Source: Catenisphaera adipataccumulans (GTDB lineage Bacteria; Bacillota_I; Bacilli_A; Erysipelotrichales; Erysipelotrichaceae). Taken from it: a stretch of DNA of 64,000 nt. The notes beneath the pieces were generated by a model. The model worked only from the letters and a program-made list of their open reading frames with translations. It did not search any database and had not been told where the DNA came from. A program made the translations under genes and the position numbers. The stretch spans positions 62,001 to 126,000 of the forward strand of contig NZ_JACHHK010000003.1 in the NCBI RefSeq assembly GCF_014202755.1, read 5' to 3'. Shown in pieces: positions 1 through 64,000 of the stretch (within the stretch, counting starts at the first letter, position 1; every line of letters starts with the position of its first letter).

Positions 1-657
1 GACTTCAGCCAAGAATACATCCTTATCAAAGTCAACTTCCGGCAATACCAGCAAGTCTACTTTTCCGGTCACGACCGTCGAACCAGCCAGCCATCCGGCG
101 TCACGTCCCATTGTCTCCAGGACGAATACTTCTTCGCGGGTGTACACGTTGTAATCCAGCCAAGTTGCGTTGACAACTTCATTGGCAAATTTTGCACCGG
201 AAGCAAAGCCCGGGCAGTGATCGATGACCATCAGGTCATTATCGACCGTTTTCGGAATACCGACAAAACGCTGTTTGATGCCTTTTTTCTTTGCCCACTG
301 GCTCAATGCATCAACAGTATCCATGGAATCGTTTCCGCCGATGTAGAACATCACATCGATGTCGTGTTTTTCCATGATCTCAACCAGCTTCAAATAATCG
401 GTTTCATCGTTTCTCTTTAATTTGTAACGGCAGCTGCCTAAAGCGGAACTCGGTGTCTGACGGAGAATGCGGTTTTCGTATTCCGACATGTTCGTCAGAT
501 CGTACAGATGATCTTGTAAAATTCCTTCAATTCCGTTTAATCCGCCGTATACGTGATCGTATACAGGGTTTAATTGATTGGCACGGACAACACCGGCCAA
601 GCTTGCGTTAATGACGGTGGTCGGTCCACCGGACTGCGCAACTAAACAATTTCCCAT
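1..657 (-). CDS. PPi-type 6-phosphofructokinase, N-terminal part (truncated by window edge)
   Basis: Phosphorylates fructose 6-phosphate to fructose 1,6-bisphosphate in glycolysis. 219 codons are visible from ATG at 657; the C-terminus lies outside the window. The N-terminus carries the phosphofructokinase glycine loop (AQSGGPTTVINAS). Two positions decide the phosphoryl donor: the sequence reads GGNDS where ATP enzymes have GGDGS, and PKTVDND where they have PGTIDND. Asp and Lys at those sites are the known marks of pyrophosphate-dependent enzymes, so PPi rather than ATP use is inferred. The SD AGGAGG lies 10 nt before the ATG. It follows the ABC-F gene on the same strand and has its own promoter candidate. 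Confidence 0.88.
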   Translation of the reverse strand, partial: MGNCLVAQSGGPTTVINASLAGVVRANQLNPVYDHVYGGLNGIEGILQDHLYDLTNMSEYENRILRQTPSSALGSCRYKLKRNDETDYLKLVEIMEKHDIDVMFYIGGNDSMDTVDALSQWAKKKGIKQRFVGIPKTVDNDLMVIDHCPGFASGAKFANEVVNATWLDYNVYTREEVFVLETMGRDAGWLAGSTVVTGKVDLLVLPEVDFDKDVFLAEV

Positions 658-687
658 TGTCGTATTTCCTCCTATTTCATTATGAAT

Positions 688-716
688 ATTTTATCACATC
701 ATATAGGCTTTTTCAC
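688..716 (-). promoter_or_regulatory. promoter candidate for the phosphofructokinase
   Basis: On the minus strand GTGAAA (711-716), a 17-bp spacer, then TAAAAT (688-693) preceded by TG one base upstream (extended -10). It lies between the ABC-F stop codon and the SD of the phosphofructokinase. No terminator was seen after the ABC-F gene, so readthrough is also possible. Confidence 0.45.
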
Positions 717-717
717 T

Positions 718-2574
718 CTATTTTCCTTCCAATTCCTCCATTTTTTCTTCCCACTCCGACATCAGTTTCTGGATCTCATTGTGTTTGTCATCAATATCGG
801 CATCGAGCGTCTCCATCTTTTTAAAGTCTTGATAAAATTCCGGCTCATACCGCAGTTCCCGCAGACTTTCAAGATCTTTCTCGGCTTCCTCCAACATGTT
901 CTCCAGTTTTGCGATCCGGTTGCGCAGCGCTTTTTCATTTTGGAATTTGGCTTTGCCCGTCTGTGGTTTTTCGATTTCTGACGGCTGCAGATCCTCTGTT
1001 GAATGATCCATATAATCTTGATAACCAAGATCAAAGACTTTTGCGCCGCTGCCTAGATCCAACACACGCGTTGCCATCTTCTGTAAAAACATCCGGTCAT
1101 GACTGACAAACAACAAGGTGCCGTCATACGCCTGCAGCGCGTTTTCCAGTGCCTCCTTGCCGGGAATATCCAAGTGATTGGTCGGCTCATCGAGGATCAG
1201 CAGGTTATCATGCCGCAGCATCAAACAGGCCAAGGCCAGCCGTACTTTTTCACCGCCGGACAGATCATTAACTTCTTTGAACACCTCATCCTGCGTAAAT
1301 AAAAATGCAGCCAGCGTATTGCGGATCTCCGTCTGAGTGCTCAGCGGAAAACGGTCCCACAATTCATCCAAAACAGTCTTATCTGAAGACATCTGGGCGC
1401 TTTCCTGATCGAAATAACCGACATCGATCTGATGACCAAATGCATAGTGGCCGCTTAATGCCGGCAGCTGGCCGATCAATGTCTTCAGCAGTGTACTTTT
1501 GCCGGTTCCGTTAGGACCGATCACAGCCAGGCGCTGGCCGGCCATCAATTCCACATTCACTTCCGCCAACGGATGATCATAACCGATCGACAGATGCTCA
1601 ACTTTCAAGACGCGGCGTCCGCCTTTCCGGCCGCTGGAAAACGAAGCATGCATCATCTGTTCATCCGCCCTGACATCCTGGATCCGTTCCATGCGGTCTA
1701 AATATTTCTGCTTACTTTGGGCAAAAGACGCTTTACTGCTTTTGGAGCGGAATTTTGCGATCAGTTCTTCCAAACGTTTGATTTCCTGCTGCTGCCGAAC
1801 ATAAGCCTCATGATTTTTCTGCAGATATTCCTTTTTGGCTTCTGTATAATGCGTATAGCTGCCGACATAACGCATGGTTTTTCCATATTCGATTTCCACG
1901 ATTTCATCTGCAACATGATCGATAAAAGTTCGGTCATGACTGACCAGTACGACCGCAAACGGATAATGACGCAGATATTTCTCCAGCCACTCGACTGCCT
2001 GCAGATCCAGGTGATTGGTCGGTTCATCCAATAAAAGAATATCCGGCTTGCTTAAGAGCAGCTTCACCAATGCGATCCGTGTTTTCTGCCCTGAACTGAA
2101 CTCGCTCAGCTTCTTCTGCAGATCCGCTTCTTCAAATTGAAAATGGAAAAAAACATTGCGGATCTCTACATCATATTGATAGCCGTTCATCGCTTCAAAA
2201 CGCGCCTGCATATCCGCATATCGGCTCAGTATTTTCTCATCTGCCTGTTCCTGCAGCTGCTGTTCCGTTTCGCGCATCGCCTGTTCCAGATGCCGTACTT
2301 CAGCAAAGGCTTTCAGCAATTCCTCATAGACCGTACAGGACTCATCGGGAAACGTGATCTGTGCCAGATAACCAATACGTGTATCACCGGCAATAAAACG
2401 ATCGCCGGCATCCGCCTGTTCCTGTCCGCATAGTATCCGTAACAAGGTCGTCTTGCCGCAGCCATTGCGGCCGATCAGTGCGATCTTTTCCTTATCACGA
2501 ACCCGAAGCGATGCATCCAGCAGCACCTCCTGGGTGCCGTAGGATTTTTTAATGTGATTCAGTTGTGCTTTCAC
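718..2574 (-). CDS. ABC-F family ATPase (duplicated ABC cassette, ribosome-associated type)
   Basis: Soluble protein of 618 residues with two ATP-binding cassettes and no membrane segment, the ABC-F layout; family members act on ribosomes in translation or antibiotic protection. Walker A motifs are GRNGCGKTT and GPNGTGKST. The second signature is canonical (LSGGEK), the first is degenerate (FSSGQK). Both Walker B regions read LLDEPTNHLD or LILDEPTNHLD. A charged linker follows cassette 1 and a ~70-residue coiled coil ends the protein, as in YdiF/Uup-like members. I choose GTG at 2574: GAGGGGG lies 6 nt upstream and the family N-terminus starts there; the longer frame to 2619 lacks these supports. 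It overlaps the upstream gene by 26 nt. The exact subfamily is not resolved. Confidence 0.88.
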   Translation of the reverse strand: MKAQLNHIKKSYGTQEVLLDASLRVRDKEKIALIGRNGCGKTTLLRILCGQEQADAGDRFIAGDTRIGYLAQITFPDESCTVYEELLKAFAEVRHLEQAMRETEQQLQEQADEKILSRYADMQARFEAMNGYQYDVEIRNVFFHFQFEEADLQKKLSEFSSGQKTRIALVKLLLSKPDILLLDEPTNHLDLQAVEWLEKYLRHYPFAVVLVSHDRTFIDHVADEIVEIEYGKTMRYVGSYTHYTEAKKEYLQKNHEAYVRQQQEIKRLEELIAKFRSKSSKASFAQSKQKYLDRMERIQDVRADEQMMHASFSSGRKGGRRVLKVEHLSIGYDHPLAEVNVELMAGQRLAVIGPNGTGKSTLLKTLIGQLPALSGHYAFGHQIDVGYFDQESAQMSSDKTVLDELWDRFPLSTQTEIRNTLAAFLFTQDEVFKEVNDLSGGEKVRLALACLMLRHDNLLILDEPTNHLDIPGKEALENALQAYDGTLLFVSHDRMFLQKMATRVLDLGSGAKVFDLGYQDYMDHSTEDLQPSEIEKPQTGKAKFQNEKALRNRIAKLENMLEEAEKDLESLRELRYEPEFYQDFKKMETLDADIDDKHNEIQKLMSEWEEKMEELEGK

Positions 2575-3877
2575 TGAATTCCCCCTCGATCTCAAAATAA
2601 TCGATAATGCCGTCAGCAATACTTTTTGCCAGTTTCGCTTTATGATTTTTGTAATAGTTCACACTGCCTTCATCATCGACATTCGCATACTGCACATACA
2701 CGCCGTACATACCGAATGCATTCCGATAACGCCGGTTCAGATCCGCATTGTCCATCGTACCGGCATAGGTCACTTTGGCACCGCTTTCCCGCAGCTGCGG
2801 ATAATACTCATATTTTGTATCTTTTCCGGCATCGTTCTGAATCAGATCATCGTAATAAACACCCGCATTCAGGCCGGTATCACTATCATCCGATCCGTAC
2901 AATTCCACATTGTTCTGTTCGCATTCATATGCGATCGTATTGGCCAGATTTCCGGATGTATACGGCGATACGACCAGGATCGGACGATCAATTTCGTCAT
3001 CGCTCATCAAGCCCAGTGACAAATAAACCTTGGCTTCCTGTTCGTAGCCGCGGCCGATCCGGCTCTTCTTGCCGTAATACGACGAATATTCATTCTTTTT
3101 TCGGGAGATCTTGACCCGCAGGCCTTTTTTCTCCAGCTTCTTTTTGATCTTCAGCGCCAGTTCGTAATTATCTTCCTGTGACAGGCCGTTACCTTTATCA
3201 CCTGAATCATTGGTATCGCTTTCTGGATCGTAGACATTGCCGCCCGGATCGATCATGACGTCTATTTTCTCAACGATCGGGATCGTATCCATAACACTGA
3301 TGAAGCAATAGTTTTCCGATAAGTTTACCCCGGCATCGCTGAATAAATCTTTATCGGCCTCTAATTTGATTGTTTTTACTTTTTTATGCCGACGCATCGT
3401 CTGAAAGGATTTCGAATGCACAGAATGATCCATATACACGCGTTTTTTTGTATAATGATCATATACAAAAACTTCATAGAGCCCTTCTGGCAGCTGACCG
3501 AGCTTGATGCCGTCTTCTCCGCCGGAGCCGAACGTATAACTGAGTTCTTCTCCGGTTTCAACATTTTTCAGCAGTACGGTCATGCCATTGGTCGCATCAG
3601 AAGAATTTGCTTTCGAATGATAAAGCTTCAAGGACTCTCCGTAGATCGAATACGTATCGATCTGGTATTCGTTATCATACGAAGTATTTACATTCTGCTG
3701 AATGACATCGTTATCCAGCGTATCGATATACGACTGCGACAGCCGATCGATCTGCGAAGGACGCGTAGCATATAAAAAGATGGCCACGACGGCCAGTGCG
3801 ATCGTTACGATCAATAAAATGACTGTCTTCGGATCTTTGAATACGTAACGAAGCGTACTGTTCTTTTTCTTTCCCAT
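2549..3877 (-). CDS. membrane-anchored amidase_3-fold protein with a degenerate active site
   Basis: 442 residues: a basic cytoplasmic N-terminus, one membrane segment (about 19-39), a β-rich middle domain (about 60-190) and a C-terminal domain (about 205-435) that follows the N-acetylmuramoyl-L-alanine amidase (Amidase_3) order. The strand, 'SRKKNE' and closing 'GIIDYF' landmarks are present, but the catalytic positions are changed. DPGHGG reads DPGGN, the metal-binding Glu before the first helix aligns with Gln in GLSQED, the second His (SIHAN) is SLGLM, and the catalytic Glu near the end aligns with Gln (YVQYAN). Inference: no zinc hydrolase activity, and a role as a wall-binding or regulatory pseudoenzyme on the outer face. 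It has its own promoter right at the ATG; its tail overlaps the ABC-F start. Confidence 0.7.
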   Translation of the reverse strand: MGKKKNSTLRYVFKDPKTVILLIVTIALAVVAIFLYATRPSQIDRLSQSYIDTLDNDVIQQNVNTSYDNEYQIDTYSIYGESLKLYHSKANSSDATNGMTVLLKNVETGEELSYTFGSGGEDGIKLGQLPEGLYEVFVYDHYTKKRVYMDHSVHSKSFQTMRRHKKVKTIKLEADKDLFSDAGVNLSENYCFISVMDTIPIVEKIDVMIDPGGNVYDPESDTNDSGDKGNGLSQEDNYELALKIKKKLEKKGLRVKISRKKNEYSSYYGKKSRIGRGYEQEAKVYLSLGLMSDDEIDRPILVVSPYTSGNLANTIAYECEQNNVELYGSDDSDTGLNAGVYYDDLIQNDAGKDTKYEYYPQLRESGAKVTYAGTMDNADLNRRYRNAFGMYGVYVQYANVDDEGSVNYYKNHKAKLAKSIADGIIDYFEIEGEFSESTTESH

Positions 3878-3884
3878 ACCCTTA

Positions 3885-3913
3885 TTTATACCATAGTTCG
3901 GTGCGGTTGGCTA
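3885..3913 (-). promoter_or_regulatory. promoter placed at the start codon of the amidase-like gene
   Basis: Minus-strand TAGCCA (3908-3913), 17-bp spacer, TATAAA (3885-3890) with TGG just upstream (extended -10). Only 7 nt separate the -10 from the ATG at 3877, so the expected transcript starts at or next to the start codon; no usable SD fits. Confidence 0.5.
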
Positions 3914-3914
3914 T

Positions 3915-3939
3915 GAAAAGAGGGCTGCCGAAGCAGCCC
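3915..3939 (-). terminator. terminator of asnS
   Basis: Minus-strand hairpin GGGCTGC-TTCG-GCAGCCC (3922-3939) followed by TCTTTTC, a few bases after the asnS stop. Confidence 0.8.
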
Positions 3940-3945
3940 ATTGAT

Positions 3946-5301
3946 TTAAAAAATCAAATTTCTTGGTGTACGCGGATACGGTTCCACGTCGCGGATATTC
4001 TGAATTCCGCTCATATACATCAACATGCGGTCAAAGCCCAATCCAAAGCCGCTGTGCTTGCAGCCGCCGAAACGGCGCAGATCCAGATACCACTGCAGAA
4101 TGTCCTGATTCATGCCCATGTCTTTCATACGCTGCTCCAGAACATCGTAACGCTCTTCACGTTGACTGCCGCCGACCAGTTCACCGACATACGGCACGAG
4201 CAGATCGCAGGCGGCCACCGTCTTTTGGTCATCGTTGACACGCATGTAGAATGCCTTGATGTCTTTTGGATAATCGATCAGGAACACAGGGCCGTCCACG
4301 ATTTTTTCACAAATATATCGTTCATGTTCGCTCTGCAGATCCATGCCCCAGAAAATATCCTGATTTTCAAATTGATCCTTGGCTTTCAATAAATGTTCAA
4401 TGGCTTCCGTATAAGTCATGCGCTGGAAATGAGAATCAGCGACCTTCTGAATACGTTTTACACAATCGTGGTCGATCATTTTCTCAAAGAAAGCAAACTC
4501 TTCCGGACAATGTTCCAGGCAGTAACGAATACAAAATTTCATCATCTCTTCGATGCAGTCCATATCATCATCCAAGTCCGCAAACGCCAGTTCCGGCTCG
4601 ATCATCCAGAATTCGCTCGCATGACGGGTCGTGTTGGAGTTTTCCGCACGGAATGTCGGTCCGAATGTATATACATTGCGGTATGTCAGCGCAAACGGTT
4701 CGACATGCAGCTGGCCGGAAACGGTCAGCTGGGCGTGTTTGCCGAAGAAATCTTTCTCATAGTGATCATCGCTGCGGGTCGTGACGGTAAAGCACTCGCC
4801 GGCCCCCTCAGCGTCGTTGCCGGTAATGACCGGGGTATGTACATAGACAAAACCACGTTCCTGGAAGAACGTATGGATTGCCATACTTAAGACCGAACGC
4901 AACCGGAAGACCGCATAATAAGTATTCGCACGCGGACGGATATGCGGGATTTCACGCATATACTCAAAACTATGACGTTTTTTCTGCAGCGGGTAGTCAT
5001 GGTCGCACATTCCAAGTACTTCTACTTTTTCAGCCTGAATTTCAAATGGCTGTTTGCCGTCCGGCGTCGCTTTAAATGTGCCTGTCACCTCGACCGCCGA
5101 ACCCAATGTGATCTTTGCGATCTCATCAAAGCCGTCCTGCTCGGCAGAATACACAACTTGGGCATTGGCAAAACAAGAACCATCATTGATGACTAAAAAT
5201 CCAATGTTCTTGCCTTTGCGGTTCGTCCGTACCCAGCCTTGCAGTACAACTTGTTTCCCATCGTATGCCGATACATCTGCTGCTAACTTCTTCACTAACA
5301 T
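3946..5301 (-). CDS. asnS: asparaginyl-tRNA synthetase
   Basis: Charges tRNA-Asn with asparagine in the cytoplasm. 451 residues, the usual length. The N-terminal OB-fold anticodon-binding domain (about 1-110, 'VLQGWVRTNRKGKNIGF') precedes a class II catalytic core with motif 2 (TFRAENSNTTRHASEFWMIE) and motif 3 (GFGLGFDRMLMY). The C-terminus RDVEPYPRTPRNLIF is typical of the Asn enzyme; the lysyl and aspartyl enzymes end differently. GGGAGG lies 7 nt before the ATG. The upstream leader is a T-box, so expression should rise when uncharged tRNA accumulates. A terminator follows the stop. Confidence 0.95.
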   Translation of the reverse strand: MLVKKLAADVSAYDGKQVVLQGWVRTNRKGKNIGFLVINDGSCFANAQVVYSAEQDGFDEIAKITLGSAVEVTGTFKATPDGKQPFEIQAEKVEVLGMCDHDYPLQKKRHSFEYMREIPHIRPRANTYYAVFRLRSVLSMAIHTFFQERGFVYVHTPVITGNDAEGAGECFTVTTRSDDHYEKDFFGKHAQLTVSGQLHVEPFALTYRNVYTFGPTFRAENSNTTRHASEFWMIEPELAFADLDDDMDCIEEMMKFCIRYCLEHCPEEFAFFEKMIDHDCVKRIQKVADSHFQRMTYTEAIEHLLKAKDQFENQDIFWGMDLQSEHERYICEKIVDGPVFLIDYPKDIKAFYMRVNDDQKTVAACDLLVPYVGELVGGSQREERYDVLEQRMKDMGMNQDILQWYLDLRRFGGCKHSGFGLGFDRMLMYMSGIQNIRDVEPYPRTPRNLIF

Positions 5302-5320
5302 ATTCTTTCCTCCCTAAAAA

Positions 5321-5525
5321 TAAAAAAACGTTCCTACAGTTAGGAACGATGTTTCACCGCGGTACCATCCTATTTCGGTATGCTCTTTAAGATTAACGCT
5401 CGGACACGGAATCGTCTACTGTTCTTTCTCCGATTCAGCTCGGCAGGCGTTCCGCACATGCGCTCTTGCCTTGCCTTTCACCGTTCGCAAGTCGCTTTAT
5501 CAAGAGATTGCCGTACAGTCCTGCG
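5321..5525 (-). promoter_or_regulatory. T-box riboswitch leader of asnS
   Basis: The leader between rex and asnS carries the T-box core AGGATGGTACCGCG (5358-5371), matching the consensus AGGGTGGNACCGCG. It is followed by a terminator hairpin CGTTCCTA-CAGT-TAGGAACG with a T run (5321-5348). A further stem, GAATCG paired with CGATTC, lies upstream of the core. T-boxes sense uncharged tRNA and here would control asnS. An AAC triplet, as expected for asparagine, occurs in the leader, but I could not fold Stem I well enough to assign the specifier. The transcription start may lie inside the 3' end of rex. Confidence 0.88.
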
Positions 5526-6158
5526 TCATTGCTTTTGATGCATAGAATTGGATTCAAAAACCAATTCTTGAATTGATGATACCACATCGACGACCTTCAC
5601 GACAACCCCTTTCGGCACCACAAAATGCTGATGGGTAAAATCCACGATTCCCGTAATGCCGTTATCCAGCAGCAAGTCGACCGTAGACTGCACTTTATGG
5701 CTGATCGTCAAAATTGCGATATGGCAGCCAGCCGGAATACGCTCTTCCAGTTCATCCATCGGATAAACTTGAATACCGAACTGTTCGTAGCATTTTGCCG
5801 GATCAGCATCAAATGCACAAACAATTTCTCCGACCACATAATCCCAATTATTATAGTGCATCAGTGCACGGCCTAAGTTGCCGGCACCGATCAGAATGAT
5901 CTTTTCATCAAAATCCACACCCAGCTGGCGGTTAAAGATCTCGATCAAATCATCGACATTATAACCGTATCCTTGTTTGCCAAGATTTCCCAGAAAGGAG
6001 AAATCCCGTCGGATCGTCGTCGGTTCTACATTCACTAATTCCGCCAGTTCTTTGGACATGACACGGGTCTTTCCGTGTTTCTGCAGACGGCGCAAAGCTT
6101 TCAAATAAACCGGATAGCGCTGAAACGTCGCTTTCGGGACACTCTTTGAACCATTCAT
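5526..6158 (-). CDS. rex: redox-sensing transcriptional repressor Rex
   Basis: Senses the NADH/NAD+ ratio and represses fermentation and energy genes when NADH is low. 210 residues: N-terminal winged helix (about 1-80, with 'RVMSKELAELVNVEPTTIRR') and a Rossmann domain (about 85-205) with the dinucleotide motif IGAGNLGRAL. The SD GGAG lies 10 nt before the ATG. Two copies of the Rex operator sit on its promoter, so autoregulation is likely. The asnS T-box leader begins directly after its stop. Confidence 0.95.
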   Translation of the reverse strand: MNGSKSVPKATFQRYPVYLKALRRLQKHGKTRVMSKELAELVNVEPTTIRRDFSFLGNLGKQGYGYNVDDLIEIFNRQLGVDFDEKIILIGAGNLGRALMHYNNWDYVVGEIVCAFDADPAKCYEQFGIQVYPMDELEERIPAGCHIAILTISHKVQSTVDLLLDNGITGIVDFTHQHFVVPKGVVVKVVDVVSSIQELVFESNSMHQKQ

Positions 6159-6181
6159 TTTTCATCAACTCCGTCGTTTAT

Positions 6182-6210
6182 ATTTTAGCTATTTGTGAAG
6201 TATTTTACAA
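6182..6210 (-). promoter_or_regulatory. rex promoter
   Basis: Minus-strand TTGTAA (6205-6210), 17-bp spacer, TAAAAT (6182-6187). The -35 is inside Rex operator 1. Confidence 0.55.
6193..6210. promoter_or_regulatory. Rex operator 1
   Basis: TTGTGAAGTATTTTACAA, an imperfect inverted repeat of the TTGTGAA-N4-TTCACAA class bound by Rex. It covers the -35 of the rex promoter. Confidence 0.75.
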
Positions 6211-6215
6211 GTGAG

Positions 6216-6233
6216 TTGTGAAATATTTTACAA
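6216..6233. promoter_or_regulatory. Rex operator 2
   Basis: TTGTGAAATATTTTACAA, a second copy 23 bp from operator 1 (about two helical turns), suggesting side-by-side binding of two Rex dimers. Confidence 0.75.
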
Positions 6234-6242
6234 ATGTAAGCG

Positions 6243-6860
6243 TTATTTTAACGGCGTGCGCATCATCCGATCCAATTTAGCCAAGGGTGCATCAATTTGA
6301 TGAAGCCAGCTTTCAAAGCGATCATCCATGATCTTAATATACCCGCTGTGCAGGGCGAAAAGAAGCACGATAAAGAATGTCGCCAAAGAAATGATCAATC
6401 CCCATAAAAAAGCCATCCGAAATAACAACACCAGAACAACTAGCAAGATCGCATAGATCCAAACATCTGCTTTTAAGACTTTTCGTTCATATTTCGTATA
6501 ATAAGCACTGTATAAATTGGGTTGAGATTTCAGCAAGGCTTTGACCGAGGGATCCGTGTAGTTGGTGAACGTGATCCGCGGGAATTCTTTCTGGCGGCGC
6601 TCCCGCCGGCGCAGAGACATCAGCTGCTGCATGCGCACCAGGCAAAAAAGTCGGCCCTTGGTATTGCTGGTCTTTTTGTATTTGTAATAATACAAAGTCA
6701 AGAGCATCATATAATCATCATCTGTGATCGTATCATCGCTCATCGCCCCTGTGAAATCCGTCAGCATTTCGTTGGTCCGCCTGGAAATAGTCATCAAATC
6801 ATTGTTGATGTTCAGCTCCAGCTGATGCAGACCGCCGACATACTTATCGCGATTACTCAC
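6243..6860 (-). CDS. unknown two-TM protein, last gene of the rapZ operon
   Basis: 205 residues of no recognised family. The N-terminal ~120 residues are predicted soluble, helical and charged (a basic patch RRRERRQKEF). Two adjacent membrane segments (about 131-150 and 153-172) form a hairpin, and a short charged tail follows. Both ends would be on the same face, probably the cytoplasm. It overlaps the TSCPD gene by 8 nt, so translation is probably coupled. The Rex operators begin just behind it. Confidence 0.7.
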   Translation of the reverse strand: MSNRDKYVGGLHQLELNINNDLMTISRRTNEMLTDFTGAMSDDTITDDDYMMLLTLYYYKYKKTSNTKGRLFCLVRMQQLMSLRRRERRQKEFPRITFTNYTDPSVKALLKSQPNLYSAYYTKYERKVLKADVWIYAILLVVLVLLFRMAFLWGLIISLATFFIVLLFALHSGYIKIMDDRFESWLHQIDAPLAKLDRMMRTPLK

Positions 6861-7107
6861 TCGTATGCTCCTTTAATGCTGCCGCAATTTGATCCGGACA
6901 CGACGTTGTCTTGAAACCGCACTGAATGCCGTTCAACCGCTCGATAACTTGATCGACGGGCATGCCCGTGATCAACGCTCCGATTCCTTTCAGATTGCCG
7001 TTGCAGCCGCCTTCGGCGGAAAAATCAACGATCCGGCCATCTTCGATCGTAAAATGGAACATCCGGGGACAAACGCCTTTCGGCCGGAAATTAAATTCTT
7101 GTTTCAT
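6853..7107 (-). CDS. small TSCPD-domain protein (TIGR03905 type)
   Basis: 84 residues, carrying the motif TSCPDQIA that names the TSCPD family, plus Cys at 'GVCPRM', 'GGCNGN' and 'IQCGF'. The same fold occurs at the C-terminus of vitamin B12-dependent ribonucleotide reductases, where cysteines matter; the function of the stand-alone form is not established. The cysteine spacing suggests metal or redox chemistry, which is inference. It overlaps both neighbours in the operon. Confidence 0.85.
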   Translation of the reverse strand: MKQEFNFRPKGVCPRMFHFTIEDGRIVDFSAEGGCNGNLKGIGALITGMPVDQVIERLNGIQCGFKTTSCPDQIAAALKEHTSE

Positions 7108-7594
7108 AATGAATCCTCCTTAAAATCAACTGCACAAAGAGCGCGATCAATAAGCCGCTGACAATGGACAAAGCCAGCAGCACCGGTAAATACAGCTGCA
7201 TAAAATACTGCTGATAGATCCACGTGATCGCCAGGACCTGTCCGGCACTGTTAGCAGCAGCACCGGCCACACTGATACCGAAAATCGAGAACCATTTCGT
7301 CTGTACGGCCAGGCTCATCGTCGCTAATGCCGCCAGTCCGCCGGAAAGTGACAGCCAAAATGCCACGGAAAACAACGTTCCCTGCAGCAGCGCCGATAAA
7401 AAGATCCGTCCCAGGCCGACGATCCACATGGATTTTCGGTCGTACATCTGCAGCGCCATCAAGGATGCGATATTCGCAAACCCGATTTTATACCCCGGCA
7501 CGATGGCAGCGACCGGCAGCAGGCTCTCGAGCAGCTGCAATATGATCCCCACCGCCATGAGAAACGAAAGCGTCACACTTTTTCGTACCGTCAT
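7091..7594 (-). CDS. Gx_transp family membrane protein (EetB-like)
   Basis: 167 residues with about five hydrophobic helices, small and glycine/alanine rich. It matches the Gx_transp family, often annotated as 'heptaprenyl diphosphate synthase component I' although it has no prenyl synthase motif. Family members resemble substrate-binding membrane subunits of ECF-type transporters. It overlaps the NusG_II gene by 4 nt; the same pair (EetA/EetB) occurs in the flavin-based extracellular electron transfer locus of Listeria. A flavin or quinone-related role is inference from that pairing. Confidence 0.78.
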   Translation of the reverse strand: MTVRKSVTLSFLMAVGIILQLLESLLPVAAIVPGYKIGFANIASLMALQMYDRKSMWIVGLGRIFLSALLQGTLFSVAFWLSLSGGLAALATMSLAVQTKWFSIFGISVAGAAANSAGQVLAITWIYQQYFMQLYLPVLLALSIVSGLLIALFVQLILRRIHYETRI

Positions 7595-7953
7595 TGGATC
7601 ACCGTATCCTCGTTGCTCTGTTCATCACTTTCAATGGTGATGACAGTCTCATTGGGCAGACAGACGATCGGTGTGTTCGGATCGGAAACATAGCCCTGCT
7701 GGCTGCAGATATGCCTCGGACTGTTTTCCTGCGTGACCCGGATCTGTCCGTCTTTGACCTGAATATACACCTTGCCCAGTTTCCCGTCGACTGAATATTT
7801 TCCGTCTTTGGATAAATCGATCCGCATGACCTCCTGATCCGACACCGTCACGACTGCCTGCGAAGCCTGCGGCACATGGTTCAGCAGCGGTACGATCAAA
7901 CCCGCTGAAAGGATCATGATTGCTACGATCAGGATCTTATCTGCACGTGTCAT
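7591..7953 (-). CDS. NusG_II (DUF1312) domain protein, EetA-like
   Basis: 120 residues: one N-terminal membrane anchor (about 5-25) and an extracytoplasmic NusG domain II-like β-domain (about 35-110). Two cysteines, in HICSQQGY and PIVCLPN, are the typical pair of this family and may form a disulfide or bind a cofactor. Despite the name it has no NusG transcription role (no NGN or KOW part). Paired with the Gx_transp gene downstream and overlapping by 4 nt, as in EetA-EetB loci. Confidence 0.8.
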   Translation of the reverse strand: MTRADKILIVAIMILSAGLIVPLLNHVPQASQAVVTVSDQEVMRIDLSKDGKYSVDGKLGKVYIQVKDGQIRVTQENSPRHICSQQGYVSDPNTPIVCLPNETVITIESDEQSNEDTVIQ

Positions 7954-8480
7954 CAGTTTACGTTCACCTGCACTGTCCGGGTGGTTGAATTGCCAAAACG
8001 ATCGGAGATCTTTAACTGCACTTCTTCCGATGTGGATGCGGTCTCAATGGCAGGATCTGACGTATACTCCACGCCGGACAGATCGCTGGCATGGAAATAG
8101 GAATCCCAGTCGATCGTTTCTCCAGCCGTTACGGTGATAGAGTCCGGTGACTTGGAAACAGTCGGAGCTTTTGTATCTTTGATCTTGATATGGAACGTGA
8201 CGGTCTGCGATCCGCTGACAATTTCAAAACGATACATGCCACATACTAGATAATTCATATTTGCGGTCACAAAGCGGTTCCGCTTTTTGCGGATACCGGT
8301 TGAAAGCGCGCGCACTTCCATTCGGCTGTTCGCATTTTTGACATACAGCGACGGATTGGCATAAACGTCCTGCCCTAGTTCAATGGTAAATGTTTGTTTC
8401 TTTAACTCAGGTGTTGCGGAACAGGCACATAATGACAGTGCACAGACGAAACACAAGCCTATTTGAATCAATTTACGCAT
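7953..8480 (-). CDS. lipoprotein with Ig-like C-terminal domain
   Basis: 175 residues. The N-terminus is a lipoprotein signal ending in a lipobox (LCAC), so Cys 19 or so should be lipidated and the protein held on the outer face. Residues about 90-175 form a bacterial Ig-like/DUF5011-type β-sandwich ('DTKAPTVSKSPDSITVTAGE', 'DRFGNSTTRTVQV'). The first half is unassigned. It sits between whiA and the EetA-like gene, overlapping whiA by 8 nt and sharing one base with the next gene, so it belongs to the same transcript. Function unknown. Confidence 0.8.
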   Translation of the reverse strand: MRKLIQIGLCFVCALSLCACSATPELKKQTFTIELGQDVYANPSLYVKNANSRMEVRALSTGIRKKRNRFVTANMNYLVCGMYRFEIVSGSQTVTFHIKIKDTKAPTVSKSPDSITVTAGETIDWDSYFHASDLSGVEYTSDPAIETASTSEEVQLKISDRFGNSTTRTVQVNVN

Positions 8481-9420
8481 TCTCTTCCTCCATAAACGGT
8501 TCTGCCAATTCTTTGATCTTATGCAGACGATGTTTCATCCCCGACTTTGTGATGATATCGCCGTATTCTTTATAACACTCTTCGCACAGCTCATTCAAGC
8601 TGGCTTCCGGGAATTTCTTCCGCATATCGATCACATGCTGGAGTTTCTCGGATATTTTTACTTTCTGGATGTTTTCTTCCAGGACTTGAATATATTTTAA
8701 TTGTTTCTGCGCCGCCTTCATCGACTTCATTTCATTGGCCAGCTCACAGTTATCCAGTCGGGTGATCTGGTTATAGAAATCCCGCTGGATCCGTGAATCC
8801 TCAAATTGGAACAGCGCCTGACTGGCGTTGCATAAACGTAGGAAATCCGCAATTTTATCACCGGCTTTGATATAGACCACATAATTATTTTTACGTTTGA
8901 TGATCTTGGCCGGCAGATAAAACCGAACCATCAGTTTCTGGATACTTTTAGCCAAATCTTCATACGGCACGGTCATTTCCATATGGTAATTGGTCGTTTT
9001 GGGATCATTAATGCTGCCGCCGGCCAAAAAACATCCTTGTAAATAAGCACGGGCCCGTTTTTCTGAACGGATCATGGCAGACGACGGTTTATAATGCAGC
9101 CCGGTATCGGTCAGAATATCAAGATCTTCCAGGATCATCGCCGCTTTTGTGTACACGCGAATTTGGTATACGTTGTTTTTGCGCAGCTGCATCTTTTTGA
9201 TCACAGAAATTTGCGGTTCTACCTCATACAATGTTTTCATGAGCTGAAAAATATGTTTTGCGATGGCCGCGTTCTCCGTACCAATCGTCAGGGACATTCC
9301 CTGGTTATTCATAAGCAGAGAAGCACGCATCTGCAGCAGCGCGCACAACTGCGCACGCCCCTGCGCCCGGTCAACCGATTCCTGGCAGATCTGCCGTTTC
9401 ACATCACTCGTGAAGGACAC
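8473..9420 (-). CDS. whiA: DNA-binding protein WhiA
   Basis: 315 residues, the normal length. WhiA joins an N-terminal LAGLIDADG-homing-endonuclease-like fold (here 'RAYLQGCFLAGGSINDP') to a C-terminal helix-turn-helix ('PEASLNELCEECYKEYGD...KSGMKHRLHKI'). In Bacillota it affects cell division and chromosome segregation rather than sporulation septation. Position directly after yvcK and rapZ is the conserved order. Overlaps yvcK by 17 nt. Confidence 0.95.
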   Translation of the reverse strand: MSFTSDVKRQICQESVDRAQGRAQLCALLQMRASLLMNNQGMSLTIGTENAAIAKHIFQLMKTLYEVEPQISVIKKMQLRKNNVYQIRVYTKAAMILEDLDILTDTGLHYKPSSAMIRSEKRARAYLQGCFLAGGSINDPKTTNYHMEMTVPYEDLAKSIQKLMVRFYLPAKIIKRKNNYVVYIKAGDKIADFLRLCNASQALFQFEDSRIQRDFYNQITRLDNCELANEMKSMKAAQKQLKYIQVLEENIQKVKISEKLQHVIDMRKKFPEASLNELCEECYKEYGDIITKSGMKHRLHKIKELAEPFMEEENA

Positions 9421-10384
9421 GCAGATCCTCCTTATCGTTCATCTTATCCAGGATTTCCTGGACCGCTTCTTTAACTGCCATCGAATTATGTCGGATCCGT
9501 CCCTGTGCATCAAACTCAACCAGCGTCCGTTTCATGATGCCGTAATCATGATCCTTTTCCCCGACCCGCACCAAGTAAGATCCTTCTTTTTCATATTTTT
9601 CCAAGATCGAATTCGGAATATACGAATCGTTAACGACGACCAGATCGACCGGCTTTTCAAATGAATGCTTTGCAATGGCCCGGATGTGATCTTCCATTGA
9701 ATAGTTGTCGGTCTCGCCCGGCTGGGTCATCGCATTGCAGAAGTAGATCTTCGGACACGGATTGGCAGCGATCTCTTCGCTGATTTCCGGTATGATCAAA
9801 TTTGGCATGATGGATGTGTAAAGTGAACCAATGCCATAAATGATCAGATCAGCTTCCCGGATCGCGATCAATGCCTGGCGGTACGGTGTGACCCGGCTTT
9901 GATAGAAGACATGATTGATATTGTTGTTGGCCTTCGGGATGTTCTTTTCTCCGCGCACCAATGTACCGTCTTCCATCATCGCATACAATGTAACAATGTC
10001 CAGTGTACTGGGCAGGATGTTTCCTTTGACTTTCAGGACCTTGCTGATCGCTTCGATGGCGCCGATGAACGACCCGGTCGTTTCCATCAAGGCGAGAAAG
10101 ATCAAATTGCCTAAATTATGCCCGCCGACATCTTTATCGCCGGTAAAGCGGTAATTCATCAAATCGGCCATCAGGTGTTCGCTGTCTTCATCCGCCATCG
10201 CCACCAGGACATTGCGGATATCGCCGACGGCCGGTACATTATAAATATCCCGGATCCGTCCGGTGCTGCCGCCGTCATCAGCCACTGTTACCACCGCCGT
10301 GATATTGACATTTTCCAGTTTCTTCATTCCCCTTAACATGCTGGACAGCCCGGTGCCGCCCCCGATCACTACAATATTTTTCAT
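9404..10384 (-). CDS. yvcK: YvcK/CofD-like gluconeogenesis and envelope factor
   Basis: 326 residues of the CofD-like fold. The N-terminal motif IGGGTGLSSMLRG and VADDGGSTGR define the YvcK branch, which binds UDP-sugars and supports envelope homeostasis and growth on gluconeogenic carbon; it is not the F420 enzyme CofD. The ATG overlaps the rapZ stop by 4 nt (ATGA), implying coupled translation. Confidence 0.93.
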   Translation of the reverse strand: MKNIVVIGGGTGLSSMLRGMKKLENVNITAVVTVADDGGSTGRIRDIYNVPAVGDIRNVLVAMADEDSEHLMADLMNYRFTGDKDVGGHNLGNLIFLALMETTGSFIGAIEAISKVLKVKGNILPSTLDIVTLYAMMEDGTLVRGEKNIPKANNNINHVFYQSRVTPYRQALIAIREADLIIYGIGSLYTSIMPNLIIPEISEEIAANPCPKIYFCNAMTQPGETDNYSMEDHIRAIAKHSFEKPVDLVVVNDSYIPNSILEKYEKEGSYLVRVGEKDHDYGIMKRTLVEFDAQGRIRHNSMAVKEAVQEILDKMNDKEDLRVLHE

Positions 10385-11238
10385 ACTTCTTCCACCCCTA
10401 TGTCACGATGCGATTTAAAGCATCGATATTGTTCGTGATATGTTTCATACAGCCAATTGCAGATGGATACCGAACGATGCTGGCCGCCGGTGCAGCCAAT
10501 GGATACGATCATATGTGCCTTATCCTGCCGGTCATAACTCTCAAAGACAAAGTCCATATACGATTTCAGACGCGTCAGATAATTCTGCGTTTCTTTGGCG
10601 TTGATCACATAATCGTACACTTCCTGATGATTGCCAGTTTTATCCCGCAGATCCGGCTCATAGAACGGATTGGGCAGAAAGCGGACATCAATGACCATAT
10701 CGGAATCCAACGGAACACCGTGTTTAAATCCGAACGACTGGAATGTTACGGTAAATTCACGCTTTTCATGCCGGCTGAAACGATGTCGGATGCGTTTGGC
10801 CAATTCGGAGGTACTCAGTTTTGTCGTATCGATATGGATCATGTTCTGGACATTTTCCAGGTACTTGTGATAGTAATCCCGTTCCATTTCGATGGCATCC
10901 TCCAGCGTTGTCGCGTGGTTGGCAGCGATCATCGGGTGCAGACGCCGTGTAAAACGGTAACGCAGCAATAATTCTTCATCGCTGGCATCCAGAAAAATAA
11001 TGTCGATGTGCTGTGAAATATTATCAAAGAAATTGACAAAATTCATATAATCCATCGCACTGACCGACAGTGCAATGTCGCGATATTGATTTTCCTGGCT
11101 GAACCAGCGTTCCAGTTCCGGAAGCAGATCTTTTGGGAAATTATCAATGCAGTAGTAGCCAAGATCTTCCAGCGCATTCATCGCACTGGTTTTTCCGGCA
11201 CCGCTCATGCCCGTCAATAGAACTATGTTTTCGATCAT
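10381..11238 (-). CDS. rapZ: RNase adapter RapZ (YvcJ), nucleotide-binding
   Basis: 285 residues. N-terminal P-loop kinase-like domain (Walker A GMSGAGKT) and the conserved C-terminal RapZ domain ending in a GCTGGQHRSV motif. In enteric bacteria RapZ targets GlmZ RNA; in Bacillota the homologue YvcJ hydrolyses nucleotides and its RNA role is less clear. I choose ATG at 11238 (GGAGGAT upstream, family N-terminus 'MIENIVLLTGMSG'); the longer frame to 11295 runs into the promoter. First gene of an operon of eight genes. Confidence 0.92.
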   Translation of the reverse strand: MIENIVLLTGMSGAGKTSAMNALEDLGYYCIDNFPKDLLPELERWFSQENQYRDIALSVSAMDYMNFVNFFDNISQHIDIIFLDASDEELLLRYRFTRRLHPMIAANHATTLEDAIEMERDYYHKYLENVQNMIHIDTTKLSTSELAKRIRHRFSRHEKREFTVTFQSFGFKHGVPLDSDMVIDVRFLPNPFYEPDLRDKTGNHQEVYDYVINAKETQNYLTRLKSYMDFVFESYDRQDKAHMIVSIGCTGGQHRSVSICNWLYETYHEQYRCFKSHRDIGVEEV

Positions 11239-11260
11239 ACAGTATCCTCCGATTATTGAT

Positions 11261-11269
11261 ATTTTAACA
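11261..11269 (-). promoter_or_regulatory. extended -10 promoter of the rapZ operon
   Basis: Minus-strand TGT-TAAAAT (11261-11269), about 22 nt before the rapZ start. No good -35 is visible, as usual with extended -10 elements. Confidence 0.4.
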
Positions 11270-11280
11270 CAATTTATATG

Positions 11281-11315
11281 AATCAAAAGCACCATCCGCA
11301 GAATCGGACAGTGCT
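11281..11315 (-). terminator. terminator of the COG1306-type hydrolase gene
   Basis: Minus-strand hairpin with arms AGCAC/GTGCT and inner TCCG/CGGA (11288-11315), then a short TTTTGATT run. A weak T run makes it moderate in strength. Confidence 0.6.
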
Positions 11316-11322
11316 TCCGGTT

Positions 11323-13002
11323 TTATTCGATTTTACTGCTGATAAAGCCTTTCTGGATCTTCCGAAGCTGATACGGATTGCCGTTTCCGTACCACACCAG
11401 ATACCCCTCATAGCCGGCGCGGTTGATTCCCCTGATCTGCGCCTTGATCTCACTGGTCGAATAATCATACCCACGGATCCAGTTGCGGACCACCGCATCG
11501 GATTCAATCGTATTCATCTGCTGCTTTACCCGTTTATTGAATTTATACAGCGTTTTTTCCGGATGAGAGACTGGATCATCGATATCCATCGCACCGGATG
11601 CAAACAAGTCCGTATACGCCATCGGACAGACTACATCGACCGCATTGGCAATAGCCGGGAAGAACTGACCGATATCCTGATCATCCTGCGCCACCACCGG
11701 CCAGGCCCAGATATCCGCTGCAACATAGACTTTATAGGATTCCAGCTCATGGTGCGCATAAGTAAGAAAGCCCTGGATCGCTGCGACCTTGCTTTCGTTG
11801 TATTTATTCTGCATATCCAGCTCGTCCTGGATCGTTGCTGTTCCATCCGGGAAACGACAGTAATCAAATTGAATTTCATTGAAATTGCATTTGGCTGCTT
11901 CTTTGGCAATGTCGACATTGTACATCCACGCCTTCCGTGAATAAGCGCTTGGCCAGTATTCATCGTTGACTTTGATCAAATCGCCGTCTTTGTCTGTGAT
12001 GGCTTCTGATTTATTCTGCTTGGCAAAAATAGAATCTTTGAACGTGACGATGCGGGCGATCATATAGTAGCCGTCATCCTGGAACTCTTTCATCAATTCT
12101 TTCATTTCTTTTTTCGTTACCACGGTTTCTGTCTGCGCTTTATCCGGATCTTTCAAGTAGTCGTCGACGACATCACTTTCGTAATAGACCGGACCGCCGT
12201 CGCCTTTGATTTCGACCGTGATCGAGTTGATGCTGGTTTTGTCATTCAACGACAGAAAATAATCTTTATGTTTGACTAAATTCTGCAGTGTCGTGTGCAC
12301 TGAATTGACGTCCTCTTTGATTGGATTGCTTTTGTATTCTTTGAGCTTACGTGGTTTATAATCCACCTGTTTAATGTATGCTTTTTTCGAATAGCCGTCA
12401 CCGTACTCCTGATCCCAGTAATCGGAATATTCTACGTTGGCCGCATAATTCTTCATTGCCGCGCTCTTTGACGTCTCCACTTCTTCGCCGTTGAGCCAAT
12501 ATTGTTTACCGCCTTTTTCTACGCGGTACCAGGATATGGCGCCTGTCCGGCGGTCCAGATCTTCGGTCTTGACTTCCGTCACTTTGACCTTTTCACCTTT
12601 CTTCACAACTTTGGCAGAAAGCTTACCGGATTTGGTCGTCTGTAAATTGATCAGACGGCGCGGATAAACATACGATACTTGTACACAATCTTCCAAGGAA
12701 GAGGCTAAATGATCATTATCCACATTGAATTCCATATCCTTGTATTTGACCAGTGATTCGCTTTCACCTTGCTGGCGGAGTTCCACCCTTGTACCGCGCG
12801 TCAGCGTCAGCACTTTGACTTTTGCCTCATCACCGGCAGAATAAGGGATCTTTACTGTTAATGTTTCCGTTGATGATTTGATGTAACGATACGGGTGCAC
12901 GGCACGCCGGATCAACGGAACGGAAATCACCAGCACGACAGCCAGAAGCAGGATGATTTGCCTTCTGGTGAATTGCTTTGCCTTTTTACGTTTACTGCTC
13001 AT
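11323..13002 (-). CDS. COG1306/DUF4015 putative glycoside hydrolase with SH3 domains, membrane anchored
   Basis: 559 residues. A signal anchor (about 14-32) is followed by two bacterial SH3-like repeats (about 45-100 and 110-160, the second with 'ISWYRVEKGGKQYWLNG'). A TIM-barrel-like C-terminal domain follows (about 200-550). The barrel has the DUF4015 landmarks IQFDYCRFP, VAADIWAW, DVVCPMAY and 'GYEGYLVWYGNGNPY'. Family members are predicted glycoside hydrolases acting on extracellular or wall polysaccharide; the substrate is unknown. The promoter abuts the ATG and no SD is visible. It is divergent from an unknown membrane-protein gene. Confidence 0.82.
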   Translation of the reverse strand: MSSKRKKAKQFTRRQIILLLAVVLVISVPLIRRAVHPYRYIKSSTETLTVKIPYSAGDEAKVKVLTLTRGTRVELRQQGESESLVKYKDMEFNVDNDHLASSLEDCVQVSYVYPRRLINLQTTKSGKLSAKVVKKGEKVKVTEVKTEDLDRRTGAISWYRVEKGGKQYWLNGEEVETSKSAAMKNYAANVEYSDYWDQEYGDGYSKKAYIKQVDYKPRKLKEYKSNPIKEDVNSVHTTLQNLVKHKDYFLSLNDKTSINSITVEIKGDGGPVYYESDVVDDYLKDPDKAQTETVVTKKEMKELMKEFQDDGYYMIARIVTFKDSIFAKQNKSEAITDKDGDLIKVNDEYWPSAYSRKAWMYNVDIAKEAAKCNFNEIQFDYCRFPDGTATIQDELDMQNKYNESKVAAIQGFLTYAHHELESYKVYVAADIWAWPVVAQDDQDIGQFFPAIANAVDVVCPMAYTDLFASGAMDIDDPVSHPEKTLYKFNKRVKQQMNTIESDAVVRNWIRGYDYSTSEIKAQIRGINRAGYEGYLVWYGNGNPYQLRKIQKGFISSKIE

Positions 13003-13009
13003 ATTTTAA

Positions 13010-13039
13010 ATTTTACCATTAAGTACAAATTACTGTCAA
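13010..13039 (-). promoter_or_regulatory. promoter at the start codon of the COG1306-type hydrolase
   Basis: Minus-strand TTGACA (13034-13039), 18-bp spacer, TGG-TAAAAT (-10 at 13010-13015). The -10 ends 7 nt before the ATG at 13002; no SD follows, so a leaderless mRNA is expected. Confidence 0.6.
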
Positions 13040-13065
13040 TTTACGCCCTAAAACACGAAACATGC

Positions 13066-13071
13066 TATAAT
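13066..13071 (+). promoter_or_regulatory. extended -10 promoter at the start codon of the unknown membrane protein
   Basis: TGC-TATAAT (hexamer 13066-13071). Only 6 nt (ATTCGC) lie between it and the ATG at 13078, so transcription should start on the A of the start codon. No clear -35. Confidence 0.55.
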
Positions 13072-13077
13072 ATTCGC

Positions 13078-14217
13078 ATGAAAAATAAACAGTCTCAAGA
13101 TTATATTATCTATAAAAAATCCAAGCGCCGGGTCACTTTGCGCCTGATCGCAACATATATATTTCTATGTGCTTATTTTGTCGGCGTCTACTATTTGATG
13201 CATCTCGATTTTTTTACCGTCGAACAAAGTACCTTTGACATCATCTTGATCGGTGGTATGATCGCACAGCTTTGTATTTTCTCGATCTTATTCATGATGC
13301 TTTCAACAGGCAAGAAAGCATACCGGATCTTATACTGGATCACGTTCATCATGGAACTGATCCTGTTCTATTATCCGATCTCAGAACTGATCGACCATAC
13401 GGAGTCTTTGCCCGGTTATCTGCTGATCATCGTATGCATGCTCATCAAGGTCTGGGTGCTTTGGAAATTCGGGGCGTATCTGCAAAAAAATGCATCCGCA
13501 AAGGTCTTCTTTGACCACGTGATCGAAGTCACCAATGACGGCCGGTATGAAGAGCCGCTCTTTGATGAAGATCTGGAAACACCGGAACAAATCGTTCTGG
13601 AACCGGAAGAAGAAGATTTCGACCAGCCAGTCGAAACCGAAACAATCGATGATGAACCGACCCTGACCAATCAGCAGCCGGTCATCGAAAGTGCGCCGGT
13701 GCACACCGAAACGGCGGATCATACGAAACATAAACACATCACAACGGATGATATCGCCTTCATGGAACTGACTAGTGAAAAACAGTATCCGCATCTGGCG
13801 ATCCGTATGGCTTTGATCGTATATATCAGCTTGATGGTCTTTCCGATCTTAACGCAGATCTTTTCGAGCTTCTTCTACAGTAACGACAATACAACGGTCT
13901 TTGCTTCACACGATATGTTCATGGCTTGTGTCATCACTGCGATGGTCTGGACCATTCCGATCCTATATTTGTATTACAACCATCCTGCCTCCAAAAAGAT
14001 CATCATGGTCTGTTTTGGAATTGAAATTGTCCGGGTGCTGATTTATCTGCCGACTTTCATTGGTTATATGACCAATACAGAAGTGACCTACCCGCTGCGG
14101 GTATTCATCTTTTATATCCTATTGGAACTGGTCCGTTATGTACTGTTGTTTCTCGCGGCACGGCCGGTGTTCCGGCTTCCTATACCAGAAAAAACAGATG
14201 ACGAAGAGGACGATTAG
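13078..14217 (+). CDS. polytopic membrane protein of unknown function
   Basis: 379 residues. Four N-terminal membrane helices (about 20-125) and four C-terminal ones (about 235-365) flank a ~90-residue, very acidic cytoplasmic loop (with 'EPEEEDFDQPVETE'). The C-terminus is also acidic. I recognise no family. The ATG at 13078 is chosen because the longer frame from 12895 reads through the divergent promoter and the hydrolase gene. One of few plus-strand genes; it is divergent from the hydrolase and convergent with the sensor kinase, whose stop overlaps its own. Confidence 0.8.
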   Translation: MKNKQSQDYIIYKKSKRRVTLRLIATYIFLCAYFVGVYYLMHLDFFTVEQSTFDIILIGGMIAQLCIFSILFMMLSTGKKAYRILYWITFIMELILFYYPISELIDHTESLPGYLLIIVCMLIKVWVLWKFGAYLQKNASAKVFFDHVIEVTNDGRYEEPLFDEDLETPEQIVLEPEEEDFDQPVETETIDDEPTLTNQQPVIESAPVHTETADHTKHKHITTDDIAFMELTSEKQYPHLAIRMALIVYISLMVFPILTQIFSSFFYSNDNTTVFASHDMFMACVITAMVWTIPILYLYYNHPASKKIIMVCFGIEIVRVLIYLPTFIGYMTNTEVTYPLRVFIFYILLELVRYVLLFLAARPVFRLPIPEKTDDEEDD

Positions 14218-14239
14218 TCCTCCTCTGTCATCTGTTTTT
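14189..14239. terminator. bidirectional terminator inside two coding ends
   Basis: An A run, arms ACAGATGAC.../...GTCATCTGT with near-complete pairing through AGAGGAC/GTCCTCCTCT, then a T run. The hairpin spans the last ~7 codons of both convergent genes and their overlapping stop codons (tta 14214-14216, tag 14215-14217). It can terminate transcription in both directions. Confidence 0.75.
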
Positions 14240-15620
14240 CATTTTGAAACTCTTTATTGGTTGTATAAATCGGCAGCGTCACGGTGATCCGTGTGCCTTC
14301 CTGCAGCTTAGAATTCACATCGATCGTTCCCTGGTAAGTCACCGCAATATGTTTCACGATCGATAAACCGAGGCCAGTGCCCGGAATGCTTTTGCTGCGT
14401 TGTTTATCCACACGGAAGAAACGCTGGAAAATACGTGCCTGGTCTTCTTCGGAAATACCGATCCCACTATCTTCTACAGCGAAGACAAAATCACTTTTTT
14501 TATGATAGGCCTGGATCAGGACCGAACCGTTTGGCTTATTGTATTTGATGGCGTTGCTGATCAGATTGTTGAACAACATCTGCATATGTTTTCGATCCGC
14601 GTAAACATCGATGTCCTGACATAAGACCCGGAACCTCAGATTTTTCGCATTGACTGATAAGTTCTTGACCACTTGTTCCAACAACGGTTTGATGGCGACG
14701 TATTCACGTTTCACTTCCAACTGGCCAGTTTCCAGCTTGGAAATCGCCATGATATCCTGGATCAGCCGCGTCATGTGATCGCTCTCATCCAGTATACAGT
14801 CCAGACAATGATCCACTTGTGCCGGCTCCTGGATCGCGTGCGCCCGCAGCAGCTCGGCATACCCACGAACTGAAGTCAGCGGGGTCTTGAGCTCATGTGA
14901 GGCATTGGAGAAAAATTCCTGCCGCACCCGTTTCTCATTTTCCAGCTGAAGAATATACGCCTTGATCTCATCATTCATCTCCTGCAGCGTATTTTCGATC
15001 TGCTGGACTTCCGGGTAACTGCTTTCATCAAATTTCAGTTCTTCATGTCCGATCCTAGTTTCCCGTACAGTCGTTGAAATACGCTTGAGCGGTTCAACGA
15101 TGGAATGGCTCATGCGGCGGGACAGGATCCATGTGATGGCCAGCGCCGCAACGCCGGCTGCCGCTAGTGACGGGATCACCACCGCGGCAAATTGTCGGAC
15201 TCCTTGATACGGCATGCCTAAACGCAGAAAGCGCTGATTGTTTTTATCGTATACAGCCGCATAAAGATAGACCCGTTTCATCGTTGTCGAGTAGCGGATG
15301 CTGGTCCCTTTGCCAGTCGCTTTTGCCTGTTTAATCTCTTCCCGATACAGGTGATTTTCATCGATCTCACTTTTCATGTTGTCATAGATGACTTTCCCGT
15401 TCTTGCTGATCACGGTATAGCGTAAGTTCGAGTGTTTTTTTAAATAATCACCGGTATTGCTGCCGATGTCCTGATACTGGATCCACTCAATTTCATCAAA
15501 CAACTGCGTGCGCTGGATGTTGGTGAACACGCGGGCCATCGACAAATAAAGAACCAACAGTGCCGCAGCATAAGAAATCAGAAAGATCAGTAAATAGCTC
15601 TTAACGATCTTCTTTCTCAT
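14214..15620 (-). CDS. sensor histidine kinase (PhoR/ResE-like)
   Basis: 468 residues: membrane helix 1 (about 8-30), extracytoplasmic sensor (about 31-150), helix 2 (about 152-174), HAMP linker, HisKA dimerisation helix with the phosphorylated His in SHELKTPLTS (about 243), and a HATPase_c domain with N box (NNLISNAIKYNKP), G1 (VEDSGIGI) and G2 (GTGLGLSIVKH). It autophosphorylates and passes phosphate to the response regulator encoded upstream, which it overlaps by 20 nt. The stimulus is unknown. Confidence 0.93.
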   Translation of the reverse strand: MRKKIVKSYLLIFLISYAAALLVLYLSMARVFTNIQRTQLFDEIEWIQYQDIGSNTGDYLKKHSNLRYTVISKNGKVIYDNMKSEIDENHLYREEIKQAKATGKGTSIRYSTTMKRVYLYAAVYDKNNQRFLRLGMPYQGVRQFAAVVIPSLAAAGVAALAITWILSRRMSHSIVEPLKRISTTVRETRIGHEELKFDESSYPEVQQIENTLQEMNDEIKAYILQLENEKRVRQEFFSNASHELKTPLTSVRGYAELLRAHAIQEPAQVDHCLDCILDESDHMTRLIQDIMAISKLETGQLEVKREYVAIKPLLEQVVKNLSVNAKNLRFRVLCQDIDVYADRKHMQMLFNNLISNAIKYNKPNGSVLIQAYHKKSDFVFAVEDSGIGISEEDQARIFQRFFRVDKQRSKSIPGTGLGLSIVKHIAVTYQGTIDVNSKLQEGTRITVTLPIYTTNKEFQNEKQMTEED

Positions 15621-16290
15621 GAATGTCTCCGGCTATAAATTGATAACCAATCTGACGCACGGTCTGGATGCGTTCTTTCCCGATTTTTTTACGAAGCGCA
15701 TTGACATGAACATCCAAGGTCCGGGTCTCACCAATATAATCGTAGCCCCAAATATGATTCAGCAGCTCTTCACGTGATAAAGCACGATACGGATTTTGGA
15801 TGAAATACTTCAGTAATTCAAATTCTTTGAATGTTAAATCAATGTTTTCACCATCGATCGTTACGGTTCTGCGTTCGACATCCATCTTTAGATTGTCGAC
15901 CGTATAAACTGTTTCATCGGACTGTGTCCGCTGGAGCAGGCGGCGGATGCGCGCGGCCAGTTCCAGCACACTGAATGGTTTGGTCATATAATCATCCGCA
16001 CCGGTATCCAGCGCAAAGATCTTATCCAATTCTTTATCCTTGGCACTGAGAATAATGACCGGCATTTTCGCCAGACGTGACTGACTGCGAATATATTTTA
16101 AAATTTCCAATCCGTCCATCCCGGGAAGCATAATATCTAAAACAGCCAGATCCACTTCATTTTGTTCCAGATAATGATGCGCATCTTCGCCATTATCGAA
16201 GTCGACCAGCTCATAGTTATAGCTCTGCAGTGTTAATTTTAATAGCTGCCTGATATTGTCATCGTCCTCCACAATGATGATTTTATTCAT
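15601..16290 (-). CDS. OmpR/PhoB-family response regulator
   Basis: 229 residues: receiver domain (1-120) with acidic pocket EDDD, phosphoacceptor Asp in LAVLDIMLPG (about 53), switch Thr/Ser (IILSAKD) and Lys (MTKPF), then a winged-helix DNA-binding domain (about 130-225, ending 'TVRQIGYQF'). Cognate partner of the overlapping histidine kinase. GGGAGG lies 10 nt before the ATG. Target genes cannot be told from the sequence. Confidence 0.94.
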   Translation of the reverse strand: MNKIIIVEDDDNIRQLLKLTLQSYNYELVDFDNGEDAHHYLEQNEVDLAVLDIMLPGMDGLEILKYIRSQSRLAKMPVIILSAKDKELDKIFALDTGADDYMTKPFSVLELAARIRRLLQRTQSDETVYTVDNLKMDVERRTVTIDGENIDLTFKEFELLKYFIQNPYRALSREELLNHIWGYDYIGETRTLDVHVNALRKKIGKERIQTVRQIGYQFIAGDIHEKEDR

Positions 16291-16308
16291 ATTTTCTTCA
16301 TTCCTCCC

Positions 16309-16333
16309 GAAAAAAGGCCTCGGATGAGGCCTT
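16309..16333 (-). terminator. terminator of gpmI
   Basis: Minus-strand hairpin AAGGCCTC-ATCC-GAGGCCTT followed by TTTTTT, 7 bases after the gpmI stop. Confidence 0.85.
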
Positions 16334-16339
16334 ACAGAT

Positions 16340-17914
16340 TTACTTAACTAATAAAGATTCGTTCCAATGTTCATTTGGTTCAACGCCTAAGAAGTCGCAG
16401 ACAGTTGCGGCAATATTACTTAAGCCCATATTATCATCGGTCTTTAATTTACATTTGGCATTGTAAACGATGAACGGAACACGGTTCAATGTGTGCGATG
16501 TTTTTGCTTTCAAAGGCTGGCCTGCTTTCGGCGTTTGATACATTTCATCCGCATTTCCGTGATCGGCTGTGATCAACAGAATTCCATTGACTTTGTCGAC
16601 TGTCTTGATCAGACGGGCCAATGCGATATCAACCGACTCAACACCGATGATCGTCGCATCCAGGTCGCCGGTATGACCGACCATATCTCCATTTGGATAA
16701 TTCGTGCGGTAGAAATCGAATTCTCCGCTTTCGATGGCTTCGCACAATTTATCGGTAATTTCAGCCGATTTCATCCACGGGCGCTGTTCAAACGGAACAA
16801 CATCCGATTTGATCTCTACATACTCTTCCAGATTTTCGTCAAATTTTTCACTGCGGTTGCCGTTCCAGAAATAAGTGACGTGGCCATACTTTTGTGTTTC
16901 ACTGATCGCATATTCACGGATACCGTGTTTGCACAGTTCTTCGGTCAGCGTATATTTAATTTTCGGCGGCTCCGTTAAATAATGCTTCGGGATCTGCAGA
17001 TCGGCATCATACTGAAGCATACCGGCGAATTTCACATTCGGCACTTTCACACGGTCAAATTTATCAAAGCTTTCATCGCCGTCAAATGCCTGCGAAATTT
17101 CCAAAGCACGGTCGCCGCGGAAGTTAAACAGCACGACGCTGTCGCCGTCATCGATCGTTCCGACCGGCTTTCCGTCTTTCGCAATAACGAAGCCCGGCAG
17201 ATCCTGGTCGATCACGCCCAATTCTTTCCGATACGTTTCAATGGCTTCAGTCGCATTGGCAAACTGACGGCCTTCGCCCATGACATGGATCTTCCAGCCT
17301 TTTTCGACCATGCCCCAGTCTGCTTCATAACGGTCCATCGTGATCTGCATACGGCCGCCGCCGCTGGCAATGCAGGCATGGAACTGATCATCATTCAGAT
17401 CGTTCATAAAGTTCTCAATATCATCAACATATTCCAATGCACTGGTATCCGGTACATCACGGCCGTCCAGCAAGGCGTGCACACGTACTTCGGTCAGTCC
17501 TTCTGCTTTTGCTTGTTTGATCAGGGCTTTTAAATGATTGATGTGAGAATGTACGTTGCCGTCTGAAAGCAGACCGATAAAATGCATTTTATGGCCTTTG
17601 GCATTGGCAACCAGCTCTTTCCACGCTTTCGATTGAAAGATCTCTCCGGATTCGATGTTTTCGTTAACTAATTTTGCGCCCTGCGAATAGATCTGGCCGC
17701 AGCCGATCGCATTATGTCCGACCTCGCTGTTACCCATATCTTTATCCGTCGGCAGGCCGACAGCTAAACCATGAGCACGCAGCTGTGTATGCGGGCAAGT
17801 CGCTAATAAATAGTCCAATGTTGGTTTATGCGCTAATTGTACGGCATTTCCCAAATGGGACTCATTGATGCCGACACCATCCATTACCACTAAAATAACA
17901 GGTCTTTTTTCCAT
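16340..17914 (-). CDS. gpmI: 2,3-bisphosphoglycerate-independent phosphoglycerate mutase
   Basis: Interconverts 3- and 2-phosphoglycerate in glycolysis. 524 residues, alkaline-phosphatase superfamily with two metal ions. Visible motifs: VVMDGVG at the N-terminus, the phosphoserine region GNSEVGHNAIG (about 62), GDMVGHTG and TADHGNADEM metal ligands, and the KTSHTLNRVPF end motif. GGAGG lies 9 nt before the ATG. It follows the glycan locus on the same strand, but has its own promoter. Confidence 0.97.
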   Translation of the reverse strand: MEKRPVILVVMDGVGINESHLGNAVQLAHKPTLDYLLATCPHTQLRAHGLAVGLPTDKDMGNSEVGHNAIGCGQIYSQGAKLVNENIESGEIFQSKAWKELVANAKGHKMHFIGLLSDGNVHSHINHLKALIKQAKAEGLTEVRVHALLDGRDVPDTSALEYVDDIENFMNDLNDDQFHACIASGGGRMQITMDRYEADWGMVEKGWKIHVMGEGRQFANATEAIETYRKELGVIDQDLPGFVIAKDGKPVGTIDDGDSVVLFNFRGDRALEISQAFDGDESFDKFDRVKVPNVKFAGMLQYDADLQIPKHYLTEPPKIKYTLTEELCKHGIREYAISETQKYGHVTYFWNGNRSEKFDENLEEYVEIKSDVVPFEQRPWMKSAEITDKLCEAIESGEFDFYRTNYPNGDMVGHTGDLDATIIGVESVDIALARLIKTVDKVNGILLITADHGNADEMYQTPKAGQPLKAKTSHTLNRVPFIVYNAKCKLKTDDNMGLSNIAATVCDFLGVEPNEHWNESLLVK

Positions 17915-17940
17915 TCTATGTTTCCTCCGTTTTCGTTAAT

Positions 17941-17949
17941 AATATACCA
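17941..17949 (-). promoter_or_regulatory. extended -10 promoter of gpmI
   Basis: Minus-strand TGG-TATATT (17941-17949), 26 nt before the gpmI ATG. No terminator was found after the GT61 gene, so readthrough is also possible. Confidence 0.45.
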
Positions 17950-17974
17950 TTATTACGGTAAAAAATCATCCGAT

Positions 17975-19048
17975 TCATCCTTTTTGTTTCAATGCCCGAT
18001 AAATCTTGGCGCCGAATGCATACAACCGGTTTTTCAGATAAACAGAACGGTACCATATTCGGTTCGCATCCGAATGCACAGTTTGATCCAGCGTCAAGCC
18101 GCGTGCGGCACAATATTGTCGGAAATCATCAGTCATCGTCATCCAGAACGGACCTTCGCCCAAATAACGCGGATGCCCGCTGATCGGTTCATAATAAACA
18201 TTGACCAAATCCGGCTGGATCCCAGCAACAGCAGCAGCCATTTCTAAATTTTCATGATACAGACTGGATTTATTGAGCACGACCAAATGCAGCGACGGAG
18301 AACCAAACATACAGTTCAGCGGAATCGTGCCGTTGACACAGACAATTTCATCGGCATGCCGGAACAAGGAAACCTGATCATAAAACGAAAGCTGTTCAGG
18401 ATACCGCACGGCATAACCGTTGGTTACGAACTGATGTTCCAGGACATTTTCGCCGCGTTCGGTCTTTTCGATGCCTGGGATCCGTGAACGTGATAAATAG
18501 ACACGTTTCGGCACATTCAATGTGCGATCGGCTTTTTTTCCGATATACCGAAGCATCTCCAAATATTCCGGTGCAAGGTTCCAGTCTTTATCTTTACCCA
18601 GTGAAGGCAAAAAAACATTGCGGAACTGCATCGGCCGGTCAACGATGATCAGACGTTCCGCATCCACTCCGAGCGTCTGCAGCACCTGCAGGTAATTGCC
18701 GCTGATTTCTTCATGCCGGGTGATCATGGCCACTTTCATATTTTTTTCATGGACCAGCGGCCACATTCGGCCCAGACAGTCGACCAGGTAATGGCCCCAC
18801 TGGCGGATGAAAAAACCAAGAAACATCACATCCTGATCCGCATACGTGCGGTCGATCGGTTCCTCGACCGCACGATCGCCGCCGCGCACCATCCAGTCTC
18901 CGATATATTTGGATGCCTCGACGAATTGCCCGTTGGATCGAAACACCCCGCCGGTTTGATAGTCTGCATCGCTGCGATGCGGTACGATCAGCCCGCCGGG
19001 AATCTGATCGATCTGCACGGTCTGGTTGATTTTTGATTGCAGATTCAT
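17975..19048 (-). CDS. GT61-family (DUF563) glycosyltransferase
   Basis: 357 residues, no membrane segment. Family marks: 'GHYLVDCLGRMWPL' in the middle of the N-terminal half, a nucleotide-binding type region 'RVYLSRSR', and the C-terminal 'ADEIVCVNGTIPLNCMF' block. Members add sugars to surface polysaccharides. Likely transfers one sugar of the repeat unit; donor unknown. Last gene of the flippase operon. Confidence 0.8.
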   Translation of the reverse strand: MNLQSKINQTVQIDQIPGGLIVPHRSDADYQTGGVFRSNGQFVEASKYIGDWMVRGGDRAVEEPIDRTYADQDVMFLGFFIRQWGHYLVDCLGRMWPLVHEKNMKVAMITRHEEISGNYLQVLQTLGVDAERLIIVDRPMQFRNVFLPSLGKDKDWNLAPEYLEMLRYIGKKADRTLNVPKRVYLSRSRIPGIEKTERGENVLEHQFVTNGYAVRYPEQLSFYDQVSLFRHADEIVCVNGTIPLNCMFGSPSLHLVVLNKSSLYHENLEMAAAVAGIQPDLVNVYYEPISGHPRYLGEGPFWMTMTDDFRQYCAARGLTLDQTVHSDANRIWYRSVYLKNRLYAFGAKIYRALKQKG

Positions 19049-19060
19049 ATACCCTCGATC

Positions 19061-20209
19061 CTAGTCAAATTTTCGCTGCTTTTTCGGCAGGGCCAGATAA
19101 CCAGTCAACATCCAGAACGCATTGAAATACAACGTAAACATTAAATCATCAATTAACCCATGCACCGCAAAGATCGTCAGGATCACCAAGGCATCGATTT
19201 TCTTATGCGTGCGCAGTTCATTGGCCAGCCAGGTGGTCAAGGCGCTCAGGACGGTAAAAAACAAGATACCGTATTTCTGCAGATACTGGATATAGAAACA
19301 GTCGACATAGTTGTATACTTTGCCGACATTGCTCGGGATACCGTTGTAATCTAATGCATTGCCGTAATATTCGATCTGGTTGTCCAAGAGATGAAAGCCA
19401 TAGGTATGCAATGAGTCGTGGGCAAACTGCAGACGTCCCTCTAAGATCCCATTCAGCTTGTACATCCAGGCAATCTGCGGATCATAATTCCAGTTGAGCA
19501 CCAAACTTAATCCCAGGCAGAATAAAAAAGAAAACACCATAACGATCTGTATCTTTTTCGCTTTGGATAAAAAAGAAGGTTTATGCTTGCGCACCGCAAA
19601 ATAGACAAGCAGCACACATGTAAAGCCAAAGGACAATCGCGATCTTGTCAGCACATATAGTCCATAGGCACCGGCTGCCAGCAGGATCAATTCGATCCAG
19701 GTGATTTTTCTGGAACGTATATAGCACCACATCGCGGCACAGTTAAAATAAATGGCAGAAGCCACCAGCGCGCCCGTAAAGCCCAAATAATGCCGAGTGC
19801 GATGACTGTCAATCTTAATATAGTCTAGGATCACGCCCATATAGGCAGCCGCCATTGTCGTTGCCATGGACAGTGCCACAGCAGCCAGGCAGACTTTCAG
19901 GATCTTATCAAATTTCGTATGCCGGGCACAGAAAGTCAGAAAGCAGGAATACGCCACGGTTGTATCTGTAAAGCGCATCGCCATATACATCATGAACAAC
20001 GTGATCAGGATCGCGATATAGTCTCGTTTGGTATATTCTTTGACGTACTGCAGTTCCCGGATCGCGATGGCCGCCATGCACAGCACGGATAAAATCGTAT
20101 AAAAACCGACGATCCGCTCATGCAGGAAAGACCAGCGATAGACTGAAAAATATGTCCAGATCGCAAACGGTATCAAAAACCAGAGATCATTTCTTGTTTC
20201 TTTACGCAT
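19061..20209 (-). CDS. Wzy-like polysaccharide polymerase (polytopic membrane protein)
   Basis: 382 residues with about ten membrane helices and one larger external loop (about 255-310) containing many Tyr/Asn/His and charged residues. That topology and a neighbouring flippase fit an O-antigen/capsule polymerase, which joins lipid-linked repeat units outside the membrane. Polymerases share little sequence, so this is a call from topology and context. Overlaps the next GT gene by 8 nt. Confidence 0.65.
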   Translation of the reverse strand: MRKETRNDLWFLIPFAIWTYFSVYRWSFLHERIVGFYTILSVLCMAAIAIRELQYVKEYTKRDYIAILITLFMMYMAMRFTDTTVAYSCFLTFCARHTKFDKILKVCLAAVALSMATTMAAAYMGVILDYIKIDSHRTRHYLGFTGALVASAIYFNCAAMWCYIRSRKITWIELILLAAGAYGLYVLTRSRLSFGFTCVLLVYFAVRKHKPSFLSKAKKIQIVMVFSFLFCLGLSLVLNWNYDPQIAWMYKLNGILEGRLQFAHDSLHTYGFHLLDNQIEYYGNALDYNGIPSNVGKVYNYVDCFYIQYLQKYGILFFTVLSALTTWLANELRTHKKIDALVILTIFAVHGLIDDLMFTLYFNAFWMLTGYLALPKKQRKFD

Positions 20210-21254
20210 GTTCTGCCTCTTTTCTTAAGTATTTCACAGCGGTACGCACTGCTGTCTTTGAGAATACACCGGCACGTGCCCGATCACCGACGGCCTGGGC
20301 ATTCTTACGCATCTGTGCATATTGGTCCGGCGTGATCTTTGCCAATTCACTATGTAGGTCGTTCAGATCATGCAGGACGATTCCGACCCCATTCTTTTTC
20401 ACAAAATCAGCGATCGCCGCTTCCTGCCAGACGATGGCCGGCATACCGGCCGCCATGTACAGCGACAGCTTATGAGGATTGTTATAGCGTTCATAAGCGC
20501 CATAGCGTCCGGCACACGTATCGGTCGTATCACCGTCCCAGATCAGACCGAACCTTGAATGAAAGCAGTCAACGATCTCATCCGGATCTTTCGTGCCTTG
20601 GTAATGATGATTATCATGTTCGACATGTTTCTTGTCCCAGCCTTTTCCAAAGACTTCAAAGGTCACTTCTGGATTGCGGTTCATCGCTTTATATAAGAAT
20701 TTGGATTTTTCATATTCCAGATTGCCCGCAAACCCGATGTCGTACCGCAATGGTTTTTCCTTTGGTTCCTCTGCCAGATAATCAAATAAATTCAAGTCGA
20801 CGATCGGGCGGGTACAGCCATTTTCAGTCAGCCATTGATGCATGAACCGATTATGAGCAATGATCACAGAAAACGTATTCAGCCGGCTGATTTCTTCTTT
20901 GATCGCCTCGCGGTTGTCACCGCCGATCCGCAGGCTGTTCAGATCATGGATATAAACGATCGTACGATGGGCAGACGCAAATTGATAAAGGCGCTTGATC
21001 AGCGGCGGCAGAATATATTCCGGATACTGCATGATATAGATGGATCGCGGGTCTTCTTTTTTCAAACGATGCATCGCCCTTTGATAAAACAAGATCCGCG
21101 AAATGTATTTCTTCGTGTTGTAGTTGCCAAAAAAATAGATTGGATAGGCCGAAAAGATCCGGTCAATATCACTGCGTGCCTTCGATCCGGCATTAAATTT
21201 GGTCAAAGCCGAACGGCTCTGCGTATCGTCCAATACGATGATTTTTTCTTTCAT
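20202..21254 (-). CDS. Gtf3/galactofuranosyltransferase-like glycosyltransferase
   Basis: 350 residues, GT-B-like. The C-terminal motif 'YNNPHKLSLYMAAGMPAIVW' followed by 'AAIADFVKKNGVGI' is characteristic of the Gtf3/β-1,6-galactofuranosyltransferase group. No UDP-galactopyranose mutase is present in the window, so a Galf donor is not supported here; glucose or another sugar is equally possible. Start: two ATGs in tandem (21257, 21254). I use 21254, where AGGA has 6-nt spacing; either overlaps the flippase stop by 1-4 nt. Confidence 0.78.
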   Translation of the reverse strand: MKEKIIVLDDTQSRSALTKFNAGSKARSDIDRIFSAYPIYFFGNYNTKKYISRILFYQRAMHRLKKEDPRSIYIMQYPEYILPPLIKRLYQFASAHRTIVYIHDLNSLRIGGDNREAIKEEISRLNTFSVIIAHNRFMHQWLTENGCTRPIVDLNLFDYLAEEPKEKPLRYDIGFAGNLEYEKSKFLYKAMNRNPEVTFEVFGKGWDKKHVEHDNHHYQGTKDPDEIVDCFHSRFGLIWDGDTTDTCAGRYGAYERYNNPHKLSLYMAAGMPAIVWQEAAIADFVKKNGVGIVLHDLNDLHSELAKITPDQYAQMRKNAQAVGDRARAGVFSKTAVRTAVKYLRKEAEHA

Positions 21255-22729
21255 CATGCTTCCTTTCTGCGCATCAGCCACTGATGCACTTGTTTTTGAA
21301 ATGTTAAGACCAGCGGTTCTTTCAGCAGGAGCAGCACCGCAAGATAGACAACGAAAAATAAAATGCAGGAAATCGCCAGGATCAAGAAACTGTTCCAGCG
21401 CAATGAGGAAACCAGTTCCAGATGCCGGCAGAAGACGGAAAGGATTGCTGCGGCTGCATTGGCCGTCAACAGCTTGCCGTAAGGGATCCGTTTCAGCAGT
21501 TTGCGGATCATCGGTTTCGTATAATGATATTGTACCCCAAGCACGACCGCTTCGGCTGCTAATGTACCAATGGCAGCGCCGGCAGAGGCCAAATGCGGGA
21601 TCAACAGCAGATTGATCACAAAATCGACGGCTGCGCCGGCAATTTCGGAATACAGCACATACATTTCATTGCCGGTCGGCACCAGGATCTGCATCCCGAT
21701 GATATTGGTCAGACCAATAAAAATCAACGTCGGCATCACGATCTGCATCGGCAGGATGGACCCGGTAAATTCTGCACTGGAAATAAAATAAATGCCCTGC
21801 GAAGCAAAAAGGACTGTATAAACGGCCAGCGGCACAGCGACCAGCCAGACAAAATGCAGAGCATCCTGCGCGATCGCACGAAACCGTTTCATGTCGCCCT
21901 GCCCAATGTAATAAGAAGCCCGCGGCAGCATCACCGTGCCCAATGAAGTTACAAGGCTGACCAGGATGTTCTTGATCTTGACAGCCATCTGATAATAACC
22001 AACATCGACATTGGTTTTCATGAAACCAAGCATGACAATATCCAGATTCGTATAGATGGTCGTGGCACAGGACATCGCAAAAAAGATGCCCACATGACGC
22101 AGATGTTTACGAAAATGATAATGACCGACCGGTTTTAAGTCGATGAATTTATGCGCATAAAAAAAGTTAGCCAGCGACGAGCCGTAGGAAGCAAAAATCG
22201 AAAGACCGCCGTAAATGATATAATCACTTTTCGCATGCACCAGCAGAAGCATGGCAACGACAGAAATCGTTTTACAAACCACGGACCACACCGTGATGAA
22301 CGTGTATTCTTCCAATCCCTGATACATCCAGTTCATGCCGATGCAGTTGAGCCAGACCATACTGCCGACAACGATAAACAGTGTTTTCTCATCTTTCATC
22401 TGCGGAACAGTAAACAGCAGGATGAAGAACACAATGTAGGAAAGGATCATCATCACGATGTTGATGATCAATAACTCCTGCACAGTCTTGGTCAAGGCTT
22501 TTTTATCATCACGAGCCAGCGCACAGGCACGAATACCATAGGTCGGGATACCCAGCTGCGCAAACATCGTAAAATAGGTCGCAATGCTCGTGGCAAATGA
22601 AACGCTGCCCATCCCGGACGGGGAAAGGATCGGTGAGACATACGGATACGTGATCAACGGAAATATGAACGCCGACATCGTCAGCAGCGTATTCATGAGA
22701 AAGTTTTTCTTTACTGATTTTTGTTCCAT
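21254..22729 (-). CDS. Wzx-like lipid-linked oligosaccharide flippase
   Basis: About 491 residues and roughly 14 membrane helices, starting 'MEQKSVKKNFLMNTLLTMSAF' at 22729, the typical start of polysaccharide flippases of the MATE/MOP superfamily; 'GMGSVSFATSIATYFTMFA' lies in the first loop-helix. It would turn undecaprenyl-PP-oligosaccharide to the outer face for polymerisation. The longer frame to 22771 has no support and would cover the promoter. First gene of its transcript; the predicted 5' leader is under 10 nt and has no clear SD. Confidence 0.88.
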   Translation of the reverse strand: MEQKSVKKNFLMNTLLTMSAFIFPLITYPYVSPILSPSGMGSVSFATSIATYFTMFAQLGIPTYGIRACALARDDKKALTKTVQELLIINIVMMILSYIVFFILLFTVPQMKDEKTLFIVVGSMVWLNCIGMNWMYQGLEEYTFITVWSVVCKTISVVAMLLLVHAKSDYIIYGGLSIFASYGSSLANFFYAHKFIDLKPVGHYHFRKHLRHVGIFFAMSCATTIYTNLDIVMLGFMKTNVDVGYYQMAVKIKNILVSLVTSLGTVMLPRASYYIGQGDMKRFRAIAQDALHFVWLVAVPLAVYTVLFASQGIYFISSAEFTGSILPMQIVMPTLIFIGLTNIIGMQILVPTGNEMYVLYSEIAGAAVDFVINLLLIPHLASAGAAIGTLAAEAVVLGVQYHYTKPMIRKLLKRIPYGKLLTANAAAAILSVFCRHLELVSSLRWNSFLILAISCILFFVVYLAVLLLLKEPLVLTFQKQVHQWLMRRKEA

Positions 22730-22742
22730 AATAACTATTCTA

Positions 22743-22771
22743 TTTTTATGCGAATCTGCGCCATTTGTCAA
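22743..22771 (-). promoter_or_regulatory. promoter of the flippase operon
   Basis: Minus-strand TTGACA (22766-22771), 17-bp spacer, TAAAAA (22743-22748). TAGAAT at 22737-22742 is an alternative -10. Either gives a leader of about 0-7 nt. The -35 directly follows the T run of the preceding terminator. Confidence 0.55.
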
Positions 22772-22798
22772 GAAAAGGAGAGATCAATGACCTCTCCT
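22772..22798 (-). terminator. terminator holding the stop codon of the upstream GT2 gene
   Basis: Minus-strand arms AGGAGAG/CTCTCCT followed by TTTTCTT. The TGA stop (22784-22786) is in the loop and the 5' arm is coding sequence. Confidence 0.75.
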
Positions 22799-23791
22799 GA
22801 ATCGATTACGGATAAAGAACACTGTGTACACTGCTTTGGAAAGATGCAGACGGATCAAGAATTCATAACACTTTAGTTTGAACGGCAGTTCATCGTGCTG
22901 GATCTCTTTCTCATGAGCGAGAAAATACGGTTGTTTCAAAAACTTCTGCACATGCATCCAGCCTTCGCGATAATGCGGTGCTTTGCTTTCGTTGTTGATC
23001 AGACCAAACCACAATCCCAGCAGAAAATGCATCATATCCGCCGGCGGGATCACATAATGATTCCGTCCGGAAATATATTCCAGATCCTGCACATAATGAA
23101 TCGTGTCAGCGGCAAAGTGCGGATGATAACGGCGCATGGCCGAACCGCTGCGCAGCAGATAATTCATCAGCAGATCCGGGCAGAACCGCACCGTACGGAT
23201 GCATTCCAGGTACGACACGACAAACAGGCCGTCTTCGCCGATCTCCCTTTCCGGCAGGAACGTCACATCCTGATCCTGCAGGACATCCGTACGAAAGATC
23301 TTATTCCACACTTCCGGCGTACATTCTTTCTGCAGCCGATAGTGCAGAAAATCAATGATTCCTTGGTGCGGCCGTAAACGCATGGGTTCCCGATTTGGTG
23401 CATAGCTGTATTTCATATTGTGCTTTTCATCCACGGCCCGATAGCCAAAACAGAGCAATTCTGTCGGTTCGCTCAGCTCACTGCGGATTGTCTCAATATA
23501 ATTCGGTGCAGCGGTGTCGTCCCCGTCGATGAAGGTAATATATTCGCTGTCGGCAAGCGAAATGCCCGCATTGCGTGCAGCACTGACACCGGCATTTTCT
23601 TGATACACATATTTGATCTGCGGATTTTTACAGAAAGATTTGATTTCAGCTTTCGAGCCATCCGTGCTGCCGTCATCGATCACCAGTACCTGCACATCCG
23701 GCGTCAGTTGATCCGCTAAACTGCCCAGACATTTTTCGATATATGATTCCAGGTTATAGACGGTCACCACAATCGTCAATAACGTTTTCAT
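22784..23791 (-). CDS. GT2 (GT-A) glycosyltransferase
   Basis: 335 residues. N-terminal GT-A domain (1-210) with the family start LTIVVTVYN, VIDDGSTDGS, NAGVSAARNAGI and the metal-binding DXD in FIDGDDTA (about 92). A W-x-K-I-F acceptor-side motif (EVWNKIFRTDVL) and 'EDGLFVVSYLE' catalytic-base region follow. The helical C-terminus is unassigned. Last gene of the rml operon; 1 nt after rmlD. Confidence 0.88.
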   Translation of the reverse strand: MKTLLTIVVTVYNLESYIEKCLGSLADQLTPDVQVLVIDDGSTDGSKAEIKSFCKNPQIKYVYQENAGVSAARNAGISLADSEYITFIDGDDTAAPNYIETIRSELSEPTELLCFGYRAVDEKHNMKYSYAPNREPMRLRPHQGIIDFLHYRLQKECTPEVWNKIFRTDVLQDQDVTFLPEREIGEDGLFVVSYLECIRTVRFCPDLLMNYLLRSGSAMRRYHPHFAADTIHYVQDLEYISGRNHYVIPPADMMHFLLGLWFGLINNESKAPHYREGWMHVQKFLKQPYFLAHEKEIQHDELPFKLKCYEFLIRLHLSKAVYTVFFIRNRFRRGH

Positions 23792-23792
23792 T

Positions 23793-24638
23793 TTAGTCGT
23801 TCAGCTCTTTTAAATACCGGGCCAGTGCATCATGCCAATCCGGCAGACGCTTAAAACCGTGATCATCCAGTTCGGTCTGGTTCATGCGGCTGTTTTTCGG
23901 ACGGGTCGCTTTAGTCGGAAATTGTGAACTGTCAACTGGGTTGACTTTGACATCCATTCCGGCCTGGCGGAAGATTTCACAGGCAAAGTCGTACCAGCTG
24001 ATGAAATCGCCGGAATTGGTCGCATGATATGTGCCGTAGGCATCGGTCTGGATCATATCAACGACCAGACGTGCCAGATCATACGTATAGGTCACCATGC
24101 CAATTTGATCATTCACGACATTTAGTTCATCGTGATCTTTGCCTAATCGAAGCATCGTTTTGATGAAGTTGTTGCCATTCTTGCCGAATACCCAGGAAAT
24201 CCGGATGATGAAATGCTTCGGATACGCTTCCACAGCCAGTTCACCTTCGTATTTGGTCTGGCCGTATACATTCAGCGGATGGCGTTCATCGTATTCTTTC
24301 CACGGCCGCGTGCCTTGGCCGTCAAAAACATAATCGGTCGAAAAATACATCACTGGAATGTCCAGTTTCCGGCAGACATCGACAATGTTCTGGGTTCCCT
24401 GTGCATTGACTTTCCGGACCACATCGATCATGTCCTCTGCTTTATCCACAGCTGTCCAGGCAGCACAATGCACAACAGCATCATAATGACCGGCCGTGAT
24501 CACCTGATCGACTTGTTCTGCATCTGTGATATCCATCTCATCGATATCAACACCGACGGCTTCGATGCCGCGCTTTTCGGCTTCGTTGACGACATCATAA
24601 CCTAATTGTCCTTTATATCCTGTTACAAGTAGTTTCAT
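23793..24638 (-). CDS. rmlD: dTDP-4-dehydrorhamnose reductase
   Basis: Last step of dTDP-L-rhamnose synthesis: reduces dTDP-4-keto-L-rhamnose with NAD(P)H. 281 residues, SDR fold: nucleotide motif VTGYKGQLGYD, STDYVFDG with the catalytic Thr, and YGQTKYEGE with Tyr and Lys. ATG at 24638 is chosen (GGAGG 8 nt upstream, family N-terminus); the longer frame to 24749 reads inside the upstream GT gene. Overlaps that gene by 26 nt. Confidence 0.95.
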   Translation of the reverse strand: MKLLVTGYKGQLGYDVVNEAEKRGIEAVGVDIDEMDITDAEQVDQVITAGHYDAVVHCAAWTAVDKAEDMIDVVRKVNAQGTQNIVDVCRKLDIPVMYFSTDYVFDGQGTRPWKEYDERHPLNVYGQTKYEGELAVEAYPKHFIIRISWVFGKNGNNFIKTMLRLGKDHDELNVVNDQIGMVTYTYDLARLVVDMIQTDAYGTYHATNSGDFISWYDFACEIFRQAGMDVKVNPVDSSQFPTKATRPKNSRMNQTELDDHGFKRLPDWHDALARYLKELND

Positions 24639-25803
24639 TCCAGTTTTCCTCCAATTGATAATTTCCTTTTTCCGCATTTTCCAATATATACAGCCAATGC
24701 CGGCGGGCCTGCGTTTTGCCGAATTCGGCAGCGTTCTGTTTGGCTGCATAAGACATGGCTCTCATTCGTTCTCGATCATTTAACAATTCTGCTGTCTTCT
24801 GAACGAACTGATCCTCGCTTTGACAAATATATCCATCCTGACCATCGTGGATCACTTCATACACACCAGGGCCCCAATCGGTCGAAATAGTCGGAACGCC
24901 GAACGCTTTGGCTTCGATGATCGAAAGCGAAAGCCCTTCAAAATCCGAAGTCTGCCAATGCAGTGCATATTGATTGTAGATGGTTTTATCCTTTGTGAAA
25001 CCTTTCATCGTCACACACGATGTCAAATCATGGCTTCGGATCCATTCACGCATCTTTTCTTCCTTCGGCCCGGTACCATAGATATCCAGCTGAAACGCAA
25101 CGCCGCGCTTTTTTAGCGCTTCTGCACAGCGCAGCATCCGTTCCGGATTTTTCTGCGTATTTAACCGTCCCATAAATAAGATCCGATGACTGCGGGTTGG
25201 TGCATCGATCTGCAGCAAGCTGTCATATTTGGTTTCGTCAAAAAAATTGTACACATAATGCGCATTCATGGTCGGCATGGCTTTCTTCATATCGGCTTTG
25301 GTGCGGAAGATGGTCAATGCCGGCTTTTTCATCAACGATGCCTGGATCCTGCCGAGTTTGTTCTTGCCGAAAAAATATTCATAAAAAACGTGAACTTCCA
25401 AAATAAATGTTCTCGCTTTTGGTATAAAACGGGCAGCTGCCGGCGATACCGCGATGAGAATATCATCAGAGCGCAGGTGTTTTTTCATCCGGCGGCCGGC
25501 GGCCGGTGCCGCAGCTAAATACAGAAAAATCGAATACAATATATTCAGCACCTGCAGAAGATGACCTTGTTTCAATAAAGGTTTGATCTTGGCATAGCGG
25601 ATATCGGTATGATGCCGAAATAAATTGATGATCGGCGTATCCGGATAACGCTCATTCTGCGAATAACCGCAGTTGAAAACGCTGATGATGCAAAAGTCAT
25701 AGCGGTCTTGAAGCAGCGGGATCAACGCCTGATAGGTCACTGACAGACCGCCGGCCTCCGGGTGCGGCAATATATCAAATACCAGTACGATTCGTCGTTT
25801 CAT
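24613..25803 (-). CDS. GT4-family glycosyltransferase
   Basis: 396 residues, GT-B fold. N-terminal acceptor domain begins 'RIVLVFDILPHPEAGGL'. The C-terminal donor domain has the GT4 signature ILFMGRLNTQKNPERML, IYGTGPKEEKM, and the E-x7-E type 'EGLSLSIIEAKAFGVPTIST'. Retaining transferase using a nucleotide sugar. Its start overlaps the licD end by 4 nt and its end overlaps rmlD. Confidence 0.9.
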   Translation of the reverse strand: MKRRIVLVFDILPHPEAGGLSVTYQALIPLLQDRYDFCIISVFNCGYSQNERYPDTPIINLFRHHTDIRYAKIKPLLKQGHLLQVLNILYSIFLYLAAAPAAGRRMKKHLRSDDILIAVSPAAARFIPKARTFILEVHVFYEYFFGKNKLGRIQASLMKKPALTIFRTKADMKKAMPTMNAHYVYNFFDETKYDSLLQIDAPTRSHRILFMGRLNTQKNPERMLRCAEALKKRGVAFQLDIYGTGPKEEKMREWIRSHDLTSCVTMKGFTKDKTIYNQYALHWQTSDFEGLSLSIIEAKAFGVPTISTDWGPGVYEVIHDGQDGYICQSEDQFVQKTAELLNDRERMRAMSYAAKQNAAEFGKTQARRHWLYILENAEKGNYQLEENWNETTCNRI

Positions 25804-26621
25804 AGTTGTACCTGTGATAAATCATGTTCACTGCGGCGTTTTTCTTTCGGCGGGTAGGTCATATAGTCGCCGTACATTCTGGTCAGATATGCATCAAATG
25901 AACGGAAAATCGGGACCTTCCGGCCATTGAAGGAGACCCATACGACATCATAAAAGTCGTCCTTTGTCATGCGTTCTCTTTCTCCCCATGCGCAGCCATA
26001 TGGAAACAGCGTATCCGTCGGCATCGCATCCTGCTGCGTCATCAGCTCGGTTAGTTTTTGTTTCAGTTTCGGCACCGACAAAACACCTTTCCCAGCCCGG
26101 ACCGCCGCATAAGATGCCTTGACAGCTGCCGATGCATCCTCTTTCACATGAAATCCAAGCTTCACCAATAGTAAGTTCCGATAAAACAATACTTTTCGAT
26201 AATTCTTGCGGAAAGACGGCAGATCATCCGGCACGTAGTCAAGCGGAAAAATATCGATCCAGACGCCATGATGCATCTTGACATCCTGGGAATATGCTTC
26301 GGTCATGCGGGTATTATTTTTGCGCAGTTTTCCGAATAAATATCCACAATTCGGTTCGCTTTGAAAGTGCTGAAAAAAATACTTTGGATCCAACTCACTT
26401 TTACAAATCTCAACAAACCGCTCATAATCTTTCCGATCCATCCCTACATCGATATCATCGTCCCAGGGAATCATTCCTTTATGACGGACTGCTCCTAAAC
26501 ACGAACCGCCCAACATCGCAAAGTGCAGGTCATGCTTCTGACAAAGCCGTATCACTTCATCCAGCATTTCTAATTCGGTTTCCTGCACCTGCTGTAATGT
26601 TGCGTCCACAGGTTTATACAC
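25800..26621 (-). CDS. LicD-family phosphotransferase
   Basis: 273 residues. Nucleotidyltransferase-like LicD core: 'MLGGSCLGAVRHKGMIPWDDDIDVGM' region with the metal-binding DDDID, and a C-terminal 'FNGRKVPIFRSFDAYLTRMYGDYM' typical of LicD. LicD proteins attach phosphocholine or similar phospho-groups to teichoic acids and capsules; no choline uptake or LicC gene is in this window, so the group is uncertain. Start is uncertain: GTG at 26621 overlaps the rmlB stop by 8 nt and fits the family length; another GTG frame reaches 26666. Confidence 0.82.
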   Translation of the reverse strand: MYKPVDATLQQVQETELEMLDEVIRLCQKHDLHFAMLGGSCLGAVRHKGMIPWDDDIDVGMDRKDYERFVEICKSELDPKYFFQHFQSEPNCGYLFGKLRKNNTRMTEAYSQDVKMHHGVWIDIFPLDYVPDDLPSFRKNYRKVLFYRNLLLVKLGFHVKEDASAAVKASYAAVRAGKGVLSVPKLKQKLTELMTQQDAMPTDTLFPYGCAWGERERMTKDDFYDVVWVSFNGRKVPIFRSFDAYLTRMYGDYMTYPPKEKRRSEHDLSQVQL

Positions 26622-27642
26622 GGCCTTTGTCCGTGTACATCTTTTCGTAATACTGTTGGTATTCACCGCTCAAAATATGCTGCCACCATTCTTTATGATC
26701 CAGATGCCACTGAATGGTCTGCTGCATGCCGGTATCGAAATTGTATTTCGGTTTCCATCCCAACTCGGTTTCCAGTTTTTTCGGGTCGATCGCATACCGA
26801 CGGTCATGGCCCTTTCGATCCGCAACAAAATGAATCAAGCTTTCCGGCTTATCCAGTGTTTTCAAGATCGTCTTTACGACCTGCAGATTGTTGCGTTCGT
26901 TGTGTCCGCCGACATTATAAACTTCCCCTTCGCGGCCGTCATGGACGATCAGATCGATCGCTACACAATGATCATAGACGTGCAGCCAGTCACGGACATT
27001 GGCACCGTCGCCGTATACCGGCAGCGGTTCATCGGCCAGCGCACGGGAAATCATCAGCGGAATCAATTTTTCCGGAAATTGATACGGTCCGTAATTATTG
27101 GAGCAGCGGGAAATGGTCACTGGCAGTCCATAAGTACGGTGGTAAGCCAGAACGAATAAATCTGCACTGGCTTTTGCACTGGAATACGGGCTGGACGTAT
27201 GCAGCGGCGTCTCTTCGGTAAAGAACAGATCCGGACGATCCAGCGGCAGGTCCCCGTAAACCTCATCTGTCGAGACCTGATGGTAGCGTTTGATACCATA
27301 TTTTACACAGGCATCCATCAACGTTGTCGTTCCCATGACATTCGTTTTGACGAAAATTTCCGGATCTTCGATACTGCGGTCTACATGGCTTTCGGCCGCA
27401 AAATTTATGACCACATCAAATTTTTCTTTTTCAAACAAATCCATGATGAACGGCCGGTCCGCAATATCACCTTTGATAAACTTATAGTTTGGTTTACCTT
27501 CGACCGGTTTGCATGTTTCTAAATTGCCGGCATATGTCAGTTTATCCAGGTTGACGATCATGTCCTCCGGATATTTATTGACCATATAATGAATAAAATT
27601 GCCGCCGATAAAGCCGGCGCCCCCGGTTACTAAATATTTCAT
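26614..27642 (-). CDS. rmlB: dTDP-glucose 4,6-dehydratase
   Basis: Second step of dTDP-rhamnose synthesis. 342 residues, extended SDR: GGAGFIGGNF nucleotide motif, STDEVYGDL with catalytic Asp/Glu after Thr, and YSSAKASAD with the Tyr-Lys pair. 'NVRDWLHVYDHCVAID' and the C-terminal 'RYAIDPKKLETELGW' are RmlB marks that separate it from GalE. Confidence 0.97.
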   Translation of the reverse strand: MKYLVTGGAGFIGGNFIHYMVNKYPEDMIVNLDKLTYAGNLETCKPVEGKPNYKFIKGDIADRPFIMDLFEKEKFDVVINFAAESHVDRSIEDPEIFVKTNVMGTTTLMDACVKYGIKRYHQVSTDEVYGDLPLDRPDLFFTEETPLHTSSPYSSAKASADLFVLAYHRTYGLPVTISRCSNNYGPYQFPEKLIPLMISRALADEPLPVYGDGANVRDWLHVYDHCVAIDLIVHDGREGEVYNVGGHNERNNLQVVKTILKTLDKPESLIHFVADRKGHDRRYAIDPKKLETELGWKPKYNFDTGMQQTIQWHLDHKEWWQHILSGEYQQYYEKMYTDKGRV

Positions 27643-27653
27643 TTTCTTTCCTC

Positions 27654-28034
27654 CTACTCCAAAAATATTTTACGTGTGATAAAGTTGAAGACCATCGTGA
27701 CGGCTGTCGCGATCACTCTGGAATACATGTAATAGATGCCGAACGATTCAACACAGTATTTCATCACGAATTCATTGATCCCCAGACCGATCACACTGAA
27801 CACGATAAATGTCGTGAATGTTTTCTTTTTACTTTTATTGGGATCGACATGAAAGACCCATTTGACACTGGCGTAATAATTGAACACCGTTGCCACGGTA
27901 AACGAAATGACGCCGGAAATCAAATAATAGATCCCGAAATATTCGGTGCAGACATATAAGGTGCTCCAGTCGATCACTGTCGCAATGCCGCCGATAATGC
28001 CGAACCGAATAATTTGTTGAAATAAATTTTTCAT
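27654..28034 (-). CDS. GtrA-family membrane protein
   Basis: 126 residues with four membrane helices and the GtrA pattern (FGIIGGIATVIDW at the start, 'FNYYASVKWVF' and 'FNFITRKIFL' after helices 2 and 4). GtrA proteins accompany GT2 enzymes that load sugars onto undecaprenyl phosphate and are thought to flip or present that carrier. Overlaps the polytopic gene upstream by 4 nt. Confidence 0.9.
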   Translation of the reverse strand: MKNLFQQIIRFGIIGGIATVIDWSTLYVCTEYFGIYYLISGVISFTVATVFNYYASVKWVFHVDPNKSKKKTFTTFIVFSVIGLGINEFVMKYCVESFGIYYMYSRVIATAVTMVFNFITRKIFLE

Positions 28035-30115
28035 GAATCATACTCCAATTGATAGATCCGATAACCCAGACGGTCATGGTACGTCTCTTTATATTGGTAG
28101 CCATACTCCGTCAATTTTTCGGAAATTTCGCTTTTACTGACAAGATAAGTGACGTGCCATTTTTTCAGATCTTGATAATTCAAAGAGACCAGGATCGAAT
28201 CCGGTGTGAGCGTTTTGACCGAAGTCTTTTTATCTGTCAGCACAACGCTTTGATGCGCATATCGATTGTATGCATCATCGTATTTTCCTTTCGGATCGAC
28301 CGCTTTCCATTTACCGTAATCCGGATAGAAATTTACCGCATTGAGCACTTTGGAACCGTTCGCCAATAAGATATTTTGCAGGATACCGCCTTCATCATTG
28401 ACCGTCAGCCAGTAGCCATCTTTTTTCTTATTTAATTTCTCTGCCGCTTCAACAATTTTATATTCCGTCACACCATCCGTACCATGGGCGATCGGGTTGA
28501 CCGTCATGCCGGAGATCGCTGTGATCATGATCATCAGCGCCGTCACCAGCCGCCTCCGTCTGGTTGTCATCAATAGGAAAGCGAGCACAAAGACCACGGC
28601 CCAAGCCAAATACGCTTGATGCGAAACAGCCAGCTGATCATCGTACAGCGATGCTGCATGAAGATAAATGACACCGAAACCGAACGTATACACAAGATTG
28701 ATCCATAATTTTGTTTTCAGCGGATATTTGATCAGCACCGACATGGTCCATAAGGTGAATAAAGTCGCTGTGTAGCCATAGACCAGCGGCATCCGATTCA
28801 CGTACGAAAATAAAGTGGCCTTTGCCAGCCATACCGGAAAACCAATGATCATAAAAATAATTTCAATCATCAAAGCCGCCGCCAGCACGATGCCGGCCGG
28901 CAGCACGTTTCGGATTTTTTTCTTGCGTATTTTATATGCCAAATACGGAAAATAAGCCAGACAGACCGGTCCAAGATGATTGAACGTACACAATTCACAC
29001 GGATTGGATATCTTGGTTTTTTCCGTATAAGGGAAAAACATATTGCTTAAGTTAGTAAATAAATCCGACCAATGACAGTTTCCGCCAGTGCTGACCCGGT
29101 GTCCCGGATACACCGTTTCCGATAGAGTCCGGATCGCATCCTGAGCCGTCAGCACAAAGCTGCCTAGTACAACGGTTAATCCAGCACCGCCCGCAAGCAG
29201 CCAGAGCCAATCTTTTTTCTGCCACTTCCACTCTGAACGATCACGGTATAAACAGACGATCATCATCACCAAAGCCAGAATGCCCAGCGGGATCTGCAAA
29301 GACGGAAACAATGCCAATACATATCCGGTCAAGGCACCGACAGCTAATATCGTAAACCCGAATTTCTGCCAAGTTCCCGAAGCGGCAAAAAAGTGGTAGC
29401 CGACAACGAAGATCGCCGCGCCCCAAAAAAATGCATCATAGATATGCGGGGAAAACCACCACTGCATGGCCGGTGAAAAAATGATGAAGAAAGCCCCAAA
29501 CATGGAAAATTCTGACTGCTTGGTCAAGATCACCATCATTTCATACATGACCAGGATCCCCAGGATCAATTTCATGCACCAGTACCAGGAAAGGCCAATT
29601 TCATTGCCGAATAAAATATAACCCCAGACAAATGGTTTGCCGATCAATGTCAGCGACCATACCGGCGAATTATATCCTAAGATCATGTCCTGCCCGGATA
29701 AGCTCATCTGATAACTGGTTTCCCGATACGCGTTATAGTATTGAGAAAAATAGTAGGGCAGCTGTACGTCATATTCGTCGGAACGGATCGCATGGGAAAC
29801 GCCGAACAGATTTGAGCTTCCCTTAGATGCGATTAAATAATTCTGAACGACGTTGATCGAGGATCCGTGCAGCCGCAGCAGCACGCATAATACAAAAATC
29901 ACCAGAGCGATCGGATATCGATAGCGGATCATCCAGTTGAAGATCGAATGAATCTGTTTGTCCCATTTCAGACGCAATGTATTCAGAATCAGCACCAGCG
30001 CTCCAAACGGGATCACCAGGACTGAATTCGGCAAGCTGCATGCGATCAGCCAAGTCGTATAGACGATTAGTACGTCGATCAGCAGAATTTGAGATCCGTT
30101 AACGGAACGCTTCAT
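28031..30115 (-). CDS. large polytopic membrane protein, DUF7657/GT-C-like
   Basis: 694 residues with about 12-14 membrane helices; an external loop after helix 3 carries 'HAIRSDEYDVQLPYYFSQ', resembling the R-S-D-E-W motif of the DUF7657 group found in polysaccharide loci. A C-terminal soluble part (about 560-690) is external. The topology is like GT-C transferases that use lipid-linked sugars; with GtrA next to it, periplasm-side addition of a side-branch sugar is a plausible inference. Catalysis is not shown. Overlaps rmlC by 17 nt. Confidence 0.7.
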   Translation of the reverse strand: MKRSVNGSQILLIDVLIVYTTWLIACSLPNSVLVIPFGALVLILNTLRLKWDKQIHSIFNWMIRYRYPIALVIFVLCVLLRLHGSSINVVQNYLIASKGSSNLFGVSHAIRSDEYDVQLPYYFSQYYNAYRETSYQMSLSGQDMILGYNSPVWSLTLIGKPFVWGYILFGNEIGLSWYWCMKLILGILVMYEMMVILTKQSEFSMFGAFFIIFSPAMQWWFSPHIYDAFFWGAAIFVVGYHFFAASGTWQKFGFTILAVGALTGYVLALFPSLQIPLGILALVMMIVCLYRDRSEWKWQKKDWLWLLAGGAGLTVVLGSFVLTAQDAIRTLSETVYPGHRVSTGGNCHWSDLFTNLSNMFFPYTEKTKISNPCELCTFNHLGPVCLAYFPYLAYKIRKKKIRNVLPAGIVLAAALMIEIIFMIIGFPVWLAKATLFSYVNRMPLVYGYTATLFTLWTMSVLIKYPLKTKLWINLVYTFGFGVIYLHAASLYDDQLAVSHQAYLAWAVVFVLAFLLMTTRRRRLVTALMIMITAISGMTVNPIAHGTDGVTEYKIVEAAEKLNKKKDGYWLTVNDEGGILQNILLANGSKVLNAVNFYPDYGKWKAVDPKGKYDDAYNRYAHQSVVLTDKKTSVKTLTPDSILVSLNYQDLKKWHVTYLVSKSEISEKLTEYGYQYKETYHDRLGYRIYQLEYDS

Positions 30116-30674
30116 AAGTAAAATTGCAGTCGGCGTTTTCCAGTGTCGGACCCGTCGTATCTTTTTCCGATAATACTGGCTCGATACCGTTCAGCAGGCC
30201 GCCCCAATCGACATTGATCGTCGGGTCATCATAGCGGATGCCGCGGTCGTGTTCTTTCGAGTAGAAATTATCGACCTTGTATCGGAATTCCACGTTATCG
30301 GTCAGTGTCAAAAAACCATGTGCAAAGCCTTGCGGAATAAAGAACTGCTTCTTGTTTTCGGCGCTCAGTTCCACGCTGACCCACTGGGCATATGTCGGGC
30401 TTCCTTTACGGATATCAACAGCGACATCGATAACTTTGCCCGCTGCACAGCTGACCAATTTGGATTGAGCCATTGGGGCATTCTGCCAGTGCAAGCCGCG
30501 CAGCGTACCTTTTTTGGCGCTGAACGACATATTGTCCTGTACAAAATCCACGGTGATCCCTAATTTTTCATATTTTTGTTTGTTGTAGGTTTCCATAAAA
30601 AATCCGCGATGATCGCCGAATACATCCGGCTCTACGATCAATACGCCGGGAATCTTTGTCTCTGTTACTTTCAT
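30099..30674 (-). CDS. rmlC: dTDP-4-dehydrorhamnose 3,5-epimerase
   Basis: Third step of dTDP-rhamnose synthesis. 191 residues of the cupin fold: [27 protein letters not shown] with the catalytic His, [11 protein letters not shown], and [12 protein letters not shown]. The catalytic Tyr is in '[12 protein letters not shown]'. Overlaps rmlA by 4 nt. Confidence 0.96.
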
Positions 30675-31564
30675 GCTTCTTCTCCTTGTCTCAAATATTT
30701 CCGATCGATGATTTTTTTCAAATAATCACCATATTGATTTTTCTTATAAATCTCATAGGCATCTTTCAGCTGATCCATGGAGATCCAGCCGTTGTTATAG
30801 GCGATTTCCTCCAGGCAGGCAATCTTGCGATGCTGGTGTTCTTCTATCGTTTTTACAAAATTTGCCGCATCAAACAGCGACTGATGCGTTCCCGTATCCA
30901 GCCACGTAAAACCATCCTGCAGCAGGGTCACGTTCAATTCGTTGTTTTCCAGATAAATTCGGTTTAGATCCGTGATCTCGAGCTCACCGCGCGGACTTGG
31001 TTTTAAGTTCTTGGCATATTCAACGACCTTGTTGTCATAGAAATACAGCCCGGTGACCGCATAATTCGATTTTGGATGTGCCGGCTTTTCTTCCAGAGAA
31101 ACCGCCTTCTGATGCTCGTCAAATTCAACCACACCAAACCGTTCTGGATCTTCGACATAATAGCCGAACACCGTTGCACCGTTTTCCCGTTTTGCTGCTG
31201 CCCGCAGCCGTTTGGTCAGGCCGTGACCGTGGAAAATATTATCACCGAGGATCATGGCAACACCATCATTCCCGATAAAATCTTCTCCCAGGATAAATGC
31301 CTGCGCCAGTCCGTCCGGAGACGGCTGCACTTTATAAGACAGGTTCAATCCAAACTGAGATCCGTCCCGCAGCAATTCTTCAAAACGCGGCGTATCATCC
31401 GGTGTGGAAATAATCAAAATATCCCGGATGCCCGCCGTCATCAAGATGCTCATTGGATAATAGATCATCGGTTTGTCATAAATCGGCAGTAATTGCTTAC
31501 TGGTTACTTTGGTCAGCGGATACAGCCGGGTACCGCTGCCGCCTGCTAAAATGATACCTTTCAT
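30671..31564 (-). CDS. rmlA: glucose-1-phosphate thymidylyltransferase
   Basis: First step of dTDP-rhamnose synthesis: glucose 1-phosphate + dTTP to dTDP-glucose. 297 residues; nucleotidyltransferase signature [35 protein letters not shown] with the metal-binding Asp, [16 protein letters not shown], and [11 protein letters not shown] at 31564 has GGAGG 5 nt upstream, preferred over the in-frame start at 31576. First gene of its operon. Confidence 0.97.
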
Positions 31565-31586
31565 AACAGCCTCCATTCATTTCTAC

Positions 31587-31615
31587 AGTAAACCCTAACG
31601 TAACGTAATAGTCAA
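31587..31615 (-). promoter_or_regulatory. promoter of the rmlA operon
   Basis: Minus-strand TTGACT (31610-31615), 17-bp spacer, TTTACT (31587-31592); about 22 nt before the rmlA start and just after the terminator of the previous unit. Confidence 0.5.
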
Positions 31616-31625
31616 GAAATTCAAA

Positions 31626-31649
31626 GAAAAAAGAAGTTTCTCAACTTCT
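31626..31649 (-). terminator. terminator holding the stop codon of the GT2 gene
   Basis: Minus-strand AGAAGTT-GAGA-AACTTCT then TTTTTTC. The TGA stop (31641-31643) lies at the top of the hairpin and the 5' arm codes for the last residues (KRS). Confidence 0.8.
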
Positions 31650-32597
31650 CTTTTTCATCTGATCCATTAACTGTTTATTGAAAGTCACCTGCTGCAGCCG
31701 AAACTCAAAATCCTTACGGTTCTTATCCGCCACCGCATTTAAGATCAAACCGGTAAAGAACGATAAGATGCCGGCCAAGATCACAAAGCAGCTGACAATC
31801 AATGTCGGAAACTGCGGCACCAATCCAGTCAGCAGATACGTTTTTAACACAGGCTTGAACATCGTAATGCCGATCACGAATAAGATCAGCGCCAGAATAT
31901 TAAAGAAGAACATCGGCCGGTAGCCGCGCAGCAGCCGAAAGATCGTACCGAGCACTTTTCGTCCGTCGGAAACCGTATCCAGCTTGGATTCACTGCCTTC
32001 CGGCCGGTCCCGATAATCCGTGACCACATTGCGCACAGCCATATTGTTGGCGACCGCATGGATCGTCATCTCTGTTTCAATTTCGAATCCCTTGGAAAGG
32101 ATCGGAAAGGTCTTGACAAAACGATAACTGAAAGCCCGATAACCCGTCATGATATCCTTGATGTCGCTTTCAAATAATTTATTGATCAAACCGCGGACCA
32201 ACGTATTGCCGAAGTTATGGAACGGACGCTTGTTTTCTTGAAAATATGTGGAAGACAGCCGATCGCCGACGACCATATCTGCCCCTTCTTCCAGCACCAG
32301 CCGTGCCATTTCCGGAGCAAATTCCGGCGGATTGGTATCATCCCCGTCCAGCATGATGTAGCAGTCGGCCTGGATTTCCTGAAACATGGTTCGGACCACA
32401 TTCCCCTTGCCCTGCTGATGCTCATAACACACGATGGCGCCGGCCCGCCGTGCGATCTCATCCGTATGATCGGAAGAATTGTTGTCGTACACATAAATGT
32501 CCGCTTCCGGGATCGCCTTCCGGCAGTCTTTTACAACTTTTTCGATAGTGATGCTCTCATTGTAGCATGGGATGATAAACGCAATCTTTTGTTCCAT
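31641..32597 (-). CDS. GT2 polyprenyl-phosphate sugar synthase-like protein with two TM helices
   Basis: 318 residues. GT-A domain (1-220) like dolichyl-phosphate mannose synthase: IAFIIPCYNES, YVYDNNSSDHT, MLDGDDTNPP (DXD) and the 'DIMTGYRAFS' motif. Two C-terminal membrane helices (about 232-252 and 266-288) anchor it. Such enzymes charge undecaprenyl phosphate with a sugar; a GtrA protein in the neighbouring operon could be its partner (inference). Preceded by AGGGGA. Confidence 0.88.
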   Translation of the reverse strand: MEQKIAFIIPCYNESITIEKVVKDCRKAIPEADIYVYDNNSSDHTDEIARRAGAIVCYEHQQGKGNVVRTMFQEIQADCYIMLDGDDTNPPEFAPEMARLVLEEGADMVVGDRLSSTYFQENKRPFHNFGNTLVRGLINKLFESDIKDIMTGYRAFSYRFVKTFPILSKGFEIETEMTIHAVANNMAVRNVVTDYRDRPEGSESKLDTVSDGRKVLGTIFRLLRGYRPMFFFNILALILFVIGITMFKPVLKTYLLTGLVPQFPTLIVSCFVILAGILSFFTGLILNAVADKNRKDFEFRLQQVTFNKQLMDQMKKRS

Positions 32598-32615
32598 TTT
32601 CTTATCCCCTTTTCA

Positions 32616-33404
32616 TTATTGACCCGTTGAGATTTCGCTCGTTCCGGTCGAATAGGATGAATACGTCGACATGTCGTAGCTGCTCGAATAATCTGTTGTT
32701 CCGGAACTATCGGTGGTTCCGCCGCTGTAGACTTCCGAACTGTCCGTACCGCTTGAGTAATCATAGCCGTTTGAATAATCATAACCGGATGTACTGGAAT
32801 CATACGAGCTGTCATAGGTTGAATAGTCCGAACTATCTGTGGTGCTGTCCGTTGTACTATCGGTCGTACTATCCGTCGTACTGTCCGTCGTACTGTCCGT
32901 CGTGTCATCGTCGTCTTCATCATCTGTGGACGGATGAACTGTCTGACTGAGAAGCTGGGTCTTTGCACCCGTTGCGGCGCTGGTGTACTGCAGATAATAT
33001 TCATTGGCTTGTGTGTAACACAACTCTGCCGTTCCTTTGATATCCGTCATCGGAAAATCATCAAAGATCACCTGGACCTGACCGATGGTCAATGTAACCG
33101 TGATCGAGTCTGATTCGGAATCTGGCTCATAGTAAAGATTAGCAAACTGCATATTGTCCCAAGTATTGGAACCCAATAAGTTATCTGTCACGGCTCCGGT
33201 CGTCGCATCGGTCACAGTAAAAGTCTGAAAAACGGAACCGGAATAATTGCGCAGCCGTATATGCAGCGCAGTATCCGACTTTTCACCCAGGACCAACGTT
33301 TTCGTGGATCCAGGCTTTGTGATTTGTACATCTGCCTTGGTCGTACAGGCACTCATCATACCGACTGCCAGCAGACAGATCAAGATCTTGATCACTTTCT
33401 TCAT
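32616..33404 (-). CDS. lipoprotein with a long Ser/Thr/Tyr/Asp tail
   Basis: 262 residues. Lipoprotein signal with lipobox MSAC at about 19, so an outer-face lipid anchor. Residues about 25-150 form a β-rich domain of no recognised family ('VLGEKSDTALHIRLRN', 'TVTLTIGQVQVIFDDFP'). The last ~100 residues are low complexity: six Thr-Thr-Asp-Ser units, then Tyr/Ser/Asp/Gly-rich repeats. ATG at 33404 has AGGA at 5-nt spacing; the ATG at 33410 overlaps the SD. It lies in a GT operon, so a role in handling or displaying the polysaccharide is inferred. Confidence 0.8.
   Translation of the reverse strand: MKKVIKILICLLAVGMMSACTTKADVQITKPGSTKTLVLGEKSDTALHIRLRNYSGSVFQTFTVTDATTGAVTDNLLGSNTWDNMQFANLYYEPDSESDSITVTLTIGQVQVIFDDFPMTDIKGTAELCYTQANEYYLQYTSAATGAKTQLLSQTVHPSTDDEDDDDTTDSTTDSTTDSTTDSTTDSTTDSSDYSTYDSSYDSSTSGYDYSNGYDYSSGTDSSEVYSGGTTDSSGTTDYSSSYDMSTYSSYSTGTSEISTGQ
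32842..32901 (-). repeat. 12-bp tandem repeat within the lipoprotein gene
   Basis: Five consecutive 12-bp units with few differences (last two identical, GTACTGTCCGTC on the plus strand), with a degenerate sixth at 32830-32841. Each encodes four residues of the Thr-Thr-Asp-Ser series, so copy-number changes keep the frame. Confidence 0.85.
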
Positions 33405-33417
33405 ATACATCCTTCTT

Positions 33418-34563
33418 TCAAACTTTTGCTGTAAACAACACAGCTTGTTTCTTCACTTCAATATAACCCTTTTTATCAATGAATGATTGTAAAAATTTTT
33501 TAAACTCCGGCAGCTGAGGCGCCAGAATTTCATTCTGATTGCCATGACAGCTCATAATATAATTGATCAGCGGCTGAGCTGCTGTGATTCGCAGTGAATC
33601 CGGATAGTCGATCCGCTGCACATCGCTAAAATGCTCCCGAAGCAGTTGTTCCCCGTTTTCGGCACCGAAGGCATCAGCCAGAGGCTGATCGGACAATTTG
33701 ACCCGCTTATCAAATGCCTGCGCTAATTGTTCAATTTCTTTCATGTGTTCTTTTCCGTACGTCGTGCAGTACAGCACGCCGCCCGGGCGCAGCACACGAT
33801 GCATTTCTGCCATACATTGATCGAGGTCTTTTATATAAAATAACACATGATTCGCGATCAAGGCATCAAAATAATCATCCTTGAACGGAATGTGCTGACC
33901 GTCGATCACAATACAGTTAAAATCTTTTCCTAGTTTCCGCCGTACTTCCTCGACCATTCCCTCCGATAAATCAGACAGGAAAATTTCCCGATGCCGCAGA
34001 TCCATGGTCCGGTTTTCCCAAAGTTTTCCGTTGCCGCAGCCAATTTCCAACAAGCGCATGATGCGGGAAAAATCAATGTGTTCATACAGCCAAGGGAACC
34101 ATCCTTTGGGATTGACGGAAAACTGATCGTGCAGCGCAATGCGGATATTCAGCTGATTGGCATCTTTATAGTTCTCGATCCACTTAGACTCCTGGTTGAA
34201 CAGCTGCACCACAGACACCACTTCCTGCCAGTCGGCTTCATGCGATGCCACTTGTGCCAGCGCATCCCGAAGCGACTGCAGGTGGTTCAATTCCCGGTCG
34301 ATCAAATCAATCTGCATGCGGAAGGAATCACGAATATCGGTTTCTTCCTCCACCATCGGATAAATTTCTTCCAGTGAAAAGCCCAAATGCCGCAGCGCGA
34401 CAATTTTCTGCAGTTTAATAAAGTCTTTTTCGCTGTACTGGCGATAGCCGTTTTCTTTGACATAAGACGGCTTCAGCAAGCCGATCTGATCATAATAGCG
34501 GATCGTCCGTTCACTGACGTTGGCCATTTTCGCAAAGGATCCCGTTGTATAGTAGCGTTTCAT
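33418..34563 (-). CDS. MerR-family regulator fused to a SAM methyltransferase
   Basis: 381 residues. Residues 1-75 are a MerR winged helix ('YYTTGSFAKMANVSERTIRY', 'RQYSEKDFIKLQKIVALRHLG') followed by a dimer-type coiled coil to about 115. Residues about 150-280 are a class I methyltransferase: motif I LLEIGCGNGKLW, motif II acidic loop LSDLSEGM, 'DGQHIPFKDDYFD', and 'RVLRPGGVLY'. The rest is a helical cap. It starts 4 nt inside the upstream GT gene. Such fusions are known in Bacillota, but the methyl acceptor is not. Both DNA binding and methyl transfer look intact. Confidence 0.88.
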   Translation of the reverse strand: MKRYYTTGSFAKMANVSERTIRYYDQIGLLKPSYVKENGYRQYSEKDFIKLQKIVALRHLGFSLEEIYPMVEEETDIRDSFRMQIDLIDRELNHLQSLRDALAQVASHEADWQEVVSVVQLFNQESKWIENYKDANQLNIRIALHDQFSVNPKGWFPWLYEHIDFSRIMRLLEIGCGNGKLWENRTMDLRHREIFLSDLSEGMVEEVRRKLGKDFNCIVIDGQHIPFKDDYFDALIANHVLFYIKDLDQCMAEMHRVLRPGGVLYCTTYGKEHMKEIEQLAQAFDKRVKLSDQPLADAFGAENGEQLLREHFSDVQRIDYPDSLRITAAQPLINYIMSCHGNQNEILAPQLPEFKKFLQSFIDKKGYIEVKKQAVLFTAKV

Positions 34564-35480
34564 CGGCTGTTCACATCCAACATCACAAAGCGCCAGATCT
34601 TCTTCACATACGAACCGGACGTAAACACAAGCTGGAGCCCATGTTTGATCAAACGAAAATATTGTTTTTTTCGTTTATCATTGAGCATCTGGTTAAATAA
34701 TACATTGGCTTTAGAAAACCGTTTGGCCCGTTTTTCCGATTTACGGCGGTTCACAAAGGCATCACATTGTTCTAGATCGGCCGTTCTTCCCTGCCGGTAG
34801 GCAGAAGTAATGTAGGTCATGTTCAAATACTGATCATATAAATTGGAACGCGATTGGCTTGCTTTGGTCATGCGGTACTTGACCAAGATCTCATCGACAT
34901 TGGAGAGCCGGAATCCGGCCAGCTGTGCCCGCAGCACAAAATCAGAATCTTCGCAGAACGGTACATCACGATAGCCATGCAGCTTCTCAAAGACTTCCCG
35001 GCGTCCGAACCAAGTCGGATGTGCCAGACAAGTTCCGTATTTCAGACATTTTTGGATCCGCTGTGCATCGGTCGGTACTTTTTGGATCGAGTAAATTTCA
35101 TTGCCGTTTTCTTCGATCATCATCATCCGGCTGCCGATCAAATCATAGCCATTGTTTTCCAAGTACGCCTGCTGGTTTTCCAGCCGGTGAGCCAGCGAGA
35201 TATCATCCGCATCCATGCGTGCAATGTATTCACCGCGCGCAAGTTTTAATCCCTTATTTAAGGAAGCAGTCAGCCCCAGATTCTGTTCATTGATATAGAA
35301 GCGGATCCGGCTGTCCTGTTTGGCATAATTTTCCAATATGCGCTGCGTGTGCGTATTTCCCGGATCATCACACAGAATGATAAATTCCAGATCACGGCAG
35401 GTCTGCCGCAGGATCGAATCGACGGCTTCCTGCAGAATATTATCTGCTTCACGATATGTCGACATTAAAACTGAAATCAT
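34560..35480 (-). CDS. GT2 glycosyltransferase
   Basis: 306 residues. GT-A domain with MISVLMSTYREADN, FIILCDDPGN, NLGLTASLNKGL and the metal site RMDADDIS, typical of capsular and rhamnan transferases. The C-terminal ~80 residues are basic and may lie on the membrane. ATG at 35480 is chosen because it begins at the family N-terminus and follows the upstream stop by 1 nt; the longer frame to 35645 overlaps that gene. Confidence 0.88.
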   Translation of the reverse strand: MISVLMSTYREADNILQEAVDSILRQTCRDLEFIILCDDPGNTHTQRILENYAKQDSRIRFYINEQNLGLTASLNKGLKLARGEYIARMDADDISLAHRLENQQAYLENNGYDLIGSRMMMIEENGNEIYSIQKVPTDAQRIQKCLKYGTCLAHPTWFGRREVFEKLHGYRDVPFCEDSDFVLRAQLAGFRLSNVDEILVKYRMTKASQSRSNLYDQYLNMTYITSAYRQGRTADLEQCDAFVNRRKSEKRAKRFSKANVLFNQMLNDKRKKQYFRLIKHGLQLVFTSGSYVKKIWRFVMLDVNSR

Positions 35481-35481
35481 G

Positions 35482-37431
35482 TCAGACCACCCTCGTGTAC
35501 ACATAGTGTTTGATGCCGGCATTGTTATCTTCAACGATCGCATACAGCCCGAAACCATCACCGGATAAATAATTTGAATACGTTGCGATATCCAGCGAAT
35601 CGCCCGGTTCTTCTGTGACGACCAGCACATTGATGCCGTTCGCATTTACAGTCTGTGACAGCGGCTGATAGGTATCGTTGTTCGGCTGCGAAAGGAAAAC
35701 ATAAAAGTAACGCTGAGAATCTTTCGTATACGATTGGTACGGACCCATTTTATCTTCGCCAAAACGGCTGATCGCCGAGAGCGCGATCGAGTGCGGCGAT
35801 ACGGCCCGGATCATGACGCCCAAACTATGTTTATACCCGTTGACGTTATTCAGTCCTTCGCTGGATACGACCACATTCTGCGTGCCGGTCTGATCGTGCC
35901 ACATTTCCAGCACTTCGCCGAGCTTGATGGTTGATTCGGGCATGACATTTGGATTTTCCAAAATGATCTCATAACTATCCAGCAGATTGTTTGAAACACT
36001 GGTCGTCACGAAAACGGCAATACACATTCCGTAACCGATCGCGGAAAGAATCCGACGGACAAGAAAAGGATTTTTGACCAAAGTAACAATATCCAAAAGC
36101 AGGTAGGAAAAGCTTGCTACGATAAAGGTATAAGTAAATGTCGTAAAAGCACGCGCAGCCACGAAATTGTACATCGAAGCCGATTCGAAAATATTATTGA
36201 ACACCGGAACGATCATCAGGGCCAGAACGATCAATAAGATACAGTTGAATCGGATGATGTATTTATTGTGATACAAAAAACTGGTAATAAAGAATACGAC
36301 GCACGGCCAGAATAAAATACTGCGCAGATTATCCAGAAAATATGTATGAACCAACGATTCAAATGATGCATTATTGCCCAAAACGATCGATATCGTCAGC
36401 ATAGCGATCAATAGAAGCAAGATCCATAAATAATTTCGTTTGTCAAAAGAAAAGAGCCACAAACAAATCAGATACGCCAGACTGACAATGATGATCAGCG
36501 GCAAGGCAATACTGGATTTACTGATCAAGACCACCGCGATCGCTCCGACCGTCAGCACATCGCGGACCGTCAGCTGATCCCGGTCCAAAAACGGCAGCAC
36601 GATCATAAAAATCGACATCGTACGGACAATGGACGAACCATAAAACATCGCGGTATTAAACTGCCATGAATCCTGCAGGATCAACAGGTGATTGTTATAG
36701 AGGAACGATTCCGCAAAACCAAACAAAAACAAAATGGCAACCGCAAACTGAAAATAATCCGGGCGCAGTTCGGCCTTCGTATGGCGGAATACAAATTCGC
36801 AGAATGCCGTCACGCAGCATCCATATAAATAGTAGTTAAAAAAGGACATGAAGAATCGGCAGAACACCGTCGTTTTGATGTGCAGCAGATAGACATACAC
36901 AGAATATTCCGTATAAATGGTATTAAAAATATACGCGCCCATGCCTTCGAGCGTCATCTGAAACCCCGTCGAAGGATTGGTAAAAAAGCCTGTTTCCGAA
37001 TTATATGGAACGGAAGAGACCCAAGAAAGATAATATCCGTCGTCCAGGCTGTTATTCTGCCACAAATAGGTGATCGTCGTCAGCATGACCAGCGTCAGAG
37101 CCAACGCCGTAAAACCGATGAACCATTGACTGCGGAAGGGATGCCGGTCGCTGCGCACATAGCCTGTATTGTGCCGGCGGATGTAAGTCGTCAGCGCAAA
37201 AATAGCCAAGCCGAGATATACAATAGCCAGATACGCGGCAAACAAGCGCCAAGGCAGATTCATGACCTGAATGATGATGCCGCCGATGCCGACAAAGAAG
37301 CTGAACACCATATAGCCGATCAAAAACTGGTAAGAATAGCTTCGATCCTGTTTAACGACGGCACCGCCTAAAAAATACATATACGCAATATAAAATGCCG
37401 TGAAAAGGATTCCGATCAAATAATTACTCAT
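35482..37431 (-). CDS. large polytopic membrane protein (DUF6077-like)
   Basis: 649 residues, about 13-14 membrane helices and a C-terminal external soluble part (about 520-649). The overall pattern matches DUF6077-type proteins in polysaccharide loci, related in topology to GT-C transferases; the first external loop has an acidic pair (NSLDDGYYL), as expected for a GT-C active site. Function not established. ATG at 37431 has AGGAGG 8 nt upstream and overlaps the DUF2304 gene by 8 nt. Confidence 0.7.
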   Translation of the reverse strand: MSNYLIGILFTAFYIAYMYFLGGAVVKQDRSYSYQFLIGYMVFSFFVGIGGIIIQVMNLPWRLFAAYLAIVYLGLAIFALTTYIRRHNTGYVRSDRHPFRSQWFIGFTALALTLVMLTTITYLWQNNSLDDGYYLSWVSSVPYNSETGFFTNPSTGFQMTLEGMGAYIFNTIYTEYSVYVYLLHIKTTVFCRFFMSFFNYYLYGCCVTAFCEFVFRHTKAELRPDYFQFAVAILFLFGFAESFLYNNHLLILQDSWQFNTAMFYGSSIVRTMSIFMIVLPFLDRDQLTVRDVLTVGAIAVVLISKSSIALPLIIIVSLAYLICLWLFSFDKRNYLWILLLLIAMLTISIVLGNNASFESLVHTYFLDNLRSILFWPCVVFFITSFLYHNKYIIRFNCILLIVLALMIVPVFNNIFESASMYNFVAARAFTTFTYTFIVASFSYLLLDIVTLVKNPFLVRRILSAIGYGMCIAVFVTTSVSNNLLDSYEIILENPNVMPESTIKLGEVLEMWHDQTGTQNVVVSSEGLNNVNGYKHSLGVMIRAVSPHSIALSAISRFGEDKMGPYQSYTKDSQRYFYVFLSQPNNDTYQPLSQTVNANGINVLVVTEEPGDSLDIATYSNYLSGDGFGLYAIVEDNNAGIKHYVYTRVV

Positions 37432-37789
37432 GTCCGGAACCTCCTTTTTCCTTTTCGCGCTGTTCATAATCTTTTATGCTCAGCCGCTGGATCAATTCTT
37501 TCTGTTTCTCTTTCAGACGGGAAATTTCCACCATCTGCCAGAACACTACAATGTATATGAAAAAGATAAAAACAGAAAATACAAAGTTACTGGTAGAAAT
37601 AAATCCTAACAGACTGCCCAAGCGGACTGCCAGACCTGGGAATATACTGACGATCATCAGTGCCACGGACCAAAGGATCCAAACGATCGCATCCCCAATA
37701 TTCAGGCCCTGTTTACGGATTTGGTACATCACGAAAACAAACGTCACGATGCTCGCGAAAATAAAGACAAAATTCAATCGCAGATCCAT
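37424..37789 (-). CDS. DUF2304 membrane protein
   Basis: 121 residues with three membrane helices and a charged cytoplasmic C-terminal helix ('ISRLKEKQKELIQRLSI'). DUF2304 genes commonly sit beside GT2 genes, as here, and may assist lipid-linked sugar transfer in the way GtrA does; no mechanism is known. It begins 2 nt after the GT2 stop. Confidence 0.88.
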   Translation of the reverse strand: MDLRLNFVFIFASIVTFVFVMYQIRKQGLNIGDAIVWILWSVALMIVSIFPGLAVRLGSLLGFISTSNFVFSVFIFFIYIVVFWQMVEISRLKEKQKELIQRLSIKDYEQREKEKGGSGHE

Positions 37790-37791
37790 AT

Positions 37792-38487
37792 TTAATCCAC
37801 CTTTCTGAACGGCTGCACAAAAAAGATCGAAATCATCATGCGGCCCATATATTTGATGGTATTCGTGATATTCAAATACGATTCACCATATTCCCGTTCA
37901 TTCATCTGCACTTGGATCTCCTTGATCGTGCGGCCTTTCCGCAGCATGTACACCAACGTATCCGGTTCCGGCGGATTGTTGATGTCGGTCGCATAATCGC
38001 GGATGCAGTCGGCATTGTACGCACGAAAACCACTGGTCGGATCATTGATCCGGTGTCCGGTAACCAAATGAATGGCACCGCTGATCAGCCGGCTGCCGAC
38101 CATACGCTTGGTCCAAGGCTTTTTTTCCGTTACATAGCGGGAACCGATCACAATATCGTTGCCGCCCGCGATCTCTTTGACCAGATCCTTGATGCAGGCG
38201 GCCGAATGCTGGCCGTCTCCGTCAAATTGAATGGCAACATCGTAATGATTCTCATACGCATATAAAAAACCGGTCTGTACGGCACCGAAAAGACCCAGGT
38301 TGCACAAGTTATTCAAATACGGAAAGCCATGTTCCCGAACAACCTCCAGGGTGCGGTCCGCAGATCCGTCGTTGACCACGATATAATCAGCTTCCGGAGC
38401 ATTTTCCTGCAGATCCTTGACCGTTTTGACAATGTTCTTCTCTTCGTTGTATGCCGGAATAATGACCAGTGTTTTATACTCTCTCAT
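37792..38487 (-). CDS. GT2 glycosyltransferase of the polyprenyl-phosphate sugar synthase group
   Basis: 231 residues: GT-A domain only, with LVIIPAYNEEKNI, IVVNDGSADRT, FDGDGQH (DXD) and DPTSGFRAYN. The short form without membrane helices suggests it relies on the DUF2304 partner for membrane contact (inference). ATG at 38487 has GGAG 6 nt upstream, preferred over 38499. First gene of its operon. Confidence 0.9.
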   Translation of the reverse strand: MREYKTLVIIPAYNEEKNIVKTVKDLQENAPEADYIVVNDGSADRTLEVVREHGFPYLNNLCNLGLFGAVQTGFLYAYENHYDVAIQFDGDGQHSAACIKDLVKEIAGGNDIVIGSRYVTEKKPWTKRMVGSRLISGAIHLVTGHRINDPTSGFRAYNADCIRDYATDINNPPEPDTLVYMLRKGRTIKEIQVQMNEREYGESYLNITNTIKYMGRMMISIFFVQPFRKVD

Positions 38488-38513
38488 TTTTATCTCCATT
38501 ATAAACCGTTATA

Positions 38514-38541
38514 ATTATACCAAAAAGTCCTTTGTTTTCAA
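38514..38541 (-). promoter_or_regulatory. promoter of the GT2-DUF2304 operon
   Basis: Minus-strand TTGAAA (38536-38541), 16-bp spacer, TGG-TATAAT (-10 at 38514-38519). One of the best promoter matches in the window; its -35 lies ten bases beyond the preceding terminator. Confidence 0.7.
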
Positions 38542-38550
38542 TATTTCAAG

Positions 38551-38571
38551 AAAAAAGGCGCATTCAGCGCC
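38551..38571 (-). terminator. terminator holding the stop codon of the GT2 gene
   Basis: Minus-strand GGCGC-TGAAT-GCGCC then TTTTTTC. The TGA stop (38564-38566) forms the first three loop bases. Confidence 0.8.
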
Positions 38572-39553
38572 GATGAAATTTATTCTCAAATACAAAGATC
38601 AAATCCATGATCCGGGCATTTCTGGTCTTTAATTCCGCATAATGCGGATTCCGATTCTGCATCAGAAGTTTGAAGAATTTTCCTTCCTGCAGATACTGTG
38701 TATGCTTCTGATAGAAATCTGCTAAATCGTCAAATTCTTTCTGATGTTCATGATAAAAAGCTGGATCGATCTCCTGCAGCGTCTGCAGCGTGGCCGCACC
38801 TTCTTCCGACAGCTGGGTCCGGATAGCCATCGTGTTGGTCTCTTTTAAACGTTCCCAATGTGTTCGGTTGACCGCCGGCACTCCCACCGCATTGCTGTTG
38901 TGGATCCGATAAGAAAATAACGGCACATTCAGAAAATACATTCCTTCATGACGGGCTGCCGTCAGATTGATCAGCCAGTCATGGTGCAGACGTGTGGTAA
39001 AGTGCGTCAGGACCTCATCGCAAAGCGAGCGCCGGATGACCAATGCACAACCTTGAAAATAGTTATGGGTCAAAAACTCTTCCAGATGCACCTGCACCAG
39101 GGCACCCGGTTCGACCGGCTTGGTATAAAGATTGTTATTGGAGAATCCCGGCAGCGGTTTGACTTCAATGACCTGATCGTCGGCATCCATATAACGAAAA
39201 GAAGAAGCCAGGACCAGAATATCCGGCCGGCTTTCCATGATCTGCATCATCTTTTTCGTTTTATCTCGATCCCAATGATCATCTTGATCACATAAAAAAA
39301 TGTAATCGCCGCGGCAGGCCGCCATGGCTTTTTTAAAATTCAATTTATATCCCAAATTTTTTTCATTCCGCAGCAGCCGGATCGGCACATCATGCGTTTT
39401 TTGATAAGTTTCGATGATTGCCGCGGTCCGATCGTTGGAACGATCATCGCAGATCACCACTTCATCGACCGGCCGTTCCTGGTGAAAGATTGAATCCAGC
39501 TGTTCCGTAATATATTGTTCGCCGTTATAGACGGCCATTGCGACTGAAATCAT
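38564..39553 (-). CDS. GT2 glycosyltransferase (rhamnosyltransferase-like)
   Basis: 329 residues. GT-A core starting SVAMAVYNGEQYI, VICDDRSNDRT, NLGYKLNF and the metal motif LCDQDDHW, as in rhamnosyltransferases such as RgpB/WbbL-type enzymes; with the rml genes nearby, dTDP-rhamnose is a reasonable but unproven donor. The ATG lies 29 nt inside the preceding GT2 gene, with AAGGTG 7 nt upstream. Confidence 0.87.
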   Translation of the reverse strand: MISVAMAVYNGEQYITEQLDSIFHQERPVDEVVICDDRSNDRTAAIIETYQKTHDVPIRLLRNEKNLGYKLNFKKAMAACRGDYIFLCDQDDHWDRDKTKKMMQIMESRPDILVLASSFRYMDADDQVIEVKPLPGFSNNNLYTKPVEPGALVQVHLEEFLTHNYFQGCALVIRRSLCDEVLTHFTTRLHHDWLINLTAARHEGMYFLNVPLFSYRIHNSNAVGVPAVNRTHWERLKETNTMAIRTQLSEEGAATLQTLQEIDPAFYHEHQKEFDDLADFYQKHTQYLQEGKFFKLLMQNRNPHYAELKTRNARIMDLIFVFENKFHRR

Positions 39554-40256
39554 TCTGCTTCACCTTCTTTTTTGCGGCCTTTACGGCCTTATAGATTTGT
39601 TTCCGCCAGATCAGCATTTGCTTAACATCCGCATGATGCATCGCGGAAGCGTTCTGGCCATGCCGACGGTATAAAAGCAGCGGCTCCGGCAGAAAAATCG
39701 ATGTCCCCATCATTTCTCCGACGATGCCGATATACTGATCATGCATCGGCAGTTCTTTGGGAAACGGCAGGATGACATCCAGTAATTCTTTTCGGAATGC
39801 CATACAGCATCCAATGTATGAATTTTTCATCATATTTTGATAGATCCCGTGCTTCACATGACGCTCCGCAAAAAACGACGGTGCGATTTCTTTCCTATCC
39901 GCATCAATGATCTTCGCATCGTGCATCACGACTGTTACGCCGGGAACAAAAGCCGCTGTCACTTTTTTCACTTTATCGGGCATCCAAAGATCATCCTGAT
40001 CACAAAGAAAAATGACCGCATTATGACAATGTGACAAAGCATTCGCAAAGTTTGCCGTGACGCCTTTACCTGGGCCCTCAAAGACCTGGATCTGATCTTG
40101 AAAGGAATCAAGCACTTCTCTTGTACGATCCGTGCTTGGATCCACAGAGACGATCAGCTCATCCTGCGCGCTCAGCTGCGGCAGGATCGAACGAATCTGA
40201 GCTGCCAGATACGCTTCGCCGTTGCAGACCGCCATCGCTACCGATACCGACATCAT
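39525..40256 (-). CDS. GT2 glycosyltransferase
   Basis: 243 residues. SVAMAVCNGEAYL, VSVDPSTDRT and LCDQDDLW show a GT-A enzyme closely similar at its N-terminus to the downstream GT2, suggesting tandem duplication. It is shorter, stopping soon after the acceptor region. Its last ten codons overlap the start of the next gene in another frame, but the tail is basic and plausible. Confidence 0.85.
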   Translation of the reverse strand: MMSVSVAMAVCNGEAYLAAQIRSILPQLSAQDELIVSVDPSTDRTREVLDSFQDQIQVFEGPGKGVTANFANALSHCHNAVIFLCDQDDLWMPDKVKKVTAAFVPGVTVVMHDAKIIDADRKEIAPSFFAERHVKHGIYQNMMKNSYIGCCMAFRKELLDVILPFPKELPMHDQYIGIVGEMMGTSIFLPEPLLLYRRHGQNASAMHHADVKQMLIWRKQIYKAVKAAKKKVKQNDFSRNGRL

Positions 40257-40261
40257 TCCTC

Positions 40262-41017
40262 CTAAAGTGCCAGGATCCGCGGATCCTTATACATCATCAA
40301 TAAATGCGCCCGGCGTTTGCCGACCACATACCGATAAGCCTGTTTATGGTTTCGATAGAAATACGCACTGTCTTTCTTGAAGATCTTGAACCGTTCCATG
40401 GCTTTCTGCTTGTCAAAATTATTGGCAGAGAACGTCTGCCGGATGGTGACATCCATTATTTCGATTTGTTTATTGCGATGTTTCATATCCGTTAAGAACT
40501 GATGATCGACGTAGTCAAGAAACAGACCTTCATCGAAACGATAGTGACGGAACAGATCCAAATTCAGGACCATGCCGCTGTTGATCGCCGTCAGATTCTG
40601 ATAAGGGATCGAATCATACGCATCGGCATTCTTCACGATCCCGTCGTCGATAAATGCCGGAGAAATAATGTGCGATCCGTCGCTCACATACGGCAGATAA
40701 ATATCCTTGCCGGAACGTACCGCATGACGCACACATTGAAAATAATGATCGCTGACCAAGGTATCATCATCCATCAGGATGACATACCCTTCCTTGCCCG
40801 CCAGTTTTTTCAAAGCCTCGTTATAGGCTTTGGATAATCCTTGATTGCCGCCCATCGGCACATAGGTATACCCATCGGCATGTACGATCACTTCGTTTTC
40901 ATGGTCGATGGTGCTGTTGTCACAGACGATGATATCCATATCCGGCTGCAGGCGCATTGCCCGATAGGTCTGGGAATCCGTAATTTTTTTATTGTATACA
41001 ACGATAATGCTATACAT
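40262..41017 (-). CDS. GT2 glycosyltransferase
   Basis: 251 residues. 'MYSIIVVYNKKI', CDNSTIDHE, GGNQGLSKAYNEAL and the metal motif LMDDDTLV identify a rhamnosyltransferase-type GT2 (RgpF/WbbL branch). Overlaps the GT4 gene by 8 nt. Confidence 0.87.
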   Translation of the reverse strand: MYSIIVVYNKKITDSQTYRAMRLQPDMDIIVCDNSTIDHENEVIVHADGYTYVPMGGNQGLSKAYNEALKKLAGKEGYVILMDDDTLVSDHYFQCVRHAVRSGKDIYLPYVSDGSHIISPAFIDDGIVKNADAYDSIPYQNLTAINSGMVLNLDLFRHYRFDEGLFLDYVDHQFLTDMKHRNKQIEIMDVTIRQTFSANNFDKQKAMERFKIFKKDSAYFYRNHKQAYRYVVGKRRAHLLMMYKDPRILAL

Positions 41018-42131
41018 TCAAAACACCTGCCTCATCTAAGCGTTTTTCAAACGCCTCTTGTGTAAAATATTTCATATAGGTCGATGCGATCAGCGCACGC
41101 TGACACATCCGTTCATCCACCGAATACGAGCTGACTCGTTCCGCCGCTGTCTTCAGATTGCTGCGGTCAATATTGATCCCGATTTTCTCTGTCTCACACA
41201 GCTTTTGCAGATCGCCGCCGATCGTATTGATCATCGGGATCTGTGCACACATGTAGTCCAGCGATTTCATCGATAATCCGACCACGACCGACGGTTTCAT
41301 GACATTCAGCGCATAGTCACAACGATCAAAGATTTCCTGTTTTTTCTGCTGATCATAAATAAAACCATGATCGACCACACGGATCTTTTTTTCCATCAAG
41401 GCATGCACGAAGGTTTCTTTGGATTCACCGCCGCCGATGATATGCAGAGATACGGGTTTATATCTTTGACAGGCATCCAGAAAATCGACGATCATTGAAA
41501 TATCGATGATGTTATTGATGGAACCTAAGTAAGCGAAGGAAAGCTTTTTTTCTTCCAGCTGCGGCTGCGTATCTGCCGGCAGTTCCGCTCGTGCCCAATA
41601 TAATGTTGTACATTTCGGATCATTCTCTAAATGCAGTACTTTGCGGAACAAGTCACATTCGGTCAGGATCACATCTGCTGCGTGCAGATGGTCATCCCGA
41701 AGACGTTTCCAGTGCCGAAATGGCAGCAGCCATTGGAAACGCTGCATCGGCATCGTCTCCGGCCAGAGATCGATCACATCGAAAATCAGCCGGACATTGG
41801 GATGAGCGGACTTATAATCTGCTATTTCTTTTGCCAGAGTATTCGGCGGGATCAGACAGTGGATCCAGTCCGGTGCGATCTTTTCAACTTCTGCCCGCGC
41901 TCCCTTGCCAAATTCCTGATGCGAACGGATGCGGTCGGCCGAGAAATTTTTTTGGTAAGCCCGCACATGTACCTGAAAGTCTGCATCATGCCGCGGCTGA
42001 TACGTTTTGGTGCGGTGGGAAAAATCTGAAGCGAGGACCAATACTTCACTGCCGCGTTTTTGATAATATTCCTTTAATAGGCGCACCCGATCAAAGTAAG
42101 TATCAAATGCACAGATGATCACACCTTTCAT
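41010..42131 (-). CDS. GT4-like glycosyltransferase (GT-B)
   Basis: 373 residues. The N-terminal domain starts 'GVIICAFDTYFDRVRLL'; the donor domain has FAYLGSINNIIDISM, HIIGGGESKETF and 'VVGLSMKSLDYMCAQIPMI', the GT4 nucleotide-sugar site. Acceptor and sugar unknown. Starts 12 nt after the SDR stop. Confidence 0.82.
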   Translation of the reverse strand: MKGVIICAFDTYFDRVRLLKEYYQKRGSEVLVLASDFSHRTKTYQPRHDADFQVHVRAYQKNFSADRIRSHQEFGKGARAEVEKIAPDWIHCLIPPNTLAKEIADYKSAHPNVRLIFDVIDLWPETMPMQRFQWLLPFRHWKRLRDDHLHAADVILTECDLFRKVLHLENDPKCTTLYWARAELPADTQPQLEEKKLSFAYLGSINNIIDISMIVDFLDACQRYKPVSLHIIGGGESKETFVHALMEKKIRVVDHGFIYDQQKKQEIFDRCDYALNVMKPSVVVGLSMKSLDYMCAQIPMINTIGGDLQKLCETEKIGINIDRSNLKTAAERVSSYSVDERMCQRALIASTYMKYFTQEAFEKRLDEAGVLNV

Positions 42132-42143
42132 GAATACGCCTCC

Positions 42144-42977
42144 TTATTGTTCTGTCCGGCGGATGGATTCCTTAAAATCATACAGCTGATAAGTAAAATC
42201 CATCTTCGAAAGTGCCGGGTCGATCGTCAGATTTCCGAATACTTTGCGGACCGTCGTCCCTTTCATCTTACGGATCCATGCATTGAAACAAGTCGGAAAC
42301 CAGACTGTATGATGATGCAGAGCAGCAATTTCAGCGACAATATCCTTGCTTCCGGCAAACTCTGCATTCTGCGGAAATACGATACCGGATACATTATTCA
42401 GAATACACTGTTTCACAAATTCCGACAAATTTTCGATATATAACATGCTTCTTTGATTCGGATAATTCGGGAACACCGGCGTCCGCCGTGCTAATTTTGC
42501 CAGCCGCGGATAATTGCCCTTGGAGCCTTTGCCGTAAATCATCGGCGCCCGGATGATAACAACTTTGAAATGTTCGTCCGCCAGCGGCAGCAGCATTTCT
42601 TCCGCCCGTTTTTTACTGTCGCCGTAAAAGTTATCCGGCTGCAGCGGTGTTTTTCGATCAATTGTTTCATGCTGACTGCCGTATACAATGACCGAGCTCA
42701 TAAAAATAAACTGCTTCACACCTTGTTTTTTGGCATGAATGGCTGTTTCAGCCGCCAAATCGGTATTGACTCGATAATACAAATCGCGCTGACTTTCATC
42801 TGGTGTCGAATGAGCCAGACCGGCCACATGAAAGATCACATCATAACCGGAAAAATCCATGCGGTCCCATTGTACATTGCGCAGACTGATTTTATCGATC
42901 TGAAACGTATCCTGGTTGGCTTGTATAAATGCATTGCCGACATAACTATTGATCCCTGTCACTAATACCCGCTTCAT
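42144..42977 (-). CDS. NAD-dependent sugar epimerase/reductase (extended SDR)
   Basis: 277 residues. VTGINSYVGNAF nucleotide motif, FHVAGLAHS, MSSVIVYG and the catalytic Tyr-Lys pair in NFYGDSKKRAEE. It resembles SDRs that sit beside the initiating sugar transferase (WbpV/Gne-like) and act on UDP-N-acetylhexosamines. With the membrane dehydratase 600 bp away, it may reduce the 4-keto sugar (e.g. toward QuiNAc or FucNAc); that is inference. Overlaps the sugar transferase by 4 nt. Confidence 0.82.
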   Translation of the reverse strand: MKRVLVTGINSYVGNAFIQANQDTFQIDKISLRNVQWDRMDFSGYDVIFHVAGLAHSTPDESQRDLYYRVNTDLAAETAIHAKKQGVKQFIFMSSVIVYGSQHETIDRKTPLQPDNFYGDSKKRAEEMLLPLADEHFKVVIIRAPMIYGKGSKGNYPRLAKLARRTPVFPNYPNQRSMLYIENLSEFVKQCILNNVSGIVFPQNAEFAGSKDIVAEIAALHHHTVWFPTCFNAWIRKMKGTTVRKVFGNLTIDPALSKMDFTYQLYDFKESIRRTEQ

Positions 42978-43564
42978 TCATTCTTTCCTTCCTGAATTCC
43001 TTCTTCGTTGGCCACGCTGCCGATGGTGCCAAAAAAGATACGGACATCTTCTTTGAATGTGATATGCCGGGCATACTCTCCGTCCAATCGAGCTTTGACA
43101 GGAATCGGCAGTTCATCCCGGCCGCTGATCTGCGCTAAACCGGTCAGTCCCGGACGCACGCTCGAAGCCCCGTTCTGATCCCGCAGCGCATTTAAATCGT
43201 ATTGGTTCAGCAGGCTCGGCCGCGGTCCGACCACTGCCATATCACCGCAGAGAATATTGAACAACTGCGGCAGTTCATCCAGACTGGTCCTGCGTAAAAA
43301 TTTTCCTATTTTAGTGATGTATTGATCCGGATTTTCCAATAAATGGGTCGGAACATCCTTCGGTGTATCGATGCGCATCGTGCGGAATTTAAAAATCCGG
43401 AACGGAACATTGTCCTTGCCGGTCCGCTCCTGCCGAAAGAAGACCGGTCCCGGCGACGTCAGCTTGATCAGCAATGCGATGATCAACAGCAGCGGGCTGA
43501 GGATCACAATACCGAGCAAGCTTAATATAAAATCGAGGAATCGTTTGATAAATTTCTGATACAT
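42974..43564 (-). CDS. initiating sugar-phosphate transferase (undecaprenyl-phosphate, PglC/WcaJ core)
   Basis: 196 residues. One N-terminal membrane helix (about 10-35) and the phosphoglycosyltransferase core: FFRQERTG, FRIFKFRTM, FLRRTSLDELPQL with the catalytic Asp-Glu, VGPRPSL and RPGLTGLAQI. It transfers sugar-1-phosphate from UDP-sugar to undecaprenyl phosphate and begins the repeat unit. It is the only such gene in the window. Preceded by AGGAGA and by a terminator-like hairpin. Confidence 0.95.
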   Translation of the reverse strand: MYQKFIKRFLDFILSLLGIVILSPLLLIIALLIKLTSPGPVFFRQERTGKDNVPFRIFKFRTMRIDTPKDVPTHLLENPDQYITKIGKFLRRTSLDELPQLFNILCGDMAVVGPRPSLLNQYDLNALRDQNGASSVRPGLTGLAQISGRDELPIPVKARLDGEYARHITFKEDVRIFFGTIGSVANEEGIQEGKNE

Positions 43565-43575
43565 ACATTCTCCTG

Positions 43576-43606
43576 AAAAAAACGAGTGAACAAGCTGTTC
43601 ACTCGT
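43576..43606 (-). terminator. strong hairpin terminator just upstream of the initiating transferase
   Basis: Perfect 11-bp stem ACGAGTGAACA/TGTTCACTCGT followed by TTTTTTT, ending about 12 nt before the ATG. It should stop transcripts arriving from the dehydratase gene, or act as an attenuator. Confidence 0.8.
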
Positions 43607-43608
43607 GT

Positions 43609-43614
43609 ATTATA
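43609..43614 (-). promoter_or_regulatory. extended -10 of the initiating-transferase operon
   Basis: Minus-strand TGA-TATAAT (hexamer 43609-43614), with no good -35. The start site 7 nt later falls inside the 5' arm of the hairpin, so a transcript from here would carry a shortened stem. Confidence 0.5.
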
Positions 43615-43627
43615 TCATACTTGTTAT

Positions 43628-45475
43628 TCAATCACACTTGATCGTCTCCAATAAAATCTCTTTGATATGTTTGGGGTCCATCGAGTCATCAGCGATCCGG
43701 CGCAGTGTTTTCAATCGGGCGTCGATATCCGACTGGGAAATATTGACCGGTTCATGGACAAAAATCAAATCGTTGTCGGTTCTGTGACACTTCTCGATCT
43801 CCAGTGACAGTTCCTCAAACATCTTCTCGCCCGGGCGCAGACCGATTTCCTTGATTTCGATATCTTCGCCGGGCACATACCCAGACAAACGGATCATTTT
43901 TTCTGCCAGGTTCCAGATCTTGACGGGTTTTCCCATATCCAGCACGAAGATCTCACGATGTTTCGCATAGTACCCTGCCTGCATGACCAGCTGAGCAGCT
44001 TCCGGGATCGTCATAAAATAACGCTGAACGTTCTTGTCCGTGACGGTGACCGGTCCGCCCTGCTTGATTTGTTCTTTAAAGATCGGAATGACCGAACCGT
44101 TGGAACCAAGGACATTGCCGAATCGAACGGCAGCCATCTTGATGGGGCTCTTTGTTTCCCGTGACTGCATGATCAGTTCGGTCATCCGTTTTGTCGCTCC
44201 CATGACATTGGTCGGATTGACCGCTTTATCCGTCGAAATCATGATAAAACGGGATACACCGTTTTCGATACAGGCATCGATCACATTTTTCGTGCCGAAC
44301 ACATTGTTCAAGATCGCTTCGCTCGGTCTTGTTTCCATCAGCGGCACATGCTTATGGGCCGCCGCATGGTAAACCACATCCGGACGATGATAAGCCATCA
44401 CTTTGTTGATTTCTTCCCGTTCACGGATCGAAACGATCAAGGAAAGGATCTCAATATCTTCGGCCATTCGGTGATTGCGTTTATCGCGCATGAATTCCTG
44501 TTCCAACATATATAAGGTATTTTCATTGATGTCGATCATGACCAGCTTACGCGGATGAAAATGGACGATCTGCCGGCACAATTCAGAACCGATCGAGCCG
44601 CCGGCACCAGTCACACAGACCACCTTGTCAGTGATATAGGAACCGATCTCGTCGATCTTCAGATCGACACTTGGCCGATTGAGCAGATCTTCGATCTTGA
44701 TATCCTCGACCTGGACATTGGAAGGTTCATCGTTTTCCAATGTAAAGCTCATGATCTTAGTATTGATCGATGTATCGGTGCACAGTTCGATAATATGACG
44801 CTTCTGTTCGCGGGTGACCGAAGACATCGCGATAAACAGCTGATCGACCTGGTATTCTTTGGCAATCGAAGCCACTTCTTCCACCGTGCCCAAGACCGGT
44901 TTGCCGCTGATCAGCGTACCTTTTTTCTTATAGTCATCCAGAAAACCGACGACATTAAATGGATAACGCTTATTACGGTAGATCTCATTCATCATGATAT
45001 AACCGGCATTGCCGGCACCGATGATCAGGGCGTTCTTCTTGCGGTCAACATCCATGGAATGACGATTAAAGCTGCGGTAGAGCAGCCGGCTGCCCATGAT
45101 GATCAAAAACGCAAGGGTCTCAGCCATGAAGATCAGTGAAACGTGGAACAGATGAAAGTGCAAGGTGAATCCAAGCATGATCACCATGCAGAATAAAGTA
45201 CTCAGCCCGTACCGAACCACATCATTGGGACCGGTATACATCCATAGCGTCTTGTGCGTGCGGAACAAGATCTGCGAAATGAGATGCAGGACCAGCACAA
45301 AAATCATCCCGTAAATAATATACGGCGTGATATGCAGGATCTTGCCTTCCAAAAAGAAGTTGTTGTCCATAAAAAAGACAAACACATAACTAAGGAAGAC
45401 AGCCATCAGATCAAACAGTGAGATCAAGACACCGCGGTAATTCTGATAAAGTTTTGATTTATATAAACCTTCCAT
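43628..45475 (-). CDS. membrane-bound nucleotide-sugar 4,6-dehydratase (PglF/CapD type)
   Basis: 615 residues: four N-terminal membrane helices (about 12-130), a CoA-binding/Rossmann domain (about 140-260, IIGAGNAGYIMMN) and a catalytic SDR domain (about 280-560, VCVTGAGGSIGSEL). The catalytic Tyr is Met (NVMGATKRM, Lys retained), as in UDP-GlcNAc C4,6-dehydratases of the PglF/CapD group. Product would be UDP-4-keto-6-deoxy-GlcNAc, the precursor of QuiNAc, FucNAc or bacillosamine, a usual first sugar. AGGAGA lies 7 nt before the ATG. Confidence 0.92.
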   Translation of the reverse strand: MEGLYKSKLYQNYRGVLISLFDLMAVFLSYVFVFFMDNNFFLEGKILHITPYIIYGMIFVLVLHLISQILFRTHKTLWMYTGPNDVVRYGLSTLFCMVIMLGFTLHFHLFHVSLIFMAETLAFLIIMGSRLLYRSFNRHSMDVDRKKNALIIGAGNAGYIMMNEIYRNKRYPFNVVGFLDDYKKKGTLISGKPVLGTVEEVASIAKEYQVDQLFIAMSSVTREQKRHIIELCTDTSINTKIMSFTLENDEPSNVQVEDIKIEDLLNRPSVDLKIDEIGSYITDKVVCVTGAGGSIGSELCRQIVHFHPRKLVMIDINENTLYMLEQEFMRDKRNHRMAEDIEILSLIVSIREREEINKVMAYHRPDVVYHAAAHKHVPLMETRPSEAILNNVFGTKNVIDACIENGVSRFIMISTDKAVNPTNVMGATKRMTELIMQSRETKSPIKMAAVRFGNVLGSNGSVIPIFKEQIKQGGPVTVTDKNVQRYFMTIPEAAQLVMQAGYYAKHREIFVLDMGKPVKIWNLAEKMIRLSGYVPGEDIEIKEIGLRPGEKMFEELSLEIEKCHRTDNDLIFVHEPVNISQSDIDARLKTLRRIADDSMDPKHIKEILLETIKCD

Positions 45476-45501
45476 AAGGACATCTCCTGTAGACTAAAAT
45501 T

Positions 45502-45507
45502 AATTAT
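45502..45507 (-). promoter_or_regulatory. promoter candidate of the dehydratase gene
   Basis: Minus-strand TATAAT (about 45502-45507) between the LCP-1 terminator and the dehydratase SD; the -35 region is poor. Confidence 0.4.
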
Positions 45508-45518
45508 ATACGAAATCG

Positions 45519-45544
45519 AAAAAAAACTCCACATACGTGGAGTT
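45519..45544 (-). terminator. terminator of the LCP-1 operon
   Basis: Minus-strand AACTCCAC-GTAT-GTGGAGTT then TTTTTT; the last two bases of the LCP-1 stop TAA form the base of the stem. Confidence 0.85.
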
Positions 45545-47297
45545 ATTGTGCATAGACACTTTGATCCGTAACCGCATAGTCGGTGCTGTACTGCGACGTA
45601 TCATAGGTCGGTGCAGTATATGTCTGCGAAGTATCATAGGCAGCAGACTGCGATGTATCATACGTTGTCGACGTATCATAGGTTGCCGACGAATCATTGG
45701 TTGTATCCTGCTGTGATGTATCCGTCGATGTCTCTGTCTGTGTCTCTTCCGAAGTATCATTTTCGTATTCATGGATCTTGGATTTTCCGACCTTGACAGA
45801 AGAGGCTTTTTTGCCCTTCAGGATCGCCTTGATTTTTTTGCGGGCAGCTGTAACATACGCATCATCCGGCACAACGACCGAAGCATAATCACCTAGTTCG
45901 GCTGAATACTTTTCCGCACTTTCGCCTTTCAGAACAAAGTTTTCAAATTTCCAATCCGGGCTGGACTGCAGCTGATACTTGATCAAAGCAGTGATCTCCT
46001 GGGTCGACATATTTGTATCAAACGCATTAGAGAATGCTTTCAGCAGATCCTGATAATTCGTCAGTGCCTTGGAAGAAATGGCCTTATCGACGATTGCTTC
46101 CAGCACCTGCTGCTGGTTCTTGACCCGCTGTACGTCTCCGTCTTCATAAGCATGACGTTCACGCGCATAAGCCAGGGCTCGTTCTCCGTTTAAGTGGTTC
46201 CATCCTTCATGTACCCCCTTCAAGGTACTGTCCGCATAGAAGGTATCGACCGCCATGCCTTTCTTAACATAGATATCAATACCGCCTAAAGCATCGACAA
46301 TTTCTTCCAGGCTGGAGAAATTGACCCGGAAGGTATAGTTGATATCAATGCCAAGCAGATTCTCGATCGTCTCTTTGGTCGTATTCACTCCGTGAATGCC
46401 CGTATGTGTCAGTTTATCCAGCGAACCGTCCTGACAAGCGCCGTCGGAGCATTTCACTTCGACATAGTAATCCCGCGGCAGGCTGGTCAGCAGGACCCGG
46501 TTGGTGGTTGGATTGACCGTTACCAGCATATTGACATCGGAACGCGAAACCTCGCCGATATCTCCGTAGGTATCGTTGCCGCTGATCAAAATGGTAAACG
46601 GCTTCGAAGTGATATCACTGACGGAATCCGCCTCATTGCTATCTTTTGTATAGTATGTCACTGTGGCAATGATTTTGGTCTCCTTCGAAAATTTGGTGTA
46701 ATCTTTCAGATCTTCAACATTGGCACGATAAGATTCATTTAAAATGATCGCATCCACTTCTTTATCGTACAAGGCTTTGACTTCTGCCTGCACACTGGTA
46801 TATTTTTTTCCTTTATAAGAAATATTCTTTGCCTTTAGATCCTGGCGGGCTTTTTTCGTACCATAAGAATCGATATTCTTCAAATAACCGATCTTCTTTC
46901 CGTCCAGATCCCGTTCTTTTTCCAAGTCAGAATCTTTCAGTGTGATCATCGACACTTCATTTTTCACACGGCGGCTGGAATCGGTGACAGTCTGCAGAAA
47001 CGTCTGTGTTTCGGTGAAATATAAACTGCCGATCGGCAGAGCAGCCACACAAATGATCACCAAAGCGGAACTCAGCACTTTGGTCAGTGTCCGTTTCACT
47101 TTGAAATTAAAAATCAAAAGGATGATCAGCACGATCAGCGCTAAAATGATCAGACAAAGATACAGCAGCACATCCGGAAGGATCTGCAGCCGATAAGCCT
47201 GGTATGCCATGGCTCCGGAAGATAAGATCAGTGCTATGCTCAGCACTCTGGCAAACCATTTGAATTTATTGTGGTTTTGCTTCTGTTTCTTGCGCAT
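45543..47297 (-). CDS. LytR-CpsA-Psr (LCP) family glycopolymer ligase, copy 1
   Basis: 584 residues. Three N-terminal membrane helices (about 12-95), then an external module (about 110-215) with a solute-binding-protein-like pattern (GKKIGYLKN...VDAIILNESY), then the LCP domain (about 225-440): SRSDVNMLVTVNP, LTSLPRDYYVEV with the phosphate-binding Arg-Asp, DKLTHTG, and NGERALAYARERH. The tail (about 500-584) is Thr/Ser/Tyr/Asp-rich (repeated YDTS). LCP enzymes move lipid-linked polymers onto peptidoglycan. Paralogue of the LCP gene at 51774. Last gene of the ABC-exporter operon. Confidence 0.93.
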   Translation of the reverse strand: MRKKQKQNHNKFKWFARVLSIALILSSGAMAYQAYRLQILPDVLLYLCLIILALIVLIILLIFNFKVKRTLTKVLSSALVIICVAALPIGSLYFTETQTFLQTVTDSSRRVKNEVSMITLKDSDLEKERDLDGKKIGYLKNIDSYGTKKARQDLKAKNISYKGKKYTSVQAEVKALYDKEVDAIILNESYRANVEDLKDYTKFSKETKIIATVTYYTKDSNEADSVSDITSKPFTILISGNDTYGDIGEVSRSDVNMLVTVNPTTNRVLLTSLPRDYYVEVKCSDGACQDGSLDKLTHTGIHGVNTTKETIENLLGIDINYTFRVNFSSLEEIVDALGGIDIYVKKGMAVDTFYADSTLKGVHEGWNHLNGERALAYARERHAYEDGDVQRVKNQQQVLEAIVDKAISSKALTNYQDLLKAFSNAFDTNMSTQEITALIKYQLQSSPDWKFENFVLKGESAEKYSAELGDYASVVVPDDAYVTAARKKIKAILKGKKASSVKVGKSKIHEYENDTSEETQTETSTDTSQQDTTNDSSATYDTSTTYDTSQSAAYDTSQTYTAPTYDTSQYSTDYAVTDQSVYAQ

Positions 47298-47310
47298 AAA
47301 AAACCTCCCG

Positions 47311-49791
47311 CTATTTTTTCAGTGAGAAATCCGAACGTTCCAATGTTAAATTCGGATTGTAACACGGATCGCCTTTCTCTAAAATATCATGCCACCGGTT
47401 TTCGATGGTCTTGATTTCGTTGTTGAAGCGCTGCACCTTTTCCGGTGTATCTTCCATGCCGCGTGATTTGGATTCGTAATGATACAACTGTGCATATGGA
47501 TCATACACGATCAAATATCCTGCCTCACGGATCTTCAGGCAGAAATCGACATCATTGAAAGCAACTGCCAGCTGCTCATTGAAACCGCCGACTTCTTCAT
47601 ATACAGAACGTTTCACCAACATGCATGCAGCTGTGACAGCACTGTAATCGCGCGCTGACATCGCATAGTTGAAATAACCCGGATCATCTTTCTCCAGGCC
47701 AATAAACGTATGGCCTGCGATGCCGCCGATGCCGATGATGACGCCGGCATGCTGGACCGTATCATCCGGATACAGCAGCCGGGCGCCGACCGCACCGACA
47801 TCTTCACGCATACAATAGCCGAGCATTTCTTCCAGACAGTCGCTGTTGATCAGTTCTGTATCATTGTTCAGCAGCAGGAAATAATCCCCTTTTGCGTGAG
47901 CAGCACCAAAGTTATTCAGTGCTGAATAGTTGAATGCAGCCTGCCAGTAAACGACATGTGCCTTAGGATTGGATGCTTCCAGCTGATGATAATAGTCAAA
48001 CGTAGCCGGATCGGTGCTGTTGTTTTCGACGATGATGTATTCATAATTTTTATAGGCAGACTTTTTCTCGATCGACTGAATGCACCGGTCAAGATCGTCC
48101 GTATGATCTTTATTCGGAATAATGATCGAGATCAGCGGATGGCTCTGCAGAATATATTTGGTCCGATACCAGCCCAGCCAATCACTTTTGGACGCAACCG
48201 CCTTAATGTGCATTCGGTCATAATGCGCCTGCACAGCACGGGTGCCGGCATCAAACGCATACATCTTGCTTTCCGGATTCGATGACGTCGATTGTTCATG
48301 TGTCCGCCAGTGATACAGCACTTTCGGTACGTGATGAATATGTTCCGGTCCGGCTGCCTCGCAGCATCGTAAAATAAAATCATAATCCTGCGCACCGTCA
48401 TATTCTTTCCGGAACATACCGACTTGATCAATGATGGATTTTTTCACCATGAAAAAATGGCAGATGTAGTTGTTGCTGCAGAGCAGATCGATATTGAAAT
48501 CCGGTTTAAAATTCGGCTGGAAATACTTGGTCGCATCGGAATTCATTTTATCCTCATCCGAATAGAACACTTCCAGCGACGGATCTTCATTGTATGCTTT
48601 GACAAATTCAAACAAAGCATCCGGCGTCAGCGTGTCATCGTGGTCATATAAAGCGATAAAATCACCGTCTGCCATTTTCATGGCTTCATTCATATTCCCG
48701 GCAATGCCGTAATTCTCAGCCAGCCGTTTCAGCACGATCTTTTCTTCGCTGCCATAATGATCACGAACATAATTCTGTACCGTATCATCTGTACTGCCGT
48801 CGGCGATACACAGCTGCCAATTGGTATAGGACTGATCCCGTACCGTGTCGATCATATCTTTCAGATACGGAACCGGTGTATTAAAGGCCGCCACAATGAT
48901 GCTGATCTTCGGCGTGTGTTCAAATTGGGTCTCCCTCTGTGCTTTCAGTGTCTGCTCATTCGGCAGCTTGCTCAGACGCCATTCATCATAGTTGACCGCA
49001 TTCGGATTCGGTCCATATTTTAGGCGGGTCATAAACTGACGGACACCATTTTCCTTTAAGTAATCCATCGCCTTTCTGACATTTTCCTGGCTCATGGCTC
49101 CCAAATAGGAACGGACCAATGAAATTCGGCTTTGTTTTGGATGTGCCATCGGCAGATCCGTATGCCCGTCCGGTCCGGATACCCGCAGATAATATTGGGT
49201 ATGCGGTTCACTATCAAAGGATAGATTAAAGCCGCAGGTTTGATGATCTTCATCCACGATGCCCGCTTCGACAAGATCTTTGCGGACGACAAACTGTTTG
49301 TCTGTTTTCGGCTCACGGCCCTGGCTGTCCACCACGGACAGGCTCAGCGCCGTGCCGTCCAACGACAGCAGCCAGCCCACCGCATTGGTACGTCCTTTAT
49401 TGACATCCTGTAAATAAATTTCCAGCTGATAGTCAAAAGGCAGTGTATCCATGATCTTATCCAGCTGGCTTTTTTTTCGATCCAGCAAATCATCGCTTTG
49501 TCCAGCACAATTTGCCTGCAGAGCTAACGTCGTAATTTCCGGCACGGACAACGGCACATACAAAGAAAAACCGATGCCTTCACCATTGGTCTTGCCTTTC
49601 AGCTGCTTACTGACATCCGGACGGTCGATGGTTTCCGCCGTTGCCGGCATGGCTTTTCCATCGATCACGACCGCTAGATCAAACGGTTTGCCGTCATTGC
49701 GGAATGCCCATCCTTTGATCAAGACGTAGCGGCTCTGCGGTGCATTTTTATAACGCAGCGAATCGATATGGAAGATATAATCTTTTTTCAT
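47311..49791 (-). CDS. large glycosyltransferase: two GW modules plus two GT2 domains
   Basis: 826 residues. Two β-rich ~90-residue modules (about 8-95 and 110-220), each with a Gly-Trp motif (LIKGWAFRND, AVGWLLSLDG), precede two GT-A domains. The first (about 290-540) has ISIIVAAFN, IADGSTDDT and LYDHDDTLT. The second (about 555-800) has ISIIIPNKD, VENNSTD, LLNNDTE and 'YDPYAQLYHYES'. Two catalytic domains suggest a polymerising or disaccharide-adding enzyme, possibly a rhamnan backbone transferase. ATG at 49791 follows the permease stop by 1 nt; the frame upstream to 49836 overlaps the permease. Confidence 0.85.
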   Translation of the reverse strand: MKKDYIFHIDSLRYKNAPQSRYVLIKGWAFRNDGKPFDLAVVIDGKAMPATAETIDRPDVSKQLKGKTNGEGIGFSLYVPLSVPEITTLALQANCAGQSDDLLDRKKSQLDKIMDTLPFDYQLEIYLQDVNKGRTNAVGWLLSLDGTALSLSVVDSQGREPKTDKQFVVRKDLVEAGIVDEDHQTCGFNLSFDSEPHTQYYLRVSGPDGHTDLPMAHPKQSRISLVRSYLGAMSQENVRKAMDYLKENGVRQFMTRLKYGPNPNAVNYDEWRLSKLPNEQTLKAQRETQFEHTPKISIIVAAFNTPVPYLKDMIDTVRDQSYTNWQLCIADGSTDDTVQNYVRDHYGSEEKIVLKRLAENYGIAGNMNEAMKMADGDFIALYDHDDTLTPDALFEFVKAYNEDPSLEVFYSDEDKMNSDATKYFQPNFKPDFNIDLLCSNNYICHFFMVKKSIIDQVGMFRKEYDGAQDYDFILRCCEAAGPEHIHHVPKVLYHWRTHEQSTSSNPESKMYAFDAGTRAVQAHYDRMHIKAVASKSDWLGWYRTKYILQSHPLISIIIPNKDHTDDLDRCIQSIEKKSAYKNYEYIIVENNSTDPATFDYYHQLEASNPKAHVVYWQAAFNYSALNNFGAAHAKGDYFLLLNNDTELINSDCLEEMLGYCMREDVGAVGARLLYPDDTVQHAGVIIGIGGIAGHTFIGLEKDDPGYFNYAMSARDYSAVTAACMLVKRSVYEEVGGFNEQLAVAFNDVDFCLKIREAGYLIVYDPYAQLYHYESKSRGMEDTPEKVQRFNNEIKTIENRWHDILEKGDPCYNPNLTLERSDFSLKK

Positions 49792-49792
49792 A

Positions 49793-50575
49793 TTACAGTA
49801 CCTCGGCAAAGCCTTTTTCCAATTTCTTGAATACACGATATCCGATCAAGATCAGGATCAGCGCCAGGATCGCTACGATCAGCAGACTGTGCAGATCCGG
49901 CGTCACGTGATACAAGAAAATATCCCGATACGCATTGATGATCTTGGTCAGCGGATTCAAAGAAACCAACCGATACAACGTGCCGGCACTTTTGAACAGT
50001 TCCAGTGAATATAAGATCGGCGTTCCGTAGAATGCCATATTCAAGATAAAGGAAACAATATATTCGACATCCTGCACATAGACTTCAAATGCAGAGAGAA
50101 ACAAAATAATTCCAAACGAGAAGGCAGCCTGGATCAGGGCAATCAGCGGCAGCCATAAAATGTGCACAGAAACTCCGGCACCGGTCCCAATACAGAAAAG
50201 CACGATGATGACACAGGAAATAAAAAAGTTGACCAATCCGCTGAGGACCTGCGAGATCAGCAGAACTTCACGCGGAAAGTAAACCTTCTTGATGATCCCG
50301 GCATTGCTTTTGATTGAAATCGTACCTAAATTCACCACATTCGTAAAAAAGTTCCACGGAATGATGCCCGTCACCAGATAGCACAAATAGTTTGGGATCG
50401 TTGCACCGCGGAATAAATACGGGAAAATGATCCAATAAACGATGACCTGCAGCAGCGGGTTCAAAAAGGACCATAAAATACCTAATACCGACCCTTTATA
50501 TTTACCGCGGATGTCCTTTTTGACATTGGACTTCAGCATCTCACGGTAATTGTATATTTCTTTGAATGTCGACAC
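49793..50575 (-). CDS. polysaccharide ABC exporter, membrane subunit (TagG/Wzm-like)
   Basis: 260 residues with six membrane helices of the ABC-2 type. 'YREMLKSNVKKDIRGKYKGSVLG' at the N-terminus and 'LNPLTKIINAYRDIFLY' near the end are typical of teichoic acid/polysaccharide exporters. With the ATPase encoded just upstream (4-nt gap) it would move a finished undecaprenyl-PP-polymer across the membrane. Confidence 0.93.
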   Translation of the reverse strand: MSTFKEIYNYREMLKSNVKKDIRGKYKGSVLGILWSFLNPLLQVIVYWIIFPYLFRGATIPNYLCYLVTGIIPWNFFTNVVNLGTISIKSNAGIIKKVYFPREVLLISQVLSGLVNFFISCVIIVLFCIGTGAGVSVHILWLPLIALIQAAFSFGIILFLSAFEVYVQDVEYIVSFILNMAFYGTPILYSLELFKSAGTLYRLVSLNPLTKIINAYRDIFLYHVTPDLHSLLIVAILALILILIGYRVFKKLEKGFAEVL

Positions 50576-50579
50576 AAAA

Positions 50580-51710
50580 TCACCTCACAATGAACACAAC
50601 GTCTTTTTCGCCTAAAACCGAACCATCCGGTTCATGGTTTTCAACACGCAGCGTATGATTGCCTTTGCTGAGGCTGCGCATCGGAATACTGATGCGCCAG
50701 CCAAGCTGATCTACATCAAGGAATCCGGAATATTGTTCAAAATATACTTCGTAGACATCTTTCCGTTCCCGATGCGTAACTTCCGGATGGATTTCCTCAT
50801 CGTCCACATAGAAATGCAGCGTGGCATCATCCACATTGGCGATGCCCCATCCCTGGCACTCGACCTCCCGGTCTTCCGGATAGAATTCCATATAATCTTT
50901 CGGTACATCGATGAAGACGACGCCTTGTTTCTGCTGTTCGCCGCTTTCGATGGCTTTTTTGATTTCTTCTTTGTTGTCTTTGGCGATTTGTTTTAAATAT
51001 TCATCGATCACATAGGCCGGGTCGCCGTCCAGCTGGACCTGTCCTTTATAGATCCAGATGGCCCGATGGCACATATCCTTCACAACATCCAGGCTGTGCG
51101 TGACGATGACGATGGTCTTCCCTGAATCACGCAGCTGGCGCAGTTTAGAATAACACTTTTCCTGAAAGTGCTGATCGCCGACAGCCAGGATCTCATCGAT
51201 CAGCAGGATATCTGCATCAACGTTGATGGCAACCGAAAAGGCCAGACGCATATACATTCCGGAGGAGTACGTCCGTACCGGATTGTCGATAAATTCGCCC
51301 AGCTCCGCAAATGCAATGATGTCCGGCAGCCGTTTCTCAATTTCTTTTCGGCTCAGGCCGAAAATCGAAGCATTAAAATAGATGTTTTCGCGGCCGGTAA
51401 AATCCGGATGGAAACCGGCTCCCAGCTCCAACAAGGAAGTCAGCTTGCCGTCGGTTTCGATCGTCCCTTCATTCGGAAAAATGATCTTTGTCATCAGTTT
51501 CAGCAGGGTCGACTTGCCGGAACCGTTGGTACCGATCAAAGCCACCGTTTCACCTTTTTTGATGTCCAGATTGATATTCTTCAGGACTTGATGGTATTCT
51601 GTTTTATTTCTTCTGCGGATCAGTTTTTCTTTTAATGTATTGCCGCGGTCGTATTCAATTTTAAATTGTTTCGACATGTTTCTGACTTCAATCGCATTTT
51701 GTGGATTCAT
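50580..51710 (-). CDS. polysaccharide ABC exporter, ATPase subunit (TagH/Wzt-like) with C-terminal GW module
   Basis: 376 residues. ABC cassette (1-245): Walker A LIGTNGSGKST, signature TYSSGMYMRLA, Walker B ILLIDEILAVGD, switch His (VTHSLD). The TYSSGM signature is typical of Wzt/TagH. A linker leads to a C-terminal β-module (about 275-376) with CQGWGIANVDD. In Wzt proteins a C-terminal β-domain recognises the polymer end. The module resembles the two at the N-terminus of the large glycosyltransferase in the same operon. Confidence 0.92.
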   Translation of the reverse strand: MNPQNAIEVRNMSKQFKIEYDRGNTLKEKLIRRRNKTEYHQVLKNINLDIKKGETVALIGTNGSGKSTLLKLMTKIIFPNEGTIETDGKLTSLLELGAGFHPDFTGRENIYFNASIFGLSRKEIEKRLPDIIAFAELGEFIDNPVRTYSSGMYMRLAFSVAINVDADILLIDEILAVGDQHFQEKCYSKLRQLRDSGKTIVIVTHSLDVVKDMCHRAIWIYKGQVQLDGDPAYVIDEYLKQIAKDNKEEIKKAIESGEQQKQGVVFIDVPKDYMEFYPEDREVECQGWGIANVDDATLHFYVDDEEIHPEVTHRERKDVYEVYFEQYSGFLDVDQLGWRISIPMRSLSKGNHTLRVENHEPDGSVLGEKDVVFIVR

Positions 51711-51730
51711 AAACTATACCTCAGTTTTTT

Positions 51731-51760
51731 ATTGTAGCATAAAAAAGAGCGGTCCTTCAA
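51731..51760 (-). promoter_or_regulatory. promoter of the ABC-exporter operon
   Basis: Minus-strand TTGAAG (51755-51760), 18-bp spacer, TGC-TACAAT (-10 at 51731-51736). The -35 lies in the loop of the LCP-2 terminator. GAGGT precedes the ATG by 8 nt. Confidence 0.6.
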
Positions 51761-51766
51761 CCGCCC
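51741..51766 (-). terminator. terminator of LCP-2
   Basis: Minus-strand GGGCGGT/ACCGCTC stem (one G-T pair) followed by TTTTTT, 8 bases after the LCP-2 stop. Confidence 0.75.
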
Positions 51767-51773
51767 TATTCAT

Positions 51774-53465
51774 CTAAAATGGTGCATATCCGCTGTCATT
51801 CGTATACGAATCTGAACCATCGTATGTACTATTATAATCCGTCGAGTAATCACCATATGTCGTCGTGTCCTGACTGTATCCGTCATAAGTCGAATAGCTG
51901 TCCGTTGATTCATCGCTGGATCCATCATCTGTACCCAGTTCACCGGCCTGATCGCTGACAGACGATGCTTTCTTGCCGTTGCTGATCGCATTGATCTTCT
52001 GTTTTGCGGTCTTGACCGAACCGTTGTCCACTAACATCACAGAAGCATAATCCGACAATGTTGCACAATACCGTGTATCAGTCTCACCGGTCAGCGCATA
52101 GCTTTCAAACGTCCAGCTTGGATCATCAGAAAGCTGATACCGGATTAATGATGTGATATCCGAAGAAGACATGTTGGTTTCAAAGGCACCGCTGAGCGCA
52201 TCGGCAAACTTCGCATAGTTTTTGATCATCGAAGCCGAAGTGATCTTCTTGATGATCGCACGGAGCACCTGCTGCTGATTCTTTACTCGCTGGGTATCGC
52301 CGTCGGTATAAGCATGACGTTCCCGTGCATAGGCCAGGGCCCGCTCGCCGTTCAGATGGTTCCATCCTTCATGGACCCCTTTCAGCGTACTGTTGGCATA
52401 GAATGTATCAACAGCCATGCCTTTTTCGACATAAATATTGATGCCGCCCAACGCATCGACTAGATTGACTAAACTGGAGAAATTGACACGTGCGTAGTAA
52501 TTGATCTCAATTCCCAACAAATCTTCAATGGTTTGTTCCGTTGTATCGACGCCATATAAACCCGTGTGGGTCAGTTTATCCCGTTCCCCGTCCGGACAGG
52601 AACTTTTTGCATCCGATGCACAGGCAACGCTGACATAGTAATCACGCGGGATGCTGGTCATCAGCACACGGTGTGTCTTTGGATTGACCGTCACCAACAT
52701 ATTCGAATCAGAGCGGGAAACATCTTCCAGGCCGCCGTAGGAATCGTTGCCGGAAATCAAAACCGTAAAGGTTTCGGAGGTCACATCCACCGCGTCATCT
52801 GAAGTCTGGACATTGCTTCGTTTTGTATAATATTTTGTCTTATGGATGACTTGGGTTTCCGTATTAAAATTTGTATACTCTTCCTGGTCGTGCACTTCAC
52901 CGCGCATCGACTCATTTAAAATGATCGCATCGACTTCCTCATTGTACAGCGCATCGACCATATCGATCAGTGTGCTGTAGGAAACCGTTTCAATCGAAAT
53001 TGAAGATTCGATATCGTCCAGTGCTTTCTGGGTACCGGTCTTATCAACTTTTTTACAGATTCCCACCGTCTTGCCGTCCAGTTTTTTCAGCGACGTCACC
53101 GATGAATCCTTCAGCGTGACGACCGACACTGTGTTGGTCATCGTACTGGTCAGACTGGTCACATCGCCAATAACTTCACCGGTCTTGGAAATATAATAGT
53201 TGCCGACGCCGTATCCGATCGTCAGCACAATGACTAAAAATCCGCTCAAGATCCGGGCAATGGTCCGTTTTGCCACAAAGTTATACAACAGAAAAACCAG
53301 CAGGGTCACGATGGCAATGATCGCAAACACCGGCAGAGCCAGTTTCAGCGGCAGGATCTCCAGCCGGACGATCTGAACAATTAAAATGATTGCCAATACC
53401 ACGGAAATCCATGATAATGCGGCAATCAAAGGGATTCTGCGTTTTTTTGTTCCATTCACATTCAT
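51774..53465 (-). CDS. LytR-CpsA-Psr (LCP) family glycopolymer ligase, copy 2
   Basis: 563 residues with the same plan as copy 1: three membrane helices (about 13-92), solute-binding-like module (GKTVGICKK...VDAIILNESM), LCP domain with SRSDSNMLVTVNP, MTSIPRDYYVSV, DKLTHTG and NGERALAYARERH, and an external tail of Ser/Thr/Tyr/Asp/Gly repeats (about 500-563). Monocistronic between ftsZ and the exporter operon. The -10 element ends 6 nt before the ATG; no SD is seen, so the mRNA is probably leaderless. Confidence 0.93.
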   Translation of the reverse strand: MNVNGTKKRRIPLIAALSWISVVLAIILIVQIVRLEILPLKLALPVFAIIAIVTLLVFLLYNFVAKRTIARILSGFLVIVLTIGYGVGNYYISKTGEVIGDVTSLTSTMTNTVSVVTLKDSSVTSLKKLDGKTVGICKKVDKTGTQKALDDIESSISIETVSYSTLIDMVDALYNEEVDAIILNESMRGEVHDQEEYTNFNTETQVIHKTKYYTKRSNVQTSDDAVDVTSETFTVLISGNDSYGGLEDVSRSDSNMLVTVNPKTHRVLMTSIPRDYYVSVACASDAKSSCPDGERDKLTHTGLYGVDTTEQTIEDLLGIEINYYARVNFSSLVNLVDALGGINIYVEKGMAVDTFYANSTLKGVHEGWNHLNGERALAYARERHAYTDGDTQRVKNQQQVLRAIIKKITSASMIKNYAKFADALSGAFETNMSSSDITSLIRYQLSDDPSWTFESYALTGETDTRYCATLSDYASVMLVDNGSVKTAKQKINAISNGKKASSVSDQAGELGTDDGSSDESTDSYSTYDGYSQDTTTYGDYSTDYNSTYDGSDSYTNDSGYAPF

Positions 53466-53471
53466 AGAAAT

Positions 53472-53500
53472 ATTTAAGCATCAAAAAGAGTCCTTGTCAA
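53472..53500 (-). promoter_or_regulatory. promoter at the start codon of LCP-2
   Basis: Minus-strand TTGACA (53495-53500), 17-bp spacer, TGC-TTAAAT (-10 at 53472-53477). Six bases (ATTTCT) separate the -10 from the ATG at 53465. Confidence 0.6.
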
Positions 53501-53513
53501 TTTTACGCTATAG

Positions 53514-53536
53514 AAAAAAGCTCCCGAAGGAGCTTT
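53514..53536 (-). terminator. terminator of ftsZ
   Basis: Minus-strand AAAGCTCC-TTCG-GGAGCTTT then TTTC, a few bases after the ftsZ stop at 53541. Confidence 0.85.
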
Positions 53537-53540
53537 GTTT

Positions 53541-54656
53541 TTAACGATTGAAGAAGAAATTCGGGATCGAATCGTCACCATTGTCTTCATCTTCCACACT
53601 AGTGACGACGCCGGCATTGCCCGGGGTCTGCACTTTCGGCTGGGTAAACAAAGACTGATCGTCATTGCTGCTGCCGGATAATGCTTGGATCGGTTCGACA
53701 TCGGACTTCTTCGATTTTTTCTCTTCAAAACCAGTCGCGATGACCGTAACGATGATCGAGTCGCCCAACGATTCGTTGATCGCGATACCAAAGATACAGT
53801 CTACATCGCCGCCCGCTGCATCCTGAATGACAGCGACCGCATTCTGAGCATCGAACAAGCTGACCTTGTCGCCGCCGGTAATATTGATGATCGCAGAACG
53901 AGCACCGTCGATCTGGCTTTCCAACAGCGGTGACTGGATCGCTTTCTCGGCTGCCGTAACGGCTTTGTCTTCGCCTTCGGCCATACCGATACCGATTAAT
54001 GCGCGGCCTTGGTTGGCCATTACCGCACGAACATCCGCAAAATCCAGGTTGACCAGTGCCGGAACGGCGATCAAATCAGAAATCGTCTGAACCCCCTGAC
54101 GCAGTACGTTATCGGCTGCCTGGAAAGCTTCCTCGATTGGTTTACGTCCGATGACATCCAGCAGATTGTCATTGCTTACGACAATATAAGAATCAACGAA
54201 TTTCTTTAATTCGTCAATGCCTTCTTTGGCGTTGTTGGCACGGCGGCGTCCCTCAAATGTGAACGGACGTGTAACAACAGCGACGGTCAATGCGCCTTCT
54301 TCTTTGGAAATCTTGGCAATGAACGGAGCTGCACCGGTTCCGGTTCCGCCGCCCATGCCGGCCGTGATAAATACCATATCACTGCCTTTGACCGCTTCAC
54401 GGATCTCCGCTTCAGCTTCTTCTGCGGCTTTGCGTCCGAATTCCGGATTGCCGCCGGCGCCCAGACCTTTCGTCGTATCTTTACCCAATACGATCTTATT
54501 TTCACACGGAGAGTTTTTCATGACCTGTACATCGGTGTTGCAGATATAGAACGTTACACCCTGCACACCACCTGCGACCATGCGGTTAACGGCATTCGAT
54601 CCGCCGCCGCCGACTCCGAACACTTTAATGTTTGCGACTTGATTCATTTCTGGCAT
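53541..54656 (-). CDS. ftsZ: cell division protein FtsZ
   Basis: Tubulin-like GTPase that forms the division ring. 371 residues: GTP signature [12 protein letters not shown] (about 104-115), N-terminal [14 protein letters not shown]7 loop [11 protein letters not shown], a disordered acidic linker (about 317-355) and the C-terminal peptide [11 protein letters not shown] that binds FtsA and other partners. AGGAG precedes the ATG. Cotranscribed with ftsA. Confidence 0.98.
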
Positions 54657-54668
54657 TTTACTTCACTC

Positions 54669-55925
54669 CTAATCTTCTTCTGTTAAAATAACACTTTTCA
54701 GTTTCTTCGTAAATCCGCCCTCGCCCGAACGGGAACGCTGACGAATCGAATCGATGCTTGCTTCCAATTCATTGTTGTTGGGACTGGTCTGTTCCGTGTG
54801 GCGGATCTTGTTGATATCGTCAAACGCATAGATCATTCCCAGACAGCAGACATAGGCGCCGTTGCGGGCACCGACGCTCTGCGGCAAATAAACTTCAGCA
54901 TCGCTGTTGAATTGTTTCATGAACGATTTCATGACTGCGATATCGGCTCCTTTTCCGGTCAGAACGTATAATGTCTTTTTCTGCTTGATGATCGGTTCGC
55001 AGGCCTTGTTGACTTCATCGATCCACGAACGGATCTTCGGCAGACAGGTTTCCATCAATTCTTTTGAAGAAATCTCGACGCGGCGGTCTTCCTGCTGTTC
55101 AATATAGACGATCACATCGCCGGCATCTTCTTCATCGGCTGTGAAGATATTCTGCAGCAGGCGGAAACAGACGTCATCCGTCAGATCGTACTTTGTCTTG
55201 AGTTCTTCAATAAATGAATTATACCCCTTTTCCAAATTTGCACAACTCATTAATTTACCGTCCGCAAACAAGGAAAGCACACAATGGTTTGCTTCCAGGT
55301 CCAGCTGGACCACATTACGGTCTTCGCTTTTGACCTGAACAGCCGATTCCTGCGCGATCGCATAAGAATCCAGGCACAGATCCAGAATTTCCAAATTGGC
55401 TTGTTCAATGCATCGCACATAAGAATATATGGTTGTTTTATCCGCATATAACAGATCCACATCCATGTAGAAATCTTCACACTCTTCATCGATCGGCATC
55501 TTGTCGAAAACTTCATCGTTGACACGATAGCTGATCCGATTTGTGTTGACCAATTCCACATCATCCCCCAGCTTCTTTTGGATCACTTTACTGTAGCCCT
55601 GCTGGATGTGAAATAAACGAATGCTCTTGGTGCCGTCCTCAATTTGAATATGGGCACGCTGACTGGTACGTCGGACATTGACGCTCGGTATCGCCAGCAA
55701 CACACGCTCGATGCGGAATCCCAAAGCCGCTTGTGCATGGTTCAGTGCATCGCGCAGCGCCTGGACCACTTTGACTTCATCGACGATCTTCTGATCGACG
55801 ACCCCCTGGCAGGCGACCCGTTCGACACGCAGAACGTTGATGCGTCCTTCAAAAACTTCCAGGATCGCAAGACGAACTTCCCGGTCCGCTATTTCTACGG
55901 ATGCGTACACTTTTTTTCTGCTCAT
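54669..55925 (-). CDS. ftsA: divergent FtsA-like division protein
   Basis: 418 residues, directly before ftsZ. It follows the actin-like FtsA order, including the 1C-type inserted region (about 85-165), and ends in a basic amphipathic helix (FTKKLKSVILTEED) that would bind the membrane. The nucleotide motifs are altered: phosphate-1 DIGTTK reads EIADRE, phosphate-2 DIGGGTT reads DLEANHC, and the adenosine motif TGGGA reads TGKGA. It may therefore tether FtsZ without normal ATP binding (inference). AAGGAG lies 7 nt before the ATG. Confidence 0.82.
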   Translation of the reverse strand: MSRKKVYASVEIADREVRLAILEVFEGRINVLRVERVACQGVVDQKIVDEVKVVQALRDALNHAQAALGFRIERVLLAIPSVNVRRTSQRAHIQIEDGTKSIRLFHIQQGYSKVIQKKLGDDVELVNTNRISYRVNDEVFDKMPIDEECEDFYMDVDLLYADKTTIYSYVRCIEQANLEILDLCLDSYAIAQESAVQVKSEDRNVVQLDLEANHCVLSLFADGKLMSCANLEKGYNSFIEELKTKYDLTDDVCFRLLQNIFTADEEDAGDVIVYIEQQEDRRVEISSKELMETCLPKIRSWIDEVNKACEPIIKQKKTLYVLTGKGADIAVMKSFMKQFNSDAEVYLPQSVGARNGAYVCCLGMIYAFDDINKIRHTEQTSPNNNELEASIDSIRQRSRSGEGGFTKKLKSVILTEED

Positions 55926-55945
55926 TCGACTACTCCTTTTTCATT

Positions 55946-55954
55946 CTACCAGTA
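55946..55954 (-). promoter_or_regulatory. extended -10 promoter of ftsA-ftsZ
   Basis: Minus-strand TGG-TATTAT (55946-55954), about 20 nt before the ftsA ATG and beyond the ftsI terminator, so ftsAZ can be expressed apart from the mraZ operon. Confidence 0.5.
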
Positions 55955-56002
55955 AATAATACCATAAAATCGGCACTTAGAATATATCCCGATTTATTTT
56001 TC

Positions 56003-56028
56003 TAAAAAAGAACTCCTTGCGGAGTTCT
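56003..56028 (-). terminator. terminator of ftsI
   Basis: Minus-strand AGAACTCC-GCAA-GGAGTTCT followed by TTTTTT; the AG of the ftsI stop TAG is the base of the stem. Confidence 0.85.
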
Positions 56029-58225
56029 AAGAAAGCGTTACCGAAATTTGTGAGTTCGAATCGATGGTTTTTCCCTTCTCGACCGACTGTTCCTTCACTT
56101 TGCCATGACCGGAAATCGCAATGGAAATTCCGGACAATTCAGCGAACGTCGTAACGTCTTTCCGCGTCCAGCCTGTCATATCCGGCATCGTGATCTCATT
56201 GCCGTTGGTCATCAGGAAAATATTATCGTTGGTATTGATCGGTGTTCCGGCATCCGGATATTGATCGATGATGCTCGAACCATCGCCGATATAGACTACA
56301 TTCACGCTCTTGCCGCTCATCTGTTCTTTCGCATACGATTTTGTATGGTTGACCAACGACGGCATGGAATATGTATCCCAGGAATCATCACTCGTACTGC
56401 TGGTATCGGATGTATCGTTGCTTCCGGAAATTCCTTCGGCAACCAAGGCCGCTTTCATCACTTCCTGGAACGGTTCCGCAGAATAATTCAGATAATTATC
56501 CGAAACCATGCCCCAATAGACCATGACTTTTGGGTCATCTTCCGGAGCAGCTGCCATGACACTGCTGGTATACGTATTCTCATCGTACTCACCAGTCTCC
56601 GTGTTATAGATCTGGCCGGTACCCGTCTTAGCGATCATATCCACACCGTCCATCTTGAATTTTTCACCGCTGGCACCGTCATCCAAAACATGTGACATCA
56701 AGGAACGAACTTTCTCAGCTGTGCTGGATTTGATCGGCTGACCGACGACTTTCGTACTGTATTTTTTGATCACTTTTCCTGTATCCGGATCCTCAATGGA
56801 TTCCACCACATACGGACGGACCATCTTGCCGTCATTGAAGATTGCTGAATAAGCCTGTACCAGTTGAATGACTGTAATGGAACTGCCCTGTCCAAAGCCG
56901 GTCGTCAAATAGGACGTCGGCATATCCACATTTTTCGTACCCAGTACCTCATTGACATACGGAATGCCGGTTGCCTGAAACAATCCGAATTTATCAAGAT
57001 ATTTTGAGAATTTTTTATAGTTGACATAATTCGCCAACAGTTCACAGATCCCGACATTACTGGAATACGCCAGACCTTGATCAAATGTGATCGTACCGAA
57101 GTTGTTGCCCATGGCTTCGGAAATGCCCGGATATTCCGTTGAATAATTCACACGGGTAATTTTTTTCGTGGACGGATCATACGTATAATAGAATGTCCCG
57201 GACTGGAAGGTTTTATTTTCCGGATAGACGCCGGTATCAATAGCGGTCGCATAGGTCAATGCCTTCATGACTGATCCAGGCTCATAGGCCATCTCTGTGA
57301 CATTGTCCGTAAAACTTGGAATGTTGGTATGCTTGTTCTGGTTAAATGTTGGGTAGCTTCCCCAGCCTAATATGCGGCCGGTTTCCGGTTCCATGACCAC
57401 GCACCAGGCGCTGGTCGCCTTGTTGTCGGAAATCGTTTCTTTTAAGGCGCTTTCTACGGCTGCCTGGACATTGGAATTCAACGTCAGATGCACATCATAA
57501 CCATCTTGTGCCTCTTTGATCACTTTGGTCGTGCCTGGCAGCACGTCACCATCGACGGTCTGCTGATACTGCACTTCCCCGTCGGTCCCGGATAGATATT
57601 TATCCAGACTTTTTTCCAGTCCCATCTGACCGACAATTTTTTGTTTATCCTCGTCATAAGAAGCAAAACCGATGAGATTGCTGGAATATGGCGTCGTCGG
57701 ATAATTGCGGCTGACGGTTTCCGTAAAATGGATGCCGTCCAGATCGAGTTTTTCAATTTTCTTCATTGTTGATTTATCCAGACGCTTCGTACCGGAGCCC
57801 AATTCTGTCTGAGCCTTGCCAGATTTCTTGGCTTTCTGGATAATTTTCGTCACACTGTCCACATCGATGTCTTTGAGCACAGTTTTTAATTTTTTGGCGG
57901 TCTTCCGGGCATTTTTCACATAATCCGGATTGCCGTCGGCATCAACCGTACTGGAATCGAGATACGCAACAATGGTATATGCTTTGACTTCCTGTGCAAT
58001 CACCTGTCCGTCTTCATCATAGATCGTACCGCGTTTGGCGGATACGGTCGTATCAACAATACTGTTGTGTATGCGCTCATCCAAAGCAGAATTTCCGGAC
58101 CACAAGTGTGTTTTTGTGACCATGGTAAAAAGAACATTAGCTGTCACTAATGTTCCTGCGATTACCATAATTTGAATGATGCGAAGTAATTGTTTATTGC
58201 TTCTTTTTCTATTCATCCTGATCAT
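56027..58225 (-). CDS. ftsI: division transpeptidase (PBP2x/FtsI) with two PASTA domains
   Basis: 732 residues. One membrane anchor (about 13-33), class B PBP dimerisation domain (about 55-255), transpeptidase domain (about 265-605) with active-site SVMK in EPGSVMKAL, SSN (YSSNVGIC) and KTG (IAKTGTGQ), then a Ser/Thr/Asp linker (about 608-632) and two C-terminal PASTA repeats. Cross-links septal peptidoglycan and is the β-lactam target. It starts 5 nt after ftsL. Confidence 0.95.
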   Translation of the reverse strand: MIRMNRKRSNKQLLRIIQIMVIAGTLVTANVLFTMVTKTHLWSGNSALDERIHNSIVDTTVSAKRGTIYDEDGQVIAQEVKAYTIVAYLDSSTVDADGNPDYVKNARKTAKKLKTVLKDIDVDSVTKIIQKAKKSGKAQTELGSGTKRLDKSTMKKIEKLDLDGIHFTETVSRNYPTTPYSSNLIGFASYDEDKQKIVGQMGLEKSLDKYLSGTDGEVQYQQTVDGDVLPGTTKVIKEAQDGYDVHLTLNSNVQAAVESALKETISDNKATSAWCVVMEPETGRILGWGSYPTFNQNKHTNIPSFTDNVTEMAYEPGSVMKALTYATAIDTGVYPENKTFQSGTFYYTYDPSTKKITRVNYSTEYPGISEAMGNNFGTITFDQGLAYSSNVGICELLANYVNYKKFSKYLDKFGLFQATGIPYVNEVLGTKNVDMPTSYLTTGFGQGSSITVIQLVQAYSAIFNDGKMVRPYVVESIEDPDTGKVIKKYSTKVVGQPIKSSTAEKVRSLMSHVLDDGASGEKFKMDGVDMIAKTGTGQIYNTETGEYDENTYTSSVMAAAPEDDPKVMVYWGMVSDNYLNYSAEPFQEVMKAALVAEGISGSNDTSDTSSTSDDSWDTYSMPSLVNHTKSYAKEQMSGKSVNVVYIGDGSSIIDQYPDAGTPINTNDNIFLMTNGNEITMPDMTGWTRKDVTTFAELSGISIAISGHGKVKEQSVEKGKTIDSNSQISVTLS

Positions 58226-58230
58226 CCGTT

Positions 58231-58536
58231 CTAGTCGTCAATCACATAAATGTTTTTTTGATTGTCAGTGACTTTTTCATCTAACAATCCTAACACACGG
58301 CTTTTCTCTTGTAAAATATTTACTTCCGATGTTAGTTGATCGACTTGTTCCTGCTCTTTGTTCATCTTCTTTGTCAGCGTCTGATCCTGGTTGGATAATG
58401 TAATGTTATAGGAATAGACAAAGAACTTCGTTCCGATGAAGAAAGCCGCAGCGAACACGAACAGCGTCTTTACGAATCTTTCGAATGTAAATTTCTTTTT
58501 CTTTCTTCTGATTCTTTTCTTTTTAGCGGTTTTCAT
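58231..58536 (-). CDS. ftsL: cell division protein FtsL
   Basis: 101 residues: very basic cytoplasmic N-terminus (KKKRIRRKKKKF), one membrane helix (about 24-45), and an external coiled coil with leucine-zipper spacing (about 52-92). Size, topology and place between rsmH and ftsI identify FtsL, which binds DivIC and the septal synthase. Overlaps rsmH by 14 nt. Confidence 0.88.
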   Translation of the reverse strand: MKTAKKKRIRRKKKKFTFERFVKTLFVFAAAFFIGTKFFVYSYNITLSNQDQTLTKKMNKEQEQVDQLTSEVNILQEKSRVLGLLDEKVTDNQKNIYVIDD

Positions 58537-59467
58537 ATTGATCCCCTATCCTCTTAATTCCGCGCAGCTTGGCGCTGTGTGCGCGATTATTATAAGCAAG
58601 CTCCGCTTCTGAGGCCGTAATCGGCTTTTTATTTAATAGTTGGTATTCTAATTTCTCTTCCCCTAATACCGGCAGCCGGCGATCATGCTTCTGCGGCACG
58701 GCCGCACGCCGGAATGTCTGCTTTACCATGCGGTCTTCCAAGGAATGGAATGTGATCACGCACATTCGTCCGCCCGGTTTTAATCGCCGCAGTCCCTCTT
58801 GTAAAGCAATTTCAAGCTGTTTTAATTCTCCATTGACTTCGATGCGGATGGCTTGAAAACTCTGTTTGGCCGGATGCCCCTTTTTTTTCAAAACATATGC
58901 CGGTACGGCGGTTTTGATCACATCAGCCAGTTCAAGCGTTGTGTTGATCGGTTTTCGTTCCCGTTCCCGGACGATCTTGCTCGCGATCCGTCCTGCAAAC
59001 GGTTCCTCCCCATAATCGTGCAGTATGCGCATCAAATCTTCTTGTGAATATTCATTCACTACGGTCCATGCATCCAATTCCTGTTCCTGATTCATTCGCA
59101 TGTCCAGTCGGGCATCGTGTCGGTAGCTGAATCCACGGCTGGTGTCGTCAAACTGGGGGCTTGATACACCAAGATCCATGATGATGCCGTCCACCCGGCC
59201 GATCCCGTAGGAATCCAGGACCTCTTTCATATTGCCGAATGGCTGGTGAATACAGGTAAAATTATTGCCGATTTTCTGCAGGATCGGGCTGCTCTCCGCG
59301 ATCGCTGCTTGATCCAAATCGAATGCATACAAATGACCATGCGTACATCGTTTCAGGATGGCACTGCTGTGACCGCCCCGTCCCAACGTACAATCGACGT
59401 AAAGCCCATCGTCTTTTACGTCCAACATCGTGATCGACTCTTCAAGAAGTACACTTTTATGCTCCAT
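58523..59467 (-). CDS. rsmH: 16S rRNA (cytosine-1402-N4)-methyltransferase RsmH (MraW)
   Basis: 314 residues. Methylates C1402 of 16S rRNA using SAM. Motifs: VLLEESI, the SAM loop DCTLGRGGHS, MDLGVSSPQFDD, 'GFSYRHDARLDMRM', and ITFHSLEDRMVK at the C-terminal end. ATG at 59467 follows the mraZ stop by 6 nt; the codon before it is TTG. Confidence 0.97.
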   Translation of the reverse strand: MEHKSVLLEESITMLDVKDDGLYVDCTLGRGGHSSAILKRCTHGHLYAFDLDQAAIAESSPILQKIGNNFTCIHQPFGNMKEVLDSYGIGRVDGIIMDLGVSSPQFDDTSRGFSYRHDARLDMRMNQEQELDAWTVVNEYSQEDLMRILHDYGEEPFAGRIASKIVRERERKPINTTLELADVIKTAVPAYVLKKKGHPAKQSFQAIRIEVNGELKQLEIALQEGLRRLKPGGRMCVITFHSLEDRMVKQTFRRAAVPQKHDRRLPVLGEEKLEYQLLNKKPITASEAELAYNNRAHSAKLRGIKRIGDQYENR

Positions 59468-59473
59468 CAAGTG

Positions 59474-59905
59474 TTACCCCATAATATCGGAAAGCTGCTC
59501 AGCAACATCTTCGAAAGAATCACTTTCGATCTGTTCCATTTCTTCCCAACGAGCCTTGGCCCAAATCTCCAAATGATTAGCCATTCCGATGATCAGACAC
59601 TCTTTTTCCAAACCGGCCAAAGAAATCAATGACGATGGAATAAGAATTCTTCCTTGGCTGTCCATTTCACACTCTGCTGCCTTGGATAAAACCATACGCT
59701 GATACCAGCGCGCGTTTTTATTCGTGGTGGGTAAGGCGGCCAGTTTCTGAAATACGCTCTGCCATTGCTCACTGGTGTAAACGTACAAACATCCATCCAG
59801 TCCTCGCGTAACAACAACGTGCTCACCGAGTTCTTCTCTGAACTTAGCCGGCATGATCAATCGCCCCTTACGATCGATGTTGTGACTATATTCACCCATG
59901 AACAC
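59474..59905 (-). CDS. mraZ: transcriptional regulator MraZ
   Basis: 143 residues with two AbrB-like swapped-hairpin domains ('MGEYSHNIDRKGRLIMPAKFRE' and 'ECEMDSQGRILIPSSL'). Binds repeats upstream of its own gene and controls the dcw cluster. Start: GTG at 59905, giving the family N-terminus MFMGEY; GGGGGG lies about 8 nt upstream, whereas the ATG two codons later is too far. First gene of the operon. Confidence 0.95.
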   Translation of the reverse strand: MFMGEYSHNIDRKGRLIMPAKFREELGEHVVVTRGLDGCLYVYTSEQWQSVFQKLAALPTTNKNARWYQRMVLSKAAECEMDSQGRILIPSSLISLAGLEKECLIIGMANHLEIWAKARWEEMEQIESDSFEDVAEQLSDIMG

Positions 59906-59919
59906 GTGTCATCACCCCC

Positions 59920-59955
59920 CACTTTCTGACACAAAGTGCTACTTTGTACCACTAT
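59920..59955 (-). promoter_or_regulatory. MraZ-box array at the mraZ promoter
   Basis: On the minus strand four hexamers with exact 10-bp period: ATAGTG (59950-55), AAAGTA (59940-45), TTTGTG (59930-35), AAAGTG (59920-25). This matches the AAAGTG[T/G]-type MraZ box of mycoplasmas. A TATTAT -10 candidate (59954-59959) overlaps the first box, so binding should block RNA polymerase. Confidence 0.75.
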
Positions 59956-60031
59956 AATACATCATGCTTTCCTAATTTTCCACAAAATATTTAAAAAACT
60001 CGCAATTTTCCAAAACATACTACTGATTTGG

Positions 60032-60037
60032 TATAAT
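60032..60037 (+). promoter_or_regulatory. extended -10 promoter of the lactate permease
   Basis: TGG-TATAAT (hexamer 60032-60037), 24 nt before the ATG. A weak TTTCCA -35 lies 19 bp upstream. Confidence 0.5.
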
Positions 60038-60061
60038 CAAAAAAGAAAGAGAGAGAGAAAA

Positions 60062-61588
60062 ATGAATTTCCTATTTTTTATTCTGGGATTATGTCCCATC
60101 ATCTGGCTCATCATCGCTTTGATCGGACTGAAGATCCCGACTTTTAAAGCTGCGTTTGGTTCCCTGGTCATTTCTGCGGTCTTAGCTCTCATTGTTTGGA
60201 AACTGCCGATCGGGCAAGTAACGACAGCTGCCTTGGAAGGATTTCTAATGGCCCTCTGGCCGATCATCCTCGTCATCATCGCGGCCGTCTTTACCTATAA
60301 TTTATCGTTGAAGACCGGCGGCATGGAGATCATCAAACAAATGATCGCTTCCGTATCCAACGACAAGCGCATCCTCGTCCTGCTGGTGGCATGGTGCTTC
60401 GGCGGCTTTATGGAAGGCATGGCCGGATTCGGTACCGCCATCGCCATTCCCGCAAGCATGCTGGTGGGATTGGGCTTTGATCCGCTGTTTTCCTGTCTGG
60501 TCTGCCTGATCGCCAACGGCGTGCCGACGCCGTATGGATCGATCGGTATTCCGACCGTTACGTTGGCCAATCTGGTCGGTCTGGAAAATACCGGCTTGGC
60601 TGCGATGCAGACGATCCAGCTGTTTCCATTCATTATCCTATGCCCGATCTTGATCGTGATGGTCACCGGCGGCGGCTTCAAAGCCATGAAAGGCGTCTGG
60701 GGCGTGACACTGGCTTCCGGCATCAGTTTTGCGATCCCGCAGCTGATCGTTGCCAATTTTGTCGGCGCGGAACTGGCCGTTGTGGTCGGCAGCGTCTGCT
60801 CGCTGTTGGTTACCGTATTATTGGCATCGAAAAAAGAAACCGATCCAAATTATGCGATCGTCGTACCGGCTGAAGAAAAAATAACGGCCAGCCGTGCTTT
60901 AAAAGCTTGGTCGCCGTTCTTATTTATATTTATCTTCCTGCTGCTGACATCAAAATTGGTTGCACCGATCAATACCTATCTGGCACAGTTCTCATCGACG
61001 GTCACGGTTTATTCCGGCAAGGATCCAAACACGCTGACATTCAGCTGGATCAACACACCGGGAGTCTGGATCTTCTTATCTGCGATCATCGGCGGATGCA
61101 TCCAAAAAGCCAGCCTGCATGACTTCACGGAAACGCTTGGCGCCACGATCAAGCAGATGAGCGAGACCATGATCACCATGTTATGTGTATTGGGGTGCGC
61201 AAAGATCATGGGATATTCCGGAATGATCGCAGATATTGCAGCGTTCGCAATTGCGGTCACCGGCAGTTTCTATCCGTTCTTCGCGCCTTGGATCGGAGCC
61301 CTTGGTACGTTTGTCACCGGTTCGGGCACTAACTCCGGGGTACTGTTCGGAGCCGTGCAGAAGCACGCTGCAGATACCTTGAAGCTGGATCCATATTGGG
61401 TCGTCGCACTAAATTCACTGGGCGTGGCAGCCGGCAAGATGCTCTCTCCGCAAAGTATTGCGATCGCGTTGAGCAGTGTCGATGCGAAAGGACAGGATTC
61501 CAAACTGCTTTCCATGATCATGCCATATGGCATCGTATTCCTTATTATTATGAGCTTCATCGCTTATTTCGGTGCGCAGATGGTATAA
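60062..61588 (+). CDS. lctP: L-lactate permease (LctP family)
   Basis: 508 residues with about 12-13 membrane helices. Family marks: 'FMEGMAGFGTAIAIPASML', NGVPTPYGSIGIP, GYSGMIADIA, 'GTFVTGSGTNSGVLFGAVQ' and 'GVAAGKMLSPQSIAIA'. Imports or exports lactate or glycolate with protons. ATG at 60062 is chosen since the longer frame from 59936 runs through the promoter; the SD is a purine run (AGAGAGAGAG), weak. Confidence 0.93.
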   Translation: MNFLFFILGLCPIIWLIIALIGLKIPTFKAAFGSLVISAVLALIVWKLPIGQVTTAALEGFLMALWPIILVIIAAVFTYNLSLKTGGMEIIKQMIASVSNDKRILVLLVAWCFGGFMEGMAGFGTAIAIPASMLVGLGFDPLFSCLVCLIANGVPTPYGSIGIPTVTLANLVGLENTGLAAMQTIQLFPFIILCPILIVMVTGGGFKAMKGVWGVTLASGISFAIPQLIVANFVGAELAVVVGSVCSLLVTVLLASKKETDPNYAIVVPAEEKITASRALKAWSPFLFIFIFLLLTSKLVAPINTYLAQFSSTVTVYSGKDPNTLTFSWINTPGVWIFLSAIIGGCIQKASLHDFTETLGATIKQMSETMITMLCVLGCAKIMGYSGMIADIAAFAIAVTGSFYPFFAPWIGALGTFVTGSGTNSGVLFGAVQKHAADTLKLDPYWVVALNSLGVAAGKMLSPQSIAIALSSVDAKGQDSKLLSMIMPYGIVFLIIMSFIAYFGAQMV

Positions 61589-61617
61589 AAAAAACGATGG
61601 GCAAAACCCATCGTTTT
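61587..61617. terminator. bidirectional terminator between lctP and the 91-residue protein
   Basis: A run, AAAACGATGGG-CAAAA-CCCATCGTTTT, T run. Serves the plus-strand lctP and, on the minus strand, the small gene, whose stop TAA (61617-61619) touches the stem. Confidence 0.85.
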
Positions 61618-61892
61618 TATTCATAATCTTCTTCATCGTCGGGATCTTGTTCGCTGCCGATCAGGATCTCACGATTTTTTAATGTCAGAATATACGTGCC
61701 GTCTTTCGGATACGGATTTGCTTCTTTATCATCCGAGAGGATCTCCAGTTCACACGGATATCCTTTCTCTTCCAGTATTTCCAACAAATTGTCTTTGCCT
61801 AATTTTTTTGTGATCGCACGTCCGCATGCGCAGTTGCCGTACTGATCCAGGCATTGAAAGATCCAATCTGGTATTTTTGTTTGTGTGGCCAT
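61617..61892 (-). CDS. small acidic cysteine-containing protein, unknown
   Basis: 91 residues, soluble. The N-terminal half has four Cys (IFQCLD, NCACGRA, PCELE) around basic helices, the C-terminal half is a β-hairpin-like segment and an acidic tail (DPDDEEDYE). Metal binding is possible. I recognise no family. ATG at 61892 has GGAGG 5 nt upstream, better than the frame start at 61910. Confidence 0.75.
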   Translation of the reverse strand: MATQTKIPDWIFQCLDQYGNCACGRAITKKLGKDNLLEILEEKGYPCELEILSDDKEANPYPKDGTYILTLKNREILIGSEQDPDDEEDYE

Positions 61893-61903
61893 AGTACCTC
61901 CTG

Positions 61904-61909
61904 TAAGCA
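61904..61909 (-). promoter_or_regulatory. possible -10 region of the 91-residue protein gene
   Basis: The minus-strand stretch before the gene holds a TATAAT (in TTGTATAATGC, about 61916-61921) and an AGGAGG SD; the interval given is the spacer between them and the -35 is not clear. Confidence 0.3.
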
Positions 61910-61935
61910 ATTTGCATTATACAATGAAATTTTGG

Positions 61936-61965
61936 AAAAGAAAAGGTGAACGCATGCGCTCACCT
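61936..61965 (-). terminator. terminator of the H1-tailed protein gene
   Basis: Minus-strand AGGTGA/TCACCT stem with a GCGCATGCGT centre that can also pair, followed by TTTTCTTTTC. Confidence 0.7.
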
Positions 61966-61971
61966 CATCAT

Positions 61972-63237
61972 CTAGCTTTCCAGAATGTTCTTGATATCCG
62001 GATAGTATTTATAACGGTCATCGACATACTCCAATGCGCTGTTGGCAATGGATTTCGCTTTATCACGGTCGATATCATTGAAATAAACATTTGCGTAACG
62101 GAAGTAGATATAATCTTTGATCTGGTTCTCACGCAGAATGTAGTTGTAGTTGGCATCGCCCAGGCCGTAGTCTCCGTGCTGGATATACAAATCAGCGACA
62201 TCCATCATCGCCTTGTTGCCTAATTTCTTATGCAGGTTTTCGAACTGCGACAAGACTGCGTAAATGAAGTTTTCATAATACTTCACATCATCGTACTTCC
62301 ATAATTTCAATACGTTGTAGGCCAGATCCATAAATTTTTCGATCATGTCTGCCGGATCGACCTTGATCACTGCGACCATATCTTCGCTGCTGCTGATATT
62401 TTTGCGCTGCGCGATCATCAGGATCCGTTTGACCAAATCAAACTGTGCATTGTATTCATCATTGTTCGCGGTACTGTCATCTTTGATCTCGTAGTTGACG
62501 TGTTCCTTGACTTCATCTGCGATCTTCACGAAATCACTGGCTTTGATATCCATCGTGCCGGCGATCCGGTTCAGCAGTACTTCGATCAATTCCGCATCAT
62601 AGCCATCATCTTCAAATGTGAAGTTCTTTTTATCCAGTCCATATTTTGCGACGATGTCTTTTGCCAACGCACTCAGATCGGCATTGTCCATCAGTTCGTT
62701 GACATATTGGTCATATTCCATATCCACGCCCATGGCTTTTGCCATATCGATACAAGTTTCTAAAGTGAAGCTGTTGTACTGAGCCAGTTTTTCTTCACGA
62801 GCAGCATCTTTTTTCGGTGCAGTTTCTGCAGCCGTTTTCTTAGCTGCTGGTTTTGCTGCAGTCTTCTTTGCAGCCGGCTTTTTCGCTGCTGGCTTTTTGG
62901 CAGCCGTGGTCTTTGCGGCCGTTTTTGTTTCCGCTTTGGCAGCGGTTGTCTTTTTAGCCGTTGACTTTGTTGTTTTAGCCGTCGTTTTCTTTGCGGCCGG
63001 TTTCTTGGCTGCTGCCTTTGCCGGAGCGGTCTTTACCGCAGATTCAGTTTTGCTTTCAGCGCTTTTTTCAGCAGTCTTTTTAACCTCTGTTTTCTTCGCT
63101 GTTGTTTTAGAATCTGCTTTTTGTACTTTTTTCGTTCCGCTCTTTGCTGTTTGCTTAACTTCTTTCTTTTCAACAGGAGCCTCCGTTTTCTTCACTGTGG
63201 TTTTTTTCACTTGTTTTGTTTGTTTCTTTGCAGGCAT
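61972..63237 (-). CDS. protein with a histone H1-like Lys/Ala tail and an unknown helical domain
   Basis: 421 residues. The first ~145 are a Lys/Ala/Thr/Pro-rich, strongly basic low-complexity tail (repeats of the type KKPAAKK and AAKKTTA), like H1-type nucleoid proteins; it should bind DNA or RNA non-specifically. The rest (about 150-421) is an acidic, all-helical domain of no recognised family, with Tyr-rich helices ('DYIYFRYANVYFNDIDRDK'). ATG at 63237 has AGGAGG at 9-nt spacing; upstream ATGs overlap the SD. Confidence 0.8.
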   Translation of the reverse strand: MPAKKQTKQVKKTTVKKTEAPVEKKEVKQTAKSGTKKVQKADSKTTAKKTEVKKTAEKSAESKTESAVKTAPAKAAAKKPAAKKTTAKTTKSTAKKTTAAKAETKTAAKTTAAKKPAAKKPAAKKTAAKPAAKKTAAETAPKKDAAREEKLAQYNSFTLETCIDMAKAMGVDMEYDQYVNELMDNADLSALAKDIVAKYGLDKKNFTFEDDGYDAELIEVLLNRIAGTMDIKASDFVKIADEVKEHVNYEIKDDSTANNDEYNAQFDLVKRILMIAQRKNISSSEDMVAVIKVDPADMIEKFMDLAYNVLKLWKYDDVKYYENFIYAVLSQFENLHKKLGNKAMMDVADLYIQHGDYGLGDANYNYILRENQIKDYIYFRYANVYFNDIDRDKAKSIANSALEYVDDRYKYYPDIKNILES

Positions 63238-63266
63238 AGAATTCATCCTCCTAATCAACCGTAAAC

Positions 63267-63275
63267 ATTATACCA
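63267..63275 (-). promoter_or_regulatory. extended -10 promoter of the H1-tailed protein gene
   Basis: Minus-strand TGG-TATAAT (63267-63275), about 29 nt before the ATG. Confidence 0.5.
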
Positions 63276-63383
63276 TAGTTTTCTATTCGTTTCTAAAACG
63301 ATGAAAAGAAAGGCATAAAAAATAATTTTTTCAGTTGTTTTTAAATATTTAATCGTATAGTTTATATATTCGGAGGGATATTT

Positions 63384-64000
63384 ATGGAACAAGATATGGA
63401 TAAAAAGAAAAGGATAAAACGGATCATCGCCGTCATTGCATTAGTAGCTGCCTGCGGCATTTCCGGATTTGCGGGTGCAAAACTGGGCGGCGGAAATTCT
63501 GTGACCATCAACCAAGTGACGGGCAAGGCCAGCAACAGTATCAAATCGAGTTCAGACTATTCGGATGTTGCCAGCAAATGCGGTCCAAGCGTTGTTGAGA
63601 TTTCTACCGAAGGTGTCTCCTACGGAAGCAACCTCCAGCAATATGTCGAAGAAGGTGCTGGTTCAGGGGTCATCATCAGCAGCGATGGCTATATCGTGAC
63701 CAATTATCACGTCATCGAGAATGCTTCGAACATCACAGTTAAAACAACGGACGGAAACAGCTATGATGCCACCATTGTAGGAACGGATTCAGATACAGAT
63801 CTCGCCGTACTGAAGATCGATGCAGACAATTTGACAGCAGCAACCTTAGGTGATTCCGACAGTCTTGAGGTCGGCGACGATGCGATCGCGATCGGCAATC
63901 CGCTGGGGATGTTAGGCGGCACCGTAACGACAGGCATCATTTCAGCCCTGAATCGTGAGATCACCATTGATGATACGACCATGACCTTGCTTCAGACAGA
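63384..64000 (+). CDS. HtrA/DegP-like serine protease, N-terminal part (truncated by window edge)
   Basis: 205 codons visible from ATG at 63384 (GGAGGG 7 nt upstream). One membrane anchor (about 14-34), a short linker, then the trypsin-like domain: GSGVIISSDGYIVTNYHV with catalytic His (about 117), DTDLAVLK with catalytic Asp (about 147), and GNPLGMLGGTVTTGIISALNR. The Ser region and any PDZ domain lie past the window. Degrades or refolds damaged exported proteins on the outer face. Confidence 0.93.
   Translation, partial: MEQDMDKKKRIKRIIAVIALVAACGISGFAGAKLGGGNSVTINQVTGKASNSIKSSSDYSDVASKCGPSVVEISTEGVSYGSNLQQYVEEGAGSGVIISSDGYIVTNYHVIENASNITVKTTDGNSYDATIVGTDSDTDLAVLKIDADNLTAATLGDSDSLEVGDDAIAIGNPLGMLGGTVTTGIISALNREITIDDTTMTLLQT

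Follow-up and report, generated by a model that had tools for sequence, protein, structure and literature searches.

A genome-wide class of very probably leaderless genes, conserved between genera, in Catenisphaera adipataccumulans (Erysipelotrichaceae)

The closest described counterparts of the genes reported here are the leaderless mRNAs of streptococci, which stand at 8.6% in S. pyogenes and 8–9% in S. agalactiae (PMC6431027, PMC4448216). RNA-seq showed that 81% of the leaderless genes of S. pyogenes are common to S. agalactiae, where all leaderless mRNAs use AUG and most start with A (PMC6431027, PMC4448216). In enterococci, fewer than 1% are leaderless, without functional enrichment. A related class of TA-led genes has been predicted in 56 of 209 Firmicutes genomes, with a mean of 4.2%, and is concentrated in Lactobacillales and Mycoplasma, with TG-extended -10 elements in Lactococcus (Zheng et al, 2011; PMC3160421). 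A preliminary description of the present locus held leaderless mRNAs to be unusual as a group in Bacillota, which is too strong in view of the streptococcal and Firmicutes figures. Outside Bacillota, the -10 element adjoins the ORF and transcription starts at the start codon in Mycobacterium tuberculosis and Deinococcus-Thermus (PMC3898074, PMC12340547), as would be the case here, but the leaderless share is far larger in those bacteria (39% on average in Deinococcus-Thermus, PMC3160421). A literature search that had most subscription journals outside it found no report of leaderless genes for Erysipelotrichaceae. The class to which this family belongs is thought to lie near the origin of the mycoplasmas.

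The genes analyzed here very probably belong to a genome-wide class of leaderless sigma-A genes that makes up about 10% of promoter-proximal genes, is inherited across genera gene by gene and is tied to compact, often divergent intergenic regions rather than to envelope proteins. This class resembles its streptococcal counterpart in its share of transcription units, in its nearly exclusive use of ATG, in the transcription start expected at the A and in the SD-led state of the other genes; it differs in belonging to another family and in resting on sequence, whereas the streptococcal starts were mapped by RNA-seq. As in the TA-led genes of PMC3160421, a TATAAT-type signal lies about 12 bp from the start and is often preceded by TG. 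Since the phenomenon itself is known in Bacillota at 4–9%, with TG-extended -10 elements, what is new is the lineage, the patchy distribution and one relative in which about 22% of genes are leaderless. Erysipelotrichaceae are one more Bacillota family with conserved leaderless genes, a trait patchily distributed among its members. Gene finders and annotation that relies on ribosome-binding sites may misplace starts in this family.

The window, a stretch of 64,000 nucleotides (C3:62001-126000 of the host genome, G000), comes from the assembly, 2.0 Mb in 14 contigs, of a gut-type bacterium. In five of its 58 genes, a -10 element lies 6–7 nt from the ATG (Table 1), in each case where the preliminary description had placed it. 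We fitted an unsupervised EM model with three upstream classes (SD, -10-adjacent, neither), in which starts were free to move among candidates. Although it was not given these genes, the model picked exactly the same five in the window with a posterior above 0.8 for the -10-adjacent class: 0.999 for the membrane protein gene, 0.965 for the hydrolase gene, 0.95 for LCP-2, 0.92 for the amidase-like gene and 0.84 for the flippase gene. All five start with ATG and lack a usable SD, as originally noted (SD posterior 0.00–0.14), and 50 of the 58 window genes fall in the SD class. The -10 element is TG-extended in all but the flippase gene, and LCP-2 and the hydrolase gene also have perfect TTGACA hexamers at spacings of 17 and 18 bp.

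Table 1. Promoter elements and genes considered in the window
Feature	Position	Strand	Detail
Amidase-like gene	2549-3877	-	ATG at 3877
-10 element TATAAA, TGG-extended	3885..3890	-	7 nt to ATG at 3877
DUF4015/COG1306-type hydrolase gene	11323-13002	-	ATG at 13002
-10 element TAAAAT, TGG-extended	13010..13015	-	7 nt to ATG at 13002
-35 element TTGACA	13034..13039	-	18 bp from hydrolase gene -10
-10 element TATAAT	13066..13071	+	TG at 13063-13064 (extended, TGC); 6 nt to ATG at 13078
Membrane protein gene	13078-14217	+	ATG at 13078
TAGAAT, doubtful -10 of flippase gene	22737..22742	-	7 nt to ATG at 22729; no TG
Rival flippase -10 TAAAAA	22743..22748	-	17 bp from TTGACA at 22766-22771; leader of ~6 nt expected
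LytR-CpsA-Psr gene (LCP-2)	51774-53465	-	ATG at 53465
-10 element TTAAAT, TGC-extended	53472..53477	-	6 nt to ATG at 53465
-35 element TTGACA	53495..53500	-	17 bp from LCP-2 -10

The leaderless reading is thus well supported in four of the genes. Support is weak for the flippase gene, an ambiguous and doubtful case: the best -35 matches for its TAGAAT reach only 3/6, the TTGACA in the region pairs with another -10, from which a short leader would be expected, and the orthologue in G001, the nearest sampled genus, is preceded by an SD-like GGAG.

The same signal recurs throughout the genome. We analyzed 1.11 Mb as stretches, in which 1022 genes were called by dicodon statistics with a home-made gene caller. 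The EM model assigned 57 of them to the -10-adjacent, SD-less class (5.6% of all genes and 9.8% of promoter-proximal genes, possibly with a few false members, about six judging by shuffles). The learned motif is TATAAT, situated at 6 nt in 68% and at 7 nt in 14%, and the start codon is ATG in 55 of the 57. TG extension is found in 32 of these 57 genes vs 25 of 109 exact TATAAT matches in leadered upstream regions, a set that includes non-promoters (p = 3e-5). In a blind test, in which starts were picked from coding potential alone with the upstream region ignored, 31 of 638 genes had a strict -10 hexamer at exactly 6 nt, compared with 0, 6 and 2 at 5, 7 and 8 nt, and with a mean of 3.45 (maximum 9) in shuffles. 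The dinucleotide-shuffle control of the EM calls was restricted to SD-less genes (an all-gene shuffle is misleading because it destroys SDs too); 62 of 112 such genes were called leaderless, vs 6.3 (maximum 14) after shuffling. The five window genes compare with about three expected from the genome average, so that the window, being close to that average, is not enriched for the class. Thus, the original observation is confirmed and extends genome-wide.

Membership in this class is conserved between genera. Among 124 reciprocal best pairs between this genome and G001, six are leaderless on both sides, another three in this genome alone and one in G001 alone. The leaderless state is shared by 6 of 8 testable genes (Fisher p = 9e-6 among promoter-proximal pairs), a strong conservation between species like that of the 81% in streptococci. 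Four of the five window genes, the flippase gene being the exception, have orthologues with this arrangement in other genera. The membrane protein gene retains the 6-nt arrangement in G001, G003, G021 and G027, with 9 nt in G028. For LCP-2, TTGACA-17-(-10)-6-ATG recurs in G021 and G028, and several other homologues are leadered, with that of Erysipelotrichaceae bacterium OPF54 also looking so. Hydrolase orthologues have TAGAAT-6-ATG in G002 and a -10 at 8–9 nt in G014 and G017, and the one in G001 is SD-led. Amidase orthologues have a -10 at 6–8 nt in G001, G003, G012 and G020 but a clear SD in most other genera, which indicates that the initiation mode has switched within one family. As a query against the named genomes, the hydrolase gave no match. 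The membrane protein encoded at 13078-14217 has about seven hydrophobic segments, matched no Pfam family and is present in just 8 of the 60 surveyed genomes, its own included.

The arrangement suggests how these genes may be expressed. The housekeeping RNA polymerase would recognize the -10 element, often TG-extended and sometimes accompanied by a TTGACA -35. With the last base of the -10 at 6–7 nt before the ATG, the promoter consensus would have transcription begin at the A of the ATG or no more than 1–2 nt from it. A start at the ATG leaves no room in the mRNA for a Shine-Dalgarno sequence. The ribosome would then begin translation at the 5'-terminal AUG, using initiator tRNA and the 70S/IF2 route described in work on other bacteria that PMC6431027 and PMC10783764 cite. 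Alternatively, the polymerase may start 1–3 nt or more before the A, giving short leaders of 1–8 nt. The 7-nt spacing in three of the five genes and the 8–9 nt in some orthologues (the G020 amidase gene and those of G014, G017 and G028) are compatible with such leaders, but at the genome-wide mode of 6 nt, found in most of the class, the A falls where +1 is usually located, and we regard short leaders as the general rule as unlikely, if worth keeping in mind.

The preliminary description also proposed that a shared translation mode serves envelope proteins, since all five products begin with a membrane segment. All five do pass a simple hydropathy test (a 19-residue mean reaching 1.4 or more somewhere in the first 60 residues), vs 4 of 18 other promoter-proximal genes in the window (p = 0.004, a post hoc comparison). 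Outside the window, such segments occur in 13 of 52 leaderless and 109 of 508 other promoter-proximal genes of this genome (25% vs 21%, OR 1.2, p = 0.6). This lack of enrichment is essentially the outcome that the preliminary description had named as refuting its proposal, and we rejected an envelope-protein group for this genome. Pooling this genome with G001 and G002, window excluded, gives a slight excess (32% vs 22%, OR 1.67, p = 0.03), which is far from a defining feature of the class. Its members include transporters, but also DeoR, GntR, TetR and S24 regulators, SpoU and RsmF methyltransferases, a CCA-adding-type enzyme, a DinB-type polymerase, PfkB kinases, radical SAM enzymes and, judged by their N-termini, GNAT-like proteins. 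A particular use of leaderless translation for envelope or membrane proteins is therefore very improbable and close to refuted. The five membrane proteins of the window most likely represent a small sample from a region rich in envelope genes, a striking local pattern that fades once the whole genome is counted. Taken as a whole, the original interpretation is partly supported but mostly wrong.

A reading in which the -10-like elements reflect A+T-rich sequence that matches by chance, with other promoters upstream and weak or non-canonical ribosome binding, is very improbable: chance alone would indeed yield about 3.5 strict matches at each spacing, and the flippase gene, with its better TTGACA/-10 pair one register upstream, fits this reading best, but the nine-fold excess at exactly 6 nt, the conservation in orthologues and the coincident lack of SDs speak against it.

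What the leaderless genes have in common is a short, often divergent, intergenic space and not an envelope function. In divergent gaps shorter than 120 bp, 23 of 88 ends are leaderless, vs 5 of 156 in gaps of at least 120 bp (p = 1.5e-7), although this association is partly mechanical, because genes that lack a leader can fit into narrower gaps. Divergent pairs that are leaderless on both sides, like the hydrolase and membrane protein genes, number 6 vs 1.6 expected (Poisson p = 0.006). Examples in this genome are C1:329491/329559, C2:125031/125101, C3:222674/222728 and the window pair 13002/13078, with about 50–110 bp of intergenic space; G002 has several divergent leaderless pairs with gaps of 46–69 bp.

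Within the family, the trait varies considerably. The 16S gene was not found in this assembly; among the named genomes, the best FtsZ match is that of Erysipelotrichaceae bacterium OPF54 (82% identity, the next being 57%). The blind test gave a peak at 6 nt in G001 (20 genes) and in G002 (13 of 60), and none in G006, of the same family, or G037, of the same order; the peak thus does not arise from the method as such. The leaderless share of promoter-proximal genes is about 10% here and 16% in G001, and reaches as much as 40% in G002 (25 of 62). In G002 (GC 29%), a sample of 132 kb holds 112 called genes, of which 25 were classed as leaderless (about 22%), more than the 16.6% listed as the Firmicutes maximum in PMC3160421. 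G002, G030 and G032 were sampled at 120–140 kb each, and the models for G030 and G032 are weak. Loss of a ribosomal protein as the cause was rejected, the status of S1 and bS21 being the same with or without the leaderless peak: in none of seven genomes did a full-length S1 model score above its cut-off, and all seven have bS21.

For a wider survey of 247 genomes, raw counts of TATAAT-N6-ATG were too noisy, as reading-frame effects produce peaks at 4 and 10 nt as well, and we therefore used a spacing of 9 nt, which lies in the same frame, as control. The 6-nt to 9-nt ratio of TATAAT occurrences before ATG is 4.2 in this genome and 1.58 in the other family members; it is 1.16 for a sister family and 1.14 for a set picked by hand from the remaining families, which shows a trait concentrated in this family yet patchy. 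One reading, for which we see the case as evenly balanced, is that one low-GC Bacillota family has seen strong and repeated expansions of leaderless expression, with orthologues such as the amidase switching between the SD-led and leaderless states and divergent leaderless pairs packed into 40–75 bp. If so, the family would offer a tractable system for studying how genes change their mode of translation initiation.

Two genomes from other families of the class also have an excess at 6 nt, with 70 TATAAT-N6-ATG vs 33 TATAAT-N9-ATG in G107 (family f13) and 137 vs 90 in G129 (family f21); these counts suggest that they may represent further lineages with leaderless genes. Finally, one leaderless gene of the present genome (L055:9799-12291, corresponding to C3:289799-292291) encodes a protein of 830 aa that combines an EF-G/TetM-like GTPase (GTP_EFTU and EFG domains) with a C-terminal YacP-like NYN nuclease domain, a fusion that may possibly act as a ribosome-targeting GTPase-nuclease.
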